Shown here piece by piece: positions 1-64,000 of a DNA stretch of 64,000 bases. The stretch comes from Gemmatimonadota bacterium (GTDB lineage: Bacteria > Gemmatimonadota > Gemmatimonadetes > Gemmatimonadales > GWC2-71-9). A program made the position numbers and the translations under genes. The notes beneath the pieces are model-generated. The model was not told the DNA's origin and searched no databases. It saw only the letters and a program-made list of their open reading frames with translations. The stretch spans positions 1 to 64,000 of the forward strand of contig JAPULZ010000160.1 in NCBI GenBank assembly GCA_027294455.1, in the 5' to 3' direction. Within the stretch, counting starts at the first letter, position 1; each line of letters begins with the position of its first letter.

Positions 1-2380
1 CCGGGATGAAGCTGGCCAGGAGGCCGACCAGCGTGATCACCCCGACAACCGACCCAAACACGGTCAGGTCTCTCGGCTGCACGTCGAACATGATAACAGC
101 CACGATACTAGACAGCCCGAAAGCCAACCCCAAACCGATGATGAGACCGACTCCCAACTGCATGAGTCCCTGCCGGAGCACGAGCCTGATGACGTTCCCG
201 GCGTTCGCGCCCAACGCCATGCGGATACCCATCTCTTGGGTTCTGCGGCTCACCGAGAACGACAACACGCCGTACAACCCCACCGAAGCCATGAAGAGGG
301 CAGCGGCTCCGAATATGATGAACAGCGTGCCGAACACGTTGTAGAACCACGTCCCGCGCTTGATCCGTTCGACCATCGAGAACACGTTGTAGATCGGCAA
401 GTCGGTATCAACGGTCCGCACCGCACGCCGCACGTCCGGCGTGATGGTCAGAGGAGCGCCCCCTCGGGTACGAACGGCGAGGCTCATGAACCTGATATCC
501 CCCTGGTCCACCGGCGTGTAGTAGCCGGCCGGATCCGTCTCATTGTTGCCGAGACCCTCCATGCCAAGGTTGGGCGCGATCCCCACGATCGTCTTCCACT
601 CGGCCTCGCTGTCTGCCCGGCCCTCCCGAACCCTGCGACCGATCGGATCTTGGCCCTCGAAAAAGCGCTCCGCAAACCTCTGGTTGACTATGACGACTCC
701 GGGCGCATCTGCATCATCCTGGAGGGTGAAATCTCGACCACTCCGGATGTCGACGTCGAATGTCCGGAAGAAATTGGGCGTAATCGATGCTGTGCGTGCT
801 GTGGGATAGTCCTGGTCTGTCTCGTACGTCCCCCCCTGGATCGCAAACGCCCGACCTCCGGATCCCAGGGCAGGCAATGCGTTCGTTAGCGCAACCGACT
901 GAGCGCCGGGTATGGCCTCCAGCCGCTGTACCAGGTCTCGGTAGAACCGGGCCCGCGCTTGGCGATCTGGGTAATCACTCTCGAATAGTCCGACTCGCGC
1001 TGTGAACACATCCTCCGTCGCAAAGTCGAACTGGTAATTCCGCAACTGCACGATGCTCTTGGTCATCAACCCCGCTCCGACCAACAGCGCACATGACAGG
1101 GCAATCTCTCCGACCACGAGCACCTTGCTCAGTTTTCCCCCATGAAAGCTCGACGATCCCCTCGCCTCGTCTTTTAGAATGGAGTTGACGTCGGTCTTGG
1201 AGATCTGTAATGCCGGCGCCGCGCCTGCGAATACCGCCGTCAACGCCGTGACGGCAACGACGAACACGAGGATCGGAACATCGACAGCAAATTCCATGTA
1301 ATAGGGCTTTCCAACATCGGCGGTGGCACCGTCGAACAACCACACCCCTAGGTAGGCGATGCCGATGCCGATCACGGCACCGGCCAGTGAGAGCATCACC
1401 GCTTCGGAAAAGACTGGCATCATCACGCGCAGGCGGCTGGCGCCCAACGCCGATCGCAGGGCTGCTTCTTTGGTACGCATGGCGGCGCGGGCCAGCAGCA
1501 GATTGGCCACGTTGGCGCACGCGATGAGGAGCACGAAGATCGTCGCAACTTGCATGGCGCCGAACACAGCCTTCAGCTGTGGACCCGTGTCATTCTCGAC
1601 GAAAGTCACGAACACCGTCCCAACTCCCTGGTTGCTCTCCGGATATTCCTGGGCGAGCCGCTGGGCGATCATCGCGAACTCGAGTTCGGCCTTTTCGACC
1701 GTCACGCCGTCTTTGAGCCGACCGAACACCCGCATGGACGGTCCCGTACCACGCTTCGAGTTCTGAGCCCGCTGATCCCGCCGCACGACCCATAACTCCT
1801 GGTCTTGCGGGAACTGAAATCCCTTTGGCATCACACCCAGAATGGTGGCCTGCTCGCCATTTACCTTCACCACTTGGCCCACGACACCGGAGTCGGAATC
1901 GTATCGCGTCTCCCAAACCGCATGGCCGAGAACCACGGTCAACGGCGCGCCGGCGAGGTCGTCGCCCTCTCGAAATGTGCTGCCCACGATAGGCCGCACC
2001 CGCAGCAGATCGAACACTTTCGCCGACACGAACGCTCCGTCGAAACGCTCGGGACCTTCGGTGCCGCTCAAGTTGACCGTCCCCGAAGAGAAGTACGCTA
2101 GCCCCTCGAACGACTCCTGCGTGTCGCGCCAATCGAAGAAGTCGTGTTGAGATACCGACATCTGATTTCTGTTCTCGGAAGGATTGTTCTCGAACACCAT
2201 GAGTAGTCGGTCGGCCTCGGGCACTCCCAACCCACGGAGAAACACCCCGTACACGAGACTGAACATGGTTGTGGTCAATCCGATGCCCAGGGCGAATGCG
2301 ATGATGGAAAGCGCGGATGAACCCGGCTTCTTGCCGAGCGCTCGGGCACCGAATCTGAGATCTTTGAGCAACGCTCCCAT
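1..2380 (-). CDS. ADOP-family ABC transporter permease (FtsX/MacB-like), 3' end beyond window
   Basis: Integral-membrane permease of the 'acidobacterial duplicated orphan permease' type, built from two FtsX units and two MacB-like periplasmic domains. About 793 codons are present. The last codons read ...LLASFIP, just before the usual ARRAT-like end, so only a short tail is missing. It opens MGALLKDLRFGARALGKKPG with a first membrane helix at about residues 18-40. A periplasmic domain follows, then FtsX helices at about 275-310, 327-347 and 365-390, a second first-helix copy at about 417-438, and the second FtsX unit at about 680-760 containing RRTQEMGIRMALG. Members usually lack their own ATPase and often occur in many copies in Acidobacteriota and Gemmatimonadota. 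The substrate cannot be told from sequence. No ATPase partner lies on the visible side. The start is the Met directly before the conserved LLKDLRF opening. Confidence 0.9.
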   Translation of the reverse strand, partial: MGALLKDLRFGARALGKKPGSSALSIIAFALGIGLTTTMFSLVYGVFLRGLGVPEADRLLMVFENNPSENRNQMSVSQHDFFDWRDTQESFEGLAYFSSGTVNLSGTEGPERFDGAFVSAKVFDLLRVRPIVGSTFREGDDLAGAPLTVVLGHAVWETRYDSDSGVVGQVVKVNGEQATILGVMPKGFQFPQDQELWVVRRDQRAQNSKRGTGPSMRVFGRLKDGVTVEKAELEFAMIAQRLAQEYPESNQGVGTVFVTFVENDTGPQLKAVFGAMQVATIFVLLIACANVANLLLARAAMRTKEAALRSALGASRLRVMMPVFSEAVMLSLAGAVIGIGIAYLGVWLFDGATADVGKPYYMEFAVDVPILVFVVAVTALTAVFAGAAPALQISKTDVNSILKDEARGSSSFHGGKLSKVLVVGEIALSCALLVGAGLMTKSIVQLRNYQFDFATEDVFTARVGLFESDYPDRQARARFYRDLVQRLEAIPGAQSVALTNALPALGSGGRAFAIQGGTYETDQDYPTARTASITPNFFRTFDVDIRSGRDFTLQDDADAPGVVIVNQRFAERFFEGQDPIGRRVREGRADSEAEWKTIVGIAPNLGMEGLGNNETDPAGYYTPVDQGDIRFMSLAVRTRGGAPLTITPDVRRAVRTVDTDLPIYNVFSMVERIKRGTWFYNVFGTLFIIFGAAALFMASVGLYGVLSFSVSRRTQEMGIRMALGANAGNVIRLVLRQGLMQLGVGLIIGLGLAFGLSSIVAVIMFDVQPRDLTVFGSVVGVITLVGLLASFIP

Positions 2381-2412
2381 GCGAGCTTCCCAGTGAAATG
2401 GCGAGAATCGTA

Positions 2413-2450
2413 GCGGACGGACCCGTCCGTCCGCCTAACGGCACGTGCCG
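2413..2450. repeat. Hairpin and 12-bp palindrome in the permease leader
   Basis: Two adjacent symmetric elements lie 33-70 bases upstream of the permease start. The first is a 9-bp stem, GCGGACGGA/TCCGTCCGC, with a 4-base loop (2413-2434). The second is a perfect palindrome, CGGCACGTGCCG (2439-2450). The hairpin would fold in the 5' leader RNA. The palindrome has the form of a dimeric repressor operator. Neither is followed by a T tract, so a terminator is unlikely. The binding protein is unknown. Confidence 0.5.
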
Positions 2451-2485
2451 CCCTACGGGAGCGGTGGGATGTTCGTTTCAAGGGT

Positions 2486-2512
2486 GACGGCCGAGCGCGT
2501 GGCTCGGCCGTC
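2486..2512. repeat. 11-bp stem-loop without T tract
   Basis: A perfect 11-bp inverted repeat, GACGGCCGAGC and its complement, encloses the 5-base loop GCGTG. It could end transcription arriving from either side, but no run of T follows on either strand. An RNA-stability or attenuator role is therefore equally possible. Confidence 0.4.
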
Positions 2513-2863
2513 GAAATTCACGGTCCGTGGCGTTGCCGGTGGCGACTAGGGATGCGGTTCGGAACGGTTGGACTCCTTACTCGTGCGACAGACGTCGACT
2601 GGCGCTGGGATTACACAAGGGAAGCGCCTGGCGAACGCCACGCCGCGTAAGGGCGGCCTGCGGCGAGGAGCCTGGGCTCGCGCCCCGTCGGTACGCGGGA
2701 GATCACGAGCGCGCCGTCAACAACTCTTCGACGGTCGCACCTTGGTGTCTGACGCCGGGGAGGTTCGCTTCCCCGCACCTCCATCACTCCACCGCCCGAG
2801 TTCCCTGGATTCGCGGGCGGTTTCGCGTTCCGAGTTGATCTTCTGAAGGCAGGGAATCACCCG

Positions 2864-2869
2864 TATCTT
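2864..2869 (+). promoter_or_regulatory. Candidate -10 box (TATCTT) of a leaderless transcript
   Basis: TATCTT ends 8 bases before the ATG of the kinase remnant, which would place the transcription start at or next to the start codon. TTCTGA lies 17 bases upstream as a weak -35. The same arrangement recurs before aspS and the radical-SAM gene. There is no Shine-Dalgarno sequence. Confidence 0.4.
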
Positions 2870-2877
2870 AGGCCCCC

Positions 2878-3036
2878 ATGAGCGGCCAACTCCAACGGCT
2901 GACGGCCGCCCTCGTCGACCGGTACGATATCCTCGAGCCTCTCGGCGAGGGAGGAATGGCCATGGTGTATCTCGCCTACGGCGTGAAGGACTGGTTCGTC
3001 GAGTTGAGACAACGCATGGGCGAAACCAGGAACTAA
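2878..3036 (+). pseudogene. Truncated Ser/Thr protein kinase remnant (52 residues)
   Basis: The product opens MSGQLQRLTAALVDRYDILE and continues into PLGEGGMAMVYLA. This is the N-terminal lead and glycine-rich ATP loop of bacterial Hanks-type (Pkn) kinases, in the style common in Gemmatimonadota. The reading frame leaves the family straight after that strand, before the invariant VAIK lysine, and ends YGVKDWFVELRQRMGETRN. No catalytic loop or other kinase core is present, so it cannot phosphorylate. The DWFVEL tail resembles, from memory, the closing segment of C-terminal propeller domains on such kinases. An in-frame internal deletion joining both ends of one gene is therefore possible. A start codon and -10 box remain, so a microprotein could still be made. 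An assembly join is the alternative. Confidence 0.7.
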
Positions 3037-3049
3037 CCAAGGAACCCTC

Positions 3050-3055
3050 TACTTT
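3050..3055 (+). promoter_or_regulatory. Candidate -10 box (TACTTT) before a TTG start
   Basis: TACTTT lies 4 bases before the TTG start of the epimerase gene. A transcript from it would begin at or inside the start codon, matching the leaderless pattern seen elsewhere in the window. No Shine-Dalgarno sequence precedes this TTG. Confidence 0.3.
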
Positions 3056-3059
3056 TCCT

Positions 3060-3971
3060 TTGAGCAAAGTTCTCATCACCGGGGCTTCGGGTCTGATCGG
3101 GGGTCGCCTCGCCGCATTGCTGCGCGAGCGGGGCGACGAGGTCGTCGGGCTCGTCCGCGAGGGATCGCGGGCGGACATCCCGACCCGCCATTGGTCTCCG
3201 GCTACCGGAAACCTCGAGGCGCTCGTGGTGTCGGGCTTCGACGCCGTGGTCCACCTGGCTGGCGAGAGCATCGGCGAGAGTCGCTGGACCAAGGCCAAGA
3301 AGAAGAGAATTTACGAGAGCCGAGTGCAGGGGACCTCCGTACTCTGTGAGGCTCTTGTCCGGGCTCCCAAGCGCCCTGACGTGCTGGTCTCGTCGTCTGC
3401 GGTGGGGTATTACGGCGATGGGGGCGAGGACATCCTGACGGAAGAGTCGGAGCAGGGGATGGGCTTCTTGGCGGACGTTTGCGGCGCGTGGGAAGAAGCT
3501 ACCGAACCGGCTCGCAGCGCCGGGATCGCCGTCGTCTTGCCGCGAGTGGGGCCGGTTCTCAGCACGCACGGTGGGGCGCTGGCCAAGATGCTCGGGCCGT
3601 TCAAGCTGGGTCTCGGCGGGGTAGTGGGGTCGGGTAGCCAATACATGAGCTGGGTTGCCATCGACGACGTTGTCAGGGCCCTGTGCCACCTCATCGATCA
3701 CGGCACGTCCCTGGCGGGACCCATCAACGTCGCGGCACCGAACCCCGTCACCAATCGCGAGTTCACCAATACCCTCGGCCGCGTGATCCACCGGCCCACG
3801 GCCATCCCGCTCCCGGCCATAGCCGCCCGCCTGGTGCTGGGAGAGATGGCCGACGAGCTCCTCCTGGTCAGTCAACGCCTCTCGGTTGGCCGGCTGCTGG
3901 ATTCGGGGTTTGCGTTCCGGTATCCCGAGCTCCAAGGCGCCCTCGAGCACATCATCTCGTCGGAGGGCTAG
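3060..3971 (+). CDS. TIGR01777-family NAD(P)-dependent epimerase (SDR, YfcH-like)
   Basis: Extended short-chain dehydrogenase of 303 residues. The N-terminal Rossmann motif LITGASGLIGGRLA is present. VVHLAGESIGESRW is the family signature, SSSAVGYYGD is the catalytic-region strand, and the C-terminal DUF1731-like part contains the AIPLPAIAARLVLGEMADELL segment. The usual family length is about 300. The TTG start is chosen because it begins SKVLITG exactly where the family begins. The cellular substrate is unknown; members are sometimes linked to cell division or sugar-nucleotide-like substrates. Its stop overlaps that of convergent ppdK by 4 bases, so the two transcripts run into each other. 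It shares no operon with the purine genes. Confidence 0.9.
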   Translation: MSKVLITGASGLIGGRLAALLRERGDEVVGLVREGSRADIPTRHWSPATGNLEALVVSGFDAVVHLAGESIGESRWTKAKKKRIYESRVQGTSVLCEALVRAPKRPDVLVSSSAVGYYGDGGEDILTEESEQGMGFLADVCGAWEEATEPARSAGIAVVLPRVGPVLSTHGGALAKMLGPFKLGLGGVVGSGSQYMSWVAIDDVVRALCHLIDHGTSLAGPINVAAPNPVTNREFTNTLGRVIHRPTAIPLPAIAARLVLGEMADELLLVSQRLSVGRLLDSGFAFRYPELQGALEHIISSEG

Positions 3972-6616
3972 ACCTGGGACACCGCGGGCGCGTCCTTCAA
4001 GGCGGCTTGCGCCGCCGCCAGTCGGGCGATGGGAACGCGAAACGGCGAACACGAGACGTAGTTCATTCCGGCTTCGTGAAAGAACCGGATGGAGCGCGGA
4101 TCCCCTCCGTGCTCTCCGCAGATGCCGATCTTCAGTTTCGGATTGGTTTCGCGTCCCAGTCGGATCCCGGTTTCCACCAGGGCTCCCACGCCATCCCGGT
4201 CGATTGTTTGAAACGGGTTGTCTGGAATGATCCCGAATTCCACGTACGCGGGCAGGAACCGACCGGCATCGTCCCGCGACAACCCGAGTGTGGTCTGGGT
4301 GAGATCGTTCGTTCCGAAGGAGAAAAACTCAGCCGTCTCGGCGATCTTGTCCGCCGTCAACGCGGCACGGGGAAGCTCGATCATCGTACCCAGCAGGTAC
4401 TCCACGTGTCTACCGCGGCGTGCAAACACCTGCTCGGCCGTCGCTCTGACCACCGACGCCTGGCGGTCGAATTCCTCGGCGAAGCCCACCAGGGGGACCA
4501 TCACCTCCGGCATGACCTCGATGCCGTCGTCGGCGACGTCGCAAGCCGCCTCGAAGATGGCCTCGGCCTGCATCTCGGTGATCTCCGGGAAAGTGATGCC
4601 CAGGCGGCACCCGCGGTGGCCCAGCATCGGGTTGACCTCGGTCAACACGCTGATGAAATTGCGCAGCTCTTCAAATCCCACACCGATGGTGTCCGCCAAC
4701 CGCTTGATCTCTTCGTCGGTCTTTGGAAGGAACTCGTGTAGCGGGGGATCCAGCAATCGGATCGTGACGGGCCGTCCATCCATTGCGCGGAAGAGCCCCA
4801 CGAAGTCGCCCCGCTGGATCGGAAGGAGCCGGCCGAGGGCCTTGCGCCGTCCCGCGAGATTCTTCGCCACGATCATCTCCCGCACGATCTCGATGCGGCC
4901 TTCTTCAAAAAACATGTGTTCGGTGCGGCAGAGGCCGATTCCCTCGGCACCGAACTCCACGGCGCGAGCGGCATCGGCCGGCGTGTCGGCGTTGGCGCGA
5001 ACCCTGAGCATCCTGAATTTGTCCGCCCACTGCATGAGCTGCTCGAAGTGCTCGCCCGGCGCCGGCGCGGTCAGGGTTACCGAGCCGGCGATGACACGCC
5101 CGCTCGACCCGTCGATGGTGATCCAATCGTCTTCCGCGACCATCCGGCCGTTGACCTCGAACCGCCGATGTGCTTCGTCCACGTGCACTTCCTTGCACCC
5201 CGCCACGCACGCTTTGCCGATGCCCCGCGCGACGACCGCCGCATGGCTCGTCATGCCGCCGCGTTCGGTGAGAATGGCCTCAGCTGCGAGCATGCCGTGA
5301 AAGTCATCGGGGTTCGTCTCGCGCCGCACGAGAATCACCGGTTCGCCGTCGGCGCCGCGTTCGGCGGCCGTGTCGGCGTCGAACACCACGCGGCCCACCG
5401 CCGCCCCCGGCGAGGCCGGGAGCCCGGTGGCCAGCACGTCCACTTCCAGGTCCGGGTCGATGGTGGGATGCAGCAACCGCTCGAGCTGATCCGGATCGAC
5501 GCGCCCAACGGCGTCTTGCTCCGAGAGCAACGCTTCGGCGACCATGTCCACCGCCACGCGGACGGCGGCCTGGGCGCTGCGCTTGGCGCCACGGGTCTGC
5601 AACAAGTACAGCTTCCCGCGCTCCACCGTGAACTCGATGTCCTGCACGTCCCGAAAATGTCGCTCCAGCATGCGGCCCATCTCGCGGAGTTGCCCCTCGA
5701 TGCCCGGCCAGATCTTGGTCATCGCCGAGATCGGTTCGGGCGTGCGCGTGCCGGCGACGACGTCCTCTCCCTGGGCGTTCGGGAGAAATTCGCCGAACAG
5801 AGTCGGCTCCCCCGTTGATGGATTGCGCGTGAACACGACGCCGGTGCCCGAGTCTTCCCCCATGTTGCCGTAGACCATGGCCACCACGTTCACCGCCGTC
5901 CCCACCGCGTCGCCGATGTGGTGGGCGCGCCGATACGCCATCGCGCGCTTGGTGTTCCAGCTCCGGAAGACCGCCTCGACGGCACCCCAGAGCTGCTCCC
6001 ACGGGTCGTCGGGAAAAACCTTCCCGGTCTCGTCATGGATCACGCGCTTGATGGTTTGGACCAACTCGGCGAGGTCGGCGGGGTCCAGGTCGATCTCCCG
6101 CTCCACGCCGCGGAGGCGCTTCAGCTCCTCGGTGGCGTGCTCGATGGGGCTCTCCTCGTTCGCGGCCGTCAATCCGAACACCACCTCCCCGTACATCTGC
6201 GCGAACCGGCGATACGAATCGTACGCAAATGCCGGGTTGGCCGATTGGGCGGCGAGGGCTTCCACGGTGGTGTCGTTGAGACCGAGGTTCAGGATGGTGT
6301 CCATCATTCCGGGCATGGACACGGGAGCCCCGGAGCGGACGGACACGAGCAGGGGAGCCTCGGCTCCACCAAGGTCGCGGCCGGTGACCGATTCCAACTG
6401 AGCCACGGCCGTCGTCACATCCGACCGCAGGTCGTCCGGCAAGCGTCGTTCCCGCAAATAGGGGCTGCAGAGGGTGGCGGAAATGGTAAAGCCCGGCGGA
6501 ACGGGTATCCCCAGGCGAGTCATTTCGTGCAGGTTGGCGCCCTTGCCGCCGAGCACGTCTTTCATCTGGGCGGACCCATCGGCCTGCCCATTGCCAAAAA
6601 AGAAGACTGTTTGCAT
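3968..6616 (-). CDS. ppdK: Pyruvate, phosphate dikinase
   Basis: Cytoplasmic enzyme interconverting pyruvate + ATP + Pi with PEP + AMP + PPi, for gluconeogenesis or PPi-linked glycolysis. It has 882 residues, the normal family length. The N-terminal ATP-grasp part opens MQTVFFFGNGQADG. The phosphohistidine domain carries TERGGMTSHAAVVARG with His458. The C-terminal PEP-binding barrel ends with GICGEHGGDP, Cys833. These match His455 and Cys831 of the classic Clostridium symbiosum enzyme. An in-frame ATG lies 37 codons upstream, but it falls inside purF and adds no family sequence, so the later Met is preferred. The gene begins 11 bases after purF and is the last of the lexA-purine block. No PPDK regulatory kinase is nearby. 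Confidence 0.96.
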   Translation of the reverse strand: MQTVFFFGNGQADGSAQMKDVLGGKGANLHEMTRLGIPVPPGFTISATLCSPYLRERRLPDDLRSDVTTAVAQLESVTGRDLGGAEAPLLVSVRSGAPVSMPGMMDTILNLGLNDTTVEALAAQSANPAFAYDSYRRFAQMYGEVVFGLTAANEESPIEHATEELKRLRGVEREIDLDPADLAELVQTIKRVIHDETGKVFPDDPWEQLWGAVEAVFRSWNTKRAMAYRRAHHIGDAVGTAVNVVAMVYGNMGEDSGTGVVFTRNPSTGEPTLFGEFLPNAQGEDVVAGTRTPEPISAMTKIWPGIEGQLREMGRMLERHFRDVQDIEFTVERGKLYLLQTRGAKRSAQAAVRVAVDMVAEALLSEQDAVGRVDPDQLERLLHPTIDPDLEVDVLATGLPASPGAAVGRVVFDADTAAERGADGEPVILVRRETNPDDFHGMLAAEAILTERGGMTSHAAVVARGIGKACVAGCKEVHVDEAHRRFEVNGRMVAEDDWITIDGSSGRVIAGSVTLTAPAPGEHFEQLMQWADKFRMLRVRANADTPADAARAVEFGAEGIGLCRTEHMFFEEGRIEIVREMIVAKNLAGRRKALGRLLPIQRGDFVGLFRAMDGRPVTIRLLDPPLHEFLPKTDEEIKRLADTIGVGFEELRNFISVLTEVNPMLGHRGCRLGITFPEITEMQAEAIFEAACDVADDGIEVMPEVMVPLVGFAEEFDRQASVVRATAEQVFARRGRHVEYLLGTMIELPRAALTADKIAETAEFFSFGTNDLTQTTLGLSRDDAGRFLPAYVEFGIIPDNPFQTIDRDGVGALVETGIRLGRETNPKLKIGICGEHGGDPRSIRFFHEAGMNYVSCSPFRVPIARLAAAQAALKDAPAVSQV

Positions 6617-6627
6617 CGCAGCGGTGG

Positions 6628-8028
6628 TTATTTCACGACGGCCGGAATCGGGATGTCGAGTGGCAGCTCGTCGTGTTGGTTGTGTGGCACTGTCGTCGGG
6701 TATGCACCGGAGAAACAGGCGTCGCAAAAACCGGACCGGGCTCCCGCCACCGCCTCGTGCATGCCGTCGGCGGACAGGTAGCCGAGGGAGTCGACGGCGA
6801 GATGCCGTTGGATCTCCTCGACGGTGTGGGTGGCCGCGATGAGCTCACCGCGGGTGGGCGTATCGATGCCGGAGTAGCACGGGCCCGTGATGGGTGGTGA
6901 CGCGATGCGAAGGTGGATCTCTCGGGCCCCGGCATCGCGAATCATCTTGATGAGGCTTCGTGACGTCGTGCCCCGCACCAGGGAGTCGTCGACCACCACG
7001 ACCCTCTCGCCGTCGACCACGCCGCGCACGGGATTGAACTTGATGCGCGCCTTTTCGGTGCGTGCCGCTTGGGTCGGGCTGATGAAGGTACGGCCCACGT
7101 AGTGATTGCGAATGAGGCCGTGCTCGAGCTTGATGCCGCTTTGGACCGCATATCCCAGGGCCATGGCGTTGGAGGAATCTGGCACGGAGAACACGCAATC
7201 GGCGCCGGGGGCGGGGTGCTCCTTGGCGAGGCGGCGGCCCAGCGCCCGACGCACGGCGTCAACCGACTCGCCGAACACGACGCTGTCCGGACGCGAGAAG
7301 TAGATCAGTTCGAACACACATCGCTGGTGTTGCTTGGACGGCAGCGGTGGCAGATCCTGTACGCTCCCGTTCTCGATACGCAACCACTCGCCCGGCTGGA
7401 GTTCCCGCTCCAGGGACGCGCCGATGATGTCCAGCGCGCACGTTTCCGACGCCACCACGTAGCCGCCATTCAGCTTGCCCAACACCAGCGGGCGAAATCC
7501 CCGGGGGTCTACGATCGCGTACAGTACATGCCCGATCGTGAGCACGAGAGAATAGGCGCCCTCGACGCGTTCGAGGGCATCGAGAATCTGATCTTCGGGC
7601 GCCCGCGCTTCGGAGCGCGCGATCAAGTGGACTAGCACCTCGGAGTCGGACGAGGTCCGAAAGATCGATCCCTTCTTGACGAGGTCGGCCTTGAGCTGGT
7701 GCGCGTTGGTGAGATTCCCGTTGTGCGCGAGGGCCAGTGGACCCGTGTGGTAGTCCACGAGACACGGCTGGGCGTTGTTGAGCTCGGAGCTCCCGGAGGT
7801 GGAATATCGGGTGTGGCCGATGGCGACTCGGCCGGGCAGATCGTCCAGCCGGGCCGGGCTGAAGATATCGGAGACTAGACCCATCGCCCGATGGGAATGC
7901 GAACGGCCGTCGTCGTCGACGGAGGTGATGCCGGCCGACTCCTGGCCGCGATGCTGCAAGGCGTACAGGCCGAGGTAGACTTGGTGGGCCGCCTCGGGGA
8001 CGTTGGACATGCCGATGATCCCGCACAT
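6628..8028 (-). CDS. purF: Amidophosphoribosyltransferase
   Basis: First committed step of de novo purine synthesis: PRPP + glutamine to phosphoribosylamine. The product has 466 residues. The protein begins Met-Cys (MCGIIGMSN), so Cys2 becomes the N-terminal nucleophile of the glutaminase after Met removal, with no propeptide. GLYALQHRGQESAGI is the class-II glutaminase signature. The C-terminal phosphoribosyltransferase domain has the PRPP loop VVVVDDSLVRGTTS. No clear Fe-S ligand set was checked. It follows purL by 2 bases and precedes ppdK, so it is translated as part of the long minus-strand block. The expected feedback by AMP/GMP is known for the family, not visible here. Confidence 0.97.
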   Translation of the reverse strand: MCGIIGMSNVPEAAHQVYLGLYALQHRGQESAGITSVDDDGRSHSHRAMGLVSDIFSPARLDDLPGRVAIGHTRYSTSGSSELNNAQPCLVDYHTGPLALAHNGNLTNAHQLKADLVKKGSIFRTSSDSEVLVHLIARSEARAPEDQILDALERVEGAYSLVLTIGHVLYAIVDPRGFRPLVLGKLNGGYVVASETCALDIIGASLERELQPGEWLRIENGSVQDLPPLPSKQHQRCVFELIYFSRPDSVVFGESVDAVRRALGRRLAKEHPAPGADCVFSVPDSSNAMALGYAVQSGIKLEHGLIRNHYVGRTFISPTQAARTEKARIKFNPVRGVVDGERVVVVDDSLVRGTTSRSLIKMIRDAGAREIHLRIASPPITGPCYSGIDTPTRGELIAATHTVEEIQRHLAVDSLGYLSADGMHEAVAGARSGFCDACFSGAYPTTVPHNQHDELPLDIPIPAVVK

Positions 8029-8030
8029 GA

Positions 8031-10319
8031 CTAGGTGCCCCGGACCTGGTTCTTTATGGATTCCATGCGTCTGGGAATCGCGTTGAGATATGTGTCTCGC
8101 AGGAGGTCGGTCTCAATCTGAAGAATCCCGCCCGCAAGAACTATCCGAAAGGTACTCTGTTGAGCACCCGCTGTGCCGATCGTGGTAAGGGCGACTCCGT
8201 GCCGGCGGCCGAGCTCCCGCACCGACTCCAGGTCGTGCGCATCGACGGAAAGGATCGCGCGAGCCTGGTCTTCGCCGAACAGCACCTCGTGGGGGGTGAG
8301 CGTTCCCTGAACCGCAGCAAGATGGATGTCGGCCCCGACGGGAGCCACGGCAAAGGGAGGTCCGATGCACGCTTCGGCGAGCGCGACGGCCAACCCGCCG
8401 TCACTGACATCGTGGGCGCTGCGGACAAGCGACTGGTCGGCCAGGTCGCCGAGGAGTGCGATGAGGGCCCGCTCTGCCTGAAGGTCCACCCGGGGCGGCC
8501 CGCCCACGCTGGCGTCCAACACATCCGCCCAATAGGCGGACGCCCCGAGCTGGCCCGTGGTCTCACCCAGCAACACGATGGTACGCTCCGGTGCGGCGAA
8601 GTGTGACGGGACGACCTTGGCGATGTCCCGCAACACGCCCACGACGCCGATGACCGGGGTGGGGAAGATCGCCCCACCGGGGTGCTCATTATAGAAGGAA
8701 ACGTTTCCGCCGGTCACCGGCGTGTTGAGCGCCGTGCACGCCTCGGCGATGCCCCGACACGCCTCCCGGAACTGGAAGAATACCTCGGGTTTTTCCGGGT
8801 TGCCGAAGTTCAGGCAGTTGGTGATGCCCAGCGGCGTTGCGCCGGTACACGCCACGTTGCGGGCGGCCTCGGCGACCGCGGCCTTTCCCCCTTCGTAGGG
8901 GTCCAGCGCGACATAGCGGGCGTTGCAATCCGTGGAGACGGCGATTCCCAGAGACGTGCCGGGAATCGCGATGACGCCGCCGTCGCCCCCGGGCCCCGCC
9001 GCCGTCGCGGCCCGCACCGTGGAGTCGTATTGCTCGAACACCCACCGCTTGCTGGCGATGGTCGGGGCGTCCAGCAATGCCAGCAGGGCATCTTTGGGTT
9101 CCGGATCGGCTGCTTCGGGCGTTTGCCGGCGGGCCGCCGCCAGAGCAGGGTCTTCAGCGGCCTCCGGATGATACACGGGGCAGTCGTCCACGAGGCTTTT
9201 TCCCGGGATCTCGGCCACCGTGACGCCGTCGTGCCGCACACGGTACATCCCGTCGTCGGTGACGTGTCCGATGGGCACGGCCTCCAGTTCCCACTTGGCG
9301 ACGATGGCCTGCACGGCCTCGATACGGTCTTGCGGGGCCACCACCAGCATGCGTTCCTGGGACTCCGAGAGCAGGATCTCGTACGGCGTCATGTCGGGCT
9401 CGCGGGTCGGCACCAGGGCGGTGTCGATCTCGACCCCCACGCCGCCGCGGGCAGCCATTTCGGCCGACGAGGACGTGAGGCCGGCGGCCCCCATGTCCTG
9501 GATCGCGACGATGTGGCCCGAGGCAATGAGCTCGAGGCTGGCCTCGAGCAGGAGTTTCTCGGTGAAGGGATCGGCTACCTGGACCTGGGGGCGCCGTGCT
9601 TCGCTTTGCTCCGTCAACTCCTCCGATGCGAAGGAGGCCCCGTGAATCCCATCGCGGCCGGTGCGTGCCCCCACGGCCAGTAGCGCATTTCCGATGCCCT
9701 CGGCCACCGCCCTGATCAGTTGTTCTTCCTTGAGAATTCCCACACACATGGCGTTGACCAACGGATTCCCGGAATAGGTCGGAGAGAACGCGACCTCCCC
9801 TCCAACAGTGGGAATGCCGACGCAGTTGCCGTAGTCGCCGATGCCCTTGACCGCTCCGGCGAGAAGGTAGCGGTTGCGGGGTTCGCTCAAGGGACCGAAG
9901 CGCAGGCTGTTGAGCAACGCCACCGGGCGCGCCCCCATCGTGAACACGTCCCGGAGGATCCCGCCCACGCCAGTGGCCGCGCCCTGGTAGGGCTCGACCG
10001 CAGTGGGGTGATTGTGCGATTCGATCTTGAAGGCGACCGCCCAGCCGTCCCCGATGCGGAGCACACCGGCGTTCTCTCCCGGGCCTTGCACTACTTGCGG
10101 CCCGGTGGTGGGGAACTGCTTGAGGATGGGTCGGGAGTGTTTATACGAGCAGTGTTCGCTCCACAGCGCCGAGAAGATGCCGAGCTCGGTGAAGGTGGGC
10201 TCCCTGCCGAGTATCGAGCAGATGCGTTCGTACTCGGACTGCCGGAGGCCGTGCCCGCGTACGAGATCTTCAGTGAGTACGGGCTCGCCCGGCAGGGCTT
10301 CAGCCCGCGTCCCCGTCAT
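8031..10319 (-). CDS. purL: Phosphoribosylformylglycinamidine synthase subunit PurL (small type)
   Basis: Synthetase subunit converting FGAR to FGAM with ATP and the ammonia delivered by PurQ. It has 762 residues, the length of the separate-subunit form that needs PurQ and PurS, both encoded just upstream. Features seen: [14 protein letters not shown] near the N terminus, the [15 protein letters not shown] and [20 protein letters not shown] nucleotide-binding motifs, and two AIRS-type halves with a second ATP-fold region around [15 protein letters not shown] longer frame extends 39 codons upstream, but the Met overlapping the zinc-finger gene stop (ATGA) is the natural start. PurL is separated from purQ only by the lipoprotein and zinc-finger genes. 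Confidence 0.97.
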
Positions 10320-10645
10320 CCGGTGTTGCGGGTCTTCTTGCTGCGGACGCCCTGGACGATCGCACCGAACACGCTCGACAGCATGCCTTCTCGATCCCCT
10401 TCGATCAGCTGTTCGACCTCGCCGGCATCGAACCACACGCCGTCACACTGCGTGCAGCGATCGACCTCGAGACCGTGGTATTCCTCGGTGGCCAGATCGT
10501 GTCCGCACTTGGGACATCGCATGTAGTGCGTGTGCCGTTCGGCGGTCGCTTCTTCCTTGGCAGCCTTGGCGCGCCGGGCCTGCAGCAGCTCGGCCTCCTG
10601 GCGCGCGAAATATTCTTCCTCGTTGCGACTCGGCTTATCGGTCAT
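10316..10645 (-). CDS. TFIIB-type zinc-finger protein
   Basis: Cytoplasmic protein of 109 residues. The N-terminal half is charged and probably helical ([19 protein letters not shown]). It is followed by a zf-TFIIB domain: [17 protein letters not shown] and [20 protein letters not shown]. The four cysteines form two CxxC pairs, and the CxGVWFDxGE sequence is the family hallmark. Function is unknown for the family. The gene overlaps the lipoprotein gene before it and purL after it by 4 bases each, so it is translationally tied to purine synthesis. Whether it acts on the Pur enzymes or merely travels with them cannot be told. Confidence 0.85.
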
Positions 10646-11256
10646 CCAATCGCTCCGCTGGTGTCCGCGAATTGAGGGGGAGTGAATTCCGCGACGCGAT
10701 CGGGTGGAGACGACGAGACGCCGGCATAGTTATGGCCGCGGCCCCGTACGATGGCGTCGACGACCTGGCCGTCTTCCAGCAGGACGACGTCGAACGTCCC
10801 GCAGGCGCGCTCGCAGCCGTTGCGATAAAAGAGATAGGTCCGGTTTCGAATATCCCGGCGCACCGCCGGCGCTCCCCACTCCCCAACCACCTCGTCGACG
10901 GTCATGCCGGGACGGACCGTGCCGGTGGCGCTGGGCGTCCATGGGACCTCCCCGGTGTCGTTACTGGAGCGCTGCGCCTGCCTCGAGCGCTGCCTGGCCA
11001 CGGGTCTGGCCACGGGCCGGGGCTCGGGTTGGGGTTCGGGTTCGGGCTCCGCCGCCGGCTCGGGCTGCGGCTGAGGCTGAGGCGTATCCTCGACCTGGGC
11101 CGAATCGGGCGCCGGGGCCGGAGTGGTCGGGGTCGTGTCCTGCGCGGACTCCTCCTGCCCCGCCTGATCGCCCATCTGGTTCAAGAAGGGGATCTTGTCG
11201 CAACCGAGACTGAGCAGCGCCGCCACGGTGACGAGCGTGAGAGACCGTACGTTCAT
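10642..11256 (-). CDS. Predicted lipoprotein with Pro/Glu/Gln linker and BamE/SmpA-like domain
   Basis: Product of 204 residues. A lipoprotein signal ends in LLSLGC, so Cys19 would be lipidated. The next 80 residues are a low-complexity linker of PQ, EP and PA repeats that could span the periplasm or peptidoglycan. The C-terminal part, from TVRPGMTVDEVVGEWGAP, resembles the BamE/SmpA/OmlA fold, whose start typically reads GMTxxxVxxxLGxP. A CERACG pair of cysteines lies in that domain. It sits inside the purine operon between purQ and the zinc-finger gene with 4-base overlaps on both sides. An envelope role is inferred from the fold only; no link to purines is evident. Confidence 0.75.
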   Translation of the reverse strand: MNVRSLTLVTVAALLSLGCDKIPFLNQMGDQAGQEESAQDTTPTTPAPAPDSAQVEDTPQPQPQPEPAAEPEPEPQPEPRPVARPVARQRSRQAQRSSNDTGEVPWTPSATGTVRPGMTVDEVVGEWGAPAVRRDIRNRTYLFYRNGCERACGTFDVVLLEDGQVVDAIVRGRGHNYAGVSSSPPDRVAEFTPPQFADTSGAIG

Positions 11257-11936
11257 GTGGAGCCTCCTCTGGAGAGCCCTACGCTCATGAGCACCGACTC
11301 GAACACTTTGGCGCCCTCCGATTCTCCCACCGTCGGGTGGGCCGCCCGCTCCGGGTGGGGCATCATCGCCACCACGTTGCCCGCGGTGTTTACGATCCCG
11401 GCGATGGAGTTCACCGACCCGTTGGGGTTCTCGGTCGCATACCGCATCACCACCCGACCCTCACTCTCCAGCTCCGCAACCGTATCGGGGGACGCCACAT
11501 AGCGCCCTTCGCCATGCGCGATCGGTACCCGAAAGATAGCACCCTTTTGATACGCGTTGGTGAACGGCGTCACGGTATTTTCGATCCGGACCGCCACCGG
11601 TCGGGACAGGAAAAGTTGGCCGGCGTTGCGCATGAGGGCCCCTGGAAGCAGGCCTGCCTCGCAGAGGACCTGAAATCCGTTACAGATCCCGAGGACAGGC
11701 ATCCCGGCCCGGGCCGCCTCGGCAACCGCCGTCATGACGGGGCTGAAGCGGGCGATCGCCCCCGCCCGGAGGTGGTCGCCATAGGCGAATCCCCCGGGGA
11801 TCATGACCGCATCGGCGTCTCGGAGATCGGTGTCTCGATGCCAGACTTCGTAGGAGTCCGCTCCCGCAGCCCGGGCGGCTCGAAGGGTATCTTCGTCGCA
11901 GTTGGACCCCGGAAAGCGCACGACGGCCACCCGCAT
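11253..11936 (-). CDS. purQ: Phosphoribosylformylglycinamidine synthase glutaminase subunit
   Basis: Class-I glutamine amidotransferase that feeds ammonia to PurL. It has 227 residues. MRVAVVRFPGSNCDED is the PurQ opening, and GICNGFQVL holds nucleophile Cys85. Near the C terminus, MMPHPERAAHP supplies the His and Glu of the triad. The frame is open 22 codons further upstream, but that part lies inside purS. The ATG in the TGATG junction with purS is the family start. It forms the PurLQS complex with its two neighbours. Confidence 0.96.
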   Translation of the reverse strand: MRVAVVRFPGSNCDEDTLRAARAAGADSYEVWHRDTDLRDADAVMIPGGFAYGDHLRAGAIARFSPVMTAVAEAARAGMPVLGICNGFQVLCEAGLLPGALMRNAGQLFLSRPVAVRIENTVTPFTNAYQKGAIFRVPIAHGEGRYVASPDTVAELESEGRVVMRYATENPNGSVNSIAGIVNTAGNVVAMMPHPERAAHPTVGESEGAKVFESVLMSVGLSRGGST

Positions 11937-12193
11937 CAGGCGGCCTCCGTCACCCGGATGGTGAAATCCTCGGTCACCGGATTCGCTAGCAACCGGTCGC
12001 ACATGGCCCGGGCATCTCGCTCCGCCACGGCCTCATCCGGCCGATCGAGGTGAAAGGCCAGGGCCTTGCCCACCCGAACGTCCTCCAGGCCCTCGAAGCC
12101 CAACGCATTGAGGGCCTGCTCCACCGCCTGCCCTTGGGGGTCCAGCAAGGACGGGCGGGGCATTACGCGAACGAGGATTTCGAATCGTGTCAT
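11936..12193 (-). CDS. purS: Phosphoribosylformylglycinamidine synthase subunit PurS
   Basis: Small dimeric scaffold that channels ammonia between PurQ and PurL. The product has 85 residues, typical for PurS. The opening MTRFEILVRVMPRPSLLDPQ and the central LGFEGLEDVRVGKALAFHL match the family. It shares its stop with the purQ start (TGATG) and follows pssA by 26 bases, one of the few real gaps in this operon. Confidence 0.95.
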   Translation of the reverse strand: MTRFEILVRVMPRPSLLDPQGQAVEQALNALGFEGLEDVRVGKALAFHLDRPDEAVAERDARAMCDRLLANPVTEDFTIRVTEAA

Positions 12194-12219
12194 GGGGTCC
12201 GTAGAGAGTATTTCGTGAG

Positions 12220-13044
12220 CTACTGCGCTTCACGTGGTTGTCGCTCCGTGTCGTGTAGTCTCAGGGGCGCCGCCTTGTCGTCCTGCTCGCTGTCGTCGTC
12301 GCCGCGCTCGAGTATCCCAAGCACGACCCAGCGGCCGAGCCCGTAGCCCACGTAGGCGATGCCGAGGGGAAAGAAGAAAATGTCGCGGTTGACTACGCCG
12401 AACCACAGTACGATGAGGTGCACCCCGAGGCCCGCCAGACCCCGGGCCGACCGGACGCCGATCCGGGGGAGCCGGGCGTACTGGACGTTGCTCACCATGA
12501 CCACCCCGAGACCGATGATCAGAAAAATCATGATCTGCGACCAGGGAAGTGACGCGAGCTGGAACTGATAAAAATTCGTCTGCGTGAACGGGTAGTACAC
12601 GGCCAGGGTCAAGCCGGCGGCGGTGGAGGGCAGTCCCGAAAAATGGCGCCCGTGCTCGTCCCCGCTGTGGAGGTTGTAGCGGGCCAAACGCAGCGCGACG
12701 CACACCGTGAACGCGTATGAGAAGACCCACGCGAAGGATCCCTCACCCTGAAAGAGCAAGAAGAACATGAGCACGCCCGGGGCGACGCCGAAGCTGACCA
12801 GGTCGACCAGCGAGTCCAGTTCGGCGCCGAATGCCGAGCCGGTCTTGCTCACCCGGGCCGAGACCCCATCGAGCGTGTCCATGATGCCCGCGATGACGAT
12901 CCACCAGCTGGCGCGGTAGAAATCCCCCTGGGCCGCCAGCACCATGGACCAGAATCCGAAAAACAAGTTGGCGAGCGTAAACAAGCTGGGCACGACGACA
13001 ACCACGCGCCGCACGTTCCGTTTACCGCGTTGGCGTTTTCTCAT
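12220..13044 (-). CDS. pssA: CDP-diacylglycerol-serine O-phosphatidyltransferase
   Basis: Membrane enzyme making phosphatidylserine from CDP-diacylglycerol and serine. The product has 274 residues with several hydrophobic helices. The CDP-alcohol phosphotransferase signature DG-x2-AR-x8-G-x3-D-x3-D is complete, reading MDTLDGVSARVSKTG and then FGAELDSLVD. The basic N terminus ([13 protein letters not shown]) and the hydrophilic tail should be cytoplasmic. An in-frame ATG 9 bases upstream is also possible. The chosen start makes the ATGA overlap with psd that is standard in this operon. Together with psd it gives the two-step PE route. Confidence 0.94.
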   Translation of the reverse strand: MRKRQRGKRNVRRVVVVVPSLFTLANLFFGFWSMVLAAQGDFYRASWWIVIAGIMDTLDGVSARVSKTGSAFGAELDSLVDLVSFGVAPGVLMFFLLFQGEGSFAWVFSYAFTVCVALRLARYNLHSGDEHGRHFSGLPSTAAGLTLAVYYPFTQTNFYQFQLASLPWSQIMIFLIIGLGVVMVSNVQYARLPRIGVRSARGLAGLGVHLIVLWFGVVNRDIFFFPLGIAYVGYGLGRWVVLGILERGDDDSEQDDKAAPLRLHDTERQPREAQ

Positions 13045-13688
13045 GACGGCCACTGCGCAAGAACCGTGGTGCCGGCCACGCTGCGATCGCCGAGTTTCAC
13101 ACGAACCTGTGCGTCGGGCGGCAAGAACGTATCGACACGGGACCCGAACCGGATGAGGCCCAACCGTTGCCCCTGCTGCACCTCATCACCGGGGACGTGG
13201 TCGGTCACGATGCGCCTGGCAACCAACCCGGCGATCTGCCGGATCAAGAGCGGGCCGCGAGGGGTGCGGATTCCCAAGGACATGCGTTCGTTTTCTGTAC
13301 TGGCCTTGTCGAGGGTGGCGTTGAAGAACTTGCCGGGCCGGTAGTCGCGGTACTCCACCGTGCCGGCGGCCGGATGCCGGTTCACGTGGACGTTGAAGAC
13401 GTTCATGAACACGGAGATCTTCAGCGCGCGTCCTTGAACATATTCCGGCTCGTCAACCACTGCAATGCTCACCACCTTGCCGTCGGCCGGCGCAATCACG
13501 AGCTGCGCGTCGCGTGGGCCGGAACGCTCCGGGTTCCGAAAGAACAACGGAACCCAGATGGCGATCGGCGTCCACGCCGCCGCCGCAATCCACCAGGCTC
13601 CCCCCATCACCCACGCCACGGCCACCACCCCCACGAGGAGGGCAAGGCCGATGACGATGAACGGCGTTCCTTCTGGCGCGATCTTCAT
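13041..13688 (-). CDS. psd: Phosphatidylserine decarboxylase proenzyme (short, PSD-A type)
   Basis: Makes phosphatidylethanolamine from phosphatidylserine. The product has 215 residues, the short type lacking the long N-terminal extension of the E. coli enzyme. Two hydrophobic segments at about residues 10-30 and 33-50 anchor it. Conserved blocks include VIAPADGKV and [16 protein letters not shown]. The self-cleavage site is Gly182-Ser183 in IRFGSRVD, where the serine becomes the pyruvoyl group. The frame is open 38 codons upstream within purC, but the Met in the ATGA overlap with purC starts the family sequence. Confidence 0.95.
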
Positions 13689-14611
13689 ATGCCGCTCGGG
13701 AGTGGCTCTCCGGTGATGCGGCGATACGCGTCGACGTATCGGTCGCTGGTGATCTGCACGGTCTCTGGCGTGAGGGGCGGCGGCGGCGGCGTGGCATCCC
13801 ATGCTCCGGCCCGGCGCAGGCCGTCGAGGTAGTCGCGCAATGGTTGCTTGTCGAAACTCTGCTGCCCACGGCCCGATTCGTAATCGTCTGCCGGCCAGAA
13901 GCGTGAGGAATCGGGCGTCAATACCTCATCGATCAGGATCAACTCGCCGTCGGCCGTGTGCCCGAACTCGAATTTCGTGTCGGCGATGATGATACCCCGC
14001 TCGGCGGCCTGCTCGCGTCCCGCAAGGTACAGCGCCAGGCTGCGGGATCGCAGGGTCTCGGTGAGTTCGTCGCCGAGAGCATTCCGCACGTGCTCGATGG
14101 TGACGTTCTCGTCGTGACCGGTCTCGGCTTTTGTAGCCGGGGAAAAGATGGGCGGGTCGAGCCTGTCGGATTCAACGAGCCCCGCCGGGAGTGCTTCGCC
14201 CGCCAAGGTGCCGCTGGCCGCATACTCCTTCCACGCGGACCCGGAGAGGTAGCCGCGTACCACGCACTCGAACGCCAGGGGTGTGGTTCGCCGTGCCAGC
14301 ATCGCCCGGCCGATCAGGGTGTTCTCGTGGCCGGCGAGGGCGGGGCACTGCTCCACGATCTCCGCGGCGTCCGTCGTGATGAAATGGCTCGGCGTGATCG
14401 ACGCCAGCGCCCGAAACCAGAAAGCGCTCAGCTGTGTGAGCACCGCGCCCTTGTGCGGAATCGGCTCGTCCATGACGACGTCGAACGCGCTGATGCGATC
14501 GCTCGTGACGAGGAGGACCGCGTCGTCGTCGACGGCGTACACCTCGCGGACCTTCCCCTGCCGGAGTAACGGGAGCGGCAGCGTGCTTTTCAGCAGAGAA
14601 TCTGTCGTCAT
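13685..14611 (-). CDS. purC: Phosphoribosylaminoimidazole-succinocarboxamide synthase
   Basis: Joins aspartate to CAIR with ATP in purine synthesis. The product has 308 residues, the longer yeast-like length rather than the 240-residue short form. Motifs seen are [56 protein letters not shown] and [19 protein letters not shown]. These include the SAICAR synthase signatures and acid residues for Mg-ATP. It overlaps purB and psd by ATGA at its two ends. The carboxylase purE/purK and purD, purM and purN are not in this window. Confidence 0.97.
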
Positions 14612-16037
14612 ACGGTGATCTCGGCCTGTTCGGCGGTGAATTGTTCGAGGCTGTCCAATACGTCCGCAAGCGGGCCGTCGGTGAACTCGACCACCTGCTC
14701 CGGTGACCGGCCCACAAAAGTCGCGGGATCGAGCTCGGCCTGCAAAGTGGCCCGATCGATATTGGCGAAGCCACTGTGGCTGGCCAGGCGATCGAGGAGA
14801 TTGTTCTCGGATCCGTGCTCCATGGCATCACTGACGGCCCAGCTCTCTCGTCTGATGACCTCGTGGAGGTCCTGGCGGTCTCCCCCGGCCTTGACGCCGA
14901 GCATCAGCCAGCGCTCCGTGGCCATGAAGGGCATCACGCGTTCTACGTTGCGGCGCGTGGTGGCGGGCCGCACCTCGAGGCCGCCGGCCACGTTGGCGGC
15001 CAGGATGAGCACGGCGTCGGCGCCTAGGAAGGCTTCGGGCAAGACCATGCGGCGGTTGGCACTGTCGTCCAGCGTTCGCTCGAGCCACTGCGTTGCCGAC
15101 GTGTACGCGGTGTTCTCCCCCAACGCGATCACGTAACGGGCCAGCGAGCAAATGCGTTCGCAGCGCATCGGATTGCGCTTGTAGGGCATGGCGCTCGACC
15201 CGATCTGCTCCGGCTCGACGGGCTCCAGCAACTCTCCCTCGTGCTGCAACAGGCGTACGTCCGTGGCCATCTTCGCTGCGGACTGGGCGACTTGCGAGAG
15301 CAGATCGAGGGCGCGGCTGTCGAGCTTGCGGGTGTAGGTCTGGCCTGTCACCCCGAGGCTCGTCTCGAACCCGAACGCTTGGGCAAGGCGGCGGTCGAGT
15401 TCGCGGACTTTCTCGTGATCTCCACTGAAGAGGTCGAGGTAGCTCGCCTGCGTCCCCGTGGTGCCCTTGCATCCCCGGAACGGCATGTCGCGCACCGCGT
15501 CGCGCATGGCCGCCGCGTCCAGCATGAAATCCTGCAGCCATAGCGTGGCGCGCTTGCCGACGGTGGTGAGTTGTGCAGGCTGGAAATGGGTGTATGCCAC
15601 CGTCGGGACGGTGCGGTGCTCGAGCGCGAACGTTCGCAACGCGTGCAGGGTGGCTACGGTGCGACCGATGAGCGCGCGTAGCGATTCGCGCAGCAATACC
15701 AACTCGGCGTTGTCCGTCACGAAGGCACTGGTGGCACCCAAATGAATGAAGGGCCGGGCGGCCGGCGCCTGATCGCCGAAGTGGTGCACGTGGGCCATGA
15801 CGTCGTGCCGAAAGCGATTCTCGTATTCGCGGACGGCCTCCAAATCGGCCGTGTCGAGCTGGGCGCGCATCGCGGCGATGGCATCGTCGGGGATGTCGAC
15901 GCCGAGTCGCTTCTCCTCCTCGGCGAGGGCCAACCAGAGCCGGCGCCACAACCCCGCGCGCCGTCGCGCTCCCCACAGTTCTTGCATGGCCCGGGAGGCG
16001 TAGCGGGTGCCGAGGGGCGATTGATAGGTCTCGCCCG

Positions 16038-16041
<4 letters not shown>
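14608..16041 (-). CDS. purB: Adenylosuccinate lyase
   Basis: Acts twice in purine synthesis: releasing fumarate from SAICAR, and from adenylosuccinate to give AMP. The product has 477 residues of the fumarase/aspartase fold. The flexible signature loop reads [16 protein letters not shown], containing the catalytic serine. [12 protein letters not shown] and [20 protein letters not shown] are the other two conserved regions. The opening SPLGTRYAS marks the correct start. It follows the HtrA-like gene with a 4-base overlap. Product release supplies substrate for purC-derived SAICAR, made by the next gene. Confidence 0.97.
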
Positions 16042-17440
<1,399 letters not shown>

Positions 17441-17465
<25 letters not shown>

Positions 17466-18271
17466 GGGGTGGCGACACGAAGGCCGTCAACGAAGTCATT
17501 GATTCGACGCAATGCGGGCTCCTGGTAAAGCGCTCCGACCATGTACAGGCCCTCCGATGGGGCAGGGGGGCTCGCCTCCGTATTGTTCGCGGCGCCGAGC
17601 AGAGCCGCGATGTCATCCGGCGGTCGCTTCCCCAGCCCCACATCCACCATCACCCCCACCAGAAATCGCACCATTCGGTACAGGAAGCGATTCGCCTGGA
17701 TATGGAAAATAAACCCTTCCGCATTCGGTCGCTGCTGCCATTCGGAGGCGACGACGTGGCATCGATAATGGGGTTTTTCTTGGCCCACCGAGGAAAAACT
17801 TCGAAAATCGTGCTCGCCGACAAACAGGCCCGCCGCTGCCTGGAGCCGCTCGAAGTCGACGGTGTCGCCCAGGTCCCACTCGAAGGGTCGCCGAAAGGGC
17901 GAGGCGGCATCGCGGTCGCAGCCCAGCAGGTAACGGTAGCGTCTCGCCACGGCGTTTTTGCGGGCGTTGAAGCCGGGCGGCGCCTCTCCGACCAGGGCAA
18001 TCCAGAGGTCCTGTGGCGTGACCGCGTTCAGCGCCCGAAGGAGCTCCCGGGAGGTCCACTTGTCAGGAACCCCGAAGCTGGCCACCTGGCCGAGGGCGTG
18101 GACCCCCGCGTCGGTTCGCCCGGCGGCGTGGATGGTGCGATGACTGCCGGTGATCCGCTCGAGTCCGTCCTCCAGCACCCCTTGGACGGTCCGTTGCTCC
18201 GGTTGACGCTGCCAGCCGGCAAAGCCGCCACCGTCGTATTGGATGATGGCGAAGTGGGTCTGATCTGCCAT
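17441..18271 (-). CDS. truA: tRNA pseudouridine(38-40) synthase
   Basis: Makes pseudouridine at positions 38-40 of tRNA anticodon arms. The product has 276 residues. Family motifs are IQYDGGGFAGWQRQ at the start, AAGRTDAGVHALGQVA with catalytic Asp54, and ANRFLYRMVRFLVG near the C terminus. The C-terminal 30 residues continue past the usual end and overlap the protease gene. It starts 28 bases after lexA with no visible terminator between them, so it is probably cotranscribed with lexA. Confidence 0.95.
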
Positions 18272-18299
18272 GTGGGGTGAAGCTACAGCTTTTCCGGCG

Positions 18300-18908
18300 T
18301 CAATACCTCCGGATGACCCCGACCACGACCCCCTGCACCAACACGTCGTCCTCGTGAGCTCGGAGAGGCGGCAGCTTCTCGTTGGCGGGTTGGAGCCGAA
18401 TCCATCCGTCGGCCTCGCGGTAGAATCGCTTTACGGTGGCCGAGGTTCCGTCGATCAGCGCGATCACCATTTCGCCGTTCTCGGCCGTATTGCGGGAGTT
18501 CACCACCACCAGATCGCCGTCTTGGATATGCTCGTCGATCATCGAGTCGCCCCGCACCTTCAGGACGTAGCTGGATCCCCGGCGCGGAATGAGGGCGTCG
18601 GGAACGGCAATGGTCTCCGGGGTGGTGACGGCCTCGATGGGAAGCCCGGCCGCGACCTCGCCGAGCAACGGAAGCTCGGTGGCGTTGGCCCGGCCGGGCT
18701 CAGGCGCCAGCTCGATGGCCCGAGACTCGTTGTGGCTGCGCCGGATGAAGCCCTTGTTCTCCAGGTTGGTCAGGTGTTCGTGGACCGTGGCCAGGCTACT
18801 GAAGGAAAAGTGCTGCGCAATCTCCTCGAACGATGGAGCATACTGGTGGTCCTCGATGTACTCTGTCAGGTAATCCAGTATTTCGCGCTGGCGTCTGGTG
18901 AGTGGCAT
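18300..18908 (-). CDS. lexA: LexA repressor (SOS response)
   Basis: DNA-damage repressor and self-cleaving peptidase, 202 residues. The N-terminal winged helix (MPLTRRQREILDYLTEYIE) is followed by the S24 peptidase domain. The scissile bond is Ala87-Gly88 in GEVAAGLP. The Ser-Lys dyad is Ser122 (RGDSMIDEHI) and Lys160 (SATVKRF). All parts needed for RecA-stimulated autocleavage are intact. An AGAGGA Shine-Dalgarno sequence lies 7-12 bases upstream. A good sigma-70-type promoter with an inverted repeat at the start site suggests autoregulation. It is the first gene of the long minus-strand block ending with ppdK. Confidence 0.96.
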   Translation of the reverse strand: MPLTRRQREILDYLTEYIEDHQYAPSFEEIAQHFSFSSLATVHEHLTNLENKGFIRRSHNESRAIELAPEPGRANATELPLLGEVAAGLPIEAVTTPETIAVPDALIPRRGSSYVLKVRGDSMIDEHIQDGDLVVVNSRNTAENGEMVIALIDGTSATVKRFYREADGWIRLQPANEKLPPLRAHEDDVLVQGVVVGVIRRY

Positions 18909-18918
18909 TGTTTATCCT

Positions 18919-18942
18919 CTTCGGACCGAAAGTAATCCGAAG
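18919..18942. promoter_or_regulatory. Candidate LexA operator (inverted repeat)
   Basis: A perfect 7-bp inverted repeat, CTTCGGA-N10-TCCGAAG, covers the predicted transcription start of lexA. Further TTCGG words occur upstream on the same strand, between and beside the promoter boxes. The position is ideal for autorepression, and the sequence differs from the E. coli CTG-N10-CAG and Bacillus CGAAC-N4-GTTCG boxes. LexA sites vary by phylum, so this is inference from position. Confidence 0.5.
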
Positions 18943-18944
18943 CC

Positions 18945-18973
18945 AGTATACCCGAACACACCCCGAAATGCAA
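18945..18973 (-). promoter_or_regulatory. lexA promoter (-35 TTGCAT, 17-bp spacer, -10 TATACT)
   Basis: On the minus strand TTGCAT (18973-18968) and TATACT (18950-18945) are separated by exactly 17 bp, the best sigma-70-like promoter noticed in the window. Transcription would begin near 18938, giving a leader of about 30 bases before the lexA ATG. It may drive the whole downstream purine/PE block. Confidence 0.65.
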
Positions 18974-19074
18974 TGGTGGGGCGGGGGTCGTGCCCAGGGG
19001 CGGCCGGTGGAGGGTGAATCGCCTGGGTCGCCCGCAAAGGCCCTACGGGGTACGATTTTACGACGATGCAACAT

Positions 19075-19080
19075 TATATT
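19075..19080 (+). promoter_or_regulatory. Possible -10 box (TATATT) for the HEAT/HD-GYP/MCP operon
   Basis: The only AT-rich patch between lexA and the next plus-strand gene contains TATATT, with a poor -35 (TACGAT) 18 bp upstream. It lies inside the near-palindrome ACATTATATTGT, which could be an operator. Support is weak. Confidence 0.25.
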
Positions 19081-19156
19081 GTATGCCCCTCGAAGGCCGG
19101 TCCTCATCTTGGAAGCGTAACGGGTTACCTGCGGGCGGCCGCCTCAACCGGGGTCG

Positions 19157-20878
19157 GTGTCGCGTGAATTCGTCATGCCGGTGGAGGCGAGTATCGGAGT
19201 GACGAGCCAGCGGGTCGAGGAGTCCGGTGGAGGAGGCGATCTCGCGGTCATCGAGGCTCTGGTGCAGAGCCTCGTCAAGGCGCTCCGGGCCGTTCAGCTC
19301 TATCTGCCCAACAATCCCATGTACGAGCAGGCCCTGAAGAACGTCACCGCGGCGTTCGAGGAAGTCTGGCGGGTCACCAAGGAACTTCCCCTGGAAATCA
19401 CCGACACGGAAATGCGCTGGGAGGAGGATGTGGTCTATTCCCAGCCCAGCAGGTCGGAAAGCGTCGCCTGGATGCTGCACCAGGACGGAATGAGCGGGGT
19501 CACGTTCTTCCCGGGAGTAGAGCAGGACGAAATCGTGCGTTTTCTCGTCGTGGTCAACCGCGTCCGGACACTGCCCCCTGACGCCGAAGACGATCTGCTG
19601 ACCATTCTGTGGGAAGAGGAATTCAAGTACCTGCGCTACACCGCGATCGAGGCCCAGGACGACGACGAAGGAGTCATCGAGCGGAGCGGTGAAGCGGCAC
19701 CGGTTGCGGAATCGGTGCGCCGTGAATTGCAGCAGGAGGTTGCGGAGGCGGCCCACAACTTCGTGTCAATCGATGATTTCGACGCCGGGTTGTACAGACT
19801 GGAGCCCGCCGAGGTCGCCTACCTCAAGAGCGAGCTCTCGCGGGAGTACGACCAAGACCTGCGCGCAAATGTTCTCGCCATCCTCTTCGACATCTTCGAA
19901 GCACAAAAGGACTCTGACGTCCGGACCGAAGTCATCGAGATCATGAACCGGTTCGTACCGCACCTGTTGGCCGCCGGCGACCCGACATCGGTGATGTACG
20001 TCCTCCGGGAGTCGCGGGTCATCCGCGACCGCGCCGAGGAGCTGCTCGAGGAGCATGCGAAGGCGCTCGAAGAGCTGCCGGCGAAACTGTCGGATCCCGA
20101 CACGTTCGGGCGGCTGATGCAGGCTCTGGAGGACGGGGGCGAGGGGCTCAACGACGAGGAATTGGAACACCTCTTCGCCGGTCTGCGCCCCAAGATCTTC
20201 GACGCGGCATTGGAGTGGCTCCCGCGTTTGAGTAAACGGATGTGTTCGTTGCTGGAGGACGCACTGTTGAAGATGGCGATCGCCAAACCCGAAGTCTTGA
20301 CATCCGCCCTGAGCGCCAGCCAAGACGAGGTCGTGCGGATGGCGGTGCGGTTTGCGCGAACGTTGGTATCGCCCGCGGTGGTCCCCCACCTCGGGCGCTT
20401 GTTCGGACATGCGGACACACAACTTCGAGCCGAGGTGGTGAAGGTTCTGGATGTCTACGGGACGTCGGAGGCGATGAATGAGCTCGAACACGCCCTCGAG
20501 GACCAGGATCGGGAGATCCGGATCGCGGCCGTGCGCGGCCTCGCCAAGCATCGGCACGAGCACGTGCTTGCCACGCTCGAGGCGATGGTGTCCGAAGGGG
20601 GCCTCAAGGATGCGGACCTCACCGAAAAGAAGGCTTTCTTCGAGGCCTACGGCGTGTTGGCGGGAGCCTCCGGCATCGAGCGTCTCACGACCATGCTGTT
20701 GCCCCGGGGATTCATGCGCCGGAAAGAGGATCCCCAGACGCGCGCGTGTGCCGCGATGGCGCTGGGAACCATCGGGACTGACGAAGCGCTGGATGCCTTG
20801 AAGCGGACGGGGAACGATAAGGACCCGCTCGTGCGCAACGCGGTGAATCAGGCCATTCGGGAGCACACCACCAAATGA
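19157..20878 (+). CDS. HEAT-repeat protein with N-terminal domain shared with the adjacent HD-GYP protein
   Basis: Soluble protein of up to 573 residues with no signal peptide. Residues about 25-165 form an alpha/beta domain containing LVKALRAVQLYLPNNPMYEQAL. The equivalent segment of the next gene reads [22 protein letters not shown], so the two proteins share an N-terminal domain. From about 200 on it is helical, with HEAT-like repeats such as DREIRIAAVRGLAKHRHEHVLATL and DPQTRACAAMALGTIGTDEAL. These are protein-protein scaffolds. The stop overlaps the HD-GYP start by ATGA. No enzyme motif is seen, so a scaffold or adaptor role in this signalling trio is inferred. The start could be this GTG or the ATG 18 bases later; neither has a Shine-Dalgarno sequence. 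Confidence 0.8.
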   Translation: MSREFVMPVEASIGVTSQRVEESGGGGDLAVIEALVQSLVKALRAVQLYLPNNPMYEQALKNVTAAFEEVWRVTKELPLEITDTEMRWEEDVVYSQPSRSESVAWMLHQDGMSGVTFFPGVEQDEIVRFLVVVNRVRTLPPDAEDDLLTILWEEEFKYLRYTAIEAQDDDEGVIERSGEAAPVAESVRRELQQEVAEAAHNFVSIDDFDAGLYRLEPAEVAYLKSELSREYDQDLRANVLAILFDIFEAQKDSDVRTEVIEIMNRFVPHLLAAGDPTSVMYVLRESRVIRDRAEELLEEHAKALEELPAKLSDPDTFGRLMQALEDGGEGLNDEELEHLFAGLRPKIFDAALEWLPRLSKRMCSLLEDALLKMAIAKPEVLTSALSASQDEVVRMAVRFARTLVSPAVVPHLGRLFGHADTQLRAEVVKVLDVYGTSEAMNELEHALEDQDREIRIAAVRGLAKHRHEHVLATLEAMVSEGGLKDADLTEKKAFFEAYGVLAGASGIERLTTMLLPRGFMRRKEDPQTRACAAMALGTIGTDEALDALKRTGNDKDPLVRNAVNQAIREHTTK

Positions 20879-22338
20879 CCGACTCACGCCGTTCCCTCGC
20901 CGATGTCGTTGAACGCATCGAATCGGTTCACCGACAACAAGGACGCGTGTTTCTCGTCAGCCTCGGCGCGGCGCTACGCAGCCTGAAGTTGTATCCGTTG
21001 GAAAACGAGCAGGTGCAGCGGGCTCTCAACGATCTCGTCGAAGGCGCGCGGGCGCTGCATCAGGTGGATCCCGTACTGAAGATGCAGGTCGCCGGCGAGT
21101 TCGTGTTCATCAACAAGACACGACTGCGGTTGGCGTTGGACCAATACGCCTCGTTGGGCCATGTCCTCAACACGTTCGCCGAAGGCCGACTCGGGACGCT
21201 GAGCGTCGATGAGGCGGTCAGTCGAAACGAATGGCAGGAATTGGTCAAGGTGCTCCTCGACGCCGAACCGCCGGAAGGGAACAGCGAAGGCAACGCGGTG
21301 CGGCTCCAGTCGATGCTGGAAGATCAGGGAGTGACGCACATCTTCTTGGGGCCTCCGATGCAGGCACCGCAGGAACTCGACGCCGAGGAACGCTCCAAGG
21401 AGCTGGCGCGGAGGACCTATCAAAAATCCGTCGCGGTCACGAAAGACGTGGTCAACGGCATGCGCATGGGTCGTGGAGCCAATGTGCGGAGGATGAAACG
21501 CGCGGTGCAGGGCATCGTGGATCAGGTCCTCAATAACGAGGTCTCGCTCACCGGTCTCACCGCCATACGCGACTACGACGAGTACACGTTCACCCATTCC
21601 GTCAACGTGTGCATCTTCAGCGTGGCCATCGGCAAGCGGCTGGGCCTGAGCAAGCGCCAGCTGTACGATTTGGGCGTCGCCGCCCTGCTGCACGACGTGG
21701 GCAAGAGTCGGGTTCCGCTGGAACTCATGCACAAGGAAGCCGCACTCACCGAGGAAGAGTGGCATGTGATGCAATCGCATCCGTGGTATGGCGTGTTGGC
21801 ATTGTTCCAGATGCAGCAAACAGGCGACTTGCCCTACCGGGGTATGATCACGGCGTACGAACACCATATGAAGATCGGGGTGACGGGATATCCGCGGCCG
21901 ATTCGGCGACGCAACCTCTCCCTGTACTCCAAGATCGTGGCGGTGGCCGACGGATTCGACGCCGCCACGAGCCGCAGGACGTATCAACGCGCCATCCAAC
22001 CCGACGAGGTGTTGCGCGAGATGTGGCAGAACCGGCGTCGGGGGTACGACCCGGTGTTGGTCAAGGAGCTCGTCAATCTCGTGGGGATCTACCCCGTGGG
22101 CAGCTGCCTCATTCTGGACACGCGGGAGATCGTGGTCGTGCAGAGCCGCAATCCCGATCCCGCCATGCTGAACCGGCCCATGACGGTACTCGCGGTGTCG
22201 AGCGACGGGCAGGTGCAGCGCGATGGAGCCACAATCGACCTGTCCGAGAAAACGGCCGCCGGCGCATTCAAGCGATCGATCCTGAAGGTGACCGACCCTG
22301 CGAAATACGGAATCAGGCCTGGTGACTTCCTCATCTGA
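20875..22338 (+). CDS. HD-GYP-type phosphodiesterase with variant GYP motif
   Basis: Product of 487 residues. The N-terminal domain (about 20-130) is shared with the preceding HEAT protein. The HD-GYP domain spans about 225-420: [20 protein letters not shown], the HD pair His273-Asp274 in [20 protein letters not shown] at 330-331 and [15 protein letters not shown]. The canonical HHExxDGxGYP here reads [11 protein letters not shown]. The Glu and Asp are lost while GYP stays. The family hydrolyses cyclic-di-GMP to GMP or pGpG; the altered motif could mean a two-metal enzyme, another substrate or weak activity. A C-terminal 70-residue beta-rich tail follows. It overlaps both neighbours, so it is made together with them. 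Confidence 0.88.
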
Positions 22339-24454
22339 GTTCGGCGGGCGCCTGACCAAGGTTTCCGCGGCAACCCTCGTCGAGGGGTTCTCGTGGACAC
22401 TGGCGGTGGGCGGACCCCTCATGCTTCTGGCCAGCCTCGTGTTGGATACCCATTGGATTCGCCAGTTGCACTTTGTGCTGTTGATGACGGTCATCACCGT
22501 GGGGATGCGCACGCTCACCGTGCCGCTGGGCAAGTATTCCTATGTGTCGCCCGCGGGCATCGTGTCGCTCACGGGAGCGCTACTCGTGGGTATTGTGCCG
22601 ACCATGCTGGCGGTATCGGCCGGCACGGCCCTCGCCGACTGGGCCATTCAGCGCAAGGGACGATGGGCGGTGCTGGTCAACGCAGGCCGGGAGATGGTGG
22701 GGCTCGCCGCGGCGTACGGTGTCTTCGCCGCGGCGCTGGCCGTTTCCGGCGAGGTCAGCCCGCTCACCTGGAACGGCGCCACGGCCCTCGCGTTGTTCGT
22801 ACTCAGCTTCTTTGCCGCCTCGCGATCGCTATTCTATTTCACCTTGGCGGCTCGGGGAAAGCTCGGTCCGGACGAACAGCGGCTCATCCTGCGCTACGAG
22901 ATCGTCACGGGGGCCATTCTCGTGGTGGCCTCGATCGTCATCGTCGTCACCGTCCTGGAGCTACCGCCGTTGGCCTGGCCGTTCGTGGTGGCCACCCTGA
23001 CCTTCGTCGGTGTGATGGCCAAGCAGATCGCCGAAGAAGCGGTGCAGGCCGAGGAGCTCAACAAGCTGCACGCGATGGACGCCGTCATTACCGGCACCGC
23101 CGGGCTTGACGATTCCCTCGCACGGATCGAAAAACTGGCGTATCGCACGCTCGACTGGACGGTCTTGCGCATCTACGCATACCGCGACAAGCGGTTCGTT
23201 TTGCTCTATCAGGGCGCCATGGGCCAACCGGGTGCGGAGCCCGCCGAAGGATTGGCAGTGCTGCGCGAAGATGCGGTGACGACTGGCCAGTCGGTCGTCG
23301 TGGATGACACCTCGCGCGATGCCCGGACGTTGGACTTTCCCGACGACACGAAGACGGTGGTGGTCACCCCGCTGCAGCTGGGCGCCGAGATGATCGGCAC
23401 CCTGGAGGTCGAGCATCACAAACGCAAGGAGTACCAGCGCATCCAGCTGGCCCTCCTCGAGGCGTGCGCGTACCGCATCGCGACCGTCGTGCATATTCAC
23501 GACTTGCGCCGACCGCTCGTGGCCACCGTCGCTCGCATCAGCAAGGAGGTCGGCAATCTGCGCTATGCTGCCGACGCCCTCCGCTCAGCGGCCGCGGCCA
23601 TGACGGCATCCACCACCGCCATCGGTGATGGACTGTCGCAGCAGGATCTGGAGGTCGCCGAAGGGTTTTCGGAAACGGAGCGTCTCTCGCACGCGGCGGC
23701 GGAGGTGGTTGTCGATGGAGCGGAAGCCGCCGCCGCCAGCGCCGCTGCGAGCGACGTGGCCGGGCGCAGCCGCGAAACCATTCGGGACGCCATCGAAAAG
23801 CTGGTGGAGCTAAAGGGGTTCGTCGCGGAGAGCTCCGACAAGGTGGCGGAGCTCGAGCGGGTCAGCAAGAAGATCGTGCGCTTCATTGCCTCGATTCGCG
23901 AATTGGCCGATCTGACCAACCTGCTGGCACTCAACGCCGGGATCGAGGCGGCCCGGGCCGGGGAACAGGGGAAGGGATTCGCCGTCGTCGCACAGGAAGT
24001 GCGAAGGCTGGCGGAGCAGAGCGGCTCGGCGGCGGGCGAGGCCGGCGACTTCATCGGCGACTTGCAATTGCGTCTCGCCGAAGTGGTCGAGCAGATGCGC
24101 CGGGGCACCATTGCCGTCGCCGACGTCGAAGAAGTCAGCACCGAGGGTCTCGCAGCGCTCGACTCGATCGTGCAGGCCACCGCCGAATCCACGCGGCGGG
24201 CCCGCCACATCGCCGAGACCGCCGAGGGGCAACAGAGCGCGTTCACCGGGTTGCGAGAGCGCATGAGTGCGGTGGCCGAGATCTCCTCCCGCAATCGCGC
24301 CGACGCCGCGGCCGTCGGGTTGCGCGCCAAGGACGTGGAGGGGCGCCTCGACGAGATGAGCCACGCGACCCGCGAGCTCGAAGGCGTGGCCTCGATGCTG
24401 GCCGAACTCACCCACCGATTCACCACGGCGGACGTGCAGGGCGGGCCACGGTGA
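22322..24454 (+). CDS. Membrane GAF-domain methyl-accepting-chemotaxis-like signal transducer
   Basis: Product of 710 residues with a GTG start that overlaps the HD-GYP gene by 17 bases. The first 235 residues hold about six hydrophobic helices instead of a periplasmic ligand domain. A GAF-like sensor lies at about 250-400 ([35 protein letters not shown]). A long coiled coil follows, with the MCP hairpin at about 527-560, [19 protein letters not shown] and [18 protein letters not shown]. This part would contact CheW/CheA. No C-terminal CheR-docking pentapeptide and no che genes are visible. It may sense the membrane or cytoplasm and feed a chemosensory array or, through its operon partners, cyclic-di-GMP. 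Confidence 0.88.
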
Positions 24455-24488
24455 CAACGCCGTGCCCCACCGCGCCCATTCTCGCGCA

Positions 24489-24866
24489 ATGACCAACGAT
24501 CGTATCTCACTCAAGGCCATGCGGTTTCACACCCTTGTCGGGCTGCTGCCCCACGAGGAGCACGTGCCCCAACCGCTCGAGCTCGATTTGACCGTGTGGT
24601 TGTCGTTGCGCCGCGTAGGGGAATCGGATTCCCCCGCCGCCCTGCTGGATTACCGCGATCTGTACAAGATGGTGTCGGAAACGGTTGGCACCAGCCCGCA
24701 CAGATTGTTGGAGGCGCTGTGCGAACGCATCGCGGCCAAGGCCCTGGCCATGGAGCACGTGCGTCGCGTGCGTGTGGCGGCACGAAAGCCCCACGTCCCA
24801 ATCGATGGACCGCTCGACTATGTCGAGGTCGTGGTCGAACGCGGCGAGGACCACGTCGATGGGTGA
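24489..24866 (+). CDS. folB: Dihydroneopterin aldolase
   Basis: Folate pathway enzyme converting dihydroneopterin to 6-hydroxymethyl-dihydropterin and glycolaldehyde. The product has 125 residues. ISLKAMRFHTLVGLLPHE is the family opening, LLDYRDLYKMV the middle motif, and ARKPHVPIDGPLDYVEVVVE the end with the conserved lysine. An in-frame start 9 codons earlier has no family match. It follows the MCP gene by 34 bases and overlaps the next gene by 8 bases. The next gene's first domain uses FolB's product. Confidence 0.93.
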   Translation: MTNDRISLKAMRFHTLVGLLPHEEHVPQPLELDLTVWLSLRRVGESDSPAALLDYRDLYKMVSETVGTSPHRLLEALCERIAAKALAMEHVRRVRVAARKPHVPIDGPLDYVEVVVERGEDHVDG

Positions 24867-25812
24867 GTGGGCCTTCGTCGCACTCGGGTCAAACGTCGGT
24901 GACCGCGCAGCGCATCTCGAGGCAGGCCGCCACAAACTCGCCACCCTTCCCAGGACGGCCGTGCTCGCCGAGAGCACGATCGAAGAAACGGTCCCGATCG
25001 GGCCGGTGAAGCAGGGTAAGTTCCTCAATCAGATGGTGCTGCTGGACACCGAACAGGCCCCGACGGAAATCCTCGAGGCGGCCCAGGCCGCCGAGCGGGA
25101 AACGGGCCGCGTCCGGGAAGATCGGTGGGGACCTCGCACCCTGGACGTCGACATCGTTCGATTCGGCGATCGCAACATTCGCAGGTCCGACTTGACGGTT
25201 CCGCATCCCGAGCTGGCGCGGCGACCTTTCTGGTTGCGCGAGCACACCGAGCTGCTCGCGACGGTCAACCAGGATGGCGTGCCCGCATGGGCACAGATCA
25301 AGCCGTCACGCCAGGCGCACATCCAGCGGGTGGCAGCACTGGTGGAGACCTGGGCCATTGCGATGGGTAAGAGCGTCGATGAGCGTGCACGATGGACACG
25401 GGCCGCGTTCATGCACGACGCCGTGCGTGACGCGCCGACGGAGGAGCTCGCACGTTGGTCGGACCGCCGTTGGGACATTCCCAAACTCTTCCATGGTCCG
25501 GCGGCCGCGATGTTGGCCGCTGAACATGGTGAGACCGACCGGGGCGTCTTGAACGCGATACGGTTTCACTCGCTAGGATACGCGGGTTGGGATGATGCCG
25601 GTCGGATGCTCTACATGGCGGACTATCTCGAACCGGGGCGAACCTTCAAGCGAAAACGCAGCGCTAAGTTGGCCGCCCGGGTCCCGCAAGATTCTCAGGG
25701 AGTTTTGATTCACGTCGTGCGAAAACGGTTTCAATGGGCCATAGAGCAAAAAAGAAAAATTCTCCCAGAAGCCGCCGAATTCTGGAACGGCGTCGTCCCG
25801 GCCTCTTCCTAG
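24859..25812 (+). CDS. folK: Fused FolK pyrophosphokinase and YqeK-type HD hydrolase
   Basis: Single frame of 317 residues carrying two normally separate enzymes. Residues 1-135 are HPPK (FolK): VALGSNVGDR, VPIGPVKQGKFLNQMV, the signature RWGPRTLDVDIVRFG and PHPELARRPFWL. They transfer pyrophosphate from ATP to hydroxymethyl-dihydropterin. Residues 150-310 are a YqeK-like HD domain with metal ligands His154, His186-Asp187 (FMHDAVRD), His212, His237 and Asp255 (LYMADYLEPGRTF). Known YqeK proteins split Ap4A symmetrically into two ADP. YqeK is usually encoded next to nadD and a LytR_C gene; here LytR_C is present but FolK takes nadD's place. The start overlaps folB by 8 bases. Confidence 0.88.
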   Translation: MGEWAFVALGSNVGDRAAHLEAGRHKLATLPRTAVLAESTIEETVPIGPVKQGKFLNQMVLLDTEQAPTEILEAAQAAERETGRVREDRWGPRTLDVDIVRFGDRNIRRSDLTVPHPELARRPFWLREHTELLATVNQDGVPAWAQIKPSRQAHIQRVAALVETWAIAMGKSVDERARWTRAAFMHDAVRDAPTEELARWSDRRWDIPKLFHGPAAAMLAAEHGETDRGVLNAIRFHSLGYAGWDDAGRMLYMADYLEPGRTFKRKRSAKLAARVPQDSQGVLIHVVRKRFQWAIEQKRKILPEAAEFWNGVVPASS

Positions 25813-26207
25813 CCGGCGGCTCCGCCGGAGCCCTGGTGCTCGCGTTGGGCGTCTGGTGGTCTGTCGGGGGCGGCACCGTCGATACGGCCCCCCTGGTCAT
25901 CCCCGGGGAGCGCAGTCGGATCAAGGTGGAAGTGCTCAACGGCACGACCATCGATGGATTGGCCCGCCGGACGACTCAGAAGCTTCGCGAACATGGAGTG
26001 GACGTCGTCTTCTTCGGATCGGCCTCCAATTCCACTACCGATTTGACGTTGGTGATCGCCCGGCGGGGTGATCCCTCGGCCGCCGCGCACGTGCGTGACG
26101 TACTTGGGGTGGGGCAGGTGACGGACGAACCGGCGGCTCAGCTGCTGCTGGACGTCACGGTCATCCTCGGCCGGGACGCCGACGCTTCCGTCTCGACGCG
26201 CAACTGA
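25734..26207 (+). CDS. LytR_C-domain membrane protein
   Basis: Product of 157 residues. A very basic N terminus (RAKKKNSPRSRRILERRRPG) leads into one membrane helix at about 24-44, so the rest faces out. The C-terminal 90 residues match the LytR_C domain: IKVEVLNGTTIDGLARRTTQKL and TDLTLVIARRGDPSAA. The domain accompanies LCP (LytR-CpsA-Psr) envelope proteins, but no LCP catalytic domain is here. The gene overlaps the folK-yqeK end by 79 bases in the -1 frame. This start is favoured because the basic stretch plus helix form a sensible anchor. Its own 3' end overlaps convergent rlmN by 70 bases. A yqeK-LytR_C neighbourhood is common in bacteria. Confidence 0.82.
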   Translation: MGHRAKKKNSPRSRRILERRRPGLFLAGGSAGALVLALGVWWSVGGGTVDTAPLVIPGERSRIKVEVLNGTTIDGLARRTTQKLREHGVDVVFFGSASNSTTDLTLVIARRGDPSAAAHVRDVLGVGQVTDEPAAQLLLDVTVILGRDADASVSTRN

Positions 26208-27229
26208 CCGCACGCGGCACTGATATCGAGGCCACGGCTGCGCCGGAGCGTGGCTTTCACGCCGAGTTCCCGTAGTCGCCGCGCGAATCGCCGCGTCTGC
26301 GCCCCGGACGTTGGCTCGAGTCCCGGCGCGCCGCCCGGATGAAGCGGCAACAGGTTGACCAGCGCGCCCAAGGGGGCGGCGATCCGCGCGAGTGCCTCGG
26401 CGTCGGCCAACGAATCGTTGGCTCCTCTGATCAAGACGTATTCGAACGTGACCCGTCGGGCGAATGCCTCGAGCGAGCGGACGAGGCGATCGATGGGGTA
26501 TTTCTTTTCGATCGGCATGATGGCCATCCGCCGCTCGGTGGTCGCGGCGTGGAGCGAAATGGCCAGGCGAAACTGTTCGCGGCGCGCGGCGAGTTGTGCC
26601 AGGCGGGGCAGGATGCCCACGGTGCTCACGGTGATATGTCGGGCGCCGATGCCGAGGCACCGCGCATCGTTGAGGATGGTGAGCGCTGCGTCGACACCGT
26701 CCCAGTTGTGCAACGGCTCCCCCATCCCCATGAACACGACATTGGTCGGTTTGCCGAACGCCGGATCGAGGGCGAGCTCACGCACCTGTCCGGCGATCTC
26801 CCACGGCTCGAGGTGCCGCTCGAACCCCATGCGGCCCGTCGCGCAAAACACGCATCCGAACGCGCAGCCGACCTGTGACGAGATGCACAGCGTGCGTCGT
26901 TTCCCTTCAGGAATCCAAACCGATTCGACCGACAGACCGTCGGGAAGTCGCCAGAGAAACTTGACGGTGCCGTCGGCCGATGTCTGGTGCGCCTGACGCT
27001 CCAGTCGCAGGATCGGTGACCACTGCTCCAACCCGGCGATCAGCGCTCGTGGCAGATCGGTGGCGTCATCCCATGCCCCGATGGGTCGAGCCCACAACCG
27101 CGGAACGATCTGGTCGACCCGATACGGTGGTGCGCCCTGCTCGGCCACCCACGCCGCGACGCGATGCTCGGCGTCATCGGGCGTCATATTGAGTAGATTC
27201 ACGTCCAAATAATAGCCGCTTGCTGCCAT
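26138..27229 (-). CDS. rlmN: 23S rRNA (A2503-C2) / tRNA (A37-C2) methyltransferase RlmN
   Basis: Radical-SAM enzyme methylating C2 of A2503 in 23S rRNA, and usually A37 of some tRNAs. The product has 363 residues. The 4Fe-4S cluster cysteines are 122, 126 and 129 in CAFGCVFC. The methyl-carrier and acid-base cysteines are expected in QVGC and near [23 protein letters not shown] and [11 protein letters not shown] are further family motifs. The C-terminal 15 residues after the conserved end are serine-rich and overlap the convergent LytR_C gene. Translation could begin here or at Met15. Confidence 0.95.
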
Positions 27230-27340
27230 TTCTGGGCCTCGTTATGTTGCAGTAACTCTAGCAGTTGGCGGCTTTCGTCACCTTCGATCGTCCATCCGGA
27301 TCGGCCGGCTCGTGCTTCGACGATCCCCTCGCGGACGCGA

Positions 27341-27346
27341 TATCCT
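27341..27346 (+). promoter_or_regulatory. Candidate -10 box (TATCCT) of a leaderless aspS transcript
   Basis: TATCCT lies 9 bases before the aspS ATG, with no Shine-Dalgarno sequence in between. A transcript starting about 7 bases downstream would begin at or almost at the start codon. TTCGAC 19 bp upstream is a weak -35. The box would serve the aspS-phoH-pgpH-ybeY block. Confidence 0.45.
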
Positions 27347-27355
27347 GAGACCTCT

Positions 27356-29122
27356 ATGACACGAACGGCATTGCGAACGCATTACTGCGGTGCGTTGCGC
27401 TTGGAACACGAAGGACAACCGGTCCAGCTGGGCGGATGGGTGCACCGCCGCCGTGACCTGGGCGGCATCGTGTTCTTCGACTTGCGGGATCGGGAGGGCA
27501 TCGTGCAGGTAGCGTTCGGGCCGGCCTGGTCGTCGCCGGACGTCATCGAACGGGCCCAGGCCGTAGGGGCGGAAAGCGTCGTCATGATCGACGGCACGGT
27601 GGGCGCCCGACCGGAAGGGGCCCGCAACGCCGCGATGGCGACCGGCGACGTCGAGGTACACGCAACCGACTTCCGCATCGTCGGGCCGGCCGAGACACCA
27701 CCGATCCCCGTATGGCGAACGAAGGGAGAGGAACTCCCGGCGGAGGAGCTGCGCCTCCAGTATCGCTACCTGGACCTGCGGCGACCCGAATTGCAGCGAA
27801 ACCTGGCATTGCGCCACCGCCTGCTTCAGCGTGCTCGCGGGACGCTTACCCAGGCCGGATTCTACGAGCTCGAAACGCCAATCCTCACCAGGCCGACTCC
27901 GGAGGGCGCGCGGGATTACCTCGTGCCGTCCCGGGTGCACCCGGGCCGATTCTATGCGTTGCCGCAGTCGCCCCAGATCTACAAGCAGATTCTGATGGCG
28001 TCGGGGTTCGACCGGTATTTCCAGATCGCGCGGTGCTTTCGGGACGAGGACCTCCGTGCCGATCGACAGCCCGAATTCACCCAGATCGACATCGAAGCTT
28101 CGTTCGTCACCGCGGAAGACGTGTATGCCGTGGTGGAATCTGTGCTGGTGGACCTCTGGCAGGTGGCCGGCCATGACGTTCCGACGCCGTTCACCCGAAT
28201 GGCGCATGCTGACGCCATGGAACGCTACGGGACCGACAAGCCAGATCTTCGCTTTGGCCTGGTGCTCGAAGATCTCACCGACCTCGTGCGGGGGAGAGGC
28301 TTTCAGGCGTTCGAACAGGCGGTGGATGCCGGTGGACGCGTGCGGGGCATGCGGGTCGAGGGGGGGGTGGCACTCTCCCGGAAAGACCTCGACACCCTGA
28401 CCCAACAGGCGAAGAGTGCCGGGGTCGGTGGCCTGGCGACACTCAAGCGAAAGGGTGACGAGCTGACCGGCCCGCTGGCCCGTCTGGAGGGGATGACGGC
28501 CGAGGTCGCCGGACTCCGGGATGGAGACCTGCTGCTGGTCGTGGCGGGGGCTGACCGGATCACGTCGCCGGCTCTGGACCGAGTGCGCCTGGCCGTGATT
28601 CACAAGCTGGCCCCGGCCCCCCGGCAGGACCACGCATTTGCCTGGATCGAGGGCTTCCCCCTGTTCGAGCCCAACGAGGACGAGACGGGATGGGAGCCGG
28701 CGCACCACCCGTTTACAGCTCCCGCCGATGCCGATGTGGCCCTGTTGCGCGAGGGCCGGCTGGAACAAGTACGGGCGCAGCACTATGACGTGGTTTATAA
28801 TGGAAACGAATTGGGCAGCGGGTCGATCCGTATCAGCGACCCGGATCTCCAGCTCACGGTCCTGGAGGCCTTCGGCATCACGAGGGAAGACGCGGCCCGG
28901 CGATTCGGCTTTCTGCTCCAGGCCCTGCGGGGCGGTGTCCCGCCTCACGGCGGATTCGCCCTCGGATTCGACAGGATTGTGATGCTGCTGACCGGAAGCG
29001 ACAGCTTGCGAGACGTCATCGCGTTTCCCAAGACGACGGCCGCCCGCGCCCTGTTCGAAGATGCGCCAACCCTGGTCCCGGAGGACGAACTCGCCGAATT
29101 GGGAATCCAACGGCTGCCGTGA
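27356..29122 (+). CDS. aspS: Aspartyl-tRNA synthetase (bacterial type)
   Basis: Charges tRNA-Asp (possibly also tRNA-Asn) in the cytoplasm. The product has 588 residues, the bacterial length with the GAD insertion. The N-terminal OB fold reads [20 protein letters not shown]. Class II motif 2 is [20 protein letters not shown] and motif 3 is [20 protein letters not shown]. The amidotransferase genes gatCAB are not in view, so whether it is discriminating is unknown. It overlaps phoH by GTGA and begins a plus-strand operon continuing at least to ybeY and the CorC genes. Confidence 0.97.
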
Positions 29123-30078
29123 GTGACAAGATCACGCATCGTCTCTCCGTCGAGGGAGCCGATTCGCTGACCCTCGTCGGGGTGCATGATGCCAACCTCA
29201 TCGCGCTCGAGCAGGCCACCGGCGTGCGTGCGTCCCTGCGCGGTGATCATTTCACGCTGGCCGGCGAGGTCGCAGCCGTGGAGCGCGCCGTCCGCATTGC
29301 CTCCGCCATGATCGACGCGGCCCGCATGGATCAATCTCTCACCCCGGACGATGTGGACCGGCTCGCCGCCAACGGCAACCGGGAGCTCGAAGGGTGGAGC
29401 GAGGGCGCCGAGGAGCTGAAGATCGTGCTTCCGGGGGTGCGGCGAGCGGTTCAGCCGAAAACACCGGGGCAATGCGAGTATCTCCGGGCCATGCGCGACC
29501 ACGACATCGTGGTCGGGATCGGACCGGCCGGCACGGGGAAGACCTACCTCGCGGTGGCCATGGCGGTGGAGGCCCTGGCCCGCAAGCGTGTGCGCCGGGT
29601 CGTCCTGGCGCGGCCCGCCGTCGAGGCCGGAGAGCGGTTGGGTTTCCTCCCCGGCGACCTGCAGGCCAAGGTCGACCCCTATCTACGGCCACTCTACGAT
29701 GCCCTCGAAGAGATGATGCCGCAGGATCGGGCGCAGCGGGCCATCGACAACCGCATCATCGAGGTCGCGCCTCTGGCGTATATGCGCGGCCGGACCCTGG
29801 CCGATGCCTTCGTGATTCTGGACGAAGCGCAGAACGTCACCGGCGGCCAGATGAAGATGTTCTTGACGCGCCTCGGAGTGAATTCACGCGCGGTAGTGAT
29901 CGGCGACAAGACCCAAAGCGATCTCGACCCTCGCGAGGAGTCGGGATTGCTCCAGGTAGAGCGCATCCTCCCGGGCATCGACGGGGTCGCGTTTTGTTAC
30001 CTGGGCGACGGTGATGTCGTGCGACATCGACTGGTGCGGCAAATCCTGCGGGCGTATGACGAGGATCAAGAGGCATGA
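29119..30078 (+). CDS. phoH: PhoH-like ATPase (YbeZ)
   Basis: Cytoplasmic P-loop ATPase of 319 residues with a GTG start inside the aspS stop. An N-terminal KH-like part (about 1-90) leads to Walker [39 protein letters not shown], Walker [21 protein letters not shown] and GDKTQSDLD. The family is linked to RNA metabolism and ribosome maturation with YbeY, whose gene is two positions downstream. The phosphate-starvation link of the name does not hold for all members. It overlaps the 7TM-HD gene by ATGA. Confidence 0.93.
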
Positions 30079-32282
30079 CCGCGTCGGAACACGAGGCAGG
30101 CCTGCGACACACCCTCGAGCGGTTCCGCAAGAGCCGCACGGCGTATCATGGCGCGCGATGGCTGCCCCTCGTCGGGTTGGCACTGCTGACATACGCCCTG
30201 TACCCGGTCACCCAGGGGTTCACGGTGGAGGTGCCCGAGGTGGGGGCGGTGGCGCTCGAAGAAATCGTGGCCCCATTCGCGTTCGTGGTTCCGAAGACCG
30301 AATCCGAGATCCAACAAGAAGCCGATGACCTGGCCTCCCGTGTCAATCCCATCTACGAGTACCGGGCGGGCGTCTCCGACTCCATCGCCACCCGCATCGA
30401 CGCCCTGTTCATCGGGCTGGACACCAGCGACTCGGCCGACGCAATGATCACGGTCGCGCAGGGGTTCGGCGTGATGTTGACCGGAGAGGAGGCGAGCTAT
30501 CTCGGGGCGGTGACGGTGCGTAGCGCCTTCCGGCGGTCGCTGCGGCGGATGGTGACGATCTATCTGGCGCGCGGCGTCGCCGCACCGGGCACGGTGCGCA
30601 ACGAGCTGAACAACGAAGTGATGGTCCGGCGGGCGGGCAGCGAGACGCTCATTCTGCGGGACAGCGTTTCGGCGCTGCCACAATACCTCGACCTCGCCGC
30701 CCGGGAGCATCCCGACCCCAACTCGGCGGTGGGCAACCAGTTGTTCGTTCGGCTCCTCAACACGTTCTTCCAAGCCACCCTGACGCCAAACGTGGTGGAG
30801 ACCGAAGGCCGGCGCCTCTCGCTGCGCAACTCGGTCCAACTGGTCAAGGACAGCGTTCGACAGGACGAACGCATCATCAACAACCATGAGATTGTGACAC
30901 CACAGGCACGCGACCGGTTGCTCGCGCTCCAGCAGGCGCTGGTCGATCAAGGTCGGTTCGACGGAGCCGGTTTTCAGCGGACGCTCGGCCAAGTACTGAC
31001 GAACGGGATCGTACTGGCCGTGTTCTGGCTCCTGTTGATGCTGTATTTGCCGAACACCTATCGAGAGATCCGGCACATGTGCGTGTTCGCTGCCCTGTTC
31101 GCCATCGTCATCATCGGGGCGGCGGTGAATCACCGGTTCATCAACGAGGGACCCGAACTGATTCCGATTCCGTTCGCCGCCCTGGTGATGACCGTACTCT
31201 TCAACGGTCGCATCGCCATGGTGGCGGCCATCGTGCTGGCCGTGCTCTTGGGCTCGCAAGTGGCGTACGGCGGACAGGACGCTTTCTACATCGCGTTGTT
31301 GGGAGGCGTCACCGCCGCGTTGAGTGTCAGGAGAATCAGCCGGCGCACCGAGATTCTGGCGTCCACGGCGTTCGTGGCTGTCGCCTTCGTCCTGGCCGCC
31401 GTGACGGTGGGCTTGCGCGTCGGGTGGTCGGCCGGGGAGCTGGGCCTGAGCGTCGTGCGCGGCGCCGCCAACGCCACCGTCTCCGCGGCGCTGGTATTCA
31501 TGGTGATGCCCATCTTCGAGCGATGGACCCACATCACCACCGACCTCACCCTCCTCGAGCTCTCCGATCCCAATCATCCCCTCTTGCGGCGCCTCGCCAC
31601 CGAGGTGCCCGGCACGTACGCCCACAGCGTGGCGATGGCGAACCTGAGCGAGGGGGCGTGCAATGCGATCGGAGCCGCCGGACTGTTGGCTCGTGTCGGG
31701 TGCTACTATCACGACGTCGGCAAGCTGCAAAAGCCGCTGCACTTCGTGGAAAATCAGGGCGTGGGCGGCAACCCCCACGACCGTCTCCCGCCTGACGTCT
31801 CGGCCACCATCATTCGGAATCACGTCATCGCGGGGATGGCGCTGGCGGACGAGCACCGGCTTCCGAAACCGGTGAAGGCCTTCATTCCGGAGCACCATGG
31901 GACGGCGGAGATCAGCTACTTCCTGGATCGCGCCAGGAAGAACGGCGAGGTTCCCGAGGAGGCGCTCGAGTCGTTCCGGTATCCCGGGCCGCGCCCGCAA
32001 TCCGTCGAGACGGCCGTCTGCATGTTGGCCGACGGTGTTGAGGCGGCGCTGCGCGTCATCGACGAACCGTCTCCTCAGAAACTCCGCGGGGCCATCGATC
32101 ATGTGGTGCAGCAGCGCATCGACGCGAAACAATTGGACGAAGCACCAATCACGCTGGGGCAGATCGAGCGCGTGAAAGACGAATTCGTCCGCATCTTGAG
32201 CGGCATGCATCACAACCGGCTCGACTATCCGGAGGAGGCCGGTGGGATCACGGCGGACTGGAAAGAACCGGACAAGACGTGA
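30075..32282 (+). CDS. 7TM-HD cyclic-di-AMP phosphodiesterase, PgpH type
   Basis: Membrane protein of 735 residues. One helix near residue 35 is followed by an extracellular 7TMR-HDED domain (about 65-310), a block of about seven helices (about 310-480) and a cytoplasmic HD domain. The HD motifs are TYAHSVAMANLSEGACNAIG, YYHDVGKLQKPLHFVENQ, RNHVIAGMALADEHRLP and FIPEHHGTAEISYFLDRA. PgpH relatives hydrolyse cyclic-di-AMP. A diadenylate cyclase is not in the window. It is translationally coupled to phoH and lies 1 base before ybeY, an order seen in many bacteria. Confidence 0.9.
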   Translation: MTASEHEAGLRHTLERFRKSRTAYHGARWLPLVGLALLTYALYPVTQGFTVEVPEVGAVALEEIVAPFAFVVPKTESEIQQEADDLASRVNPIYEYRAGVSDSIATRIDALFIGLDTSDSADAMITVAQGFGVMLTGEEASYLGAVTVRSAFRRSLRRMVTIYLARGVAAPGTVRNELNNEVMVRRAGSETLILRDSVSALPQYLDLAAREHPDPNSAVGNQLFVRLLNTFFQATLTPNVVETEGRRLSLRNSVQLVKDSVRQDERIINNHEIVTPQARDRLLALQQALVDQGRFDGAGFQRTLGQVLTNGIVLAVFWLLLMLYLPNTYREIRHMCVFAALFAIVIIGAAVNHRFINEGPELIPIPFAALVMTVLFNGRIAMVAAIVLAVLLGSQVAYGGQDAFYIALLGGVTAALSVRRISRRTEILASTAFVAVAFVLAAVTVGLRVGWSAGELGLSVVRGAANATVSAALVFMVMPIFERWTHITTDLTLLELSDPNHPLLRRLATEVPGTYAHSVAMANLSEGACNAIGAAGLLARVGCYYHDVGKLQKPLHFVENQGVGGNPHDRLPPDVSATIIRNHVIAGMALADEHRLPKPVKAFIPEHHGTAEISYFLDRARKNGEVPEEALESFRYPGPRPQSVETAVCMLADGVEAALRVIDEPSPQKLRGAIDHVVQQRIDAKQLDEAPITLGQIERVKDEFVRILSGMHHNRLDYPEEAGGITADWKEPDKT

Positions 32283-32283
32283 C

Positions 32284-32712
32284 GTGCGGGTGTCGTTCGC
32301 CGGCGACCGGCGAGCACTCGCGGCGCCCACGGTCCGTCGAGTCGTTGGCGCCGTCCTCGAGGGCGAGCGGTCGGTCGAAACGATCATGACGGTCACATTT
32401 CTCTCCGCGGCGCGCATGCGGACGCTCAATCGCAAATCGTTCGACCACGACCGGGCCAGCGACGTCATCGCCTTCCGGCTGCCGCATGCCGATGAGGTGT
32501 TCGGCGACGTGTACGTGTGCCCGGCGGAGGCCAGACGGTCCGCCAGGCGATATCGCGTGCCGGTGCGCGAGGAACTGATTCGGCTGGTGATTCACGGGAC
32601 ACTGCACGTGTTGGGCTACGACCATCCGGCTGGTGAAAGCCGTATCCATTCTTCTATGTGGGCTCGGCAAGAACGGTATGTCGTGGCCGTCCAGAGCGGT
32701 GCCGCCCCATGA
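32284..32712 (+). CDS. ybeY: Endoribonuclease YbeY (16S rRNA maturation)
   Basis: Zinc-dependent RNase for the 16S rRNA 3' end and ribosome quality control. The product has 142 residues. The metal site is intact: HGTLHVLGYDHPAGES supplies three histidines. DHDRASDVIAFRLP and FGDVYVCPAEA are the conserved upstream blocks. GTG right after the 7TM-HD stop is the start, since the frame beyond it has no family sequence. The tail overlaps the next gene by ATGA. It is a functional partner of PhoH/YbeZ. Confidence 0.92.
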   Translation: MRVSFAGDRRALAAPTVRRVVGAVLEGERSVETIMTVTFLSAARMRTLNRKSFDHDRASDVIAFRLPHADEVFGDVYVCPAEARRSARRYRVPVREELIRLVIHGTLHVLGYDHPAGESRIHSSMWARQERYVVAVQSGAAP

Positions 32713-33908
32713 CCACGCCCGATGCTCTGGCCGTGGTGGTCGCGGCCCTCGCCGCAGGTTGGGCGGCTCTCCTCGCCCTCGCCGAAGAATCTCCCAAGGT
32801 GTCACGAGCCCTGGTGGAGGGAGCGCATACCGAAACGGGTTCCGCGACGCCCTATCGAATCGTGCACGCCAGCCGCCTTTCCCTCCTCTTCATCGCCGCC
32901 GTTGCCGCCGCGCAAGCCGGCGAGTGGTGGCAACGGGGGCCGGCGGCGGGCGTGGGGGTGGCGTTTGTCTCCGTGGGCTTTCTCTTCATGATCGGCGAGG
33001 CTCTCCCCCGGGCGATCGCCGCCCTGGCACCCGAGGTGGCCGCCGCTGCCGCCCCCTTCGCCGAGCGTACCACGGTGGTGTTTCGTCCCCTGCTGGCCCT
33101 GTTGGGCGGTGTGGAACGTGTGCTTCCGCGCGCCCTCCCGAAGCCCCGGAGTGGGGAGCGCGGATTGGGATCGGCCCAACGCGACTTGCTGATGGGGGTG
33201 TTTTCCTTGGGCGAGACCACGGTCGAGGACATCATGACGCCGCGTCTCGACATCAGCGCGGTGGACGACAGCGCCGAGTGGCACGACGTGATCGACGTGG
33301 TGCGCCGGAGTGAACACGGTCGGATCCCCGTCTACACGGACACGCTGGACAATGTGGTGGGCGTGCTGTACGCGAAGGACCTGGTGCCGGCCGTCGGTGG
33401 GGCCGAACCCGCGCCGGATCGCTGGCAGGATCTCGTGCGCCCGGCGCAATTCGTCCCGGAAACCAAGCCGCTCTCCGTGCAGCTTCGGGATTTCCAGCGG
33501 GGACCGTCTCACATCGTCGTCGTGGTGGACGAGTTCGGCGGCACGGCGGGCCTCGTTACGCTCGAGGACGTTCTCGAGGAGGTGGTCGGAGAAATCCACA
33601 ATGAGTACGACATCGACGAAAAACCGGCCATCGAACGAGAGGGCGTCGACAAGTTCTGGGTGGCCGGTGGTGTCACCCTCGACGAACTGAGCGCCCTGCT
33701 CGAGCGAAATCTCGAACAGGAAGATGTGAGCACGGTCGGCGGATTCGTGTACGCCCAACTCGGGCGCGTCCCCAACCCCGGCGATGCGTTCGAGGTCGCG
33801 GGATTCCGCGTCGTGGTCGAGCAGGTGGTTCACCGCCGCGTGCGCCGCGTGTATTTCGAGCGGCTGGCGCCCGCGGCCCATGGGCAATCCCCGGGGTCGA
33901 GAACATGA
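32709..33908 (+). CDS. CorC/HlyC-family CBS-domain transporter (CNNM-like), copy 1
   Basis: Product of 399 residues. The N-terminal 145 residues form a membrane region (DUF21/CNNM-like, diverged) with about four helices. A CBS pair follows at about 175-300: TVEDIMTPRLDISAVDD, GRIPVYTDTLDNVVGVLYAKDL and VVVVDEFGGTAGLVTLEDVLEE. A CorC/HlyC C-terminal domain at about 315-390 includes VSTVGGFVYAQLGRVPNPGD. Family members export Mg2+ or Co2+ or regulate such transport; the haemolysin label is historical. It overlaps ybeY upstream and the second copy downstream by ATGA. Confidence 0.88.
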   Translation: MTTPDALAVVVAALAAGWAALLALAEESPKVSRALVEGAHTETGSATPYRIVHASRLSLLFIAAVAAAQAGEWWQRGPAAGVGVAFVSVGFLFMIGEALPRAIAALAPEVAAAAAPFAERTTVVFRPLLALLGGVERVLPRALPKPRSGERGLGSAQRDLLMGVFSLGETTVEDIMTPRLDISAVDDSAEWHDVIDVVRRSEHGRIPVYTDTLDNVVGVLYAKDLVPAVGGAEPAPDRWQDLVRPAQFVPETKPLSVQLRDFQRGPSHIVVVVDEFGGTAGLVTLEDVLEEVVGEIHNEYDIDEKPAIEREGVDKFWVAGGVTLDELSALLERNLEQEDVSTVGGFVYAQLGRVPNPGDAFEVAGFRVVVEQVVHRRVRRVYFERLAPAAHGQSPGSRT

Positions 33909-35092
33909 TGCCGTGGCTGCTGGTCGGGATCGGACTCCTTGTGGGCGCCATCGGCACGACCGTAGCGGTTGGCGCGGCAGCCGTCAGCCGGGTCGAGCTC
34001 ACGCGCTGGATCTCCCGGAGGCTGCGTGGCGCCGCCGTGGCCAGTACCCTCCTCGCACGACCCGGCCAGCTCTTGCGGGTCGCGACGGCCGTCGGCACCG
34101 TGGGGATTCTGGTGACCGGGTTCGGGGTCACGGCTCTCGTGCCCAACATGCCCAGGCTTGGCGCCATCGCGTTGATCCTCCTGGCCATCCTACCCGCCGT
34201 TTCCGTCATCACCTACGGCGTGCCCCGCGTCATCGGTCGCCGCTGGTGTGAGCCGGTGGTGTGGCGCGCGCGGCCGTGGATGGATCGTTTGGCCATCGTG
34301 CTGCGGCCGCTCATGCCTGGATTCGGCCGCACCCGGAGCACCGACCTGAGGGAGGTCCTGCGGGTGGGAGGGGCGGAGGATTTTCTGGAACCCGGCGAAC
34401 TGAGCGTCATTTCCGGCGTGCTGGATTTCACGCGCCGGCCCGTGCGGGACGTCATGACGCCCCGCACGGACATCGTCGCATTGCCCGAAGGAACGACCGT
34501 GCACGAAATGGGGCAGATATTCGCCGAGTCCGGTTACTCCCGTTTGCCCGTCTACCGCGAGTCGCTGGACCACATCCTCGGAATGATCCACGCCTTCGAT
34601 GTTCTCAAGGTGACCCCGGGAAGCGAGCTGCCGATGCGTCCGGTGACGATGACCCCAGGATCGAAGCCGTGCGCCGAATTGTTGCTCGAGCTTCAGCACG
34701 AGCGTCGGCAGCTAGCCATCGTGCTCGACGAATTCGGCGGCACCGACGGCATCGTGACCTTGGAGGATCTGTTGGAGCTTCTCGTCGGCGACATTTTCGA
34801 GGAGGAGGCCGTCGATTCCGCCGACAGGTCCGGGAACCTGCTCGAGGTGGACGGCGATGCGTCCGGCAGCGAGATCACCGCCCGGTTCGGCGTGTCCCTC
34901 CCCGAGGATTCCGAGACGATCGGCGGCTTCCTCGTTCGCCAGGCCGGGAGGATTCCCCACCCAGGCGATCGTTTTACCTTGAATGGACTCGAATTCGACG
35001 TGCTTGCGGCATCGCCGACGCGAATCGAACGCATCGTGGTGAGGCGCGGGCCGGTCGAGGCGATCGCACTTTCGCCGCGGAGAAAAACGTAG
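33905..35092 (+). CDS. CorC/HlyC-family CBS-domain transporter (CNNM-like), copy 2
   Basis: Tandem paralogue of the preceding protein with 395 residues and the same plan: a membrane region at about 1-130, a CBS pair at about 175-300 and a CorC/HlyC domain at the end. Motifs are PVRDVMTPRTDIVALPEG, SRLPVYRESLDHILGMIHAFD, IVLDEFGGTDGIVTLEDLLE and SETIGGFLVRQAGRIPHPGD. The membrane part differs strongly from copy 1, so the two may have different ions or form a heteromer. They are joined by ATGA overlap. MgtE follows after 36 bases. Confidence 0.88.
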   Translation: MMPWLLVGIGLLVGAIGTTVAVGAAAVSRVELTRWISRRLRGAAVASTLLARPGQLLRVATAVGTVGILVTGFGVTALVPNMPRLGAIALILLAILPAVSVITYGVPRVIGRRWCEPVVWRARPWMDRLAIVLRPLMPGFGRTRSTDLREVLRVGGAEDFLEPGELSVISGVLDFTRRPVRDVMTPRTDIVALPEGTTVHEMGQIFAESGYSRLPVYRESLDHILGMIHAFDVLKVTPGSELPMRPVTMTPGSKPCAELLLELQHERRQLAIVLDEFGGTDGIVTLEDLLELLVGDIFEEEAVDSADRSGNLLEVDGDASGSEITARFGVSLPEDSETIGGFLVRQAGRIPHPGDRFTLNGLEFDVLAASPTRIERIVVRRGPVEAIALSPRRKT

Positions 35093-35128
35093 CACAGACG
35101 ATTTTAGCATCACCAATCTAGCATCGCA

Positions 35129-36481
35129 ATGGGGGACGCCCCGATGACCGACCCATCTGTCTTGGTGGAAGAACTGATGCGCCTGGCCGAGTCGGGCGAC
35201 GTGGCGGCGTTCCGGGAGCGGGCCGAGCAGGTACATCCGTCTGACCTGTCCGATGCCTTCGCGGCGTTGGACGAGGATCTTCGGGTCCGTCTCGTCAGAG
35301 AACTTCCGGCAGGTGTGGTGTCGGAAGCCCTGGCGGAAATGGAGCCCGAGGAGCGGCCGTCTCGAGTCCTCGAGGCCTTGAGCGACGAGGAAGCGGCCGA
35401 CATCGTCGACGAGTTGGCCACCGACGACGCGGCCGACGTGATCGCCGAGCTCCCACCGGAACGTGCCGACACCATCCTGCGGCTGGTCGACGATCGCGAA
35501 GAGATCGAAGACTTGCTGCGGTACGACGAAGAATCGGCCGGCGGCATCATGACCACGGAACTCGTCTCGGTACATGAGGCCGCCACGGCCGAGGAAACGA
35601 TCGAAGAAATTCGCCGGCGGAGTGAAGAGATCGACGATTTCTATCAGGTGTACTGCGTGTCGGACGATGGCAAGCTGGTCGGCGTGTTGTCGCTGCGGCG
35701 CGTCGTCGGCGTGCCGGCCTACACGCCCGTGCGAGACGTCATGGAGCCGGCACCCGTGATCGTGACACCCGACCAAGATCAGGAGCAGGTTGCCCGGTCC
35801 ATGGCGCGTTACAACGTGGCGGCCGTACCGGTGGTGGACCACACGGGCGTGCTGCTGGGACGGATCACCTTCGACGACGTCATCGATGTCGTCGAGGCAG
35901 AGCAGACCGAGGACCTCCTAAAATTCGGCGGCGCCGGCGGCGACGAGACGCTGGGTGGTGGCTGGGTCGACGCGATCCGCAAACGGCTGCCCTGGTTGCT
36001 GGTCAACCTCCTCACCGCCTCCATGGCTGCCCTCATCATCCGGCTGTTTCAGGACACCATCGAGGCGCTCCTGGTCCTGGCCGTGTTGGGCCCCGTGATC
36101 GCCGGCATGGGTGGCAACGCCGGCACCCAAGCGTTGGCGGTCACCGTGCGCCGCGTGGCGTTGGGCCTCGCTCCCAGGGAGCACGGGTTGCAGATCGTCA
36201 GGAAGGAGTTGCTCGTCGGGCTTGTGAACGGCCTCGCCGTGGGGCTCATCGTGGGTGCCGTGGCTGCCATGATCGGTGCTGATCGGATGTTGGGCTTCGT
36301 GGTCATGCTCGCCATGTGGGGCAACATCGTGGTGGCCGGCGTGGCCGGGGCGTCGATCCCCCTCGTCCTGGAAAAGCTGGGCCTGGACCCGGCCGTGGCG
36401 AGCTCCGTTTTCGTGACGGCGTTCACTGATATGTTCGGGTATTTCCTCATACTGGGACTGGCCACGGCGCTGATTCTCTAA
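35129..36481 (+). CDS. mgtE: Magnesium transporter MgtE
   Basis: Mg2+ channel of 450 residues. An N-terminal superhelical domain (about 1-130) is rich in Asp/Glu (DEEAADIVDELATDDAADVI) and senses cytoplasmic Mg2+. A CBS pair spans about 135-260 (GGIMTTELVSVHE, VRDVMEPAPVIVTPDQDQE). Five membrane helices follow from about residue 290. The pore signature GPVIAGMGGNAGTQALAV is present. A TAGCAT box 5 bases before the ATG may give it its own leaderless transcript. Together with the two CorC genes it makes a three-gene divalent-cation cluster. Confidence 0.95.
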   Translation: MGDAPMTDPSVLVEELMRLAESGDVAAFRERAEQVHPSDLSDAFAALDEDLRVRLVRELPAGVVSEALAEMEPEERPSRVLEALSDEEAADIVDELATDDAADVIAELPPERADTILRLVDDREEIEDLLRYDEESAGGIMTTELVSVHEAATAEETIEEIRRRSEEIDDFYQVYCVSDDGKLVGVLSLRRVVGVPAYTPVRDVMEPAPVIVTPDQDQEQVARSMARYNVAAVPVVDHTGVLLGRITFDDVIDVVEAEQTEDLLKFGGAGGDETLGGGWVDAIRKRLPWLLVNLLTASMAALIIRLFQDTIEALLVLAVLGPVIAGMGGNAGTQALAVTVRRVALGLAPREHGLQIVRKELLVGLVNGLAVGLIVGAVAAMIGADRMLGFVVMLAMWGNIVVAGVAGASIPLVLEKLGLDPAVASSVFVTAFTDMFGYFLILGLATALIL

Positions 36482-36545
36482 TCTCTGTTCTCGAGGGTTG
36501 TGCGAGAAAACCTGCCCGAGACGTCATCCGGGGAAGCGAAACCGA

Positions 36546-36552
36546 AAAGGAG
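36546..36552 (+). promoter_or_regulatory. Strong ribosome binding site (AAAGGAG)
   Basis: AAAGGAG sits 5 bases before the ATG at 36558 and settles the start of the DUF4139 gene over an open frame reaching 20 codons further up. Strong Shine-Dalgarno sequences are rare in this window. Confidence 0.75.
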
Positions 36553-36557
36553 TTATC

Positions 36558-37982
36558 ATGCCGACTCGACCATCCATACCCGGGCTGCTCGCCGCGTTGG
36601 CGCTGTGGCCGGGACTGCTCTGTGCGCAGGACACGCGCACGTATCTATCCACCCGTGAACAGCGGTCTGAACTCACCATCACCGTGTACAATCAAAACTT
36701 CGGCCTGGTGCGCGAGGTGCGGGATCTCGCACTGGGCCGGGGCACGGTGGCGGTGGAGTTCCGGGACGTCGCAGCGCAGATCCAGCCCGAGACGGTGCAT
36801 ATCAGAACGCTCGTAAACGGCGACGGGTTGCGCGTCCTGGAGCAGAACTATCAGTACGATCTTCTCAGTCCCCAGAAGTTGTTGGAGAAGTACGTCGGGA
36901 GGGCCGTCACGGTGTATCGGGTCAACCCCGCAACGGGGCGCGAAGAGGAGTTCGCAGCCGAGGTCCTCTCGGTCAATCAGGGGACCATCCTGCGGATCGG
37001 CGACGAAATCACGTTCAATTTTCCGGGCCGGTTCTCGTTCCCCGAGATCCCTGGCAACCTCATCGCGAAGCCGACGCTCGTGTGGTTGGTCGAAAGCGAC
37101 GCGGAGGAGCAACGCCTCGAGGTGTCGTATCTCACACAGAATCTCAACTGGAAGGCCGATTACGTCATGGTGGTCAACGAAGACGACACCATGGCCGACA
37201 TCACCGGTTGGGTCACGCTCACCAATCAAAGTGGCGCGTCGTACGAGAACGCCAGACTCAAGCTGGTGGCAGGCGACGTGCAGCGCGTGACGCCGCAGGC
37301 GCGCGGGCGGATTATGTTCGAAGCGCCGCGCGCAGCGGCCGACATGGCCTTCGCCGAGGAATCATTCTTCGAATACCACCTATACACGTTGAGCCGCACC
37401 ACCACGCTACTCGACAACGAACAAAAGCAGGTCACGTTGCTGGAGGGTTCGGGAATCGGCGTGGAGAAGCGGTTGATCTTCCAGGGAGCTCCGTACTACT
37501 ATCGCGGATCCTACGGTCAGGTCGTGTCGAACCAAAAGGTCAGCGTGTACCTCGATTTCGACAACACCTCCGACAACGACCTGGGCGTGCCGCTTCCACG
37601 GGGCATCGTGCGCGTATATAAAGCGGATCCGTCCGGCGCCCAGCAGTTCATCGGCGAAGACCGGATTGACCACACACCCCGCGACGAGACCGTGCGCATC
37701 AAGATGGGCGAAGCGTTCGACGTCGTGGGCGACCGACGCCAAATGGATTACGATGTGATCAGCAGCTGTATCTCGGAAAGCACCTGGGAGATCACGCTGC
37801 GCAACCACAAGGACGACGCGACGGACGTGCAAGTCATCGAGCCCGCCGGCGGCGATTGGGATATCATCGCGTCCACCCACGAGGCCACACGGATCGATGC
37901 CAATACGTTTTCGTATACCGTCAGCGTGCCGGCGCGAGGTGAGACCAGCATCGAGTATCGGGTGAGAGTGCGATGGTGTTGA
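36558..37982 (+). CDS. DUF4139-domain exported protein
   Basis: Product of 474 residues. A Sec signal at residues 1-24 (PGLLAALALWPGLLCAQ) indicates export. The mature part is beta-rich. Hallmarks of the DUF4139 family are LTITVYNQNFGLVREVR at the start, FPEIPGNLIAKPTLVWLV, SYLTQNLNWKADYVMVVNE and LGVPLPRGIVRVYKADPSG. The family is widespread but has no established function; the domain is also found in mucoidy-inhibitor-like proteins. It stands 76 bases after mgtE with its own strong ribosome site, and meaB starts 7 bases after it. A link to acyl-CoA metabolism is not suggested by its location outside the cell. Confidence 0.85.
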   Translation: MPTRPSIPGLLAALALWPGLLCAQDTRTYLSTREQRSELTITVYNQNFGLVREVRDLALGRGTVAVEFRDVAAQIQPETVHIRTLVNGDGLRVLEQNYQYDLLSPQKLLEKYVGRAVTVYRVNPATGREEEFAAEVLSVNQGTILRIGDEITFNFPGRFSFPEIPGNLIAKPTLVWLVESDAEEQRLEVSYLTQNLNWKADYVMVVNEDDTMADITGWVTLTNQSGASYENARLKLVAGDVQRVTPQARGRIMFEAPRAAADMAFAEESFFEYHLYTLSRTTTLLDNEQKQVTLLEGSGIGVEKRLIFQGAPYYYRGSYGQVVSNQKVSVYLDFDNTSDNDLGVPLPRGIVRVYKADPSGAQQFIGEDRIDHTPRDETVRIKMGEAFDVVGDRRQMDYDVISSCISESTWEITLRNHKDDATDVQVIEPAGGDWDIIASTHEATRIDANTFSYTVSVPARGETSIEYRVRVRWC

Positions 37983-37989
37983 AGCTCAC

Positions 37990-38991
37990 TTGTCAGATGG
38001 GGGGCCGTTGCCGAACATCGATGAGCTGATAGCGGGTGTAAAGAACAACGACATCCAGGCTCTCGCCCGCGCCATCTCCACCGTTGAGGATCGCCGGCCC
38101 GGTTTCGAGGCTCTCCTCTCCGGGCTGCATCCGGACGTGGGGTCCGCCTACCGCGTCGGCATCACCGGGTCACCGGGCGTCGGCAAGTCCACCCTCATCG
38201 AGCAGCTCGTACGCGCGTACCGCGACACCGGGTTGACCGTTGCCGTCGTCGCGGTCGATCCGACGAGCCCCTTTACGGGGGGTGCGTTGTTGGGCGACCG
38301 CATTCGCATGAAGACCCTCTCGAGTGACGACGGGGTCTTCATCCGGTCGATGGCCACGCGGGGAGCGCCGGGAGGGCTGGCCATGACCACTCGCGAAGTG
38401 TGTGACGTGCTGGATGCGTTCGGGTTCGAGCGCATCATCGTGGAAACGGTAGGGGTCGGCCAGTCCGAACTGGCCATCGCTCACACGGCCGACACCGCGG
38501 TGCTGGTCATGATGCCCGAATCCGGGGACGGGGTGCAGCTGCTCAAGGCCGGGGTCATGGAGATCGCCGATGCCTACGTCGTGAACAAGGGGGACCGGCC
38601 GGGTGCCGAGGCCCTCATGCACGAGATTCGGAGCATGCTCGACATCCGTGCCAGCATCGCGGCAGATGCCGCACCGATCCCCGCCTGGAACCCCCCGGTC
38701 CTTCGGACCGTTGCCATCGAGGGCGAAGGGATCGACGAGGTGCGGGAGGCGATCGAGAACCACGCAATCGCCATGCGGGAATCGGGACTGTTGGAGGATC
38801 GGCGGCGAGCCCGGTTGCGGGAGCACACCAGGGAGGTAGTCGAGCGCGCGGTCGTGCAAGCGTTGTGGCAGGGCACCGGGGCGGGCGAACGCCTGGCCGG
38901 CGGTGTGGAGGAGGTCTTGTCCGGAGAACGCAGTCCCTATGACTTGGCCAACGCAATCATTGCCGACACGTTGGAAACCTCGGTCGACTGA
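37990..38991 (+). CDS. meaB: MeaB/ArgK-type GTPase (methylmalonyl-CoA mutase chaperone)
   Basis: G3E-family GTPase of 333 residues that protects and reloads adenosylcobalamin in methylmalonyl-CoA mutase. Motifs are Walker A GITGSPGVGKSTL, AVDPTSPFTGGALLGDRIRM, IVETVGVGQSE and VNKGDRPGAE. The older name ArgK (arginine transport kinase) is not favoured. The TTG start is 7 bases after the DUF4139 stop and gives normal length. The B12-binding subunit of the mutase is the next gene, which supports the assignment. The mutase catalytic subunit is not in this window. Confidence 0.94.
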   Translation: MSDGGPLPNIDELIAGVKNNDIQALARAISTVEDRRPGFEALLSGLHPDVGSAYRVGITGSPGVGKSTLIEQLVRAYRDTGLTVAVVAVDPTSPFTGGALLGDRIRMKTLSSDDGVFIRSMATRGAPGGLAMTTREVCDVLDAFGFERIIVETVGVGQSELAIAHTADTAVLVMMPESGDGVQLLKAGVMEIADAYVVNKGDRPGAEALMHEIRSMLDIRASIAADAAPIPAWNPPVLRTVAIEGEGIDEVREAIENHAIAMRESGLLEDRRRARLREHTREVVERAVVQALWQGTGAGERLAGGVEEVLSGERSPYDLANAIIADTLETSVD

Positions 38992-39056
38992 CACGGATAT
39001 GACGATCTCACAATAGCTTGTCTCGTTCTTGGGGCAGCACTAGCTTCCCCCGCAGT

Positions 39057-39497
39057 ATGGCGAAATTCCCTCAACGGGCCGCAACCGGCGCCACCCGGCG
39101 GCCGATTCGGGTTCTCGTCGCAAAGCCGGGGCTCGACGGACACGACCGGGGAGCCAAGATTGTGGCCACGGTGCTACGTGACGCCGGTATGGAGGTGATC
39201 TATACGGGCCTGCACCAGACACCCGAATCGATCGTCGACGCCGCCGTGCAAGAAGATGCCGACGTGGTCGGGCTGTCCATTCTCAGTGGTGCCCATATGA
39301 CCTTGGTTCCTCGGATTCACGAGCTCCTGGTACAGCAGGGGCGGGAAGATGCGTTGCTCGTCGTGGGCGGCATCATTCCTCAGGACGACATGGCGGCCCT
39401 GCAAGACCAGGGCGTGGCCCGATTCTTCGGGCCCGGCACACCGACCGGCGAGATCGTGGACTATATCAAGACCTGGGCAACGAGTCGGCCCGAGTGA
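39057..39497 (+). CDS. Methylmalonyl-CoA mutase cobalamin-binding subunit (small, stand-alone)
   Basis: Stand-alone B12-binding domain of 146 residues. The Asp-x-His-x-x-Gly motif is D27-G-H29-D-R-G in [14 protein letters not shown], where His29 replaces the lower B12 ligand. [11 protein letters not shown] and [10 protein letters not shown] are the other cobalamin contacts. It needs a separate catalytic subunit, as in split mutases, to convert methylmalonyl-CoA to succinyl-CoA. A TAGCTT box 10 bases before the ATG may start a leaderless message. The ATG is preferred over an upstream TTG that adds no conserved sequence. It overlaps the carboxylase gene by GTGA. Confidence 0.92.
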
Positions 39498-41104
39498 GCA
39501 GCCCCGCCGCGAAGTCCAGCAACCGTCTCAGGGAGCTCACCGACGAGTATCTCGAGATCGCCGTGCGCATCCGAGAGGCGGGCGGGGCCGCCAAAGTCCA
39601 AAAGCAACACGATCAAGGCAAGCTCACCGCCCGGGAACGCCTCGCGCTGCTGTGCGATCCCGGTAGTCTGTCCCTCGAAGTGGGGCTGCTCGTCGCCTAC
39701 GACCAATACGACGGCCTAGCCCCGGCAGCGGGCGTCGTCACGACGGTGGGCTTGGTCCGCGACCGCCCCGTGGTCATCGTGGCCAACGACGCCACCGTCA
39801 AGGCCGGCTCGTGGTGGCCCGAGACCATCAAGAAGATCCTGCGCGCGCAGGAGATCGCGATGCGTCAGCGTATTCCGATTATTTATCTGGTCGATTCCGC
39901 TGGCGTGAACCTCCCCTACCAGGGCGGGGTCTTTCCCGGACAGTACGGGGCATCCAGAATCTTCTATTACAACTCCATCATGCGGCGTTACCTCCACGTC
40001 CCCCAGATCAGCGCGGTCATGGGCCCGTGTATCGCGGGCGGCGCGTATCTGCCGGCGTTGTCCAACGTCATTTTCATGGTCGAGGGCACGTCGTTCATGG
40101 GTCTTGGTGGTCCCAACCTGGTGAAAGGCGCAACGGGGCAAGAGGTGGACGGCGAAGAACTGGGTGGCGCCCAAACCCACACGGTCAAGAGCCAGGTAGC
40201 TCACTATCGCGCGGCCGACGACGCGGAGTGCATCTCCAAGATCCGGGACTACGTCGCCCGACTGCCTCGGTCCTCACCCACTGTGGTCCGCACCGCCGGC
40301 CGCCAGGCGGGACGTCCCGCATCGGATCTGTACGACCTGCTTCCCAACGACCACCGGATGGCGTACGACATGCGGGACGTCCTGGCATGCCTGCTGGACG
40401 ACGGGACCATGGACGAGTTCCAACCCGATGTCGGCGGCGAGATGTTGTGCGGCCACGGCGCCGTCGACGGCTCCCCCGTCGCCGTGATCGCGAACCAGCG
40501 GGGCATCATCAAGCGCGGTCCGGGCGAGCGGTCCCACTTCGGCGGCATCGTGTATACCGACAGCGCCGAAAAGGCGGCGTATTTCATCGAGACGGCCAGC
40601 CGCGAGGGCATGCCGTTGTTGTTTGTCCAGGACGTGAGCGGGTTCATGGTGGGTCCGGAGGCCGAGCATTCCGGCATCATTCGCTCGGGCGCCCGGTTCG
40701 TGGAGGCGATGGCGACCGCCGTCGTTCCGAAAATCGTGCTGACCGTAAACCATGCGTCCGGGGCGGGGTACTACGCGATGGCGGGCCAGGGTTTCGATCC
40801 CGACTTCATCCTGTCCTGGCCCACGGGCCGCATGGGGGTCATGGAGGGCGAGTCGGCGGTGTCAGCAGTGTTCGGCAGCAAGGCCAATGACCCGGCGCTG
40901 GTCCAGGACGTGCAGCAGATGCGGGACGATTACGAACATCAACTCGACGCCAAATTCGCCGCGGCACGCGGATACGTCGACGCCATCGTGACACCGGAGG
41001 AAACGCGCGACCAACTGGCCTTCGCACTCCGCACCGTTGCGGAGTACTCGGGCCCCCATCTTGGCGCATTCGTTCTACCACCTTTCGACATACGCAAATC
41101 ATGA
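39494..41104 (+). CDS. Acyl-CoA carboxylase carboxyltransferase (beta) subunit
   Basis: Crotonase-fold carboxyltransferase of 536 residues, moving CO2 from biotin to an acyl-CoA. Motifs are [55 protein letters not shown] and [20 protein letters not shown]. It resembles methylcrotonyl-, geranyl- and propionyl-CoA carboxylase beta subunits about equally, so the substrate is open. MeaB and the mutase subunit upstream favour propionyl-CoA; AtuA and the hydratase downstream favour methylcrotonyl- or geranyl-like substrates. No biotin carboxylase or biotin carrier gene is in view. It overlaps the protease gene by ATGA. Confidence 0.9.
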
Positions 41105-44058
41105 ACACTACCCCCAAGACGAGAATCTTCCCTGTGCTGGCGCTGGCATTCCTCTGGCTGGGAGGGTGTGCGCGCCCCGGTGGACCTCCCGCGCCGGCCG
41201 GTCCAGCGCCACCCGCAGACGGCAACGCTCAAGGCGAGGGAGACGGAGAGACCGACCCCGAGGAAGGAGCGGCTGCACGCCCCGTTGCGCGGCGCGCCCG
41301 CGATCCCATCATTCCCGCTCGCCAGGCCCTGCTGCGGGGGTTCATGCCCCTCTCGAGCACCGGGATCACGGCGTTTCTCCGAGACAACCCCACGTTCGAC
41401 GGGCGCGGCGTCCTGATCGGGATTCTCGACAGCGGCATCGACCTCGGATTGCCGGGGTTCGCCAGCACGACCACGGGCGACACCAAGGTGCTCGACGCCC
41501 GGGATTTCTCCGGGGAAGGACGCATTGCTCTGGAGCGCATCGCCGTGCGGGGCGACACGGTCGTGTACCACGGCGAGACGTTCCTCGGATTTGGCCGGAT
41601 CGCGACCTTCGCGAGCCCGCCGTACTACGCGGGGCTGTTTCGCGAGCTCCCCTTGGGGGAGGCGCCCGCGGCGGACGTCAACGAGAACGGGACGACCACC
41701 GACGAGCTCGTGGTGGTGGTCGTACGGGGATCGAGCGGATGGGCCGTGGTCACTGACACCGACGGCGACGGCCGGCTCGACGATGAACAGCTGATTCACG
41801 ATTTCTCCGTGGCGTCCGAGACGTTTACTTATTCGGTGCGGACCGATGAGCCCGGTAAGGGGCCCATGACCCTTGCCGCCAACTTCCAAGAGGCGAACGG
41901 GCTACCGGTGCTCGATCTCTTCTTCGACAACTCCGCCCACGGCAGCCACGGGGCCGGCATCGCCGCCGGCCACGACATGTTCGATGTCGAGGGATTCAAC
42001 GGGGCGGCCCCCGGTGCTCAACTGCTCGCGTTGAAGATCGCCAACAATGCGCGTGGAGGGATTTCCGTCACGGGCAGCATGTTGCGCGCCATGAACTATG
42101 CGGCCGACTATGCCCGGCAACGCGGCTTGCCGTTGATTCTCAACATGAGCTTCGGCGTGGGCAATGAAGACGAGGGCCATGCGGCCATCGATTCCTTGGT
42201 GAACGAGTTCGCCCTCAAGTACCCGGGCATTCTGTTCGTCATCAGCGTCAGCAACGAAGGGCCCGGGGTGTCCACGGTCGGCTTCCCGGGATCGGCTGAA
42301 CACGTTCTCTCGGCGTGCGCTCTCATTCCCGGCGCGTTTTCCGGACCGCGGCCGGCCGGTCTCGCCACGGACTCCGACGTGATCGCCGACTTCAGCTCGC
42401 GAGGCGGCGAGGTCGGTAAGCCCGATCTCTGCGCACCAGGCGTGGCGTTTTCCAACGTCCCGCCGTGGAATACCGGTCAGGAAGTTTCGGGCGGCACGAG
42501 CATGGCGGCTCCGCACCTGGCCGGTGCGGCCGCCCTCTTGCAGTCCGCCCGGGTGCAAAGCGGCAGGCCCGCGCGCGCCATCGACCTGCGGCAAGCGCTC
42601 ATCGCTTCGGCGCGGCCCGCCCGAGGCGGTACGTTCATCGACATGGGCACAGGTGTCCCGAACGTGGCGGCGGCGCACGCGTGGCTCTCGGCGGGCCATC
42701 AGGCCGGCGTCTATTCCATCCGGTCGCTCCCGGACGGAGGAAATACGTCTCGCCACGACGGCGCATACCGGCGGGGCGGCCTCGCCTCGGTCGGCGACAC
42801 CATCCAGCGGTTCGAAGTGCGCTCGGTCGCCGGGCAGCCGGCGGCGCAATTCATCCTCAGGTCCGATCAGCGGTGGCTGCGGGCGCCCGACATTTTCGAG
42901 TTGCGCGGAGGTCCCGCCACGGTGGAGCTGCGCTACGACCAACGACGCCTGCGGACGCCGGGACTCTACGTGGGGACGGTCGCTGCCATTCCCGCCAGCG
43001 ATACCGTGGCCGGTCCGGCGTTTCGACTCGTAAACACCGTGATCATTCCCCAGTCCCTGGACCAGCCGTTTGTCGAGGGACGCGATCTCGGCCCGGGAAG
43101 GCTCCGGCGGTATTTCTTCGACGTGCCCGCGAACGCGGGTGGGCTGACCGTGGAGATGGAATTGCGCTACCGCACGCAGGTCGGGTCCCTCTTCTTGTTC
43201 GAGCCCAACGGACAGCCCTTCCGGGGAGGCAGCAATCTCGAAGCCGGCGGGCGAGACGGGCCGAAGGTGACCATGGTCGTATCGGCCCAGGATCTGATTC
43301 CGGGCGTGTACGAGGCGGTGGTCGTCGCACCCGAAGCAAGCGCCTTGTCATTCGACATCCGAGCCGCGTTGCCACGTTACACCATCGACGAGATTGTATC
43401 GGAGGCGGGCCCGACGGTCACCGTGCGCAAACGGGCCAACGCGCCGGAATTGATCCAGGATGCCGCGCTGTTTCAGCGCAGCGATAGCATGCCGGCGACC
43501 ATCGACGACGTTCGTGTCTCGGCGCGCGCCGTCGGTGCCGTCCGCACACTACGGATCACGGGGCAGCGCTCGCAGGTCGAGTGGATCCCGATCGAGGTTC
43601 CGGAGTGGGCCAGGAAGGTGGTGGTCGATGTGAAGATGTCCAAAGCCCAGTGGAACAGCATGACGGACTTTGGCGTGACGTTGTTTGATTCGGTCGGCGC
43701 GCAGGTCGGGCATGGGCCATTGACGTATGCGTTTGGGCGTGCGGAGTTCGAGATCAGCCGGCGCGATCGGGGCACCACCCTCCAGCTCGAACTCTTCCCG
43801 GCGTTTGCCCACATGGAACCGCCACCGACGTGGAACGTCGAGGCCACCATCTACCTGATGGCGGGGAGGCCGGTGCCTCTGGTAGCCGCGGATTCCGGCA
43901 GCACGACCGTGTCGCCGGAGGTCGGCGCCCCGATCCAGATTCGGTTCGCACCGCCTGACACCGCGCGTCGCATGCCGGCCGGGTTCGTCCCCCTCATCGA
44001 AGTGGAAGCGAACCCTGCCGCCGGCGCCTCGGCGAAGCGACGCGCGCGTACGAACTAA
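41101..44058 (+). CDS. Secreted subtilisin-family (S8) lipoprotein, TPP-II-like
   Basis: Product of 985 residues. A signal with lipobox LGGC predicts a lipid anchor at Cys23, followed by a Gly/Pro/Glu linker. The subtilase domain carries Asp110 ([11 protein letters not shown]), His280 ([13 protein letters not shown]) and Ser467 ([13 protein letters not shown]). About 170 residues separate Asp from His, and GVAPG-like [20 protein letters not shown] follows. That layout recalls tripeptidyl-peptidase II. Two or more beta-sandwich domains make up the last 450 residues. It should digest peptides outside the cytoplasm. Its start is inside the stop of the carboxylase gene, an unusual pairing of an exported protease with a cytoplasmic CoA enzyme. 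Confidence 0.9.
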
Positions 44059-44101
44059 CACGGTACTGCCTAGCGAACCTTTCCACGCATCGGAAACATT
44101 C

Positions 44102-45469
44102 GTGCACGACATCGTTCGAATCGCCTCAGGACAGGGATTCTGGGGCGACTGGCTCGAGGCGCCCGTCCGCCAGGTGGAGGGTGGCGAGATCGACTATCTC
44201 ATGATGGACTACCTGGCCGAGGTGACCATGTCCATCATGCAGAAACAGCGATCGCGGGATGCCAGCCTCGGCTACGCGAAGGACTTCGTGCCTCTCATGC
44301 GGCGACTCCTTCCGTCGCTGGTGAAGAAGCGCATCCGGGTCACCGCCAACGCCGGAGGTGTGAATCCCCGCGCGTGTGCCGACGCCGTGCTTGCGGAGGC
44401 CCGGGACCTCGGATTGGCGGGCAAGGTCAAGCTTGGGATCGTCATGGGCGACGACATCATCGATCGCCTCGACGCGTTGCTGGCCGCGGGCCATTCGTTG
44501 CGCAACATGGAGACGGGCGCGCCGCTGGAAACGGTGCTCGACTCCGTGCAGAGCGCCAACGCCTACCTGGGTGCGTGGCCCCTCGTGAAAGGTCTGCAGG
44601 CCGGCGCCGACATTCTCATCACCGGCCGGGTAACCGACACCGGTTTGACGCTGGCACCGATGATCCACGAATTCGGTTGGCCGGCGGATGATTGGGATCG
44701 GCTCGCGGCGGGCACCGTCGCCGGGCACATCATCGAATGCGGCGCGCAATGCTCGGGTGGCAACTGCCTGTTCAACTGGGAGCGCATCCCCGGCATGGAG
44801 GATCCGGGATACCCCATCATCGAGGCGGCCCCCGACGGCACGTTCACGGTCACCAAGCACGAGGGGACCGGCGGACGCGTATCGGTGCAGAGTGTCACCG
44901 AGCAGCTGCTCTATGAAATGGGGGACCCCACCAATTACATCACGCCCGACTGCATCGCCGATTTCACCACGATCGCGATCAAAGCCGGTGGCAAGAACCG
45001 GGTGCGGATCTCGGGTGTGCGGGGTGGTCCGGTGACCGATTCGCTGAAAGTCTCGATTTCGTTCTCGTATGGCTACAAGGCGGTGGGAACGCTGGTCTAC
45101 GCTTGGCCCGACGCCGTGAAGAAGGCGCGACGCGCCGATACGATCGTCCGGCGGCGCCTCGAGCATCTGGGGCTCGAGTTCGAGGAGATCCTGACGGAAC
45201 TGGTGGGGGTCGATGCCACGCATGGGCGGCTGGCCGGCAAACCAGACCCCAACATCGCAGAGGTCCAACTGCGTATCGGCGTGCGCGCCCGGGACCGGGC
45301 TTCCGTCGACCGCTTCTCCCGTGAGATGGCCCCGCTCATTCTGAACGGCCCCCCGAGCGTCACGGGGTTCGCGGGCGGCCGCCCGAAGGTGGAGGAGATC
45401 GTGGCGTACTGGCCGGCGTTGATCAAGAAAACAGAGATTCATCCGACCGTGCAGATACTGGAAGCGTAG
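44102..45469 (+). CDS. AtuA-family protein (DUF1446)
   Basis: Cytoplasmic protein of 455 residues with a GTG start. Family motifs are [60 protein letters not shown] and [16 protein letters not shown]. AtuA is required for acyclic terpene (citronellol/geraniol) use in Pseudomonas, but its reaction is not known. Many homologues occur in organisms that only break down leucine or other branched acids. Here the C-terminal AtuA-like domain is a separate gene 11 bases downstream. The carboxylase and hydratase on either side fit a beta-methyl-branched acyl-CoA route. Confidence 0.88.
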
Positions 45470-45480
45470 GGAATCATCCG

Positions 45481-45846
45481 ATGGCGTTGAAAAAGGCACG
45501 CAAGGCACCGCGAACGAAAAAGGTCTCCTTGCTGCAGCTGGCCCATGCCCGGAGCGGCGACAAGGGCGATACGGCGAACGTCGGCCTCATTGCGCTCAAG
45601 CCCGAGTACTACCCGATACTGGAGCGTCGAGTCACGGCGGTGCGGGTCGCGAAGCATTTTCGGGGCGTCATCACCGGCGGCGTGGATCGCTACGAGCTTC
45701 CCAACCTGAACGCGCTCAACTTCATGCTCCACGGGGCGCTCGGCGGCGGCGGCACGTTGTCGCTCAAGACCGATGCGCAGGGCAAAGTGTTTTCGACGGC
45801 CTTGCTCAGAATGGAGATCGAGGTGCCGAGGAGCCTCCGTGTCTGA
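45481..45846 (+). CDS. AtuA-like C-terminal domain protein (stand-alone)
   Basis: Product of 121 residues matching the small ferredoxin-like domain that ends full-length AtuA proteins: LLQLAHARSGDKGDTANVGL, ITGGVDRYELPNLNALNFM and LHGALGGGGTLSLKTDAQGK. The first 18 residues are very basic and lie outside the domain. It probably binds the DUF1446 protein encoded just upstream to rebuild the complete AtuA. Its stop overlaps the hydratase start by 8 bases. Confidence 0.85.
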   Translation: MALKKARKAPRTKKVSLLQLAHARSGDKGDTANVGLIALKPEYYPILERRVTAVRVAKHFRGVITGGVDRYELPNLNALNFMLHGALGGGGTLSLKTDAQGKVFSTALLRMEIEVPRSLRV

Positions 45847-46600
45847 GCGGCTCACAACCGGACTGGATGATGCCGGGATCCTGACACTGCGACTCAATCG
45901 CCCGGAGAAGTGCAACGCCATGGACACGGCGATGGTCGAGGCCCTGCTCGCGGCACTCCAGGCCGCCGATCTGGACGCGGCCGTGAACGTGGTGCTGCTC
46001 CGCGGAGCGGGCAAGGACTTCTGCGCCGGCGCCGACCTGGCCGAGCTGCTCGCCTCGGCCGATCGATCCCAGGAAGAAAATGCCGCGAACGCGGGGTTGC
46101 TCGGCAGCGTGTTCGTCCGGATGCGTGAGCTGCCGAAGCCGGTGCTCGCCGTGGTGGAGGGCCGGGCCCTGGCCGGCGGATGCGGATTGGCGACGGCGTG
46201 CGACATGATTCTGGCGCACGAGGGGGCTACGTTTGGATATCCGGAGGTGCAGCGGGGCTTCGTGCCGGCCATGGTGATGGCCATGCTCAGAAGAGCGGTG
46301 GGGGAAAGGATCGCGTTCGACCTGGTCGCCACCGGCCGCCTGCTGACGGCTGCGGAGGCGGCCCGCGTCGGATTGGTGGCCCGCGTGATCGAGGCAGGGG
46401 ATTTCGAAGCTGCGGTGAACGAGGTCGCCGGCCGGCTGGCCTCCTCGAGCTCGACGGCACTGGCCCTCATCAAGAAACAGCTGTACGAACTCGACGGACG
46501 ATCGTTCGCGGACGGGATCCGGCTCGGGACCGAGGTCAACGCCCTGGCCAGAAGCACACCGGATTTCAAGCAGTCCGTCGCTCAATTCTTGAAGCAATAG
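45839..46600 (+). CDS. Enoyl-CoA hydratase/isomerase (crotonase family)
   Basis: Product of 253 residues with a GTG start inside the preceding stop. The oxyanion-hole motif is GKDFCAGADLAEL. The second region reads GRALAGGCGLATACD and then FGYPEVQRGFVPAMV. The Glu of the second active-site segment (YPEVQRG) is kept. The first catalytic Glu of classic hydratases (usual GGGCEL) is Gly here. Variants of this kind occur in methylglutaconyl-CoA or isohexenylglutaconyl-CoA hydratases, which fits the AtuA and carboxylase neighbours. The exact substrate is inferred. Confidence 0.88.
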   Translation: MSERLTTGLDDAGILTLRLNRPEKCNAMDTAMVEALLAALQAADLDAAVNVVLLRGAGKDFCAGADLAELLASADRSQEENAANAGLLGSVFVRMRELPKPVLAVVEGRALAGGCGLATACDMILAHEGATFGYPEVQRGFVPAMVMAMLRRAVGERIAFDLVATGRLLTAAEAARVGLVARVIEAGDFEAAVNEVAGRLASSSSTALALIKKQLYELDGRSFADGIRLGTEVNALARSTPDFKQSVAQFLKQ

Positions 46601-46606
46601 ATCACG

Positions 46607-46927
46607 ATGACGCTCATTTCATGTCCCGAATGCGGCAAAGACGTCTCGGATATGGCCGCGTCATGTCCGTGTTGCGGCTTCCCCGTCGCCGAGGGCATTC
46701 GCCAGATGGTTGCCGACGTTACCCAAGAGCGTTCGGCGAAATCAGCGCGGCAGCAGCATGCCGCCGCGCGATTCAAGGATTGGGGGGAGCGCTACGTCCA
46801 GCCTCAACGCGAACGACATTCGGACGACGACACCTTTCTCGATCGGCACTGGAAGCCGGTGATGGTTCTCTTTGTGGGCGTGATCGTCGTGTTACAGCTG
46901 CTGTGGGTCATGTCGCTGTACCGCTGA
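46607..46927 (+). CDS. Zinc-ribbon protein with C-terminal membrane anchor
   Basis: Product of 106 residues. ISCPECGKDVSDMAASCPCCGFPV is a two-CxxC zinc ribbon at the N terminus. A charged, probably helical middle follows, and one membrane helix ends the protein at about 83-104 (VMVLFVGVIVVLQLLWVMSL). With a tail anchor the zinc ribbon would face the cytoplasm. It starts 6 bases after the hydratase. No known function; it may simply close the operon. Confidence 0.75.
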   Translation: MTLISCPECGKDVSDMAASCPCCGFPVAEGIRQMVADVTQERSAKSARQQHAAARFKDWGERYVQPQRERHSDDDTFLDRHWKPVMVLFVGVIVVLQLLWVMSLYR

Positions 46928-47042
46928 GGCCGTGCATGCTCCGCACCGACACGAACTGCAGGGCCGGTAGTCTCGGACCTGAGCTGGATCTTGGTTGATG
47001 CGCAGTGCTGCCGGTGTGCTGTGCCTCGAGCGTCGCCAGAGA

Positions 47043-47654
47043 CTAGAGCCGCACCGCGAGCCCGGCCTGGATCACGACATTGATCGTCGCATCGGTGGTT
47101 TCGGTGCCCAGGTCGAACGGGAGAACGAAGTCGCCGACGATACTGAATTTTTGCGATAGCTCGGCATCGCCCCCGAACGACACGCTTCCAAAGAGGCTCG
47201 TGGCATCGTCGGCGGGGAAGGTGACACCGGGTTCTCCGGTGAACCGGTAGTGACGGATGCCGAGGGAGAAGCCCCCGCGAAACCGGATGGGAGTCTTGGG
47301 AATCTTACTGGTCATGCCCCCGAACGTTCCCGATACGCTGTACCGCTTGGCACTGCCGACGAGGGTGAGAATCCGGCTGTTCTCGAGCTCGACGTGTGGG
47401 GCAATCGCGAGCTGCACGCCGGCGTGAAGTCCCCCGGCGAGCAGCATGAGGGCGCGGGCCTCGAACGTGGCCGCCGCGCGCAGCTGCACCGCGCGGGTGG
47501 CGCCGGCGACGTCGCCTCGATCGAACAGGGTGTTGAACCCGGGCACGATCACGCCCGCGGCGGCTTCGAGCTGAATCGTCTGGGCCGAACTCGCCGTTGT
47601 GGCCGCACCGGTGGCCAGCATGGCAAGCCCGGCCGCGATGTGCTTCATGAGCAC
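47043..47654 (-). CDS. Exported protein, possible outer-membrane beta-barrel
   Basis: Product of 203 residues. A Sec signal (AAGLAMLATGAATTASSAQ) is cut before QTIQLEAAAG. The mature chain alternates polar and hydrophobic residues in repeated strands, for example FEARALMLLAGGLHAGVQLAIA and SIVGDFVLPFDLG, ending INVVIQAGLAVRL. The short final strand ending in a hydrophobic-aromatic-like pattern suggests a small outer-membrane barrel, though the last residue is Leu rather than Phe. No family recognised. Met1 or Met3 could be the start. It is alone, convergent with the zinc-ribbon gene. Confidence 0.65.
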   Translation of the reverse strand: MLMKHIAAGLAMLATGAATTASSAQTIQLEAAAGVIVPGFNTLFDRGDVAGATRAVQLRAAATFEARALMLLAGGLHAGVQLAIAPHVELENSRILTLVGSAKRYSVSGTFGGMTSKIPKTPIRFRGGFSLGIRHYRFTGEPGVTFPADDATSLFGSVSFGGDAELSQKFSIVGDFVLPFDLGTETTDATINVVIQAGLAVRL

Positions 47655-47973
47655 TCTCTCTTTGGCGCCCGTGGAAGCACACTACTCCGACTGCTTGCCC
47701 AATCTACGTTATCCGTCATCGAGGCGCTCGAACCTCGATGTCGTCCGGGTGTATCTCACAAGTCACCGGTCCGCCGGAGGAACGCCATGCACCGTCCGTC
47801 CACAAGGGCCTGGCGGTGCCCCGGGAGTTTGCGCGGCACGGCTTCGAGTGCGGTGTGATAGTCATCTGGACCCGCTGACATTGCCTACGACCCGATACGC
47901 CGTGGCGAACTAGCGGTACGGCACGAAACGATTCGATAACGATCGCGCTGCCAAGACCATCCATCTTTCAGGC
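47655..47973. other. Divergent intergenic region before recQ
   Basis: About 320 bases between the divergent barrel-like gene and recQ. It must hold both promoters, but no convincing -35/-10 pair, repeat or hairpin was found. Short ORFs cross it on both strands without recognisable sequence. It may include remains of a lost gene. Confidence 0.4.
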
Positions 47974-49236
47974 GTGGATGGTAGCGAAGCTTCTCTTCGT
48001 CGCGCTCGCGAGGTTCTCTCCGACGTCTGGGGATATCCGGACTTCCGCTGGGCGCAGCGCCGCGTGGTGCTGGGGGCTCTGCGAGGACGGGACGTGCTGG
48101 CGGTCCTGCCGACGGGCGGCGGGAAATCACTGTGCTTTCAAGTCCCGGCACTCGTGTTGCCCGGGACGACAATCGTCGTGTCGCCCCTGATTTCCCTCAT
48201 GGAAGACCAAGTGGCGGCCCTCGTCCGCCGAGGTGTCGCCGCGGCGTTGCTCAGCAGTTCGCAACGCCAGGCGGAGCAGCGTCGTGTCTGGGCCGATTAC
48301 GATGCCGGAAGGCTCAAACTGCTGTACGTGGCACCCGAACGCCTCGCGCAGCTTGTGGATCGCAAGCCGCCCCGTCCGCCGCCGTTGCTCGCCGTCGACG
48401 AGGCGCACTGCATCAGCGAGTGGGGCCACGATTTCCGCCCGCATTATCGCGCCCTCGGCAAACACCGCGCGGCCCTGGGTGGACCTCCGACGATCGCGCT
48501 GACCGCGTCCGCCACACCCTCCACCCGGGCGGACATCACCCGACTCTTGCGCCTGCGCCGCCCGGTGGTGGCGCTCAACTCGTTCGACCGGCCGAACCTC
48601 CACCTGAGCGTAAAACGCGCGAAGAGCGAGCTCACGCGCCTGCGGGAGACGGCGCTGTTGCTCAAGCGCCAGCCCGGAACCGCCATCGTGTACGTGCCCA
48701 CCCGCAATCGCACCGACGGCGTCGCGAGCGTGCTGCGACGGTGGGGATTTCGCGCGAGTCCGTACCATGCGGGCCTGCCGGCAGCCGACCGGAGCGCCTT
48801 GTTGCAGCAATTCATCGACGGCCGCATCCGTGTCATGGTGGCGACCAACGCCTTCGGGATGGGCATCGACAAAGCCGACGTCCGCCTCGTGATCCATCTC
48901 GGCATCCCTGCGCGCCCGGAGGCCTACTATCAGGAAGCCGGCCGCGCGGGACGGGACGGGAACCAGGCGTGGTGTCGTCTGCTGTGGCTCGAGGAGGATC
49001 TGCGGCTGGCCACCGCCATGGCCACGGGCACCGGCGTGCTTCGCGTCGGTCTGTCACGGGATCATCTCCGGGCCCGCACGGCCGGGTTGAGCACGATGCG
49101 CAAGTACGTGTCGAGCCGGGCGTGCCGCCGGAAGACCTTGCTCGAATACCTCGGCGAGAAGGTCAGTCACTGTGCGGGATGTGATCGTTGCCATCCGAGG
49201 GCCATCCACGACATGATTGTAGGCCTGACGAGCTGA
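47974..49236 (+). CDS. recQ: Short RecQ-type DNA helicase
   Basis: ATP-dependent 3'-5' helicase of 420 residues with a GTG start. Motifs are I LPTGGGKSLCFQVPAL, II DEAHCISEWGHDFRPHY, III ALTASATPSTR, V VMVATNAFGMGIDKADVR and VI YYQEAGRAGRDG. The zinc-binding cysteines are CRRKTLLEYLGE and CAGCDRC at the very end. The winged-helix and HRDC domains of full-length RecQ (about 600 residues) are absent, so it resembles the truncated RecQ forms found beside longer copies. The protein ends 15 residues after the zinc cysteines. Its stop lies in a short direct repeat that recurs 1.28 kb downstream. Confidence 0.92.
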   Translation: MDGSEASLRRAREVLSDVWGYPDFRWAQRRVVLGALRGRDVLAVLPTGGGKSLCFQVPALVLPGTTIVVSPLISLMEDQVAALVRRGVAAALLSSSQRQAEQRRVWADYDAGRLKLLYVAPERLAQLVDRKPPRPPPLLAVDEAHCISEWGHDFRPHYRALGKHRAALGGPPTIALTASATPSTRADITRLLRLRRPVVALNSFDRPNLHLSVKRAKSELTRLRETALLLKRQPGTAIVYVPTRNRTDGVASVLRRWGFRASPYHAGLPAADRSALLQQFIDGRIRVMVATNAFGMGIDKADVRLVIHLGIPARPEAYYQEAGRAGRDGNQAWCRLLWLEEDLRLATAMATGTGVLRVGLSRDHLRARTAGLSTMRKYVSSRACRRKTLLEYLGEKVSHCAGCDRCHPRAIHDMIVGLTS

Positions 49237-49243
49237 CCGGAGG
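49224..49243 (+). repeat. Direct repeat, left copy (RecQ stop + Shine-Dalgarno)
   Basis: The 20 bases at the RecQ stop match 50507-50526 at 18 of 20 positions (CC-Y-GACGAGCT-R-ACCGGAGG). Both copies contain a stop codon, then CCGGAGG, then the start of a small or real gene opening ATG-SCC-AAG. The 1.28 kb between them holds the methyltransferase, the cupin remnant and a membrane protein. Confidence 0.5.
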
Positions 49244-49248
49244 ATGCA

Positions 49249-49296
49249 ATGCCCAAGGTGCGCAAGCGTTACGTCGAAAAGCTCAAGAGGCCCTGA
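49249..49296 (+). other. Possible 15-codon peptide or truncated gene start
   Basis: An ATG 5 bases after GGAGG opens MPKVRKRYVEKLKRP and then a stop, immediately before the GTG of the next gene. The good ribosome site and a first triplet set similar to that of the protease gene at 50532 suggest the beginning of a lost gene. A real basic micropeptide is the alternative. Confidence 0.3.
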
Positions 49297-49297
49297 G

Positions 49298-49939
49298 GTG
49301 GATACCGCCCGGTACGTCGTGGCGCTGCTTGCCATCACCGTGTTTCCGGCGGCGATGCTGTACTGGCTGCTGGTCCACCAGTTTGTCCGCTTCTGGCGCC
49401 AGCTGGGGCTGGTCCCGTCTTATATCGTGCTGTTCGGCATCTTCTTTACGATGATCGGCGCCGTCTACGCTCTGCGTGGCACGCTGCTCGCGGCGGAATA
49501 CGGTACCAACTGGCTGTTCATCGGCATCGGCGGCGTCCTGTTCGTCGCGGGGAAGGTGGTGCAGGGATTCGCCCGCCGGCAGCTCTCGATAGCGACCTTC
49601 TTGGGCGTTCCCGAGCTCCAGCCGAGCGGGAAAGAAGGGCGGCTCCTCCAGCTGGGGATCTACCGACGGGTGCGGCATCCGCGGTACCTCGGGGTCATGC
49701 TGGGCACCGTCGCCATGGCACTGTTCACCAACTACCTCGCCGCATACGCGGTCGCGGTGATTGCCTTCCCCTGGCTGCATCTGATCATGGTGCTCGAGGA
49801 GCGCGAGTTGCTGGATCGGTTCGGCGAGGCGTATCGCACATATCAGCAGCAGGTGCCGCGGCTCGTGCCGCGGCGATCTCGCGCTGCCGGGTCGACCACA
49901 TCGGGATCGCCCTCGCAGGCCAGGTCGGCGTCGCGATGA
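49298..49939 (+). CDS. Isoprenylcysteine methyltransferase-like membrane protein with aberrant tail
   Basis: Integral-membrane protein of 213 residues with four to five helices (for example YVVALLAITVFPAAMLYWLL and LFGIFFTMIGAVYAL). The C-terminal block is that of ICMT/phospholipid methyltransferases: YRRVRHPRYLGVMLGTVAMA and EERELLDRFGEAYRTYQQQV. SAM binds in this part in relatives. The natural family end VPRLVPR is passed at 49873. The last 21 residues (from RSRAAG) are not family sequence but the wrong frame of a cupin gene. The gene therefore seems to have lost its own stop in a deletion. The GTG start is picked by the first helix; it has no good Shine-Dalgarno sequence. Confidence 0.7.
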   Translation: MDTARYVVALLAITVFPAAMLYWLLVHQFVRFWRQLGLVPSYIVLFGIFFTMIGAVYALRGTLLAAEYGTNWLFIGIGGVLFVAGKVVQGFARRQLSIATFLGVPELQPSGKEGRLLQLGIYRRVRHPRYLGVMLGTVAMALFTNYLAAYAVAVIAFPWLHLIMVLEERELLDRFGEAYRTYQQQVPRLVPRRSRAAGSTTSGSPSQARSASR

Positions 49940-50070
49940 ACGACGGCCGCGAGTTCGTGCTCTCGGCCGGCGATCTCTTCACCATCGGGCCCGGCCACGA
50001 CAGCTGGGTCGTGGGCGACGAGCCACACGTGTCACTGCACTTCATGGGAGCGGACGAGTATGCCACCTGA
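49874..50070 (+). pseudogene. 5'-truncated cupin-domain gene
   Basis: In the frame one base behind the methyltransferase, translation reads CRVDHIGIALAGQVGVAMND, then GREFVLSAGDLFTIGPGHDSW and VVGDEPHVSLHFMGADEYAT. This is the second half of a small cupin (DUF-type beta barrel with GPGHD and VVGDEP). No in-frame start precedes it and the first half of the barrel is missing. An internal ATG (49936) could give 44 residues. Its stop overlaps the next gene's ATG by 8 spaced bases, as in an operon, which supports that this frame was once a real gene. Confidence 0.75.
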
Positions 50071-50446
50071 GGTCCGACGCAACGCCACCCTGCTGATCGC
50101 CGCGGTCGCGGGGAGCGTTCTCACTCTCCGTGCGTCACTCGCACTTTCGCCCGAGTCGGACTTCTACGTGGGCTCGTACAACGTCCATCACCTCTTCCTC
50201 GGTCTCCTGCTCATCACCGCGGGGGGCATCCCGCTGGCATTGTTCCGTGGCGCCTCGCGCCGCAGGGACCTCGCAGTCGTCGTGTTCGGGGTGGGCCTCG
50301 GCATGGCGCTCGACGAGTGGGTCTACCTGATTGCCACCGACGGAAGCAACGCTTCCTACCTGCTTCCGGTTTCGTTCTGGGGCAGCCTGATCGTCGTCGG
50401 GCTCGCGCTGCTGTACGCCGTCACGCTCGCGGTACGCCGGGTGTGA
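50060..50446 (+). CDS. Small multipass membrane protein, unknown function
   Basis: Product of 128 residues with about four hydrophobic helices (for example LLIAAVAGSVLTLRASLAL and VYLIATDGSNASYLLP near the third loop). Distinct segments are YNVHHLFLGLLLITAGG and GVGLGMALDEWVYL, whose His-His and Asp-Glu in the membrane could bind a metal or heme; that is only a suggestion. It overlaps the cupin remnant. No family recognised. Confidence 0.6.
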   Translation: MPPEVRRNATLLIAAVAGSVLTLRASLALSPESDFYVGSYNVHHLFLGLLLITAGGIPLALFRGASRRRDLAVVVFGVGLGMALDEWVYLIATDGSNASYLLPVSFWGSLIVVGLALLYAVTLAVRRV

Positions 50447-50480
50447 AGTGAATGAGAAATCGAAGGGGGGGGAATACCGC

Positions 50481-50519
50481 ATGAGCGATCAACGTGTGCC
50501 GCAGGACCCGACGAGCTAA
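50481..50519 (+). other. Possible 12-codon ORF or truncated gene start
   Basis: A purine-rich AAGGGGGGGGAAT site precedes ATG, which reads MSDQRVPQDPTS and then a stop lying in the right copy of the direct repeat. It may be the front of a deleted gene or a leader peptide for the protease that follows 13 bases later. Evidence is minimal. Confidence 0.25.
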
Positions 50520-50526
50520 CCGGAGG
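50507..50526 (+). repeat. Direct repeat, right copy
   Basis: Second copy of the 20-base sequence at the RecQ stop, differing at two positions. It ends in the CCGGAGG ribosome site of the trypsin-like protease gene. Confidence 0.5.
50521..50526 (+). promoter_or_regulatory. Ribosome binding site (CGGAGG) of the protease gene
   Basis: CGGAGG ends 5 bases before ATG 50532 and selects this start over an in-frame GTG two codons earlier, which lies on the site itself. Confidence 0.65.
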
Positions 50527-50531
50527 TGTGC

Positions 50532-51671
50532 ATGGCCAAGAAGACGACCACGACGCGGAAGCAGGCGACCACGCTGCGCGAGCTGGCCAGGGTCCGGGCC
50601 GACAACCGGGAGAAGTTGAACGCCATTGTGGGCAATCAGGGCACGGCGCTGGGCCGCAAGAATTACGACGGGCAGGGAGGTCCGACGGGCGCGCCGTGCA
50701 TCATCGTCTACATCCCCCACAAGATGCACCGGAAACTCCTGTCGAAACGCATGCGGATCCCGAGGAAGCTACGGTCGGCCGACGGCACCCTCGAAGCCAG
50801 GACGGACGTCGTGGTGACGACCAGTCCCGTGACCGCGAAGGACATCCCCCCGCTGGACGAAGCGAATCAGGAGCTCGTCGCCAAACTGCAGTGGTTCGAC
50901 GGCACATTGGATCACATTCCGGTTGGGGCTCAGGTGGGATTCGGCGAGTGGGAAGAGGACGAGATCGAGGGATTCGTCGGCACCATTGGCTATGTGGTGC
51001 GCTCCACGAAGAAGGGCGAGGAAGGGATGGTGGGCTTGCTCACCAATCAACACGTCGGCGTGCGATCGGGGCATTCCCTCTACATCCCTGGGTACGACCA
51101 ACAATCGATCCGAGTGGGACTCACGCGGCGGGTGATGGAATACATGCCCGACGATCAGTGGCTCGAGGGGATCGACGAGACCTACGCCTTTGTCCACACC
51201 GACGCCGCATTCGTCGAGGTCGAGGAATCACTCCACGAGCTGCTGCGCAACGAGTGGCCCGTTCCGGATGGATCGTTCGGCGCACCGCTACCCATCGAGC
51301 TCGACACCATGGACGTGATCGGACTCAAGGTCAAAAAGGTCGGCAGAACGACCGGACTCCAGCGGGGAACCGTCGTGGCGTTCGGGTACGGCGTAACCGG
51401 CGATTCGGAACACATCGACCGCGCGGTGGGGAGAGAACCGGCCAACTTCTATACGGACCTGGTGATCGCGCCGGACCAAAAAGGAAAGTCCTTCAGTGCA
51501 AGCGGCGACTCCGGCTCGGCCATCTTGACCGATGACGGTGAGAACCGTCCGGTGGGACTCTTGTGGGGTGGGTGGCCGGAAGACATCGGCCGCGGCCGCG
51601 GCGTGGAAGATGTCACCTTTGCCATCGGCCTGTCTCGCGTACTGAAAGCCATGGAGCTCGAGTTGCTCTAG
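50532..51671 (+). CDS. Nal1-like trypsin-fold serine protease, cytoplasmic
   Basis: Product of 379 residues without a signal peptide; the N terminus is Lys/Thr-rich (MAKKTTTTRKQATT). The likely triad is His174 (LLTNQHVG), Asp224 (VHTDAAFVEVE) and Ser327 (SASGDSGSAILTDD). This order and the GLKVKKVGRTTGLQRGTV strand resemble the plant NARROW LEAF 1 type of chymotrypsin-fold proteases found in scattered bacteria. Between residues 40 and 110 there is a domain without a match. What it cuts is unknown. It stands alone with its own ribosome site, downstream of a zone of gene fragments. A second open frame over the same DNA is a codon-position shadow. Confidence 0.8.
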   Translation: MAKKTTTTRKQATTLRELARVRADNREKLNAIVGNQGTALGRKNYDGQGGPTGAPCIIVYIPHKMHRKLLSKRMRIPRKLRSADGTLEARTDVVVTTSPVTAKDIPPLDEANQELVAKLQWFDGTLDHIPVGAQVGFGEWEEDEIEGFVGTIGYVVRSTKKGEEGMVGLLTNQHVGVRSGHSLYIPGYDQQSIRVGLTRRVMEYMPDDQWLEGIDETYAFVHTDAAFVEVEESLHELLRNEWPVPDGSFGAPLPIELDTMDVIGLKVKKVGRTTGLQRGTVVAFGYGVTGDSEHIDRAVGREPANFYTDLVIAPDQKGKSFSASGDSGSAILTDDGENRPVGLLWGGWPEDIGRGRGVEDVTFAIGLSRVLKAMELELL

Positions 51672-51780
51672 CCTATTCCATCACTGCTCCATGGCGGTTC
51701 TCGACCGACTGGCACGCGCCGGGTTGCGGGTGCAGGTTCCCTAGACAACCGCACGTTCGCGGTAAGCAGAGGAGTTACGC

Positions 51781-53073
51781 ATGACGCAGGGGAACAACAC
51801 CGCCGCTCCCTCGACGGACGATTCCACAAAGTCCACCATCAGCCGGCGGGCCCTCCTGGCTGGCGCGGCCGGAGCTGCGGGCGCCGCGTTTATCGCCGGA
51901 CCGTCGGCTTCCGCGGCGTCGCCGGAAGCCACCGGCGCACCACGACAAGTCCAGGGAGATCCCACCAACGTGCTGGGCCGGCCGGCCAGCGAGGTGGGGC
52001 GGCGCGCGGAGTTCGAGCACCCCACACGCATGGTATCCGCTTCGCCCGGGGGCGTGTCCCGCACGCCGCTGCAGGATCTCGATGGCATCATCACGCCGTC
52101 GGACTTGCACTTCGAGCGCCACCACGCGGGCGTTCCGCGTATCGATCCGGCGACCTACTCGTTGCTGATTCATGGCATGGTGGAACGGCCGATGATGTTC
52201 ACGCTGGACGACCTCAAGCGATTCCCGTCGCAGTCGCGCATCTACTTCCTGGAATGCTCGGGTAACGGCGGCGGCGGGTTCTCCCTCACGCCGCGACCCG
52301 AGCGGACGCCGCAACAAATCGACGGGCTGGTGAGCACGAGCGAATGGATCGGCGTGCCCCTCGCCACGCTGTTCCGGGAATGCGGTGTGGGTCCCGACGC
52401 GACCTGGTTCCTGGCGGAAGGCATAGATGCCGCGCTCATGACGCGCAGCATCCCGGTCGAGAAGGCATTGGACGACGCTCTGATCGCCTACGGCCAAAAC
52501 GGCGAAGCCATCCGGCCGGAACAAGGCTATCCGGCGCGGCTCTTCCTACCGGGCTGGGAAGGCAACACGTGCGTGAAGTGGATCAGACGCATCGAGCTGT
52601 CGGATCGGCCGTTCATGACCCGGGATGAGACATCCAAGTATACCGATCCACTGGCCGACGGCACCGCACGGATGTTCAGCTTCGAGATAGACGCCAAGTC
52701 TATCATCACCTACCCGGCGCATCCCGTACGGCTCACCGCCCCGGGCTGGCACGAGATCACCGGCGTGGCATGGAGCGGGCGCGGCAAGGTCACGCGCGTC
52801 GACGTGAGCGTGGACGACGGGCGGACCTGGGCGCCTGCGGAGCTCGCCGAACCGGTGCTGTCGAAATGCCAAACCCGGTTTCGCTATCTGTGGAACCGGA
52901 CGGCCGAAGACGCGGTGATCATGAGCCGCGCGACAGACGACACGGGATACGTGCAACCCTTCGTGCAACAGCTGCGAGACGCGCGAGGCATTGGGACGCG
53001 GTATCACTACAACAGCATTCGTGCGTGGACGGTTCGGGCGAACGGGACGGTCGTATTCGGGAGGGGAGGGTGA
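51781..53073 (+). CDS. soxC: SoxC-like molybdopterin sulfane/sulfite dehydrogenase subunit
   Basis: Periplasmic molybdenum enzyme of 430 residues. A Tat signal carries SRRALLAGAAGAAG with Arg22-Arg23. Cys159 in IYFLECSGN is the expected Mo ligand. The oxidoreductase molybdopterin domain (about 110-290) includes YGQNGEAIRPEQGYPARLF and GWEGNTCVKWIRRIELSD. The Mo-cofactor dimerisation domain (about 320-420) includes VDVSVDDGRTWAPAEL. SoxC works with the cytochrome SoxD in the thiosulfate-oxidising system; related forms act as sulfite dehydrogenases. AGAGGAG lies 6 bases before the ATG. The next gene supplies the cytochrome. No soxXYZAB genes are in the window, so free sulfite is a likely substrate. 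Confidence 0.92.
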   Translation: MTQGNNTAAPSTDDSTKSTISRRALLAGAAGAAGAAFIAGPSASAASPEATGAPRQVQGDPTNVLGRPASEVGRRAEFEHPTRMVSASPGGVSRTPLQDLDGIITPSDLHFERHHAGVPRIDPATYSLLIHGMVERPMMFTLDDLKRFPSQSRIYFLECSGNGGGGFSLTPRPERTPQQIDGLVSTSEWIGVPLATLFRECGVGPDATWFLAEGIDAALMTRSIPVEKALDDALIAYGQNGEAIRPEQGYPARLFLPGWEGNTCVKWIRRIELSDRPFMTRDETSKYTDPLADGTARMFSFEIDAKSIITYPAHPVRLTAPGWHEITGVAWSGRGKVTRVDVSVDDGRTWAPAELAEPVLSKCQTRFRYLWNRTAEDAVIMSRATDDTGYVQPFVQQLRDARGIGTRYHYNSIRAWTVRANGTVVFGRGG

Positions 53074-53669
53074 GCGCCATGAACCGATTGCTTGGTGGAT
53101 GCACGTTGCTCGCGGGCCTGGCATGCGCGGTCGGCGAAGGGGCCACGCCGCACCGGGCGGCGCCACCCCAATCAGGCTCAGCGGCGTTCGGCATTGGGCG
53201 CACCGCAACCGCAGAAGAAATCGCGGCGTGGGACATCGACATCATGCCCGACGGCACCGGGCTGCCACCGGGGAGTGGGAGCGTCGCGCGAGGCATGGCG
53301 CTCTATGCCGCGCAGTGTGCCAGTTGCCACGGCCCCACCGGGGTCGAAGGCCCCTACAATGTGCTGGTGGGCCGAGTGCCCGGCGACGCGTTTCCGTTCG
53401 GCAACGATCCGTCGGTGCGATCGACGATCGGGAACTACTGGCCGTACGCCACCACACTGTACGATTACATCAATCGCACGATGCCGTTCGAGGCACGGGG
53501 GAATTTACAGCCGGACGAGATCTACAGTTTCGTGGCCGCGCTGCTGCACATGAACGGCATCATCGGAGAAGACGAGGTGATGAACGCCGAGACCCTACCC
53601 GAGGTGCGCATGCCTGCGCGGGATCGGTTCGTGCGGGACGACCGCACGGGAGGGGCCGAGATTCGTTAG
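53070..53669 (+). CDS. soxD: SoxD-like monoheme c-type cytochrome
   Basis: Electron acceptor for the preceding dehydrogenase, 199 residues. An N-terminal hydrophobic signal (LLGGCTLLAGLAC) exports it. The heme site is Cys83-A-S-Cys86-His87 and the axial Met is probably Met138 in NRTMPF. FGIGRTATAEEIAAWDIDI and YWPYATTLYDYI are SoxD features. Full SoxD proteins carry two cytochrome domains; only one is here. GTG overlapping the soxC stop is the start, with ATG three codons later as an alternative. Its stop overlaps the convergent membrane-protein gene by 4 bases. Confidence 0.88.
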   Translation: MSAMNRLLGGCTLLAGLACAVGEGATPHRAAPPQSGSAAFGIGRTATAEEIAAWDIDIMPDGTGLPPGSGSVARGMALYAAQCASCHGPTGVEGPYNVLVGRVPGDAFPFGNDPSVRSTIGNYWPYATTLYDYINRTMPFEARGNLQPDEIYSFVAALLHMNGIIGEDEVMNAETLPEVRMPARDRFVRDDRTGGAEIR

Positions 53670-54169
53670 GCGGCGTCTTCGGGCGGCAGGCTCGGACGGG
53701 TCCACTGCCGGGAAATCCGTCGCAGCGCAAGCGATATCCGGGAGATCCGTTCCGGTTTCGGGTCGGGAATCCCCGCCGACTCCATCACTTCGACGACGGT
53801 GTCCGCCAGTTGCTTCTGGATCGCGGCGATTTCGTCCTCGGCTTTCTCCAAATCGCCAAAGCCCCGGTTCTTGTCCACCACCGCCCAGTTCAGGCGACTC
53901 ACGTCGCGCAGGAACCTGTCTACCGCCTTGCGCAACCGGCTGTACCGGCGCAGGGGCTGGGGGGCCTCCCGCTGGATGATGATGGGTGGGAACTGGCGGG
54001 ACAGCCAGTAGATGGGCCACACGATGGGCAAGAGGGCCACCATGCCGAGCCGGACTCGGGTGACCGGATCGGCGATCCCCGCCAACACGTACGCCTCGGT
54101 CGCGACGCCGCCGATCATCAGCACGGCCACGATAATGGTTTCGGAATTGAAGCCGATGTTCTTTCTCAT
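53666..54169 (-). CDS. Two-helix membrane protein with cytoplasmic coiled region, unknown
   Basis: Product of 167 residues. Two membrane helices lie at about 10-30 and 43-58, joined by a short loop. A conserved-looking SRQFPPIIIQREAP follows. The rest is helical and charged (LEKAEDEIAAIQKQLADTVVEVM), likely cytoplasmic and coiled. No family recognised. It lies convergent to soxD and downstream of the LytTR regulator on the same strand, 115 bases away, so it could be part of that regulon or simply a neighbour. Confidence 0.6.
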   Translation of the reverse strand: MRKNIGFNSETIIVAVLMIGGVATEAYVLAGIADPVTRVRLGMVALLPIVWPIYWLSRQFPPIIIQREAPQPLRRYSRLRKAVDRFLRDVSRLNWAVVDKNRGFGDLEKAEDEIAAIQKQLADTVVEVMESAGIPDPKPERISRISLALRRISRQWTRPSLPPEDAA

Positions 54170-54284
54170 GATGTTCCGCCTGGGACGGCTGGTTTGGTCC
54201 CGAAAGGTAGGAGGACCGTGGGGTTTCGGTCGTGTTGCAGGTCACAGTGGGTCGCGTCGGCTTGGGTCACAGAGCCTCGATCCC

Positions 54285-55028
54285 CTAGCCCTCCAGGATC
54301 TTGCGGACCTCCGCCGCCCGCCGCCTGGTCACGTGGACCGTCGTGCCGTCCCGCAGCGTGATCGTGGCCGAGCCGTCCCCGTTGCTGGCGATCCGGTCGA
54401 TCTGTGCGACGTTCACGAGCTCCGCGCGATTGGGGCGGATGAACGCCGCGCCGAGCCGGTCCTCGAGGTCCGCCAGCGTGTAGTCGGTGGGGTAATCCGC
54501 TCCCTCGGTGCGGGCCCGCACCGTCCCCCGTTCGGCGTGAAAGGCCTGGATCTCCTGATGGGGAATCAGGCGATGGCCCCCCCGGTCTCGCACCAGGAGA
54601 CGGGCCGAGGCGGTGGGCGTCGGTTGCAGTGACGCGCGCAGCTGCCGCAACACGTCCTGGGTCAGGTCCTGGGTTTTGGCCGCCTTGATGTGTGCCCGGG
54701 CGCGCTCGATGGCACGCTGGAGCTTCTTCAAGGTGACCGGCTTGACCAGGTAATCGATGGCCTCGTGATCGAACGCCTGCAACGCGTACTCGTCGAACGC
54801 GGTCTGAAACACGATGAGGGGCTTGGGGTCGGCGAGATGCTGCGCCACGTCGAAGCCGTCCACCTCCGGCATCGTGATGTCCAGCAGGATCACGTCGGGC
54901 TTCCGCTCCCGCACCAGTTTCAGTGCTTCCAGGCCGTTCTCGGCCTGCCCGACCACCTCGACGTCGAGCTCGGCGAGCATGATGGAGAGTCGCTGCCGGG
55001 CGGCGCGTTCGTCGTCGACGATGAGCAC
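54285..55028 (-). CDS. LytTR-type response regulator
   Basis: DNA-binding regulator of 247 residues. The receiver domain opens LIVDDERAARQRLS, with phosphoacceptor Asp50 (VILLDITMPEVDG) and Lys near DYLVKPV. The LytTR domain at about 145-245 (LIPHQEIQAFHAERGTVRAR, GAAFIRPNRAELVNVAQIDRI) binds direct repeats. The GTG start is 5 bases after the kinase stop; an upstream CTG would add three residues found in relatives (LTR). It is the partner of the LytS-like kinase encoded before it. Targets are unknown; such pairs often control envelope or transport genes. Confidence 0.93.
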   Translation of the reverse strand: MLIVDDERAARQRLSIMLAELDVEVVGQAENGLEALKLVRERKPDVILLDITMPEVDGFDVAQHLADPKPLIVFQTAFDEYALQAFDHEAIDYLVKPVTLKKLQRAIERARAHIKAAKTQDLTQDVLRQLRASLQPTPTASARLLVRDRGGHRLIPHQEIQAFHAERGTVRARTEGADYPTDYTLADLEDRLGAAFIRPNRAELVNVAQIDRIASNGDGSATITLRDGTTVHVTRRRAAEVRKILEG

Positions 55029-55033
55029 GCGCG

Positions 55034-56215
55034 TCAGGACGCCGCCTCCTCGCCGTTGAGAGGAATGTGTACGGTCACGGTCGCTCCTTCGCCGTCACCC
55101 CCGATCAGCACCCCACCTTCGTCTCCGTACAGGGTGGCGATCCGCTCCCGCAGATTGCGTAATCCGGTGCCCTCGCGATGCTGGGGCATGAAGCCGGCCC
55201 CGTCGTCTGCAACGCGGAGCACGAGATTGTTGTGCTCGACGGCCGCGCTGATCGCCAGGGTTCCCCCGTGCAACCTCCCCCCGATACCATGCTTCAGCGA
55301 GTTCTCCACGAGGGGTTGCAGCGTCATGGGCGGAATACGCAGCATGCGCGTACGCTCGTCGATGGACCACTCCACGGTCAACCGGTCACCGTAACGTTCT
55401 TTTTCGACCGACAGGTACGCCTTCAGGTAGTCCACCTCGTCATCCACGGTACTCATGGTGCAGCGCGATCGATCCAGCGTGCGCCGCAAGACCTGGGCGA
55501 GGTTGTCCACGGTGGCCTCGGCGGCCCGTGGATCGGTGCGGACGAGAGAGGCGACCGTATTGAGGGCGTTGAACAGGAAATGAGGATTGATCTGCGCCTG
55601 AAGAGCCGAGAGCTGTGCTTCGGTGGCAAGCGTCTGCGCTTGGGCTGCGACGTCCGCCTTTTCATGCGCGTAACGATGCAGGAAGCGCATGGTATCGCTC
55701 ACCGTGCGCACCGCCATCATCACGAAGATGGCGTATAGCAGAACGGGAACCAGCAAGAGAGGATTCGACGGCGTGGACGGGAGCAAGATCCCCGCGGCCA
55801 CCGCCAGCAAACATCCGGCCGTCACCCCGATGATGGGCAACACCAGCACGATGTCGTTCAGCTGCTTGTGCTCCTCGTCCGGCCGAAACCGCGCGGTGAA
55901 CTGCAGGCAATGCCGCCAGATGCGTCTGAAGAGATCGTTGGCCGTGGCTTGCGCCAGCGGGCCGGGCTTGGATTCGGACGCGGCGTGCAACACCGCCGCC
56001 AAACTCCACATCAAGAGGCCCGCGTTGCCCAGAATGAGGCTCCACACCTGCACCCCGGCAGTGGGCCGACCGCTGGCCACCAGGTCCAGGACCACACCCA
56101 CCGTCAGGAGGATGAGCAGGATCGGGATGGGGATGAGAAAGACCTTGGTCGAGGTCGGCGCGGACCGCAGGATGGTGATGACGATCCTCCAGATGCTTTG
56201 CTCTTTCCTCACCAC
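55034..56215 (-). CDS. LytS-family membrane sensor histidine kinase
   Basis: Product of 393 residues. Four membrane helices lie within about residues 25-170 (VFLIPIPILLILLTVGVVLD, LLLVPVLLYAIFVMMAV). The His_kinase domain follows with phosphorylatable His212 in LQAQINPHFLFNALNTV. The ATPase domain contains MTLQPLVENSLKHGIGG and DDGAGF. No extracellular sensor domain is present, so it may sense the membrane itself. It precedes and is cotranscribed with the LytTR regulator. The divergent nfeD gene shares the 240-base upstream region, where an AT-rich patch (56355-56379) is the likely promoter area. Confidence 0.93.
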   Translation of the reverse strand: MVRKEQSIWRIVITILRSAPTSTKVFLIPIPILLILLTVGVVLDLVASGRPTAGVQVWSLILGNAGLLMWSLAAVLHAASESKPGPLAQATANDLFRRIWRHCLQFTARFRPDEEHKQLNDIVLVLPIIGVTAGCLLAVAAGILLPSTPSNPLLLVPVLLYAIFVMMAVRTVSDTMRFLHRYAHEKADVAAQAQTLATEAQLSALQAQINPHFLFNALNTVASLVRTDPRAAEATVDNLAQVLRRTLDRSRCTMSTVDDEVDYLKAYLSVEKERYGDRLTVEWSIDERTRMLRIPPMTLQPLVENSLKHGIGGRLHGGTLAISAAVEHNNLVLRVADDGAGFMPQHREGTGLRNLRERIATLYGDEGGVLIGGDGEGATVTVHIPLNGEEAAS

Positions 56216-56458
56216 CGCCTCTGCGAACGAAGGACAATGGAGACTCGCCGGGGTGCCGTCCCGGCAACAAGCCGGTCTTGCCGAACGGTCAACTGGGAGG
56301 CCCCAACGGTCGAATCGGAGGCCGGCCCGTGCGAGTCAGCGCGCTAACTTCCAATCTATATACTTGACCTTGATATGAGGGCGCGCCGCCTTTCGCCGCC
56401 CGTACGTGCCGCCTAGCTTTTCCCTAGACGGCTGTCGAACTCGGAGCTGGAGTGAGAG

Positions 56459-57772
56459 ATGATTCCCCGAACGATTTTTGGGCTGGTCGCCGCCGGTATC
56501 CTCGTCAATCCTTTATCCACCGTGGCCCAGAATGACGCCGTGCACGTCATCCCGGTTTCGGGAGTCATCGAGTTGGGCCTGGCCCCGTTCGTGGCACGGG
56601 CGATTCGCGAGGCCGAAGCGGCCGGCGCCCGGGCGGTCATCCTGGAGCTGGAAACACCCGGCGGCCGCGTCGATGCGGCCCAGCAAATCGTCAAGGCGGT
56701 CTCCCAGAGTACCATCCCAGTCTACGCCTACGTCAATGCCCACGCGTGGAGTGCCGGCGCGATGATCGCGCTGGCCGCCGACTCGATCTTCATGGGCCCT
56801 GTCTCGTCCATCGGCGCGGCGACCCCGGTGGTGGGAGACGGCCAAAAGGCTCCCGAGAAAATCGTGAGCGCGATGCGCGGCGAGTTTCGGGCGCTGGCAG
56901 AGGCGCGGGGAATCGACCCGCGCCTGGCTGAAGCGATGGTGGACGAGAGCGTGGCGGTGGAGGGCGTGGTGGAAGAGGGGAAGCTCTTGACGTTGACCGG
57001 GAGTGAAGCGGTGGCCCTCGGGTTCGCGGCCGCCGAGGTGAGTTCCCTCGAAGACCTGCTGAGCACCGTGGACCTGGCCGGCGTGGCCGTGGTGACCGCC
57101 TCCATCAACTGGGCCGAGCACCTCGTGCGTTTTCTGTCGCACCCCATCGTCGCACCGATTCTGTTGTCCATGGGCACACTGGGACTCATCATCGAGATCA
57201 AGACCCCGTCGTTCGGCGTGGCCGGGGCGATCGGCTTGATCTCGTTCGCCGCGTTCTTCGGCAGTCACATGCTGGTGGGGCTGGCCGGCTGGGAGGAAGT
57301 CATCCTTCTCGGGGCGGGACTGATCGCGCTGGGGATCGAAGTCTTCGTGGTTCCGGGGTTCGGCTTGGCGGGGGCGGTGAGCATTCTCTGTATCGGGGGT
57401 GCCGTGTTCCTCGCGTTGATTGGAAGCCTGCCGACCTGGCCCGACGTGGTGCGGGCCAGCGGCATCCTCTCCACCGCGTCCATCATGGTGATCGCGTCCA
57501 TTTACCTGTTGGTGCGTCACGTGCCGACGAAGGGGCGTGGCATCTTTCTCATGGCGTCCACGGGCAGGGAGACCGGCTACATGGCCGCTCCCCCGCGAAT
57601 CGACGTCGTGGGCGTTGAGGGCGTCGCGATCACGGATCTCCACCCGTCGGGAACGGCCCTGATCTCCGGCGAGCGTATCGACGTGGTGTCGGAAGGTGGC
57701 TTTATTTCCAAGGACGCACGGGTTAGGGTAATCCGGTCTGAGGGATACCGCCACGTCGTCGAGGCGGTGTAA
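56459..57772 (+). CDS. nfeD: NfeD-family membrane serine protease
   Basis: Long NfeD of 437 residues. A Sec signal spans 1-23. A ClpP-like protease domain at about 27-215 has Ser98 in HAWSAGAMIALAAD and Lys130/Lys134 in GQKAPEKIVSAMR as the Ser-Lys dyad. Membrane helices lie at about 235-370. The C-terminal OB fold (about 375-435) reads VGVEGVAITDLHPSGTALI. The partner of NfeD is usually a stomatin or flotillin, and floA lies 21 bases downstream. GGAG lies 6 bases before the ATG. The pair is thought to act on membrane-microdomain proteins. Confidence 0.93.
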   Translation: MIPRTIFGLVAAGILVNPLSTVAQNDAVHVIPVSGVIELGLAPFVARAIREAEAAGARAVILELETPGGRVDAAQQIVKAVSQSTIPVYAYVNAHAWSAGAMIALAADSIFMGPVSSIGAATPVVGDGQKAPEKIVSAMRGEFRALAEARGIDPRLAEAMVDESVAVEGVVEEGKLLTLTGSEAVALGFAAAEVSSLEDLLSTVDLAGVAVVTASINWAEHLVRFLSHPIVAPILLSMGTLGLIIEIKTPSFGVAGAIGLISFAAFFGSHMLVGLAGWEEVILLGAGLIALGIEVFVVPGFGLAGAVSILCIGGAVFLALIGSLPTWPDVVRASGILSTASIMVIASIYLLVRHVPTKGRGIFLMASTGRETGYMAAPPRIDVVGVEGVAITDLHPSGTALISGERIDVVSEGGFISKDARVRVIRSEGYRHVVEAV

Positions 57773-57793
57773 ATAATATTTCGAATTGAGGCC

Positions 57794-58795
57794 ATGGGCA
57801 TGAACGTCGTCGATCTGTTGGGATCAGCCGGAATCTTCGTCTTCATCATCGGGGCCATCCTCCTGTGGATGTTGGTCAGCTTCGTCCCGGTGCGGTTGTG
57901 GGTCGAGGCCTGGGCGGCCGGGGTGCGGGTCACGTTGGGCACGCTCGTCGGGATGCGACTGCGGAAGGTGGCTCCGGCCGGAGTGGTCAGGCCGCTCATC
58001 AACGCCACCAAAGCCGGGTTGCGGCTGGATATCGACGCACTGGAAGCCCACTACCTGGCCGGTGGCCATGTGGACAACGTGGTCCGTGCACTGATTTCCG
58101 CCGACAAGGCCGGGATCAGTTTGGCCTTCCAGCAGGCCGCCGCCATCGACCTGGCGGGCCGTGACGTCCACGAGGCAGTCCAAGTTTCGGTGAACCCCAA
58201 GGTGATCCAGACGCCCCGCGTCGCTGCCATGGCCAAGGACGGCATTCAGCTCATCGCGGTGGCACGGGTGACGGTGCGAGCCAACATCCAGCGCCTGGTC
58301 GGCGGGGCCGGCGAAGAGACGATTCTCGCCCGCGTCGGCGAAGGCATCGTTTCCACGATCGGTTCGTCTACCGGGCACAAGGCGGTGCTCGAGAACCCCG
58401 ACAGGATTTCCAAGACGGTGCTGGCCAAGGGACTGGACGCCGGTACGGCGTATGAGATTCTCTCCATCGACATTGCAGACGTGGACGTCGGCAAGAACAT
58501 CGGCGCCGAGCTCCAGACCGATCAGGCCGAAGCCGACAAGCGCATCGCCCAGGCCAAGGCCGAGGAGAGGCGGGCCATGGCGGTGGCGGTCGCGCAGGAG
58601 ATGGAGGCCCGCGTCGAGGAGATGAGGGCCAAAGTGGTCGAGGCCGAAGCGCAGGTGCCGTTGGCCATGGCCGACGCGCTGCGAAGCGGCAAAATGGGCG
58701 TCATGGACCTGATACGTTACCGGAACATCGAGAGCGACACGGCGATGCGCCGAAGCCTGTCCGTCGATGGCGAGCCGACCGAAGAAACGAAGTAG
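57794..58795 (+). CDS. floA: Flotillin-like protein FloA
   Basis: Membrane-microdomain scaffold of 333 residues. A single hydrophobic hairpin lies at about 10-32 ([20 protein letters not shown]). The SPFH-like core is at about 60-240 ([40 protein letters not shown]). A helical Glu/Ala-rich coiled segment ([20 protein letters not shown]) drives oligomers. The end [19 protein letters not shown] is typical of FloA/YqfA. It follows nfeD and precedes a proline-rich protein by 3 bases. Confidence 0.94.
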
Positions 58796-58798
58796 CGC

Positions 58799-59395
58799 AT
58801 GGATTTCGGAGAGCTGATCCTCATCATCTTCATCGTCTCGGGCATTCTCTCAACGCTCGGCAAGAAGAAGAAACCCCAGGGCAAGAAGCTGCCGCAGGCC
58901 CGGCCCCGGCCGCGCCAGGCCCAACTCCCGTCACAACGCCGCGTCGAATCCGCGGGGGGGGCGGGACCCACACCATCCAGGGCAGGGATGGGTGCGCCGG
59001 AGCCACGCGCACCGTCGCCGCCGGCCCGCGAGTCCGCCACCGCCACGATGGAGGACATCCTCCGCCAGCTCGGACTCGATGTGGGTCCGCAACCCGAGGT
59101 CGAACTCGAGCGGGTGCCCGAACCCGAACCCGAACTATTGCCCCAGGTCCGAGAGGTGGAGCCGGTCGAACGCGAGATCCCCCCGGTATTGTCCCTCGAG
59201 GATGAATCCATCGACGCGGTGGCCGACCGGGCCGGCCCAGAGCACCGGGAATTCCACGAGGAGTTCGTGAAGGAGTTTCGCTACACCGACGTCTTCAGGG
59301 CCCGGTCCCGCGCCCGAATCCATCTCAACCCGCGGTCTCTCAGGGAGGCCGTCATCCTGAAAGAGATCTTCGGGCCACCGAAGGGAATGCAGTAG
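58799..59395 (+). CDS. Membrane-anchored proline-rich protein of the nfeD-floA operon
   Basis: Product of 198 residues. An N-terminal hydrophobic helix ([19 protein letters not shown]) is followed by a lysine patch (KKKKPQGKK), then a long Pro/Arg/Glu-rich disordered middle. A more ordered end reads [20 protein letters not shown] and stops with a GPPKGMQ tail. The end, with LREAV and LKEIFGPP, looks like a short conserved docking piece. No family recognised. It is 3 bases after floA, so it may be an accessory of the flotillin/NfeD complex. Confidence 0.7.
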
Positions 59396-59400
59396 ACGTG

Positions 59401-59406
59401 TATTTT
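59401..59406 (+). promoter_or_regulatory. Candidate -10 box (TATTTT) of a leaderless acyl-CoA dehydrogenase transcript
   Basis: TATTTT is 5 bases before the ATG, with CCCTC in between and no Shine-Dalgarno sequence. The pattern is close to TACTTT-N4-TTG of the epimerase gene at 3050. Confidence 0.35.
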
Positions 59407-59411
59407 CCCTC

Positions 59412-60635
59412 ATGAAGGATCTGCCATACTTCACGGACGAGCATCATCGAGTTCGCGAGATGGTGCGCGATTTCGCCGAGAATGAAGTTCGGCCAGTGGC
59501 GCGCGAGCTCGACGCCGAGAGCCGGTTTCCTTGGGAAAACATCAAGAAGATGGGCGAGTTGGGTTTCCTCGGCGCACCCTGGTCGGAAGAGCTGGGCGGC
59601 GCGGGTCTCGACTACCTCTCCTACCTGATCATCATCGAGGAATTGGCCAAGGTGGACGCGAGCCACGCGCTCACCGTCTCGGCGCACACCACCCTCGGCA
59701 CCTCGCCCATCATCAATTTCGGCACCGACGCACAGCGGCAGAAGTACGTCCCGCTGCTGGCCACCGGGCAGGTGCTGGGTGGGTTTGCCCTCACCGAGCC
59801 CGGGGCCGGATCCGACGCCGGCGGCACCCGGACGATGGCCGTCGAGAAAAGCGACCACTACGTGCTGAACGGCTCGAAGATCTTCATCACCCACGCCGGC
59901 GTGGGGGAGATCCTCGTGGTCACCGCGCGCACCGATCCCAAGCCCAAGAAACGCAATCACGGCATCACGTCGTTCATCGTGTGCAAGGACACGGTGGACC
60001 TCGATCGAGCCCTGGACCTCGGCATCGGGCACACCGACGAGATCGAGAAGACGCCGGGCGTTCGCGCGGGCAAGAAGGAAGACAAGCTGGGCTGGCGCGC
60101 CTCGGATACGAGAGAGCTGATTCTCGAGGACGCGGTCGTCCCCAAGGAAAACGTCCTCGGCGAGGTGGGGCACGGTTTCGGCAACTTCCTGAAGACCCTC
60201 GATTCGGGTCGGATCGGCATCGGCGCTCTGTCGCTGGGGATCGCCGAAGGCGCGCTCAACGAGTCGCTACGATATACCTCCGAGCGGAAGCAGTTCGGCA
60301 AACCGGTGGCTTCGTTCCAGGGGGTCCATTTCCAGCTCTCCGACATGGCCACCGAGATCGAGGCCGCCAGGCACCTCGTGTATCACGCGGGCTGGCTCCA
60401 CCAGCGTGGCGAGCCCTACAAGCAGGAGGCAGCCATGGCCAAGCTCTTCGCCTCGGAACTCTGCATGCGCGCCACCACCAAGGCCGTCCAACTCCACGGA
60501 GGGTACGGCTACACCACTGACTATCCGGTGGAGCGAATGATGCGCGATGCGAAGGTGTGTGAGATCGGAGAAGGGACGAGCGAGATCCAAAGAATCGTCA
60601 TCGCGCGACAACTTCTTGGTGAGCTGGTCAATTGA
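59412..60635 (+). CDS. Acyl-CoA dehydrogenase
   Basis: FAD enzyme of 407 residues doing the first oxidation of acyl-CoAs. Features are [17 protein letters not shown] (flavin/substrate loop), [50 protein letters not shown] and the end [20 protein letters not shown] with [18 protein letters not shown]. This is the short/branched-chain type. The substrate cannot be fixed; the insertion [20 protein letters not shown] is common to the family. The catalytic base was not identified with certainty. It is separate from the acyl-CoA gene cluster at 38-46 kb. A possible leaderless promoter precedes it. Confidence 0.94.
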
Positions 60636-60675
60636 CCGCAATCGCCGTCCCCTGGCGCTAAGTCCGCCCCCTGCT

Positions 60676-60681
60676 TATCCT
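60676..60681 (+). promoter_or_regulatory. Candidate -10 box (TATCCT) before the radical-SAM gene
   Basis: TATCCT lies 10 bases upstream of the ATG, with TGGCGC 17 bp further up as a weak -35. No Shine-Dalgarno sequence follows. It is the same hexamer as the one before aspS. Confidence 0.4.
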
Positions 60682-60691
60682 TAAGACAGCC

Positions 60692-63391
60692 ATGAACACC
60701 CCCGTCCGCGCAGTGCCGGACTTCTACCAGATCATCACGACCGAAATCCTCCCGCTGGTCTCCAAGCCGAATCGGTACGTGGGCAACGAGCTGGGTCTCG
60801 CCCGGAAGGACTGGGACGCCACCCAGGTCCGGTTTCTTCTGTGTTACCCGGACGCCTACGAGGTCGGCATGAGCCACACGGGGACCCAGATCCTCTATCA
60901 CGTGGTGAATCGCCACCCGGAGTGGCTGCTCGATCGGGTGTATGCCCCCTGGCCGGACATGGAGGAGCAGCTCCGTTCGCGGGGTCTGCCCCTGTGGGGC
61001 CTCGAGTACAAGCGCCCGGTAGCCGAATACGACGTCCTGGGCTTCACGCTCCAGTCCGAGCTCACCTACACGAATCTCCTGAATGTGTTGGACCTCTCGG
61101 GGCTGCCCGTGCGCCAGGCCGAGCGCCGGGAGTCGGATCCCTTGGTGTGCATCGGAGGACCGTGTGCATCCAATCCCGAACCCCTGGCGCCCTTCGTCGA
61201 CTTCGCCCTGATCGGCGACGCCGAGGATGCCATCGGAGAGGTGCTGGGGCTCATAGAGGAGTGGAAACGGCAGGGCCGGGGCCCGGGGGGCTCCAGGGCC
61301 GATCTGCTCCGGCGGCTTGCGGTGGAGGTCCCGGGCATCTACGTGCCGTCCCTCTACGAGGTCCCCCAGGGCGGCCGGATGGCCCGCCCCAAGCCGGACG
61401 CGCCCCCGGGCCTCCCGGCGCAGGTGGTCGCCCGCAAGGTGCCCGTGCTGCGGCCCGAAGATCACCCCCGGGAGATGGTGGTCAGCCTCACCGAAACCAC
61501 CCACGACCGGCTGCCCATCGAGGTGATGCGAGGGTGCATGCGCGGATGCCGTTTCTGCCAGGCGGGCTACCTCTATCGGCCGGCCAGGGAACGGGACGTG
61601 GATGAAGTCGTGGAGATCGCCGAGAAGGGCATCAAGCACTCCGGCTGGCAGGAGGTGTCCCTGCTGTCGCTGTCCACGGCCGACTACTCACAGGCGTTGG
61701 AACTCACCGATAGGATGAGCCGCACCATGGTGGAGCACGGGGTGGGGGTGAGCCTCCCCTCGTTGCGGGCCGATGCGTTCAGCGTCGGCCTGGCCGAGGC
61801 GGTGAGCCGGGTCCGGAAGTCCGGGTTCACCTTCGCGCCCGAGGCGGGCAGCCAGCGGCTCCGCGACGTGATCAACAAGGGCATCACCGAAGAAGACATT
61901 CTCTCGGCGGTGGATCAGGCCATGGCCTCGGGCTGGACCAGTGTGAAGCTCTACTTCATGATCGGCCACCCCACGGAGGGGGAAGAGGACTTCGAGGAGC
62001 TGGCCCGGCTCGTCGAGAAAATCAAGGGGATCTTGCGGAAGTACTCGGGCAGGCGCCATATCACGCTGGGGTTCTCTCCGTTCGTTCCCAAATCCCACAC
62101 CCCATTTCAGTGGGAGCGACAAGACGACTTCGAAACGACCCGTCGCAAGCTGGCCTGGATCCGCGAGCGGCTGAAGGGGCAGGGGGTGGCCATTCGCCAC
62201 CATGAAACGGCCGACACGGCCATCGAGGGGATCATCTCCCGGGGCGGTCGCGAGATCGCCGATGTCATCGAGGGGGCGTGGCGGCGAGGGGCCCGCTTCG
62301 ATGGCTGGAGCGAGCACATTAAGTACGACTGCTGGCTCGACTCCTTGGAATCCTGTGACCTCACGCTTCAGGACACCTTCAGAGAAATTGATGAAGACGA
62401 GGAACTCCCTTGGGAAATAACGACTTACAAGATTGACCGTAAGTACTTTCTCAAGGAGCGCCACAAGGCGTACGAGGTAGGGCTCACCCCAGAGTGCAAG
62501 CATGAGCGATGCTCCGCCTGCGGCGTGTGTGATTTCGACGCCCTGAAGAATGTGCTGGCCGGGCCGGTCACCAGCGAGACACCCGACCGGGTGCCGGGAC
62601 TGTTGCAGGGGGTGCCCGGCACCAGCGTGCGGCTTCGCTATGGCAAGGGAGAGAACGTGCGATTCCTCTCCCATCTGGACCTACTCCGCGAGCTCGAGCG
62701 CACGTTCCGCCGCGCCGAGCTGCCTATGATCTACACCGAGGGATTCTCACCCCGTCCGAAGCTCTCGGCGGGTCCGCCGCTGGCGTTGGGATGGACGTCA
62801 GACGCGGAATGGATAGATGTTCAACTCGCCGGGGAATGGCCCCAGGCGCGCCTCGAGTCGCTGCTCGGCAGCCTCAACGCGTGTTCGGCCGCCGGCGTTG
62901 ATTTCGTTTTGGCGGCAGCCATGCCGCCCAAGGTGACATCGCTCGTGGCGGACATCACGACGAGCGTCTATGTCGCACGTTTTCCGTCTCCCCCCTTCGA
63001 TACACAGCTGGGCGACCTCGAGCAGGCGGTCTCCGCGTTTCTCGCGGCGCCGTCGGTCGCGATTCAGCGCGTGCGGAAGGGGAGGAGCAAAGAGGTGGAC
63101 ATCCGTCCCCTCGTCCACGAGTTGGCCGTCATCGCCTATGACCAGGTGGTTTTGACCCTGGCGACGGGCAGCGACGGCTCCGTTAAACCGACGGAGGTAC
63201 TCCAGGCGGCTTTGGGGCTCGACGAGTCGCGGGTACCTCTGATCACAATCCATAAGGTGACGTCCACCGTCTCCTCGGGCGAGGAGCCCGCAGCGGAGGC
63301 CGTGGAGGTCGTTCAGGTGAAAAGCGTTGAAAAGGGAAATATTGATTACATCGAGCTCACGCGAAACGCGTGTGGCCATTCTGGAGGATGA
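60692..63391 (+). CDS. Fused B12-binding/radical-SAM protein (TIGR03960 + TIGR03936)
   Basis: Product of 899 residues. The N-terminal 190 residues resemble a B12-binding-like fold (RFLLCYPDAYEVGMSHTGTQ). The radical-SAM core has Cys282, Cys286 and Cys289 in CMRGCRFCQAGYLYRP. The YgiQ-like end of the first unit lies at about 600, with ECKHERCSACGVCDFDALKN as an extra cysteine group. The last 240 residues are the DUF2344 unit (RLRYGKGENVRFLSHLDLLR, LSAGPPLALGWTSD). The fused form is common in bacteria and is usually next to RNase E/G, as here. Its reaction is not known. RNase G overlaps its 3' end by 50 bases. Confidence 0.93.
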   Translation: MNTPVRAVPDFYQIITTEILPLVSKPNRYVGNELGLARKDWDATQVRFLLCYPDAYEVGMSHTGTQILYHVVNRHPEWLLDRVYAPWPDMEEQLRSRGLPLWGLEYKRPVAEYDVLGFTLQSELTYTNLLNVLDLSGLPVRQAERRESDPLVCIGGPCASNPEPLAPFVDFALIGDAEDAIGEVLGLIEEWKRQGRGPGGSRADLLRRLAVEVPGIYVPSLYEVPQGGRMARPKPDAPPGLPAQVVARKVPVLRPEDHPREMVVSLTETTHDRLPIEVMRGCMRGCRFCQAGYLYRPARERDVDEVVEIAEKGIKHSGWQEVSLLSLSTADYSQALELTDRMSRTMVEHGVGVSLPSLRADAFSVGLAEAVSRVRKSGFTFAPEAGSQRLRDVINKGITEEDILSAVDQAMASGWTSVKLYFMIGHPTEGEEDFEELARLVEKIKGILRKYSGRRHITLGFSPFVPKSHTPFQWERQDDFETTRRKLAWIRERLKGQGVAIRHHETADTAIEGIISRGGREIADVIEGAWRRGARFDGWSEHIKYDCWLDSLESCDLTLQDTFREIDEDEELPWEITTYKIDRKYFLKERHKAYEVGLTPECKHERCSACGVCDFDALKNVLAGPVTSETPDRVPGLLQGVPGTSVRLRYGKGENVRFLSHLDLLRELERTFRRAELPMIYTEGFSPRPKLSAGPPLALGWTSDAEWIDVQLAGEWPQARLESLLGSLNACSAAGVDFVLAAAMPPKVTSLVADITTSVYVARFPSPPFDTQLGDLEQAVSAFLAAPSVAIQRVRKGRSKEVDIRPLVHELAVIAYDQVVLTLATGSDGSVKPTEVLQAALGLDESRVPLITIHKVTSTVSSGEEPAAEAVEVVQVKSVEKGNIDYIELTRNACGHSGG
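63331..63336 (+). promoter_or_regulatory. Ribosome binding site (AAAGGG) for RNase E/G inside the radical-SAM gene
   Basis: AAAGGG is 5 bases before TTG 63342, the only start codon upstream of the first conserved RNase G residues (ETRVAILED) in that frame. Confidence 0.6.
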
Positions 63392-64000
63392 TAGGCTCGT
63401 CGAGCTTCTGGTCGACCGACCGGAGGCGAAACGGATTCTGGGAAACATCTACTACGGCCGGGTCGAGGCGGTGCTGCCCGGCATGCAGGCCGCCTTTGTA
63501 GACATCGGCCTGGAGAAGAGCGCGTTCCTCCACGCGTCAGACCTCATCGAACCCGACGATGCCGAGTTCGAGAGCGACGACAACGGGAACGGCAACGGGA
63601 ACGGCAACGGGCGGTCATCCGGTCGCCGGCCCCGCAGACAGGCTCCCGCCATCCAAGAACACCTGTCCAAGGGGCAATCGATCCTGGTGCAGGTCACGAA
63701 GGAGCCCATCAGCACCAAGGGCTCTCGTGTCTCCGCACAGATCTCGCTCCCCGGCCGATTCCTGGTTTATCTCCCATCGGCATCGAAGGTCGGGGTGAGC
63801 CGCAAGATCGAGTCGCGGGAAACACGTACCGCACTGCGGAAGATCGTCCGCAAGGTCTTGCCGGAGGGTTCGGGGGGTGTGATCTGTCGGACGGCGGCGA
63901 AAGATCTGTCCGAGGACCTCATTCGCCGTGAGCTGAAATCGCTGATCTCGCTCTGGAAGCAGATCCAGAAGAAGACCGCGGCGAGTTCTCCTCCCACGCT
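63342..64000 (+). CDS. rng: Ribonuclease E/G family protein, 5' part only
   Basis: The first 219 residues are present; the gene leaves the window before the catalytic DNase-I-like part. ETRVAILEDDRLVELLVDRP opens the family. The S1 RNA-binding domain runs through GNIYYGRVEAVLPGMQAAFV and DIGLEKSAFLHASDL. It is split by a 25-residue low-complexity insert rich in Asn-Gly and Arg before KGQSILVQVTKEPI. The family cleaves single-stranded RNA in mRNA turnover and rRNA maturation. The TTG start is chosen because no ATG/GTG precedes ETRV and AAAGGG sits at the right distance. Confidence 0.9.
   Translation, partial: MITSSSRETRVAILEDDRLVELLVDRPEAKRILGNIYYGRVEAVLPGMQAAFVDIGLEKSAFLHASDLIEPDDAEFESDDNGNGNGNGNGRSSGRRPRRQAPAIQEHLSKGQSILVQVTKEPISTKGSRVSAQISLPGRFLVYLPSASKVGVSRKIESRETRTALRKIVRKVLPEGSGGVICRTAAKDLSEDLIRRELKSLISLWKQIQKKTAASSPPT
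63582..63611 (+). repeat. 12-bp tandem repeat inside RNase E/G
   Basis: AACGGGAACGGC repeats about 2.5 times, encoding Asn-Gly pairs in a loop of the S1 domain. Such repeats can change in number in frame (6-base subunits AACGGN). Confidence 0.6.

Follow-up and report, generated by a model that had tools for sequence, protein, structure and literature searches.

A 52-codon reading frame in a Gemmatimonadota genome is probably the in-frame deletion scar of a Hanks-type kinase gene

Bacterial pseudogenes that arise by internal deletion have both ends of the gene, have lost its body and have no orthologue that is kept. The proteins closest to the frame described here are Hanks-type Ser/Thr kinases with a C-terminal PD40/WD40-like propeller (PF00069 + PF07676), with which it shares its first 37 and last 15 residues while lacking the lysine, the catalytic loop, the metal site and the propeller. 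Expanded families of WD40 and TPR kinases are described in Planctomycetota (PMC11032199) and, in the accessible part of that paper, are likewise large and lineage-specific with repeat or propeller C-termini; words beginning with 'pseudogene', 'fragment' or 'truncated' are absent from its text, and in the same part remnants are not treated. Among the open-licence PubMed Central papers listed in our searches, and in the accessible parts of PMC11032199 and PMC10783764, we found no description of kinase remnants in Gemmatimonadota.

The window analysed here comprises the first 64,000 bases of contig C69 from genome G000, an assembly of 4.2 Mb and 254 contigs with a contamination of 6.08%. An ATG-to-stop frame of 52 codons lies at 2878-3036 and has the translation MSGQLQRLTAALVDRYDILEPLGEGGMAMVYLAYGVKDWFVELRQRMGETRN. 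The preliminary description had read it as a kinase remnant that keeps its promoter, start and ATP loop, and the sequence confirms the open reading frame, its coordinates and its translation, together with a glycine-rich loop, GEGGMAMV at residues 23-30, which matches GxGGMAxV. The kinase lysine region, the HRD loop and DFG, described as gone, are indeed absent from the 52-residue translation. Profiles for HRD-DFG and the activation segment had no match on contig C69, no kinase-body match follows the head, and Pfam returned no family for the 52 residues at E up to 10, the Pkinase cut-off not being reached. The features of the locus are as follows.

2762 to 2783, plus strand: copy of a tmRNA 3' end, the 22-mer GGTTCGCTTCCCCGCACCTCCA (exact pattern match), adjoining the putative scar and outside it
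2864 to 2870, plus strand: TATCTTA, a -10-like box 8-14 nt before the ATG (T[AC]TTA enrichment; no -35 box)
2878 to 2988, plus strand: head, residues 1-37, kinase N terminus with glycine loop (homology; start profile E = 1.8e-14)
2989 to 3036, plus strand: tail, residues 38-52 and stop, C-terminal signature of Pkinase + PD40 kinases (signature pattern)
3060 to 3971, plus strand: Epimerase + DUF1731 gene (Pfam matches; orthologues in G001 and G003)

Scanning 84,980 species genomes yielded 24 loci; judging by the record titles, the best ten all come from Gemmatimonadota, and their alignments cover residues 1-33, 1-37 or 5-33 with 51-72% identity. At the DNA level the head was matched in 34 of 61 genomes searched. 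The best DNA matches in the three genus-mates (G001, G002 and G003) have 71-74% identity over 123-133 nt and begin at window positions 2856-2865, so that the stretch just 5' of the ATG is also common to these genomes. A start profile of 31 positions matched the window with E = 1.8e-14, and a PDB search with the window peptide ranked PknB and StkP at the top, with a weak E of 0.23. Among the matches listed, the closest head in the same genome (64% identity) lies on contig C129 and belongs to an intact Pkinase + PD40 kinase that ends in VVVNWFEALRASGNNGGQ; another, on C140, is 61% identical to the window head, and its kinase ends in VVENWFEELKALLGN. That the kinase with the closest listed head in the genome also has this type of tail favours a deletion within a Pkinase + PD40 gene. 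No full-length orthologue of 52 residues occurs among the 24 loci or among the genus matches listed; the preliminary description had named such orthologues in many species as the mark of a genuine small protein.

The tail was identified by comparison with the C-termini of full-length kinases. The kinases on C140 and C129, together with two others that end in VDNWFEELKRRVPN (L037) and VTENWFTELKRIVNKR (L038), are all of the Pkinase + PD40 type with 884-903 residues, and other kinases in these genomes have different C-termini. A DNA pattern for [DN]WFxEL[KR], composed after the 15-residue tail had been seen, has 20 occurrences across the four genus genomes, and its reverse has none. At 18 of the 19 places besides the window the signature stands 9-16 codons from the stop (15 codons in the window), and 13 of the 19 follow at least 500 open codons. 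G000, with its 4.2 Mb, holds five of the places, and three of the four other than the window end long kinase frames. Fewer than 60 open codons precede the signature at five of the 20 places, namely C30, C51 and C57 of G003, C14 of G000 and the window; G002:C423b, at a contig edge, was left out of this count of orphan tails. At G003:C57:1939 (L311) and G003:C110:1997 (L314) an intact kinase and an orphan tail agree in every base over the final 39 nt of the gene, counted from the NWF codons and including the stop, and over the 21 nt that follow, which points to recent copying or recombination.

Checked separately, head and tail thus match the same kind of full-length gene, Pkinase + PD40, and elsewhere the tail signature is a kinase C-terminus, not part of an unrelated gene. 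This supports the in-frame deletion already proposed in the preliminary description, with head and tail drawn from opposite ends of one type of gene. The abrupt switch noted there near 2977 is real, though the join lies up to about 10 nt later, near 2977-2991: homology to kinase starts extends to residue 37 or 38, the DNA alignments end at about 2987-2991 and the tail signature begins at residue 38 (2989). We conclude, with a probability of roughly 85%, that the frame is the in-frame internal-deletion scar of a Hanks-type kinase gene with a PD40 propeller. On this reading the first 37 codons would have been joined to the last 15 by a single deletion, both ends coming from one gene, and some 830-850 codons would have been lost, a size estimated from the relatives of 884-903 residues (a whole kinase having about 900); the deletion could instead have fused two neighbouring kinases. 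The predicted product would contain the first strand and the glycine loop without the lysine, the catalytic loop or the metal site, and therefore cannot be a kinase.

We compared the site with that of the genus-mates. Upstream lies a 793-residue frame on the opposite strand, which we take to be an ADOP-type permease. The Epimerase + DUF1731 gene (Pfam) starts 23 nt after the stop of the 52-codon frame, and beyond it a long opposite-strand frame presumably encodes pyruvate phosphate dikinase (PPDK). G001 and G003 have the same epimerase gene (64% and 60% identity) with the PPDK neighbour, and no close epimerase match was found in G002. In both genomes in which the site is visible, G001 and G003, the 52-codon frame is absent, there is no intact kinase allele, and the 107 and 92 nt, respectively, that separate the tmRNA-like 3' end from the start of the epimerase gene contain no kinase sequence. 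We infer that a full-length kinase formerly stood at the window site, and that it was either gained and then lost in the window lineage or wholly lost in the lineages of G001 and G003. Taken by itself, the frame is an ordinary, lineage-specific scar.

The copy of the tmRNA 3' end stands 5' of the epimerase gene in three genomes of the genus, in the window, at L145 (G001:C50) and at L146 (G003:C30). None of the three copies is surrounded by a full tmRNA; there is none within the 64,000-nt window, and the full tmRNA of G001 lies elsewhere, on C122. The 22-mer pattern is present in 14 of 30 tmRNA loci (L185-L214), and the copy looks like the attachment-site copy of an element integrated at the tmRNA gene. 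An insertion targeted to tmRNA that delivered the kinase was nevertheless set aside, because the 22-mer occurs at only two places in G000 at up to two mismatches and the kinase lies outside any bracket that could be defined.

The preliminary description had held that the promoter survives. The -10-like box TATCTTA is present at 2864-2870, but a sigma-70 consensus scan of 2400-3200 called no promoter, and no -35 box was found by it. Among 102 unique kinase ATG starts, T[AC]TTA occurs 17 times at positions -20 to -5, against 0, 1, 0 and 0 in four equally wide upstream windows; T[AC]TTA was a second look, taken after TANNNT, which by itself showed no enrichment (11 of 83 intact starts, with 9, 10 and 5 in the comparison windows). 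In the same test CTTAG gave 11 against 2, 1, 0 and 2, and TTAGGC gave 0 in the last window. T[AC]TTA is position-specific for these kinase starts, and the TATCTTA of the window, at -14 to -8 relative to the ATG, would suggest a leaderless-type start. Column counts at kinase starts revealed neither a strong Shine-Dalgarno signal nor a strong fixed promoter profile. A hairpin at 2784-2840 was rejected as a terminator, being no better than shuffled sequences (z = -0.85) and drawing no terminator call from the consensus scan.

We carried out a census of kinases in G000 and G001 with three profiles of equal length and depth, for the kinase start (A1), HRD-DFG (A2) and the activation segment (A3). 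G000 has 67 starts: 56 with a body, 4 cut off by a contig end and 7 lacking a body; the 61 starts of G001 divide into 41, 4 and 16, one of the 16 (C182) being of uncertain contig extent and three (C81, C89 and C12) weak matches. At E up to 1e-5, 17 of 89 starts in the two genomes are orphans (8 contig-limited and 1 uncertain left out), compared with 1 of 106 for A2 and 1 of 104 for A3 without neighbours (three at contig ends left out). Fisher's test gave p = 7e-6 and 1.6e-5, respectively, these values being rough since related starts are not independent. A partial start before an intact kinase (G000:C140:21196) was counted as having a body, so that orphans are undercounted.

A start and C-terminal sequence without a body were found in the window, G000:C113, G001:C94, G001:C7 and G003:C30. 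The frame is kept in G001:C7, not kept in G001:C94 and changed in G000:C113; since these cases are not all in frame, the open frame of the window is no sign of selection. When sequence 3' of 29 stubs was compared by BLAST with kinase 3' regions, 14 matched, against 4 of 29 in a reverse-complement control; many of the 14 matches are the start of the next kinase in the 3' region and only C-terminal matches were used, and the window is outside the 14. A test for clustering of breakpoints gave 25 of 29, but its p-value carries no weight here, the stub lengths having been read by eye with a lower detection limit near 18 residues. Some of the short frames, such as G000:C237 and G023:1282313, are no more than frameshifted kinases whose body is still there. 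At least seven heads without a body match were found in G023, a single-contig genome (in which long-read errors are possible), so that short contigs alone do not account for the pattern. In two single-contig genomes of another family, no head frame shorter than 347 codons (G043) and one weak 36-codon head match (G058) occur among the matches listed.

Orphan heads directly precede an M19 peptidase gene (G001:C213), amidohydrolase genes (G001:C1 and G003:C5) and others. A kinase start runs in frame into a glyoxalase-family protein at G000:C161:56816 (L278), and another shares an open frame with an S9 peptidase at G001:C101:2768 (L285). On the minus strand of G001:C61 (L277, about 2400-3100), an ABM monooxygenase gene stands between a kinase start and a kinase-like tail, VVENFFEELKARGGN, read from the sequence, as if the monooxygenase had replaced the kinase body. 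An AT-rich inverted repeat with arms like GGATGAATATCGAATA... and ...TATTCGATATTCAACTAGCC occurs in the gap that separates a kinase end, or the broken start of a kinase, from the next start codon at five loci of G001 and G003 (L283, L222, L290, L166 and L286); none lies beside the window scar.

These data bear on other explanations of the frame. A false join in the assembly, linking one kinase's start to its own end or to that of a different kinase, would gain from the contig number and contamination of G000 and from the tendency of kinase genes to break contigs (4 of its 67 kinase starts reach a contig end within 420 nt), but the joined pieces are unlike each other and so offer no bridge through shared k-mers, and the at least seven heads without a body match in G023 are similar stubs in a single contig; we consider such an artefact improbable. 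There is a still smaller chance that the head runs into unrelated sequence, as many stubs in these genomes do, and that the tail resembles a kinase end fortuitously. Its 15 residues are few and the pattern was composed with the tail in view, yet that pattern occurs only five times in 4.2 Mb and never in reverse, of the four other places three are the ends of long kinase frames, and the spacing to the stop agrees.

That the kinase-derived microprotein allowed for in the preliminary description has a function of its own would fit the open frame, its ATG, the conserved -10-like box and the intact glycine loop. We regard it as very improbable, however, given that no full-length orthologue exists in the 24 loci from 84,980 genomes or among the genus matches listed, that the frame is absent at the site in G001 and G003, and that similar stubs end in unrelated ways. 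The peptide is unlikely to have a function, and the scar is most likely dead. It may instead have been kept as a leader, its promoter and start now serving the epimerase gene 23 nt downstream. Spacing and strand suit that gene, the kinase part is lacking in G001 and G003, and other orphan heads also directly precede genes on the same strand; against this, a same-strand gene follows 16 of 22 orphan heads and 22 of 30 intact kinases, which is no difference, and the genus-mates presumably express the epimerase gene without a kinase part. This explanation is unlikely, though less so than the preceding ones. If the frame is a deletion scar, transcripts probably still begin from its box and ATG and extend into the epimerase gene.

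What was measured is ends without middles, and end-only scars recur in the genus. Promoter capture as their general cause was rejected on the same strand comparison, for which 23 orphan heads were examined and G001:C94 was dropped, its next frame being the remainder of its own kinase; at the window locus alone promoter capture may still hold. One candidate cause would be deletions the size of a gene, mediated by short G-rich matches of the glycine-loop codons with the last codons; another would be deletion up to the AT-rich inverted repeat found between tandem kinases in G001 and G003. We tentatively suggest, while holding it doubtful, that kinase genes in this Gemmatimonadota family undergo recurrent gene-sized loss with breakpoints near both ends (at one end within the glycine-loop codons or immediately past them, at the other among the last codons or in the 3' flank), leaving mini-frames with intact starts often directly before other genes, with the AT-rich inverted repeat as an edge at some loci and the window frame as an in-frame product.

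The census suggests that the very large kinase families of these bacteria turn over by losing whole bodies while start and end pieces remain, these pieces providing a countable record of kinase death alongside kinase birth. It also carries a warning for annotation: short frames with a perfect glycine loop in these genomes are not kinases, and kinase starts in frame with other enzymes (G000:C161 and G001:C101) can mislead gene callers. The window scar resembles known internal-deletion pseudogenes in its two ends, its lost body and its lack of a kept orthologue. It differs from ordinary deletion pseudogenes in that its frame is open, that the loss recurs at many loci of one family and that middles are almost never left.

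Follow-up and report, generated by a model that had tools for sequence, protein, structure and literature searches.

In the window analyzed here, the 64,000 nucleotides at positions 1 to 64,000 of contig JAPULZ010000160.1 of a Gemmatimonadota bacterium, a single open frame (24859..25812, forward strand; 317 amino acids) joins FolK, the HPPK of folate synthesis, to a YqeK-like HD domain. This FolK–YqeK fusion is genuine and both of its halves are complete domains. Comparison with related genomes suggests that it is the product of gene-order decay, in which panB and panC, the two vitamin B5 genes that once lay between folK and yqeK, were lost. A chance outcome of gene order is likelier than a new link between folate and an alarmone. 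The sequence-only reading treated such a fusion as not known to be described, and our search of the open-licence literature likewise found no description of a FolK–YqeK or HPPK plus HD-domain fusion. Both enzymes are known, but their combination is seemingly undescribed; it was found twice, both times in the same phylum.

Profile searches place the HPPK domain at residues 5–132 (24871..25254, forward strand). Residues 6–132 match Pfam HPPK (PF01288) with an E-value of 7.5e-30 and a score of 104.2 bits against a cut-off of 25.7, and the NCBIfam folK model TIGR01498 scores 117.2 bits, above its cut-off of 54.1. The YqeK-like HD domain occupies residues 146–312 (25294..25794, forward strand). Its residues 146–271 match the YqeK model TIGR00488 at an E-value of 4.9e-15 and 55.8 bits, below the curated equivalog cut-off of 70.15 bits, so that the domain is filed as YqeK-like, and Pfam HD gives 26.4 bits. 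The N-terminal half was also examined as a possible NadD and is HPPK instead; the NadD–YqeK model PRK07152 aligns only along its HD portion, at 43.7 bits against 315. Alignment to proteins of known structure divides the protein in the same way, with HPPK structures matching residues 3–143 and the YqeK structures 2o08, 3ccg, 8wmy, 2ogi and 8jja matching residues 146–314. An AlphaFold2 model built on an 85-sequence alignment (mean pLDDT 95.7, pTM 0.89) contains two folded domains, one agreeing with crystal structures of HPPK and the other with those of YqeK, the HD half superposing on 2ogi, 3ccg and 8wmy in Foldseek with a probability of 1.00 and TM scores of 0.72–0.76 by target length. Between the domains lies a linker at about residues 137–146 (25267..25296, forward strand), which is equally long in three members of the genus in alignment; residues 137–148 of the model are predicted to form neither helix nor strand. 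With this short linker the arrangement of the two domains is predicted with confidence, a reading of domain orientation that rests on the pTM. In the window genome, a draft that is 94% complete, the fused gene is the sole match to folK and also the sole match to yqeK.

The gene overlaps both of its neighbors. Upstream, folB, encoding dihydroneopterin aldolase (24462..24866, forward strand; Pfam FolB 2.6e-28), is a conserved neighbor that shares 8 bp with the fused gene. Downstream, a conserved gene for a LytR_C-domain protein (25734..26207, forward strand; Pfam LytR_C 3.2e-16) overlaps its 3′ end by 79 bp (25734–25812) in a different frame, an overlap also seen in the two congeneric genomes G226 and G272 (loci L035 and L036). 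Farther upstream, at 20875–24454, genes for an HD_5 (HD-GYP-like) protein and a GAF/MCP-signalling protein adjoin folB here and in much of the order; for signalling genes to be kept beside folate genes in this way is unusual.

The catalytic residues of HPPK and the metal-binding residues of YqeK are intact. All of the HPPK catalytic residues are present (N57, R84, R86, W90, R93, D96, D98, H116, and R122), the reference being the Mg- and substrate-binding residues of Escherichia coli HPPK (N55, R82, R84, W89, R92, D95, D97, H115, and R121), and across 42 FolKs these residues are invariant apart from R84 (41 of 42). In the HD half, the residues that had been proposed as metal ligands, His154, His186–Asp187, His212, His237, and Asp255, proved to be exact: they align with the metal ligands His29, His58–Asp59, His91, His117, and Asp135 of Streptococcus pyogenes YqeK (PMC11857287). 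Counted for relatives whose sequence spans the sites, all six ligands are kept in 47 of 47 YqeK rows, fused or unfused, which indicates that the role of YqeK predates the fusion and is independent of it. Two other positions differ from the reference. The catalytic Lys62 of the HDxxK motif is Arg190 in the window protein, a conservative change, and in the same alignment of 47 members 38 likewise carry R and the other 9 K. This replacement of HDxxK by HDxxR in most YqeK-like proteins of the phylum is a possible active-site variant of YqeK. The position of Thr183, which contacts ADP, is T in 41 of 47 sequences; the window protein has Ala305 there, and its two congeners with the fusion have Glu and Gly. 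Loss of this threonine was considered as a general mark of fusion and was rejected: the fused protein of Gemmatirosa kalamazoonensis retains its equivalent, and several unfused proteins have lost it (L044 has Met, L018 Ser, and L107, L117, and L124 Ala). Five further members that were scored against TIGR00488 gave 47.8–63.3 bits, all below 70.15. Judged by its sequence, then, the HD half belongs to a divergent, YqeK-like branch of the family. Because its score falls below the cut-off, Arg replaces Lys, and the threonine is lost in the genus, we infer Ap4A hydrolysis by this half as likely rather than assign it.

The draft window genome is fragmented into 254 contigs, and in most relatives the two genes are separate, so that a base or assembly error that removed a stop codon or shifted the frame between two genes would be a natural suspicion, and the sequence-only reading had pointed to residues 135–150 as the place to look for one. 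Comparative data leave this explanation with practically no likelihood and in effect rule it out. Two more species of the genus, G226 and G272, carry the same fused frame, with proteins 66 and 64% identical to that of the window. Alignments and junction DNA show that the junction is free of indels and of equal length in all three, and that the frame is unbroken even though the DNA has diverged to about 40% identity at third codon positions. Moreover, a folK–yqeK fusion is found on a multi-megabase contig of a fourth genome, G080, whose 1,106,233-base contig matches plasmid NZ_CP007129.1 at 100%, which identifies it as Gemmatirosa kalamazoonensis. The possibility that all relatives would prove to have separate genes is therefore likewise set aside. 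The fused gene was not matched in a fourth genome of the genus, which is 72% complete. A scan of genome contigs with two HPPK-side peptide patterns, which distant fusions would escape, gave full-length matches only in Gemmatimonadota. Within the genus both halves are under purifying selection, with dN of 0.21–0.30 in each and dS of at least 2 or saturated.

The junction DNA also bears on whether the cell makes a separate YqeK from an internal start, and thus contains both forms. In the window an in-frame GTG lies just before the residues PAW, with AGGA upstream. Among the three genus members, however, no start codon at the junction is conserved at one position: V136 is encoded by GTC in the window and by GTG in the other two, and the position of the window GTG is CTG or flanked by TTG in the others. 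We thus consider a conserved internal start rejected for these three junctions, and a second, separate form of YqeK very unlikely.

The origin of the fusion can be read from the gene order of its relatives. In most members of the same order the genes run folB–folK–panB–panC–yqeK–lytR_C–rlmN, the last on the opposite strand, with aspS and phoH beyond. At loci without panBC, folK and yqeK are adjacent and often overlap. In a tree built on concatenated FolK, YqeK, RlmN, FolB, and the upstream HD protein, panBC is absent from the locus about five times and the fusion appears twice. The window genus is monophyletic (support 1.0) and groups (0.91) with the pair L027 and L093, where the unfused folK and yqeK overlap, each in its own frame. 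Gemmatirosa belongs to another family and lies far from the window genus, its deeper placement being poorly supported (0.39). The distance between the two fusions on the tree argues that fusion arose twice. Intermediate states are preserved as well. At L018 (genome G119) panC stands alone, without panB, between folK and yqeK (677–1528), and at L110 an 82-residue C-terminal remnant of panC lies between them (about 4397–4692; Pantoate_ligase 2.1e-7), which is a trace of deletion. In genomes with fused or adjacent genes, the panBC found elsewhere are 39–50% identical to the locus type, compared with about 60–73% among the locus copies themselves; in G272 and G050 panBC were not found. On another contig (C39, 13771–15308; L066 and L075) the window genome has an adjacent panB–panC pair whose identities to the locus type are only 45% and 39%, which suggests that a distant pair replaced the locus type there. 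Together, these observations indicate that the locus lost its native panBC, with a distant pair elsewhere in some genomes; the order of events, panBC loss first, is read from the tree and the remnants, without a formal reconstruction. They also correct the earlier view that folK had here taken the place of nadD as the neighbor of yqeK. In this phylum yqeK ordinarily follows panC, and the fusion followed the loss of panBC; nadD is on another contig of the window genome (C81), and of the loci searched only its own contains it, while the window does not.

We therefore consider it probable that gene-order decay produced a real fusion in which two independent enzymes are tethered and made at a 1:1 ratio. 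According to this model, panB–panC would have been lost from the locus in several lineages, leaving folK and yqeK to abut or overlap, presumably with translational coupling, and the folK stop codon would then have been removed in frame in two independent events, one in the window genus and one in Gemmatirosa kalamazoonensis. The N-terminal half would make 6-hydroxymethyldihydropterin diphosphate from ATP, the nucleotide being expelled as AMP, as is established for HPPK. Like YqeK, the C-terminal HD half would most likely cleave Ap4A or a related dinucleotide or diphosphate. The activities of the halves, and their independence, are what we infer from their residues and relatives; the gain would be cotranslation at 1:1, and the fusion may well be nearly neutral. 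Two observations temper this reading. The fusion has lasted through divergence to about 65% protein identity and arose twice, a possible sign of an advantage. In addition, the YqeK half of the genus, having lost the ADP-contacting threonine, may not do exactly the ancestral job.

The sequence-only reading proposed that the fusion might tie folate synthesis to the removal of Ap4A; such a tie, in which the level or cleavage of Ap4A would regulate HPPK or the reverse, appears unlikely to us. Ap4A is an adenine dinucleotide and could occupy the ATP site of HPPK, and in the genomes with the fusion apaH was not found above cut-off, which may leave YqeK as their sole symmetrical Ap4A hydrolase of this kind. 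However, the metal site is equally conserved without fusion, gene order accounts for the joining, and the Ap4A activity is itself putative in a divergent group in which all members tested score below the TIGR00488 cut-off. The two fusions also lack a common domain arrangement. In the model of the Gemmatirosa protein the linker, which is longer than in the window genus, is predicted to be disordered (pLDDT below 50 at residues 145–149) and the pTM is 0.69, which together argue that no fixed architecture is shared. We thus find no positive evidence for a folate–alarmone link: metal sites are equal in unfused relatives, linkers differ, and the HD half is below the YqeK cut-off.

Comparable doubt attaches to the idea that the HD half serves FolK in proofreading or damage control, by removing wrong or inhibitory HPPK products such as diphosphorylated wrong pterins or adducts of pterin with adenosine phosphate. 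Here the NadD–YqeK fusion of mycoplasmas (PRK07152; JCVISYN3A_0380) offers a precedent: such a role was proposed for its YqeK domain, which in JCVI-Syn3A cleaves NaAD analogs and 8-oxo-GTP (PMC9426524). YqeK is a versatile diphosphatase, and replacement of the ADP-contacting threonine by A, E, or G in the fused genus would fit a change of substrate. Yet HPPK, unlike NadD, releases its nucleotide as AMP, such that a wrong NTP leaves no wrong product, and the metal site is no different in unfused YqeKs, those beside panC as well as those standing alone; both points weaken the proofreading reading. The threonine, moreover, is kept by Gemmatirosa and has also been lost in unfused L044, L107, L117, and L124. 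A narrower and less probable version, which we regard as speculative, is that the YqeK half of the genus alone took on a new job on the products or by-products of FolK, as a pterin-diphosphate or pterin-nucleotide hydrolase marked by the loss of the threonine, creating a self-editing folate enzyme.

The fusion can be compared with known systems. NadD–YqeK likewise places a small ATP-using biosynthetic enzyme N-terminal to a YqeK HD domain and has free-standing neighboring genes as its precursor. In contrast, the partner here is HPPK, whose product contains no nucleotide, the ancestral neighbor is panC rather than nadD, and the origin is separate. Free-standing YqeK, a symmetrical Ap4A hydrolase (COG1713, TIGR00488; 8wmy, 2o08, 3ccg, 2ogi, 8jja), shares the HD fold and the six metal-binding residues of the fused domain, which differs in falling below the equivalog cut-off, in having HDxxR in most members and Ala, Glu, or Gly for Thr183 in the genus, and in being fused to HPPK. 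As in the known FolK fusions, FolK–FolP (HPPK–DHPS), FolB–FolK, and FolB–FolK–FolP (PMC2994781, PMC4224340, PMC1971073; PDB 3mco, 2bmb, 2cg8), HPPK forms one half of a bifunctional protein. Those fusions, however, join consecutive folate enzymes, whereas YqeK lies outside the folate pathway.

The fusion thus adds, after NadD, a second biosynthetic partner for YqeK, and it flags a divergent, HDxxR-bearing branch of that family. It also carries a caution, because fusion alone is not enough to read metabolic coupling. Gemmatirosa kalamazoonensis is cultured and standard assays exist for both halves, so that the functional meaning is directly testable. Finally, the intermediates among these genomes show the route by which two genes became one, from loss of the intervening genes, through overlap, to joining.
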